Assembly (NCBI GenBank): GCA_016931875.1
Contig: JAFGDX010000024.1
Span: 1-10,388, forward strand
Direction of reading: 5' to 3'
Length of the DNA stretch: 10,388 nt
Origin: Prolixibacteraceae bacterium
Lineage (GTDB): Bacteria; Bacteroidota; Bacteroidia; Bacteroidales; Prolixibacteraceae
The position numbers and the translations under genes are program-made. Positions 1 through 10,388 of the stretch are shown piece after piece. Within the stretch, counting starts at the first letter, position 1; each line of letters starts with the position of its first letter. The notes beneath the pieces are model-generated. The model saw only the letters and a list, made by a program, of their open reading frames with translations. It was not told where the DNA came from and made no database searches.

Positions 1-678
1 AAACGCGGGGGGTATTATTATTATACCCTCGGTGTGATAAACGAGGCACAACGCTGGGCCTATGAATTTATGGTGATGCGAGGACTTACTCCTGAGGGGC
101 TTAAAATGCTGATTAAAACCGAACTGATAAACGGAAATTACAAGGTAGCCCAGAAATACATTTCGATACTGAAAAATACCTTGTTTTACAAAAAGGAGGC
201 ACAGGATTTTGAACAGTTACTGTTTGATGACGAGGCAGTGAACGACCACCCCGAGCTGGGACGAAAAAAAGCCTTAAAAACCAAACAGGACTTTTTTGTG
301 CTTTCGGAAGAGCCCGCGGCCAACCTCGATTGGATTATCGGGGCAGATTCAACCAACTACGCGGCGGTGGAATATAAACTTGCCCTGCTAATGCTTCAGA
401 AAGACATGGCGCAGATTGTAGAAATGTTGCCTGTGCTTGAAAAGTGTGGTTTCCGGAAAATTCCAAAAAACGTGGAGGAGGCAGTGGTTGCCTATCAGCA
501 GTTGAAGTTGGGTGAAATGCCCGAATTACAGCGGCTCCGTATCAATCAGGAAACGGTGCAGCGCTTCCGGCAATATTACCGGGTTTTTCAGGAAAACAGC
601 GCCAACAGGGAACAGGCGCAGCGCGCACTTGCCCGCGATTTTTCAGATACCTTCTGGTATTATGTGTTTTTTAGCTGA
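1..678 (+). CDS. DUF6057-like protein, C-terminal part (5' end outside window)
   Basis: The frame is open from the first base of the window, so the gene starts upstream; a GTG at 34 is internal and not a likely start. 225 codons are visible. The segment is soluble, largely helical and TPR-like in texture. It opens with a run of four tyrosines followed by TLG and an INEAQRWAYE motif, continues through an ALINGNYKVAQKYI-like helical pair (here LINGNYKVAQKYI), and ends in SDTFWYYVFFS. That pattern matches what I remember of the C-terminal half of DUF6057, a Bacteroidota family with an N-terminal multi-pass membrane region that would lie outside this window. No catalytic residues can be identified, and the function is unknown. 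The family call is from memory of its motifs; it could be another TPR-like membrane protein. Confidence 0.7.
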   Translation, partial: KRGGYYYYTLGVINEAQRWAYEFMVMRGLTPEGLKMLIKTELINGNYKVAQKYISILKNTLFYKKEAQDFEQLLFDDEAVNDHPELGRKKALKTKQDFFVLSEEPAANLDWIIGADSTNYAAVEYKLALLMLQKDMAQIVEMLPVLEKCGFRKIPKNVEEAVVAYQQLKLGEMPELQRLRINQETVQRFRQYYRVFQENSANREQAQRALARDFSDTFWYYVFFS

Positions 679-715
679 AAACAACCTTCTTCAGTGCGCA
701 CCGATGATTATGAGC

Positions 716-736
716 GGGTCCGTTGCCCTTTTTTTT
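716..736 (+). terminator. weak intrinsic terminator after the DUF6057-like gene
   Basis: GGGT (716-719) can pair with GCCC (725-728), one pair being G-U, across a 5-nt loop, and eight T follow directly (729-736). The stem is short, so only the long T tract and the position 38 nt after the stop codon support the call. Confidence 0.35.
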
Positions 737-800
737 GCGCAGAAATTTTACATCTGTGCCCCAAATGAACGATGGATCACCCTGCTCGAAAAGTGGAGGG

Positions 801-808
801 TAGCTTTG
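801..808 (+). promoter_or_regulatory. putative -7 box (TAGCTTTG) for the small gene at 839
   Basis: TAGCTTTG fits the Bacteroidota consensus TAnnTTTG exactly and would start transcription near 815, about 25 nt before the first usable start codon of the next frame. No convincing TTTG is seen in the -33 region. Confidence 0.45.
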
Positions 809-838
809 TAAAATACATAAAAACAAATCTTTACAGCA

Positions 839-1159
839 TTGCTGGTGGTTGAAACAGAGTACGGGGCTAAAATCATTGCCGATGGAAAAAAACTGTTAAT
901 CCGGACACGTGGGGAGTTCAACCTCAACCAAACCGAAGACACTGAGACATCGGAGTTGTACAACCTGTTTAATAGCGCAAAGGCAACACTCAATACAATT
1001 TATAGTACCCACCGGAAAAAAGCCCGGGTGGTGTTTCTAAACGGGGAAGTCATCCTCCGCAGGCCCGGATGTATCCCTTGGCAATACCAGCGTAAAGTGG
1101 GGGAATCGCAGGATGCCGCCAAAGCCAAAAACGATGCCATGGCAAAAATGAAAAAATAG
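839..1159 (+). CDS. small hypothetical protein with non-ATG start
   Basis: About 106 residues, rich in charged residues and with no signal peptide or membrane segment. It has a beta-rich-looking first half (ETEYGAKIIADGKKLLIRTR), a VVFLNGEVILRRPG segment and a Lys/Ala-rich C-terminal tail (AKAKNDAMAKMKK). I do not recognise the family. Codon choice resembles its neighbours. There is no in-frame ATG between the upstream stop at 818-820 and this region; TTG at 839, CTG at 842 or GTG at 845 are the possible starts. A TAnnTTTG box at 801-808 sits at the right distance for a start here. A pseudogene that lost its ATG, or chance coding potential, cannot be excluded. The opposite-strand frame at 748-993 is less protein-like. 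Confidence 0.5.
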   Translation: MLVVETEYGAKIIADGKKLLIRTRGEFNLNQTEDTETSELYNLFNSAKATLNTIYSTHRKKARVVFLNGEVILRRPGCIPWQYQRKVGESQDAAKAKNDAMAKMKK

Positions 1160-1293
1160 ATAAGCCATTTTTACGCAGTGGCACGCATTGCCCTCGAAGA
1201 TCACCCGTAACTGCTCGAAGCACCGGGCAAAACGGTAAAAAGTTAATCAGCAATTTTTAGAATATGGTGTTTGGAGATTTGCCATTGCGATAA

Positions 1294-1333
1294 CCCGGAG
1301 CTCACCGGGCATGCTTTAGGGGAACATGCCCGG
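1294..1333 (+). other. GC-rich hairpin with a competing alternative stem
   Basis: CCGGGCATG (1305-1313) pairs perfectly with CATGCCCGG (1325-1333) over 9 bp with an 11-nt loop. The 5' arm can instead pair with CCCGG at 1294-1298 (5 bp, 6-nt loop). CCCGGAGC occurs twice, at 1294-1301 and 1329-1336, so the two stems compete for the same strand. It sits just before a terminator. It may be the 3' UTR of the small gene, or part of an independent small RNA; I recognise no known riboswitch or RNA family. Confidence 0.5.
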
Positions 1334-1341
1334 AGCGGTAG

Positions 1342-1378
1342 CCGGTCTCTTCCATGCTGAAGGGGCGGTTTTTCTTTT
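1342..1378 (+). terminator. intrinsic terminator, plus strand
   Basis: The 5' arm CCG-G-TCTCTTC (1342-1352) pairs with GAAGGGG-CGG (1359-1368). This gives 10 bp with one bulged G and two G-U pairs around a 6-nt loop, followed at once by TTTTTCTTTT. It is the best plus-strand terminator between 679 and 1618 and would end transcription of the small gene or of a small RNA that contains the hairpin at 1305-1333. Confidence 0.65.
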
Positions 1379-1618
1379 AATAACCGGATAAGTAGGTTGT
1401 ATCCGTAAAAAATAAACAGGTAATGCTTTTTCTTCCGCTTGTAAATTAGAAAGCAAAAAAATTAGCTGTGATATGCTGGTTTTTCTTCCCGGAAATTGAT
1501 ATCTTTTATTTTGTGTTCAGGGCCGGTAATTCAGAGATGCACACAAGATGCCCCTTGACCCTGACATATAAAAAGTAAGTTGTAATAAAATCGGAAGATT
1601 GAAATATTTTTAAACCAT

Positions 1619-4093
1619 ATGAACATCAAAAAAAAAGGCAGTTTAATACTTGTTTGGTTTCTTTTAAGTAGTTGGTTACTTGCACAAGTTCCGTTTGAAT
1701 ATGTGCTTGTTGATGAAAACGGGCCGGAGAGCCCCTGGGGAAAAGCTACCGGAGATATCAACCGCGACGGCTTCCCCGATTTGATTGTTGGCGGATGGAA
1801 AGGAGGATTGGTATGGTATCAGTACCCCGACTGGCAAAAAAATATCATTTCAGAAGACCGGATTGCCACTGATATTGAAATGGCGGATATGAATAAGGAC
1901 AGTATCCCCGATGTTCTTGTGGTGGGCATTGAAGGACTGCAATATTACCAGGCCCCGGATTGGGAAAAACACATACTCACTCCACAGGTGCGCCTCCACG
2001 ATGTGGAAGTGGCCGATTTAAACGGCGATGGCTGGCCCGATGTGGCTGGCCGCGATCAAAAATATGCGGCTGCAAGTGGTGACACCATTCATTTATATAT
2101 CAGAGTAGACAGCACGGATACCTGGGAATATTTCACTGTTGCCTGTTCGCAGGGGGAAGGATTAAAAATTTATGATGTAAACAACGATGATAAACCGGAT
2201 TTGGTGATTGGTGAAGTTTGGTTCGAAAATACCGGTGAAATGAACCATTGGCCTGCACACCAATATACATCTTTGTGGAACTATCCGCACACCTACATTG
2301 CCACCGGCGATGTGGATGGCGATGGACTGACCGATTTTGTACTTGCCCCTGCAGAAGAAGTTGGCGGTGTGCATAAAATTGCCTGGTATAAAAATCCCGG
2401 AAATATAGAGGAAACCTGGAGCGAGCAGATAATAGTGGATGAAATTGAAACCACCTGCCATTTTGTGGGCACTGCAGATTTTAATGACGATGGAAAACTT
2501 GATGTAGCCGTGGCTCAGATGGAACAAAGTACCGACCCCGATGAAGTTTTTATTCTGCTGAATCAGGATACGGGAGAAACCTGGGTCAAACAGCTGCTTG
2601 ACACTACAGGTTCACACAGCATGAAAATTACGGATATTGACATGGATGGTGATTTTGATATATTTGGAGCCAACTGGAACAACAATTCAAAAGTGGAACT
2701 CTGGCGTAACCTGTCGGATACAATTGGCAACCACAGCGGCGCCCTCAACGACTGGCAGCGACATGTAGTTGACGCCAACAAAGAATGGGCTTCGGTTTTT
2801 ATTGATGGAAAAGATTTAAACGGCGACAGCCTGCCCGAGATAATTACCGGAGGATGGTGGTATACAAACCCGGGAACAGCCGGCGCAACCTGGAGCAAAA
2901 ACAACATTGGCGAGCCGTTAAAAAATATGGCGTGTGTGTACGATTTTGATGACGATGGAGACTACGATATTCTGGGGACAACCGGCGAAGGAGCATCTTC
3001 GAGTGCCAAATTTGTGTGGGCCAGAAACGACGGAGAAGCAAATTTTACTATTCTGCAAAATATTGAACAGGCTGACGGTGACTTTCTGCAGGGGATAGCG
3101 GTTGTGCGAAAAGAAATGGAAATTCCCTATGAAATTGCGCTCTCGTGGCATGTTGCCGGAAAAGGAGTTCAAACGCTTACCGTACCTGCTAATCCGTCAG
3201 AAGAAGTGTGGACATGGAAAAAAATTTCAGACATTTCGCAGGATGAATGTCTTTCATCGGGCGATATCGACAGAGACGGAACTCCGGATTTATTGCTTGG
3301 TACACACTGGCTGCAAAACAACCAGGGAGTTTGGAATTTGAACATACTGAGCCTGCTGGAAGAAGCACCCGACAGAAATAAACTGGCTGATATCGATAAC
3401 GATGGAATGCCGGAAGCAATTATCGGATACGAAGCCATAAATGTTATGGGGAAACTGGCTTGGTACAAACCAACCGACAGTGTAGGTGGGGAATGGCAGG
3501 AGAACATGGTTGCAAACGTGGTGGGGCCAATGAGCCTGGATGCCGTTGATATGGACAATGACGGCGATGTTGACCTTGTGGTGGGCGAACATAATCTGGC
3601 CGAACCCGACAGCGCGAACATGTTTGTTTTTGAAAACCTTACGGGAAATGCGGGAAAATGGGCCCGGCATACCGTACACACAGGCGATGAACATCACGAT
3701 GGGGCAGTAACGGTTGATATTGATAACGACGGTGATTTGGATATCTTATCAATCGGATGGGGGCATAAAAATGTACTGCTTTATGAAAACAAAGCCAAAA
3801 CGGCCATTCCTAATCACACAAATACTCAAAAAAATAGTTTCAGTCCTTTAAAAGTGTATCCCAATCCGGCGAGGGAAAAAATTGTGATTGAACTGAAAAC
3901 AAAGGCTGGAGAACCGGTTTACACACAAATTTACAGCAGTAGTGGACTGTTGGTGTATAATTCCCATGAAAAAAGCAACGGTGCTGTTCACCTGTCCACA
4001 ATTCAAACAAACAACTGGATACCCGGTGTATATATTATAAAAATACAGGCCGGCGGGAATTTTTTTTTGAATAAGAGCCTGATAGTAAAATGA
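1619..4093 (+). CDS. secreted FG-GAP/VCBS repeat protein with T9SS C-terminal sorting domain
   Basis: 824 residues. A Sec signal peptide spans residues 1-22 (MNIKKKG, then a hydrophobic stretch ending WLLA). Thirteen DxDxDG-like calcium loops follow, with first Asp at residues 46, 90, 133, 186, 231, 287, 339, 399, 442, 549, 591, 644 and 700. Most are followed by a beta strand of the type DLIVGG, as in FG-GAP/VCBS integrin-like propeller blades. Aromatic WYxxP-type motifs recur between blades (VWYQYP, AWYKNP, WWYTNP, AWYKPT), also seen in repeat proteins of this class. Residues 744-824 form a T9SS type A sorting domain (LKVYPNPAREKIVIEL ... GVYIIKI ... KSLIVK). This implies export across the outer membrane by the type IX system and surface attachment or release. 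No catalytic domain is visible, so a binding or adhesion role, possibly to carbohydrate, is inference only. The gene stands alone; the ATG at 1619 directly precedes the signal peptide. Confidence 0.92.
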   Translation: MNIKKKGSLILVWFLLSSWLLAQVPFEYVLVDENGPESPWGKATGDINRDGFPDLIVGGWKGGLVWYQYPDWQKNIISEDRIATDIEMADMNKDSIPDVLVVGIEGLQYYQAPDWEKHILTPQVRLHDVEVADLNGDGWPDVAGRDQKYAAASGDTIHLYIRVDSTDTWEYFTVACSQGEGLKIYDVNNDDKPDLVIGEVWFENTGEMNHWPAHQYTSLWNYPHTYIATGDVDGDGLTDFVLAPAEEVGGVHKIAWYKNPGNIEETWSEQIIVDEIETTCHFVGTADFNDDGKLDVAVAQMEQSTDPDEVFILLNQDTGETWVKQLLDTTGSHSMKITDIDMDGDFDIFGANWNNNSKVELWRNLSDTIGNHSGALNDWQRHVVDANKEWASVFIDGKDLNGDSLPEIITGGWWYTNPGTAGATWSKNNIGEPLKNMACVYDFDDDGDYDILGTTGEGASSSAKFVWARNDGEANFTILQNIEQADGDFLQGIAVVRKEMEIPYEIALSWHVAGKGVQTLTVPANPSEEVWTWKKISDISQDECLSSGDIDRDGTPDLLLGTHWLQNNQGVWNLNILSLLEEAPDRNKLADIDNDGMPEAIIGYEAINVMGKLAWYKPTDSVGGEWQENMVANVVGPMSLDAVDMDNDGDVDLVVGEHNLAEPDSANMFVFENLTGNAGKWARHTVHTGDEHHDGAVTVDIDNDGDLDILSIGWGHKNVLLYENKAKTAIPNHTNTQKNSFSPLKVYPNPAREKIVIELKTKAGEPVYTQIYSSSGLLVYNSHEKSNGAVHLSTIQTNNWIPGVYIIKIQAGGNFFLNKSLIVK

Positions 4094-4102
4094 ACCCCGG
4101 GA

Positions 4103-4147
4103 AACGCATTTGCATTTTACCGTAAAATGGTGTGTTGGGCCTTTTTT
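4103..4147 (+). terminator. probable terminator after the FG-GAP gene
   Basis: CATTTTA (4113-4119) pairs with TAAAATG (4123-4129) around a 3-nt loop. An outer helix AACGCA (4103-4108) with TGTGTT (4131-4136) extends it across a small internal loop. A T6 tract follows at 4142-4147, five bases after the outer helix. The A/T-rich stem and the gap before the T tract make this a moderate call. Confidence 0.5.
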
Positions 4148-4176
4148 CAGCATCTCGCATTTTAACAATAATATTA

Positions 4177-4184
4177 TTACTTTG
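4177..4184 (+). promoter_or_regulatory. putative -7 box (TTACTTTG) of truA
   Basis: TTACTTTG differs from the Bacteroidota consensus TAnnTTTG at one position and lies 17 nt before the ATG of truA. Transcription would start near 4191 and give a very short leader. The element comes after the terminator of the preceding gene, as expected for an independent promoter. Confidence 0.45.
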
Positions 4185-4201
4185 CCACAGGAAAAAAAGT
4201 G

Positions 4202-4960
4202 ATGGCACAACGGTATTTTTTACAGATGAGTTACAAGGGCACCCGGTATCACGGGTGGCAGATACAGCCCAATGCTGTTTCGGTGCAGGAGGTAATGGAA
4301 AAAGCCTTATCTACATTGTTGCGCGAAGAAATAAGCGTGGTTGGTGCCGGCCGAACAGATACAGGTGTGCATGCATTGTTTTTTGTGTTGCATTTCGATA
4401 CGGAAAATAAAAATCTGGAAACCCTGAACCTGCTTTACAAACTCAACCGTTTTTTGCCGGCTGATATTGCTGTTCAGAATTTGTGGAAAGTGAAATCTGC
4501 GGCCCACGCGCGTTTCGATGCTCTGTCGAGAACTTATAAATATTTTATCTCTACACAAAAGGAGCCATTTGCCATTGAAACGGCTTATTTATTTACTCCT
4601 GCTCTTGATGTGGCCAAAATGAATGAGGCAGCCCGCTTACTTTTCAATTATTCAGATTTTACCAGCTTCAGTCGCCTCCATACCGATGTAAAAACCAATA
4701 ATTGCAAAATTTACCATGCGGCATGGGAAAAACTGGGAACACAACTTGTATTTACCATAAAAGCCGACCGGTTTTTACGAAATATGGTGCGTGCCGTTGT
4801 GGGAACCTTGCTGGAAGTAGGCAAAGGAAAACTGTCGGTTTATGATTTCAAAAAAGTAATTGAAGTAAAAGACCGCAGTGCTGCCGGAGCATCAGCACCC
4901 GCCCAGGGGTTATTTTTGGTAAACATTGAATATCCTGAGGAGATTGTTAGGGGAATATAA
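4202..4960 (+). CDS. truA: tRNA pseudouridine(38-40) synthase TruA
   Basis: 252 residues, close to the usual 240-270 for TruA. The enzyme isomerises uridines 38, 39 and 40 in the anticodon arm of many tRNAs in the cytoplasm. The catalytic motif [11 protein letters not shown] is at residues 48-58, with Asp53 as the nucleophile. Other family hallmarks are the N-terminal [22 protein letters not shown] (103-114), SDFTSFSR (151-158), FLRNMVR (191-197) and the C-terminal [16 protein letters not shown] lies directly before the ATG in frame; the ATG at 4202 is taken as the start. It is transcribed alone and converges with the minus-strand small RNAs and floA operon downstream. Confidence 0.97.
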
Positions 4961-4989
4961 GTTGTTGGTGCTATGTTTCTGTGTGAAAT

Positions 4990-5015
4990 CCTCCCTGTTT
5001 GGGGTAGTAGGGAGG
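4990..5015 (+). terminator. possible truA terminator hairpin without a T tract
   Basis: CCTCCCT (4990-4996) pairs with AGGGAGG (5009-5015), 7 bp with a 12-nt loop, 30 nt after the truA stop. No T run follows on the plus strand, so it may act only as an RNA 3'-end stabiliser. Transcripts from truA could also stop at the hairpin of the small RNA terminator at 5029-5056, which is followed by TTTT on the plus strand. Confidence 0.35.
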
Positions 5016-5026
5016 GGCTATAAATG

Positions 5027-5109
5027 AAAAAAGGATGAGTCAACACCCATCCTTTTCAACCTAACTAAACCAATAAAACTAATCAAACCTAAACTTATGA
5101 ACTAAAACT
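5027..5109 (-). ncRNA. predicted small RNA, copy 1 (83 nt)
   Basis: Transcription from the TAnnTTTG box at 5123-5116 would start at A5109 and end in the T6 tract at 5032-5027. The first 53 nt contain a single C and are rich in U, A and G, so they should be largely unpaired. The last 30 nt form a 12-bp hairpin with a GUUG loop and U6, a strong Rho-independent terminator. From the predicted +1, the first 65 nt are identical to copy 2, while the flanking DNA is diverged, which points to selection on the RNA or to gene conversion. No open reading frame of useful length lies within it. I do not recognise an Rfam family. A trans-acting antisense role is inference from the complement, which resembles a G-poor mRNA leader ending in ATG (5097-5099). 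Confidence 0.75.
5029..5056 (-). terminator. terminator of small RNA copy 1
   Basis: On the minus strand AAAAGGATGGGT (5056-5045) pairs with ACTCATCCTTTT (5040-5029), 12 bp with one G-U pair and a 4-nt loop GTTG. The T tract extends to 5027. On the plus strand the same position would be an A-C mismatch, which favours minus-strand function. It may also stop transcription from truA. Confidence 0.8.
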
Positions 5110-5115
5110 CTGATA

Positions 5116-5150
5116 CAAATATATGCTGAAAAACATTGTTGCAGGTTAAC
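5116..5150 (-). promoter_or_regulatory. promoter of small RNA copy 1
   Basis: The minus strand reads TATATTTG at 5123-5116, an exact TAnnTTTG -7 box, 7 nt before the first base of the block that is identical in both copies. GTTAACCT (5150-5143) lies 19 nt upstream in the -33 region and is conserved in copy 2 at the same spacing, although it does not match the usual TTTG well. Confidence 0.7.
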
Positions 5151-5352
5151 TAAATGTTAAGAAACATGTTGTACAGCATATTTAAAATCTATGATAATTC
5201 GATTAAATCTATATGGAAAAACCGGGAATTGTTTTGCGGATTTCAGCTCCGGAAAGAGTTTTATAGGAATTTGAGTGTATTTTTCTGTAGAAGAGTCCGG
5301 CATTTTACTGAGCAATGATTCAGGAAACAACATCAGTGAACATTTTAAAAGT

Positions 5353-5435
5353 AAAAAAGGACGGGTCAGCACCCATCCTTTTCAACCTAACTAAACCAAT
5401 AAAACTAATCAAACCTAAACTTATGAACTAAAACT
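5353..5435 (-). ncRNA. predicted small RNA, copy 2 (83 nt)
   Basis: It has the same length and layout as copy 1: +1 at A5435, 53 nt with one C, a 12-bp terminator hairpin with a GCUG loop, and U6 ending at 5353. It differs from copy 1 at only three bases, one in the loop and two in the 3' arm of the stem, and both stem changes keep pairing through G-U. It lies 118 nt after the floA terminator on the same strand, so it is expected to be transcribed from its own promoter rather than from the floA operon. Confidence 0.75.
5355..5382 (-). terminator. terminator of small RNA copy 2
   Basis: On the minus strand AAAAGGATGGGT (5382-5371) pairs with ACCCGTCCTTTT (5366-5355), 12 bp with one U-G pair and a 4-nt loop GCTG. 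The T tract runs to 5353. On the plus strand the wobble would be a C-A mismatch. Confidence 0.8.
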
Positions 5436-5441
5436 ATGCTG

Positions 5442-5476
5442 CAAATGTATGCTGTAAAACACATTTCAAGGTTAAC
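5442..5476 (-). promoter_or_regulatory. promoter of small RNA copy 2
   Basis: The minus strand reads TACATTTG at 5449-5442, an exact TAnnTTTG box, 7 nt before the identical block. GTTAACCT at 5476-5469 is conserved with copy 1, and CTTG at 5470-5467 could act as the -33 element with a 17-nt spacer. Confidence 0.7.
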
Positions 5477-5557
5477 TGAATATTAAAAAGCATGTTTTTC
5501 ATCATACTTTAAGTCAATGTTAATTCCTGAAAATTGTGTTTGAAAACGGATTTTGCA

Positions 5558-5595
5558 AAAAAAATCGTCATACGATACAAAACCGTATGACGATG
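5558..5595 (-). terminator. terminator of the floA operon
   Basis: On the minus strand ATCGTCATACG (5595-5585) pairs perfectly with CGTATGACGAT (5575-5565), 11 bp with a 9-nt loop, followed by eight T (5565-5558, the first being the base paired at the stem foot). It lies 19 nt after the floA stop codon. Confidence 0.9.
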
Positions 5596-5614
5596 ACAAA
5601 TAATTAAGATTGTG

Positions 5615-6592
5615 TTATTCTCCTTTTTTCCCTTCTTCACCCGCAATAGAATCTCTCATGGAAGTATCGGCCATAATGTTTTTATATTTCATATAATCCA
5701 TTACACCAAGGTTTCCTTTGTTAAAGGCTTCGGCAATGGCAAGCGGGACCTGAACTTCGGCCTCAATAACTTTTGCGCGTGCTTCCTGGGCTTTGGCCTT
5801 CATTTCCTGTTCAAGGGCAATTGCCATGGCACGGCGTTCTTCGGCTTTGGCCTGTGCAATATTCTTGTCGGCTTCTGCCTGATCCATTTGAAGTACGGCG
5901 CCAATGTTTTTGCCAATGTCAATATCGGCAATATCAATCGACAGGATTTCAAATGCGGTCCCGGCATCAAGTCCTTTTTCCAAAACTACCCGTGAAATAA
6001 AATCCGGATTTTCCAGCACCGCTTTATGCGAGTGCGACGACCCGATGGACGAAACAATTCCTTCACCTACACGGGCAAGCACCGTTTCCTCGCCTGCTCC
6101 TCCAACCAATTGTTTTATGTTGGCCCGAACGGTTACCCGTGCTTTGGCTATCAGCTGAATACCGTCTTTTGAAACGGCCGTAACCGGAGGCGTGTTAATT
6201 ACTTTGGGATTAACCGACATTTGAACAGCTTCAAAAACATCGCGCCCTGCAAGGTCGATAGCGGTGGCCATATTAAATGGCAGTTCGATGTTTGCTTTTG
6301 CTGCCGACACCAGGGCATGTACCACGCGTGCCACATGTCCGCCGGCAAGGTAGTGTGCTTCCAAATCATCACGGCTTAGCGGAACATCTGCTTTGGTTCC
6401 TTCAATTAAAGCGCGCACAATTACTCCCGGAGGAACTTTTCGGAAACGCATCAGAAAGAGTTGTAACAGCGAAATTCGTACACCGGAAACCAGCGCTGAA
6501 AACCAGAGTCCGATAGGAATAAAATAGAGGATAATAAAAAGTAATACAATTACTCCGATAATTAATCCCCAGGTACCAAGTGATTCAATCAT
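5615..6592 (-). CDS. floA: flotillin-like protein FloA
   Basis: 325 residues, close to the 331 of Bacillus subtilis FloA (YqfA). An N-terminal hydrophobic region (about residues 8-35) anchors or hairpins the protein in the inner membrane. The following stretch, with [20 protein letters not shown] and [26 protein letters not shown] (split over residues 51-70 and 111-136), is characteristic of this family. An SPFH-type domain covers about residues 130-235. An Ala/Glu-rich coiled segment (238-281, [19 protein letters not shown] and onward) would mediate oligomerisation. FloA-type flotillins organise membrane microdomains and influence membrane fluidity and envelope complexes. It lies 1 nt after the nfeD-like gene, the usual partner, and is last in the operon. 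Confidence 0.96.
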
Positions 6593-6593
6593 T

Positions 6594-7067
6594 TTATACT
6601 TTTTTTACAGGTTCTACAATAATTTTATTGGTCAATATTTTTAACACTTTTATTTCTGTATTGTGGTCGACAAAACTGCCTGTCGATTGTGCTTCTACTA
6701 CTTCACCGTTCACTTTTACTTTTCCTGAAGGGGCCAGTCTGCCAATCGATTTTCCTATATCGCCTACTTTTATTTTTTCTGCATTAACGGTTTCCACTTT
6801 TCCCACAATGTTTGATTCCAGGATCATTTTTTTTCCTGATTTTGATTTAAAAAAATAGTAAATCATTGCCGGCGCTGCAATTAATACAACTGTTAAGGTA
6901 ATAAATCCGGCTCCGGTTCCATATTCCGAAAAAGCAATATAAACACTGGCTCCCAACAGCAGGAAACCTCCAATTCCGGCAACCGTCACTCCCGGAATAA
7001 CGGCAAACTCGATAAGCAGGAGCAATAGTCCCAGCAAAATCAGAAGTATTATGGCAAAAATAGTCAT
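6594..7067 (-). CDS. nfeD: NfeD-like membrane protein (short form)
   Basis: 157 residues. Hydrophobic segments lie at about residues 2-22, 30-48 and 54-73. A soluble C-terminal OB-fold-like domain follows (about 100-155), with the family pattern [30 protein letters not shown] (split: residues 102-115 and 116-131). It lacks the N-terminal serine-protease (ClpP-like) domain of long NfeD proteins and is the short form usually paired with an SPFH protein. It sits 5 nt after clpS and 1 nt before floA. A role as assembly partner of FloA is inferred from this pairing. Confidence 0.92.
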
Positions 7068-7072
7068 ATTGT

Positions 7073-7351
7073 TTAGTCAATTGTTGCGTTTAATTCTCTT
7101 TCCAGCAAGGCATCTTTCATGATTTTCAGAAGCTCAAAACTCCCTTTTTTGATATCGCATTTGCCTTTGTAATGCGTAATAATGGTACATTGTGTAGCCT
7201 GTTCGTACCCGTGTTCACAAACATCAATAAGTGCATTGATTACATAATCGAACGAATGCACTTCGTCGTTGTGTAAAATCAGGATGTTTTCACCAGAAAC
7301 ATTTTCTTTGAAATCATCGGCGGATCGCTTTTTTGTTTGCTCTGATGTCAT
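7073..7351 (-). CDS. clpS: ATP-dependent Clp protease adaptor ClpS
   Basis: 92 residues, within the usual 85-110. ClpS binds proteins with bulky hydrophobic N-terminal residues and hands them to the ClpA/C chaperone for degradation. The N-terminal tail (residues 1-20) is charged and flexible, as required for delivery. The core carries LHNDEVHSFDYVINAL (26-41), where Asn28-Asp29 match the N-degron binding pair, and ITHYKGKCDI (58-67), where His60 matches the conserved pocket histidine. The start ATG overlaps the stop of the upstream SPOR gene by 4 nt (ATGA), implying translational coupling. No clpA/clpC gene is in the window. Confidence 0.93.
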   Translation of the reverse strand: MTSEQTKKRSADDFKENVSGENILILHNDEVHSFDYVINALIDVCEHGYEQATQCTIITHYKGKCDIKKGSFELLKIMKDALLERELNATID

Positions 7352-8727
7352 AGTTCACCTTCAATTTTTTTAGCCTCTTCCAAAGTTATTCTTTTTCCGT
7401 TAAAATACGGTACAACAAATGCATCTTCTACTCCTTCCTGCCGAACTTGTTTTTGCATTTTTACAGCATCATCCAAATTGGTGAGTTTTCCGGTGGTGTA
7501 AACTACCACTCCGTTTTCATCGGTATAATTATCAATTTTCCGAATAACCGACAGTTTTTTATACAACCGTTCAACATAGGCAGGCAGCCCGCGGCTGTAT
7601 GCACCAATCTGAATCCGGTAAATCAGTTCGTCTTTTTGCCGTGGTTCTTCCAGTAAAACATCGTTGTTGTCTTCGGTTAAGAATATTTCAGGATTGAACA
7701 GAACGGTGTCCGGTGCAACGGTTTCTGTGGCGGTTTCTTCCGGTTCAGGTTGTTGTCTTTCGCTTGCTGACTTTTGAATAAATTCTTCAATTTCGTTGTT
7801 TGTGGCTGTGCTCCAGTAATCGTATTCCGCTTTTTGTGCCTGAAGAAGCAGGTTGTTTACTTCTTCTTTTTGTGGATACAGTTCGTTTTCAAGAGCGACA
7901 ATTTTTTCCCCGAAAATATTTTTCAATGCGCTGGTGCTTGCCTCACGATAGGCTTCTCTCAGTTCATCGGTTTTCGCCAGAAGTGAGTCGAGCCGTTGCT
8001 GCTTTTCCTGGCTTTTATTAAAAAGTGTCCGGCCTTCTTCAGTTTGAAAATGGCGGGTGTTGTAATAGGTAATTCGGCTGTTTACGATAAATTCAATTGG
8101 TTTTCCGCTTTCCTCCGAAACAGATAGATTTTCCTCTTTCTGAATCATTCGCGGAGGTGTAAAACTGGTTGATTCCGTTTCTGTTCCTGTTTTATGCCCC
8201 GTTGTTAGGGTATCGGGTAAAATCGTTTCGGTGCGTGTTTTTGCCAGTGAACTTTCAGTTACCTGTGTTACAAGGTTGCGGTAAGGATTTTCCTGGTTGT
8301 AACATTCCTGAATTTTAGAAGCAATATTTAGTTGTTCCTGTTCTTCGGGAGCGCTGTTCATCCGGTATTTATTGAAGTGTTTTAGTGCCTGCTCCCAGTT
8401 TTCCTGCGCCTGGTACTGAATTCCGAGGTAGTAGTTTAGTTTTTGCGGTACTTTGGCAGGATCGGCATTTAGTAGTTGAATGAGATCGTATTCCGAGTAG
8501 TTTTTATTCTCCGTGCGACAGGCTCCGTAATAATAATAAAGTTCCAGCGAATCAGGCTCTTCCCATATCAATTCTTTGAATAAGGGCTCGGCTTCAACAT
8601 ATTGTTTGTTATCAAACAGTTCAAAAGCTTTTGATGGTTTTTTGTCCTGAAAGGCGGGCAAAGCTCCCCTTGATTCGGAAAACAAAATTATTAAACTTAT
8701 TGTTACAAGAAATATCCTTTTTATCAT
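7348..8727 (-). CDS. exported TPR and SPOR domain protein
   Basis: 459 residues from the ATG at 8725-8727; a TTG lies directly before it in frame but the ATG is preferred. A signal peptide covers residues 1 to about 22 (MIKRIFLVTISLIILF). TPR-like helical repeats lie at about 33-145 (FELFDNKQYVEAEPLFKEL; NYYLGIQYQAQENWEQALKHF). A Thr/Glu-rich linker runs to about 210, a charged coiled-coil region covers about 238-305, and an acidic Pro/Thr linker about 322-365. The C-terminal SPOR domain spans about 368-442 (YRIQIGAYSRGLPA ... VYTTGKLTNLDDAVKMQKQV ... FVVPYFNG). SPOR domains bind denuded septal glycan, so a periplasmic cell-envelope or division role is likely, but the exact function is unknown. 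It is first in the operon and overlaps clpS by 4 nt. Confidence 0.88.
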   Translation of the reverse strand: MIKRIFLVTISLIILFSESRGALPAFQDKKPSKAFELFDNKQYVEAEPLFKELIWEEPDSLELYYYYGACRTENKNYSEYDLIQLLNADPAKVPQKLNYYLGIQYQAQENWEQALKHFNKYRMNSAPEEQEQLNIASKIQECYNQENPYRNLVTQVTESSLAKTRTETILPDTLTTGHKTGTETESTSFTPPRMIQKEENLSVSEESGKPIEFIVNSRITYYNTRHFQTEEGRTLFNKSQEKQQRLDSLLAKTDELREAYREASTSALKNIFGEKIVALENELYPQKEEVNNLLLQAQKAEYDYWSTATNNEIEEFIQKSASERQQPEPEETATETVAPDTVLFNPEIFLTEDNNDVLLEEPRQKDELIYRIQIGAYSRGLPAYVERLYKKLSVIRKIDNYTDENGVVVYTTGKLTNLDDAVKMQKQVRQEGVEDAFVVPYFNGKRITLEEAKKIEGEL

Positions 8728-8757
8728 CAATATTCTCCCTAAGGTTCCGGTATTTAT

Positions 8758-8765
8758 AGAAGGTA
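8758..8765 (-). promoter_or_regulatory. weak candidate -7 box for the SPOR-clpS-nfeD-floA operon
   Basis: The minus strand reads TACCTTCT, two mismatches from TAnnTTTG, ending 30 nt before the ATG. The spacing is right for a Bacteroidota promoter but the match is poor. Confidence 0.25.
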
Positions 8766-8769
8766 AAGT

Positions 8770-8782
8770 TACAAATTTTGTA
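8770..8782. promoter_or_regulatory. perfect 13-nt palindrome in the divergent intergenic region
   Basis: TACAAA-T-TTTGTA is a perfect inverted repeat with a one-base centre. It lies between the divergent SPOR operon and bcp, 42 nt before the operon's ATG, and could be an operator for a dimeric regulator. It is AT-rich, so a chance origin is possible. Confidence 0.3.
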
Positions 8783-8858
8783 CGAAGCAGTAAATAATGG
8801 AGAATTTTCCTGGGGTGAATACAGTAGATTTATACCTGATTTTTATCATTATAAAATG

Positions 8859-8866
8859 TATATTTG
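8859..8866 (+). promoter_or_regulatory. -7 box (TATATTTG) of the bcp-recA operon
   Basis: TATATTTG is an exact TAnnTTTG match and would start transcription near 8873, leaving a leader of about 20 nt before the ATG at 8893. It also decides the bcp start: the frame stays open back to 8797, but a start there would lie upstream of this promoter. Confidence 0.65.
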
Positions 8867-8892
8867 TACAACCAAAAAAAAACAGATTTTTT

Positions 8893-9357
8893 ATGACACA
8901 TTTAAAAGTTGGGGACAAAACACCTGATTTCAGGGGACCAAACCAACGAGGTGAAGAGATTGGGTTAAGCCATTTTAAAGGAAAGAAACTGATACTCTAT
9001 TTTTATCCTAAGGACGACACACCCGGCTGCACAGCAGAATCGTGTAACCTGAACGACAATTACAATGCCTGGCTCGAAAAAGGATTCGAAGTGGTTGGGG
9101 TGAGCCCCGATGATGTGAAGTCGCATATGAAATTTGCCAAAAAATTTGGGTTGAATTTTAACCTGATTGCCGATACCGAAAAAGAAATTCTACAGAGGTA
9201 CGGTGTTTGGGGCGAAAAAAGTATGTTTGGCAAAAAATACATGGGCGTGCTGCGAACCACATTTGTAATTAATGAAAACGGAGTGATTGAAGCAATTTTT
9301 GAAAAGGTGAAAACCGATGATCATACCCGGCAAATAGAAAAAACGTTGAATATTTAA
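8893..9357 (+). CDS. bcp: thioredoxin-dependent thiol peroxidase Bcp (peroxiredoxin)
   Basis: 154 residues, the usual length for Bcp/PrxQ. It reduces hydrogen peroxide and organic peroxides in the cytoplasm, with thioredoxin as electron donor. The active site reads PKDDTPGCTAESC (residues 39-51). Cys46 is the peroxidatic cysteine and Cys51 the likely resolving cysteine, the atypical two-cysteine arrangement. Thr43 and Arg121 (GVLRTTF) complete the catalytic set. The N-terminal LKVGDKTPDF is typical of the family. The ATG at 8893 is chosen because the upstream 32 in-frame codons are not family-like and include the promoter. recA follows after 12 nt, suggesting an operon linking peroxide defence with DNA repair. 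Confidence 0.96.
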   Translation: MTHLKVGDKTPDFRGPNQRGEEIGLSHFKGKKLILYFYPKDDTPGCTAESCNLNDNYNAWLEKGFEVVGVSPDDVKSHMKFAKKFGLNFNLIADTEKEILQRYGVWGEKSMFGKKYMGVLRTTFVINENGVIEAIFEKVKTDDHTRQIEKTLNI

Positions 9358-9369
9358 CCAATACTAAAC

Positions 9370-10388
9370 ATGACACAAGAAGAAAAAAAACAGATGAACA
9401 AAGAGAAGCTGAAAGCCATTCAGCTCACAATGGATAAAATTGAAAAAAGTTACGGAAAAGGATCCATTATGCGGATGGGCGATCGTGTGGCCGACGATGT
9501 TCCTGCAATTTCTTCGGGCTCGATTGCCCTTGATGTGGCACTCGGAATAGGAGGTTATCCAAAAGGCAGGGTGATTGAAATTTACGGGCCCGAATCTTCC
9601 GGTAAAACCACGCTCGCCATTCATGCCATTGCCGAAGCTCAAAAGGCTGGCGGAATTGCAGCCATCATTGATGCCGAACACGCCTTTGACCCGTATTACG
9701 CCAAAAAACTGGGGGTTGATATTGACGAGTTGTTGATTTCTCAACCCGACAATGGCGAACAGGCCCTCGAAATTGCGGATAATCTGATTCGCTCGGGAGC
9801 ATTGGATATTGTGGTTATCGACTCGGTTGCCGCACTCACACCCAAAGCTGAGCTGGAAGGAGAAATGGGCGATTCAAAAATGGGGTTGCAGGCCCGGCTG
9901 ATGTCGCAGGCTTTGCGTAAACTCACGGCAAATATCAACAAAACAAAAACCTGTTGCATTTTTATCAACCAGCTCCGGGAAAAGATAGGCGTGATGTTTG
10001 GGAATCCTGAAACCACAACCGGTGGAAATGCACTTAAGTTTTATGCATCGGTTCGTCTGGATATCCGGAGAATTGGCCAGATAAAAGACGGAGACGAGGT
10101 GATGGGGAACAATGTTCGGGTAAAAGTGGTGAAAAACAAAGTGGCTCCGCCTTTCCGGAAAGCCGAATTCGATATTTTGTATGGTGAGGGAATTTCAAAA
10201 TCGGGCGAAATCATCGATTTGGGGGTTCAGCTCAATATCGTCAAAAAAAGCGGATCGTGGTTTAGCTACGGCGAAACCAAATTAGGGCAGGGAAGAGAAA
10301 CCGTGCGTAATCTTATTGTTGATAATCCCGAACTGGCACAGGAACTGGAGACCAAAATTATGGAAACGCTTACGGGCAAAATTACAAC
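9370..10388 (+). CDS. recA: recombinase RecA (3' end outside window)
   Basis: 339 codons are visible of an expected 340-360 or so, so only a short C-terminal tail is missing. RecA forms ATP-dependent filaments on single-stranded DNA, pairs homologous strands and triggers LexA-type self-cleavage where present. The Walker A motif GPESSGKT is at residues 73-80, the catalytic Glu103 lies in DAEHAFD, and the Walker B-type segment [12 protein letters not shown] is at 145-156. The L2 DNA-binding loop with the allosteric glutamine region is at about 200-227 ([20 protein letters not shown]). The C-terminal domain retains the [18 protein letters not shown] motif. The start ATG at 9370 gives an N-terminal helix of normal length, slightly extended. 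I see no LexA-type operator in the 12 nt before it; transcription probably comes from the bcp promoter. Confidence 0.98.

Follow-up and report, generated by a model that had tools for sequence, protein, structure and literature searches.

The Prolixibacteraceae carry a strongly conserved tandem family of small RNA (sRNA) genes, two members of which lie in the analysed window, a stretch of 10,388 nt forming one contig of a genome (G000) that is 70.9% complete. These sRNAs probably act like FopS of Bacteroides, each copy having its own promoter and terminator and repressing SusC-type transporters through pairing at the start codon. What computation shows is the genes with their conservation and synteny, the motifs in their promoters and a preference in pairing. 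If the proposed function is true, post-transcriptional control of glycan uptake extends past gut Bacteroides, and the array family provides a second case for reading the evolution of FopS.

Two tandem units and their conservation

Both units are found on the minus strand (Table 1). The first-pass annotation had described them as two 83-nt units, each preceded by an exact TAnnTTTG box and sharing an identical block that begins 7 nt past the box, at A5435 and A5109, and all of this is borne out by the sequence. The block runs for 66 nt counted from the A, one more than the 65 nt given before, with no identity (0 nt) immediately ahead of that A, and the predicted start sites are 326 nt apart. Each copy closes with a hairpin and T6, as proposed, although the stem measures 13 bp instead of 12 and carries a 4-nt loop. 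The flanks had been called about 25 percent diverged. The 60 nt upstream are indeed 77% identical (46/60), but the downstream regions are unrelated (28 identities, 38 mismatches), and the claim therefore holds upstream only.

A terminator scan of positions 4900-5700 returned five sites compared to 0.5 in shuffles, two of the five being nested duplicates and one belonging to floA itself. The folding z-scores of the copies are -3.7 and -3.4, with none of 200 shuffles equally stable, and the fold of an array unit shows an open 5' part in the centroid followed by the terminator, the minimum-energy fold having weak 5' pairs.

Table 1. Features of the two sRNA units and their neighbour in the window
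Feature	Position	Strand	Basis
sRNA copy 1 (upstream copy), 83 nt	5353..5435 (A5435-5353)	-	101.1 bits to model R1; in its training alignment
sRNA copy 2 (downstream copy), 83 nt	5027..5109 (A5109-5027)	-	95.2 bits to model R1; in its training alignment
Invariant 34-nt core, copy 1	5387..5420	-	exact in 91/91 array units >70 bits
Invariant 34-nt core, copy 2	5061..5094	-	exact in 91/91 array units >70 bits
Terminator hairpin and T tract, copy 1	5354..5383	-	terminator scan; both-sided pair changes across 91 units
Terminator hairpin and T tract, copy 2	5028..5057	-	terminator scan; both-sided pair changes across 91 units
TAnnTTTG promoter box, copy 1, TACATTTG	5442..5449 (5449-5442)	-	sequence
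TAnnTTTG promoter box, copy 2, TATATTTG	5116..5123 (5123-5116)	-	sequence
Promoter-proximal ATG...CAT inverted repeat, copy 1, 16 nt	5449..5464	-	by eye; missed by 91-unit pattern
Promoter-proximal palindrome, copy 2, ATGTTTTTCAGCAT	5123..5136	-	sequence and 91-unit pattern
Degenerate direct repeat, copy 1 promoter, TTAATATT-N3-TTAAC	5471..5486	-	sequence; copy 1 outside the 69/91 strict-form units
Direct repeat, copy 2 promoter, TTAACATT-N3-TTAAC	5145..5160	-	sequence and 91-unit pattern count
Distal ATG...CAT element, copy 1, weak	5492..5505	-	by eye
Distal palindrome, copy 2, ATGCTGTACAACAT	5166..5179	-	by eye; resembles palindromes upstream of FopS
floA, flotillin-like protein, same-strand upstream neighbour	5615..6592	-	NF010186, 525.7 bits

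BLAST with one unit gave matches in 37 of 61 genomes, namely in 36 of 37 genomes of the window's genus group (own genome included), which includes Draconibacterium and Maribellus, and weakly in one of 24 genomes from other families of the order. Genomes of the genus contain up to nine matches each. A model derived from the two units of the window yielded 91 matches above 70 bits at 21 loci, hereafter the array units. Left out of this set were a unit cut by a contig end (L055), a chance match on the reverse strand (L052) and a diverged unit (L041) that scored 45.5 bits, has an altered core and has no floA within the 6 kb available. A 46-nt stretch starting at TTTAGTTCATAA is exact in 87 of the 91 array units. 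The mean pairwise identity over ungapped columns is 1.00 in the core, 0.95 in the preceding 15 nt and 0.30-0.49 in the flanks, and 90 of 91 units have a TAnnTT(T/C)G box whose first base lies 27-30 nt ahead of the core. Furthermore, two terminator pairs change from GC to AT on both sides (in 9/91 and 15/91 units, with five GT each). An invariant core between variable flanks, repeated over 91 units and 21 loci, places the pattern of the copy pair far beyond chance. The comparison with relatives thus gave what the annotation had anticipated, a conserved promoter box and terminator within diverged flanks, and conservation follows the predicted transcript limits across the array units. Together with the two both-sided terminator pair changes and the occurrence in arrays, this supports the earlier proposal of two paralogous regulatory RNAs, which named neither FopS nor SusC targets.

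The family reaches well beyond the genus. The covariance model R1, built from 17 sequences with the window's units included, matches 137 of 140 Prolixibacteraceae genomes and all 23 genera at E<=0.01; at this threshold G023, G084 and G110 are the three genomes of the family without a match. Among 295 genomes of the order it matched eight, namely all five Prolixibacteraceae of that sample and, weakly, G262, G350 and G422. R1 has only eight pairs, misplaces the loop gap of the second-locus paralogs discussed below and is mainly a sequence model; the terminator pair changes were counted apart from it. The description of the units as not belonging to a recognised family agrees with the Rfam search, in which no family reached threshold in the window; an L20_leader match of 20.9 bits, against a threshold of 58.7, was disregarded. 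The open-access literature, which makes for a weak test, yielded no description of the sRNA family.

Predicted pairing with SusC translation starts

According to the published account, FopS of B. thetaiotaomicron comprises 14 paralogs of ~65-70 nt with a single-stranded 5' seed, R1', followed by a terminator; it pairs at the SusC start codon and represses SusC translation, an action countered by the RRM protein RbpB (PMC11697453). For the arrays we propose a similar scheme, in which each copy would be transcribed from its own promoter with a TAnnTTTG box of the Bacteroidota type, with a palindrome and a direct repeat as control elements, and its transcript would end at its own terminator. In the 5' half, which is largely unstructured and ~50 nt long, a conserved CAU would bind the AUG of SusC-type transporter mRNAs, and flanking pairs would reach the A-rich leader and the first codons. 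Such pairing may block the initiation of translation at the SusC start, and tandem copies might serve for a higher dose or for combining inputs. In copy 1, the predicted pairing region consists of the core (5387..5420) plus the preceding 15 nt. For this scheme we infer transcription, duplex formation in the cell, repression, a signal that induces the sRNAs and any part played by an RRM protein.

The pairing was assessed from RNA duplex energies between the 5' part of the sRNA and translation-start regions from -60 to +40, with RNA accessibility ignored. Background starts were simple longest-ATG calls, some of which are surely wrong. The SusC starts were fixed before the energies were seen, by eye in D. 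orientale (G006) and by a lysine/arginine rule in the window's own genome. D. orientale has many SusC systems, with 39 of 60 listed matches above the SusC family cut-off. Forty starts were fetched, 37 of them from above-cut-off matches; two matches above the cut-off begin inside the profile and were left out. After removal of L317 (no ATG) and of L337 and L338 (below the cut-off), the 37 SusC genes used comprised 36 above the cut-off and one below it (L336). The own genome gave 49 SusC matches at 30 loci, of which 22 were used (15 of these 22 above the cut-off), three lacking a start and five weak or interrupted ones being left out.

In D. orientale, the median energy of the array consensus with the SusC starts is -22.2 kcal/mol (n=37), and with the starts of other ORFs it is -17.6 kcal/mol (n=320; p=1.3e-6). 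Measured on every third background ORF, an equal SusC difference was reached by none of 60 dinucleotide-shuffled sRNAs and by none of 120 composition-like genomic 53-mers. In addition, 25 of 37 SusC genes, compared to 93 of 320 others, have their AUG facing the conserved CAU (p=6e-6). Three sRNAs were tried on the D. orientale genes and all are reported: the second-locus sRNA gave -18.4 for SusC versus -15.3 for others (p=2.3e-6; shuffles 0/60), and the FopS consensus gave -13.7 versus -11.5 (p=6.9e-5; shuffles 0/60). The effect is weaker in the window's own genome, where the window's sequence pairs at -22.0 with 22 SusC starts versus -18.8 with 105 ORFs (p=0.0019; shuffles 0/100). There, the AUG-CAU register is found in 12/22 SusC genes versus 27/105 ORFs (p=0.009), or in 10/22 SusC genes when the consensus sRNA is used. 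Exact targets recognised through long complementarity were considered and rejected, as AACCTAAACTTATGAA, searched with at most one mismatch in seven genomes, is exact only at sRNA units; it has four one-mismatch sites in these genomes, one of which is a diverged array unit.

The start-codon register also bears on the reading that these are real sRNAs which mainly bind protein, acting as a sponge or decoy for an RRM protein such as RbpB, with SusC pairing being secondary. The reported binding of RbpB by both FopS and GibS speaks for such a role (PMC11697453), as do the presence of RRM protein genes, detected in 13 of the 15 genomes tested (two in the own genome), and the letter-for-letter conservation of a G/U-rich core. 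However, a protein sponge would leave the SusC preference and its register without explanation, and G097 and G350, which both have such sRNAs, gave no RRM match among the 15 genomes, and we regard this reading as unlikely.

We hold it to be quite unlikely, too, that the sRNAs have other main targets, either secreted-protein genes with similar promoters or leaders generally, and that the SusC signal only reflects a shared A-rich leader style of Bacteroidota. Some non-SusC genes do pair more strongly than every SusC gene (strongest background gene -33.9, strongest SusC -32.6), and 7 of 37 SusC genes in D. orientale do not exceed the background median in pairing strength. Nevertheless, the preference stays when only genes sharing the ATGAAAA-like start are compared (p=3e-4; 21 versus 55) and when the background is confined to genes with A-rich leaders (p=2e-5; 37 versus 169), and it is kept when each gene is compared to its own shuffled leader and first codons (-3.6 for SusC versus +1.1; p=1.2e-7). 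The composition-like genomic pieces likewise argue against this reading, since they show no SusC preference.

Arrays behind floA and copies elsewhere

In the window, the two units are bracketed by truA on the plus strand (TIGR00071) and floA on the minus strand (NF010186). Twenty further loci were fetched for the array layout; L057 among them has just one unit. In the window's genus the arrays hold up to six copies, arranged head-to-tail behind floA, which agrees with the earlier likening of the layout to duplicated sRNAs elsewhere. Spacing between units is ~235-285 nt, and a single larger gap of ~450-670 nt is frequent. Five arrays (L043, L044, L045, L046 and L052) have one inter-unit stretch of ~550-670 nt compared to the usual ~250 nt, and these long stretches contain extra TTAACA motifs and no recognised unit. 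At 19 of these 20 loci, floA precedes the units in the same orientation; at the other (L055) the contig ends, and truA adjoins only one locus (L048). Of the 126 records from the wider family that were examined with their available flanking DNA, 38 have an array-type core; floA is found in 21 of these, including Sunxiuqinia and Mangrovibacterium. The available DNA of the other 17 holds no floA, and some copies may therefore sit elsewhere.

A second, single-copy paralog (L030-L040), about 74-80% identical to the unit, occurs in ~33 of 37 genomes of the genus; it was not found in the window's genome, which is incomplete, and none of 82 second-locus-type records has floA in the available flanking DNA. 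Seed copies with a different terminator were further seen directly after a small ORF in L022 (1423-1489, minus strand) and L023 (1480-1547, plus strand), with no promoter box visible at either. The gene adjoining them appears, in our reading, to be tyrosine-recombinase-like, and the copies are possibly 3'-UTR-derived and located on integrated elements. Two sRNA patterns found no match in viral contigs, and phage records searched at E<=10 gave, among the best 10 of 100 records, only matches covering less than 80% of the query.

These locations also weigh against the very improbable reading of the units as plus-strand mRNA leaders (ACCTAAACTTATGAA...) or as a mobile or REP-like repeat with no minus-strand RNA. 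The plus strand does resemble a leader ending in ATG, and the 17 of 38 array-type records without floA in the available DNA would suit a mobile element, but the ATG is followed by Asn and a stop, and the T tract and the TAnnTTTG box suit the minus strand. Moreover, the core might have turned up elsewhere as a plus-strand leader or in a mobile repeat, and it did not: in seven genomes, searched with at most one mismatch, the 16-nt leader sequence is exact only at sRNA units, that is, at arrays, at the second locus and at one integrase-adjacent copy, and the position behind floA is fixed in the genus (19/20 loci). A role confined to terminating or attenuating the floA operon, with no free RNA as product, is scarcely credible: the units do follow floA on the same strand and end in terminators, but floA already has a terminator-like hairpin of its own (5594-5564 in the window), every unit comes with a separate promoter box and with an invariant 5' half, and up to six copies exceed what termination needs.

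Promoter elements and relation to FopS and other sRNAs

The array units carry further elements upstream of the box. A direct repeat of 11-nt period, TTAACA-N5-NTAAC, is present in 69 of 91 units and sits where, by analogy, we presume an OmpR-type activator could bind. The unit adjacent to floA is without this repeat in 17 of 19 fetched floA-linked loci and has an ATG-N8-CAT palindrome instead in 15 of 19; in the window, the floA-adjacent unit has neither the strict direct repeat nor the strict palindrome and the other unit has both. A looser ATGTT-N4-AACAT-like palindrome lies upstream of 36/91 array units and 11/27 FopS copies, compared to shuffled means of 0.2 and 0.1, respectively, and to 1/318 gene leaders, and it is found in none of 11 second-locus paralog units. 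In the arrays its centre falls near -61, -48 or -18, and in FopS it falls near -30 for the most part.

The TTAACATT-N3-TTAAC repeat resembles, to our eye, a PhoB/PhoP box, but a Pho box reading was rejected as no phosphate gene is apparent among 20 fetched non-array contexts. Twelve of these adjoin what we take to be a tagaturonate-reductase-like gene and four lie by what is presumably an operon for small membrane proteins, next to a glutaminyl-tRNA-synthetase-like gene; of the remainder, one lies by a secreted-protein gene and three lie elsewhere. A small secreted-protein gene at L098 (2099) has the direct repeat and matches Por_Secre_tail/DUF3244 at or below cut-offs. In D. orientale and G013, small secreted-protein genes with Por_Secre_tail/DUF3244 matches at or below cut-offs have an sRNA-like promoter layout; at L425 and L427, two such genes each have a palindrome-plus-box promoter like that of the sRNAs. 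No regulator of the palindrome could be named from 20 palindrome regions, in which a GntR-type regulator gene adjoins two sites; the reversed-pattern control of this search gave 1 to 7 matches per strand and genome and exceeded the pattern itself in G029.

Bile salts induce FopS, possibly via a regulator that the published account calls unknown, and the promoter palindrome would offer a handle on it (PMC11697453). We would guess that the arrays answer to the same regulator. A broader picture is possible, though we would not call it likely: FopS and the Prolixibacteraceae arrays could be two branches of an order-wide Bacteroidales regulon, in which one factor reads ATGTT-N4-AACAT, batteries of sRNAs with generic 'anti-SusC-leader' 5' halves shut down polysaccharide uptake under stress, and small secreted proteins are co-promoted.

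The arrays stand outside RF04319 as defined. This model (gathering threshold 56 bits) scores 77.5-80.3 bits on three fetched FopS loci and gave no match in the window at E<=5, nor in 491 bp at E<=10. The R1' seed pattern, the 70% consensus printed in the methods of PMC11697453, was searched with up to three mismatches and occurs in 55 of 295 genomes of the order and 34 of 177 genera, with no match for a reversed control; it occurs in none of the five Prolixibacteraceae genomes among the 295. These 34 of the 177 sampled genera carry the FopS seed pattern, where the published text speaks of Bacteroidaceae (PMC11697453). G262 is the sole sampled genome with both FopS and an R1 match, the latter weak. 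An exact FopS consensus seed is also found in Bacteroides phage BX-TP2 (PQ571285.1, 44817-44851).

In direct alignment, the array core is no better matched to the FopS consensus than shuffles are (p=0.72), and the same holds for L249 (p=0.32) and L025 (p=0.41); the second-locus paralog is slightly better matched (p=0.027). A likeness to both FopS and the array core is seen in two sequences from other families, in alignments that are short and T-rich: L250 aligns with FopS better than any of 2000 shuffles and with the array core at p=0.004, and L252 aligns with FopS at p=0.0095 and with the array core better than any of 1000 shuffles. Both score 32-35 bits to RF04319, below its threshold, and since they were picked from 295 genomes by a model built from the arrays, their likeness to the array is partly selected. 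In L252 (G422; 1496-2191, minus strand) the FopS-like sRNAs form a four-copy tandem array. On these sequences, homology of the array family with FopS is plausible.

The Qrr sRNAs of Vibrio, the Cia-dependent sRNAs of Streptococcus and LhrC of Listeria are multicopy sRNAs as well, and are set beside the arrays by description, having near-identical copies under common control; they belong to other phyla and have other targets, and no relation is claimed. The published account of FopS names these three as well (PMC11697453). GibS of Bacteroides (RF04182) is, like the array sRNAs, a Bacteroidota sRNA whose 5' seed is reported to pair with start regions (PMC11697453). It differs in its 142-position model, two seeds and PM2 promoter, and its model (gathering threshold 115 bits) gave no match in the window or in the 491-bp search. 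FopS and the arrays are both short multicopy sRNAs in which a single-stranded 5' seed with a CAU is followed by a terminator, with an ATGTT-N4-AACAT-like palindrome upstream; FopS has a phage copy, and two copies of the array family adjoin integrase-like genes. Pairing at the SusC start is predicted for the arrays and, by the published account, demonstrated for FopS (PMC11697453). The array sRNAs differ from FopS in their core, in their length (~83 nt versus the reported ~65 and ~70 nt), in the terminator stem as judged by eye, in the distance from palindrome to start and in their head-to-tail arrangement behind floA, the word 'tandem' being absent from the main text on FopS (PMC11697453). The arrays most likely work like FopS, and a comparison of the two seed designs would allow tests of how trans-acting sRNAs recognise mRNAs that lack Shine-Dalgarno sequences.
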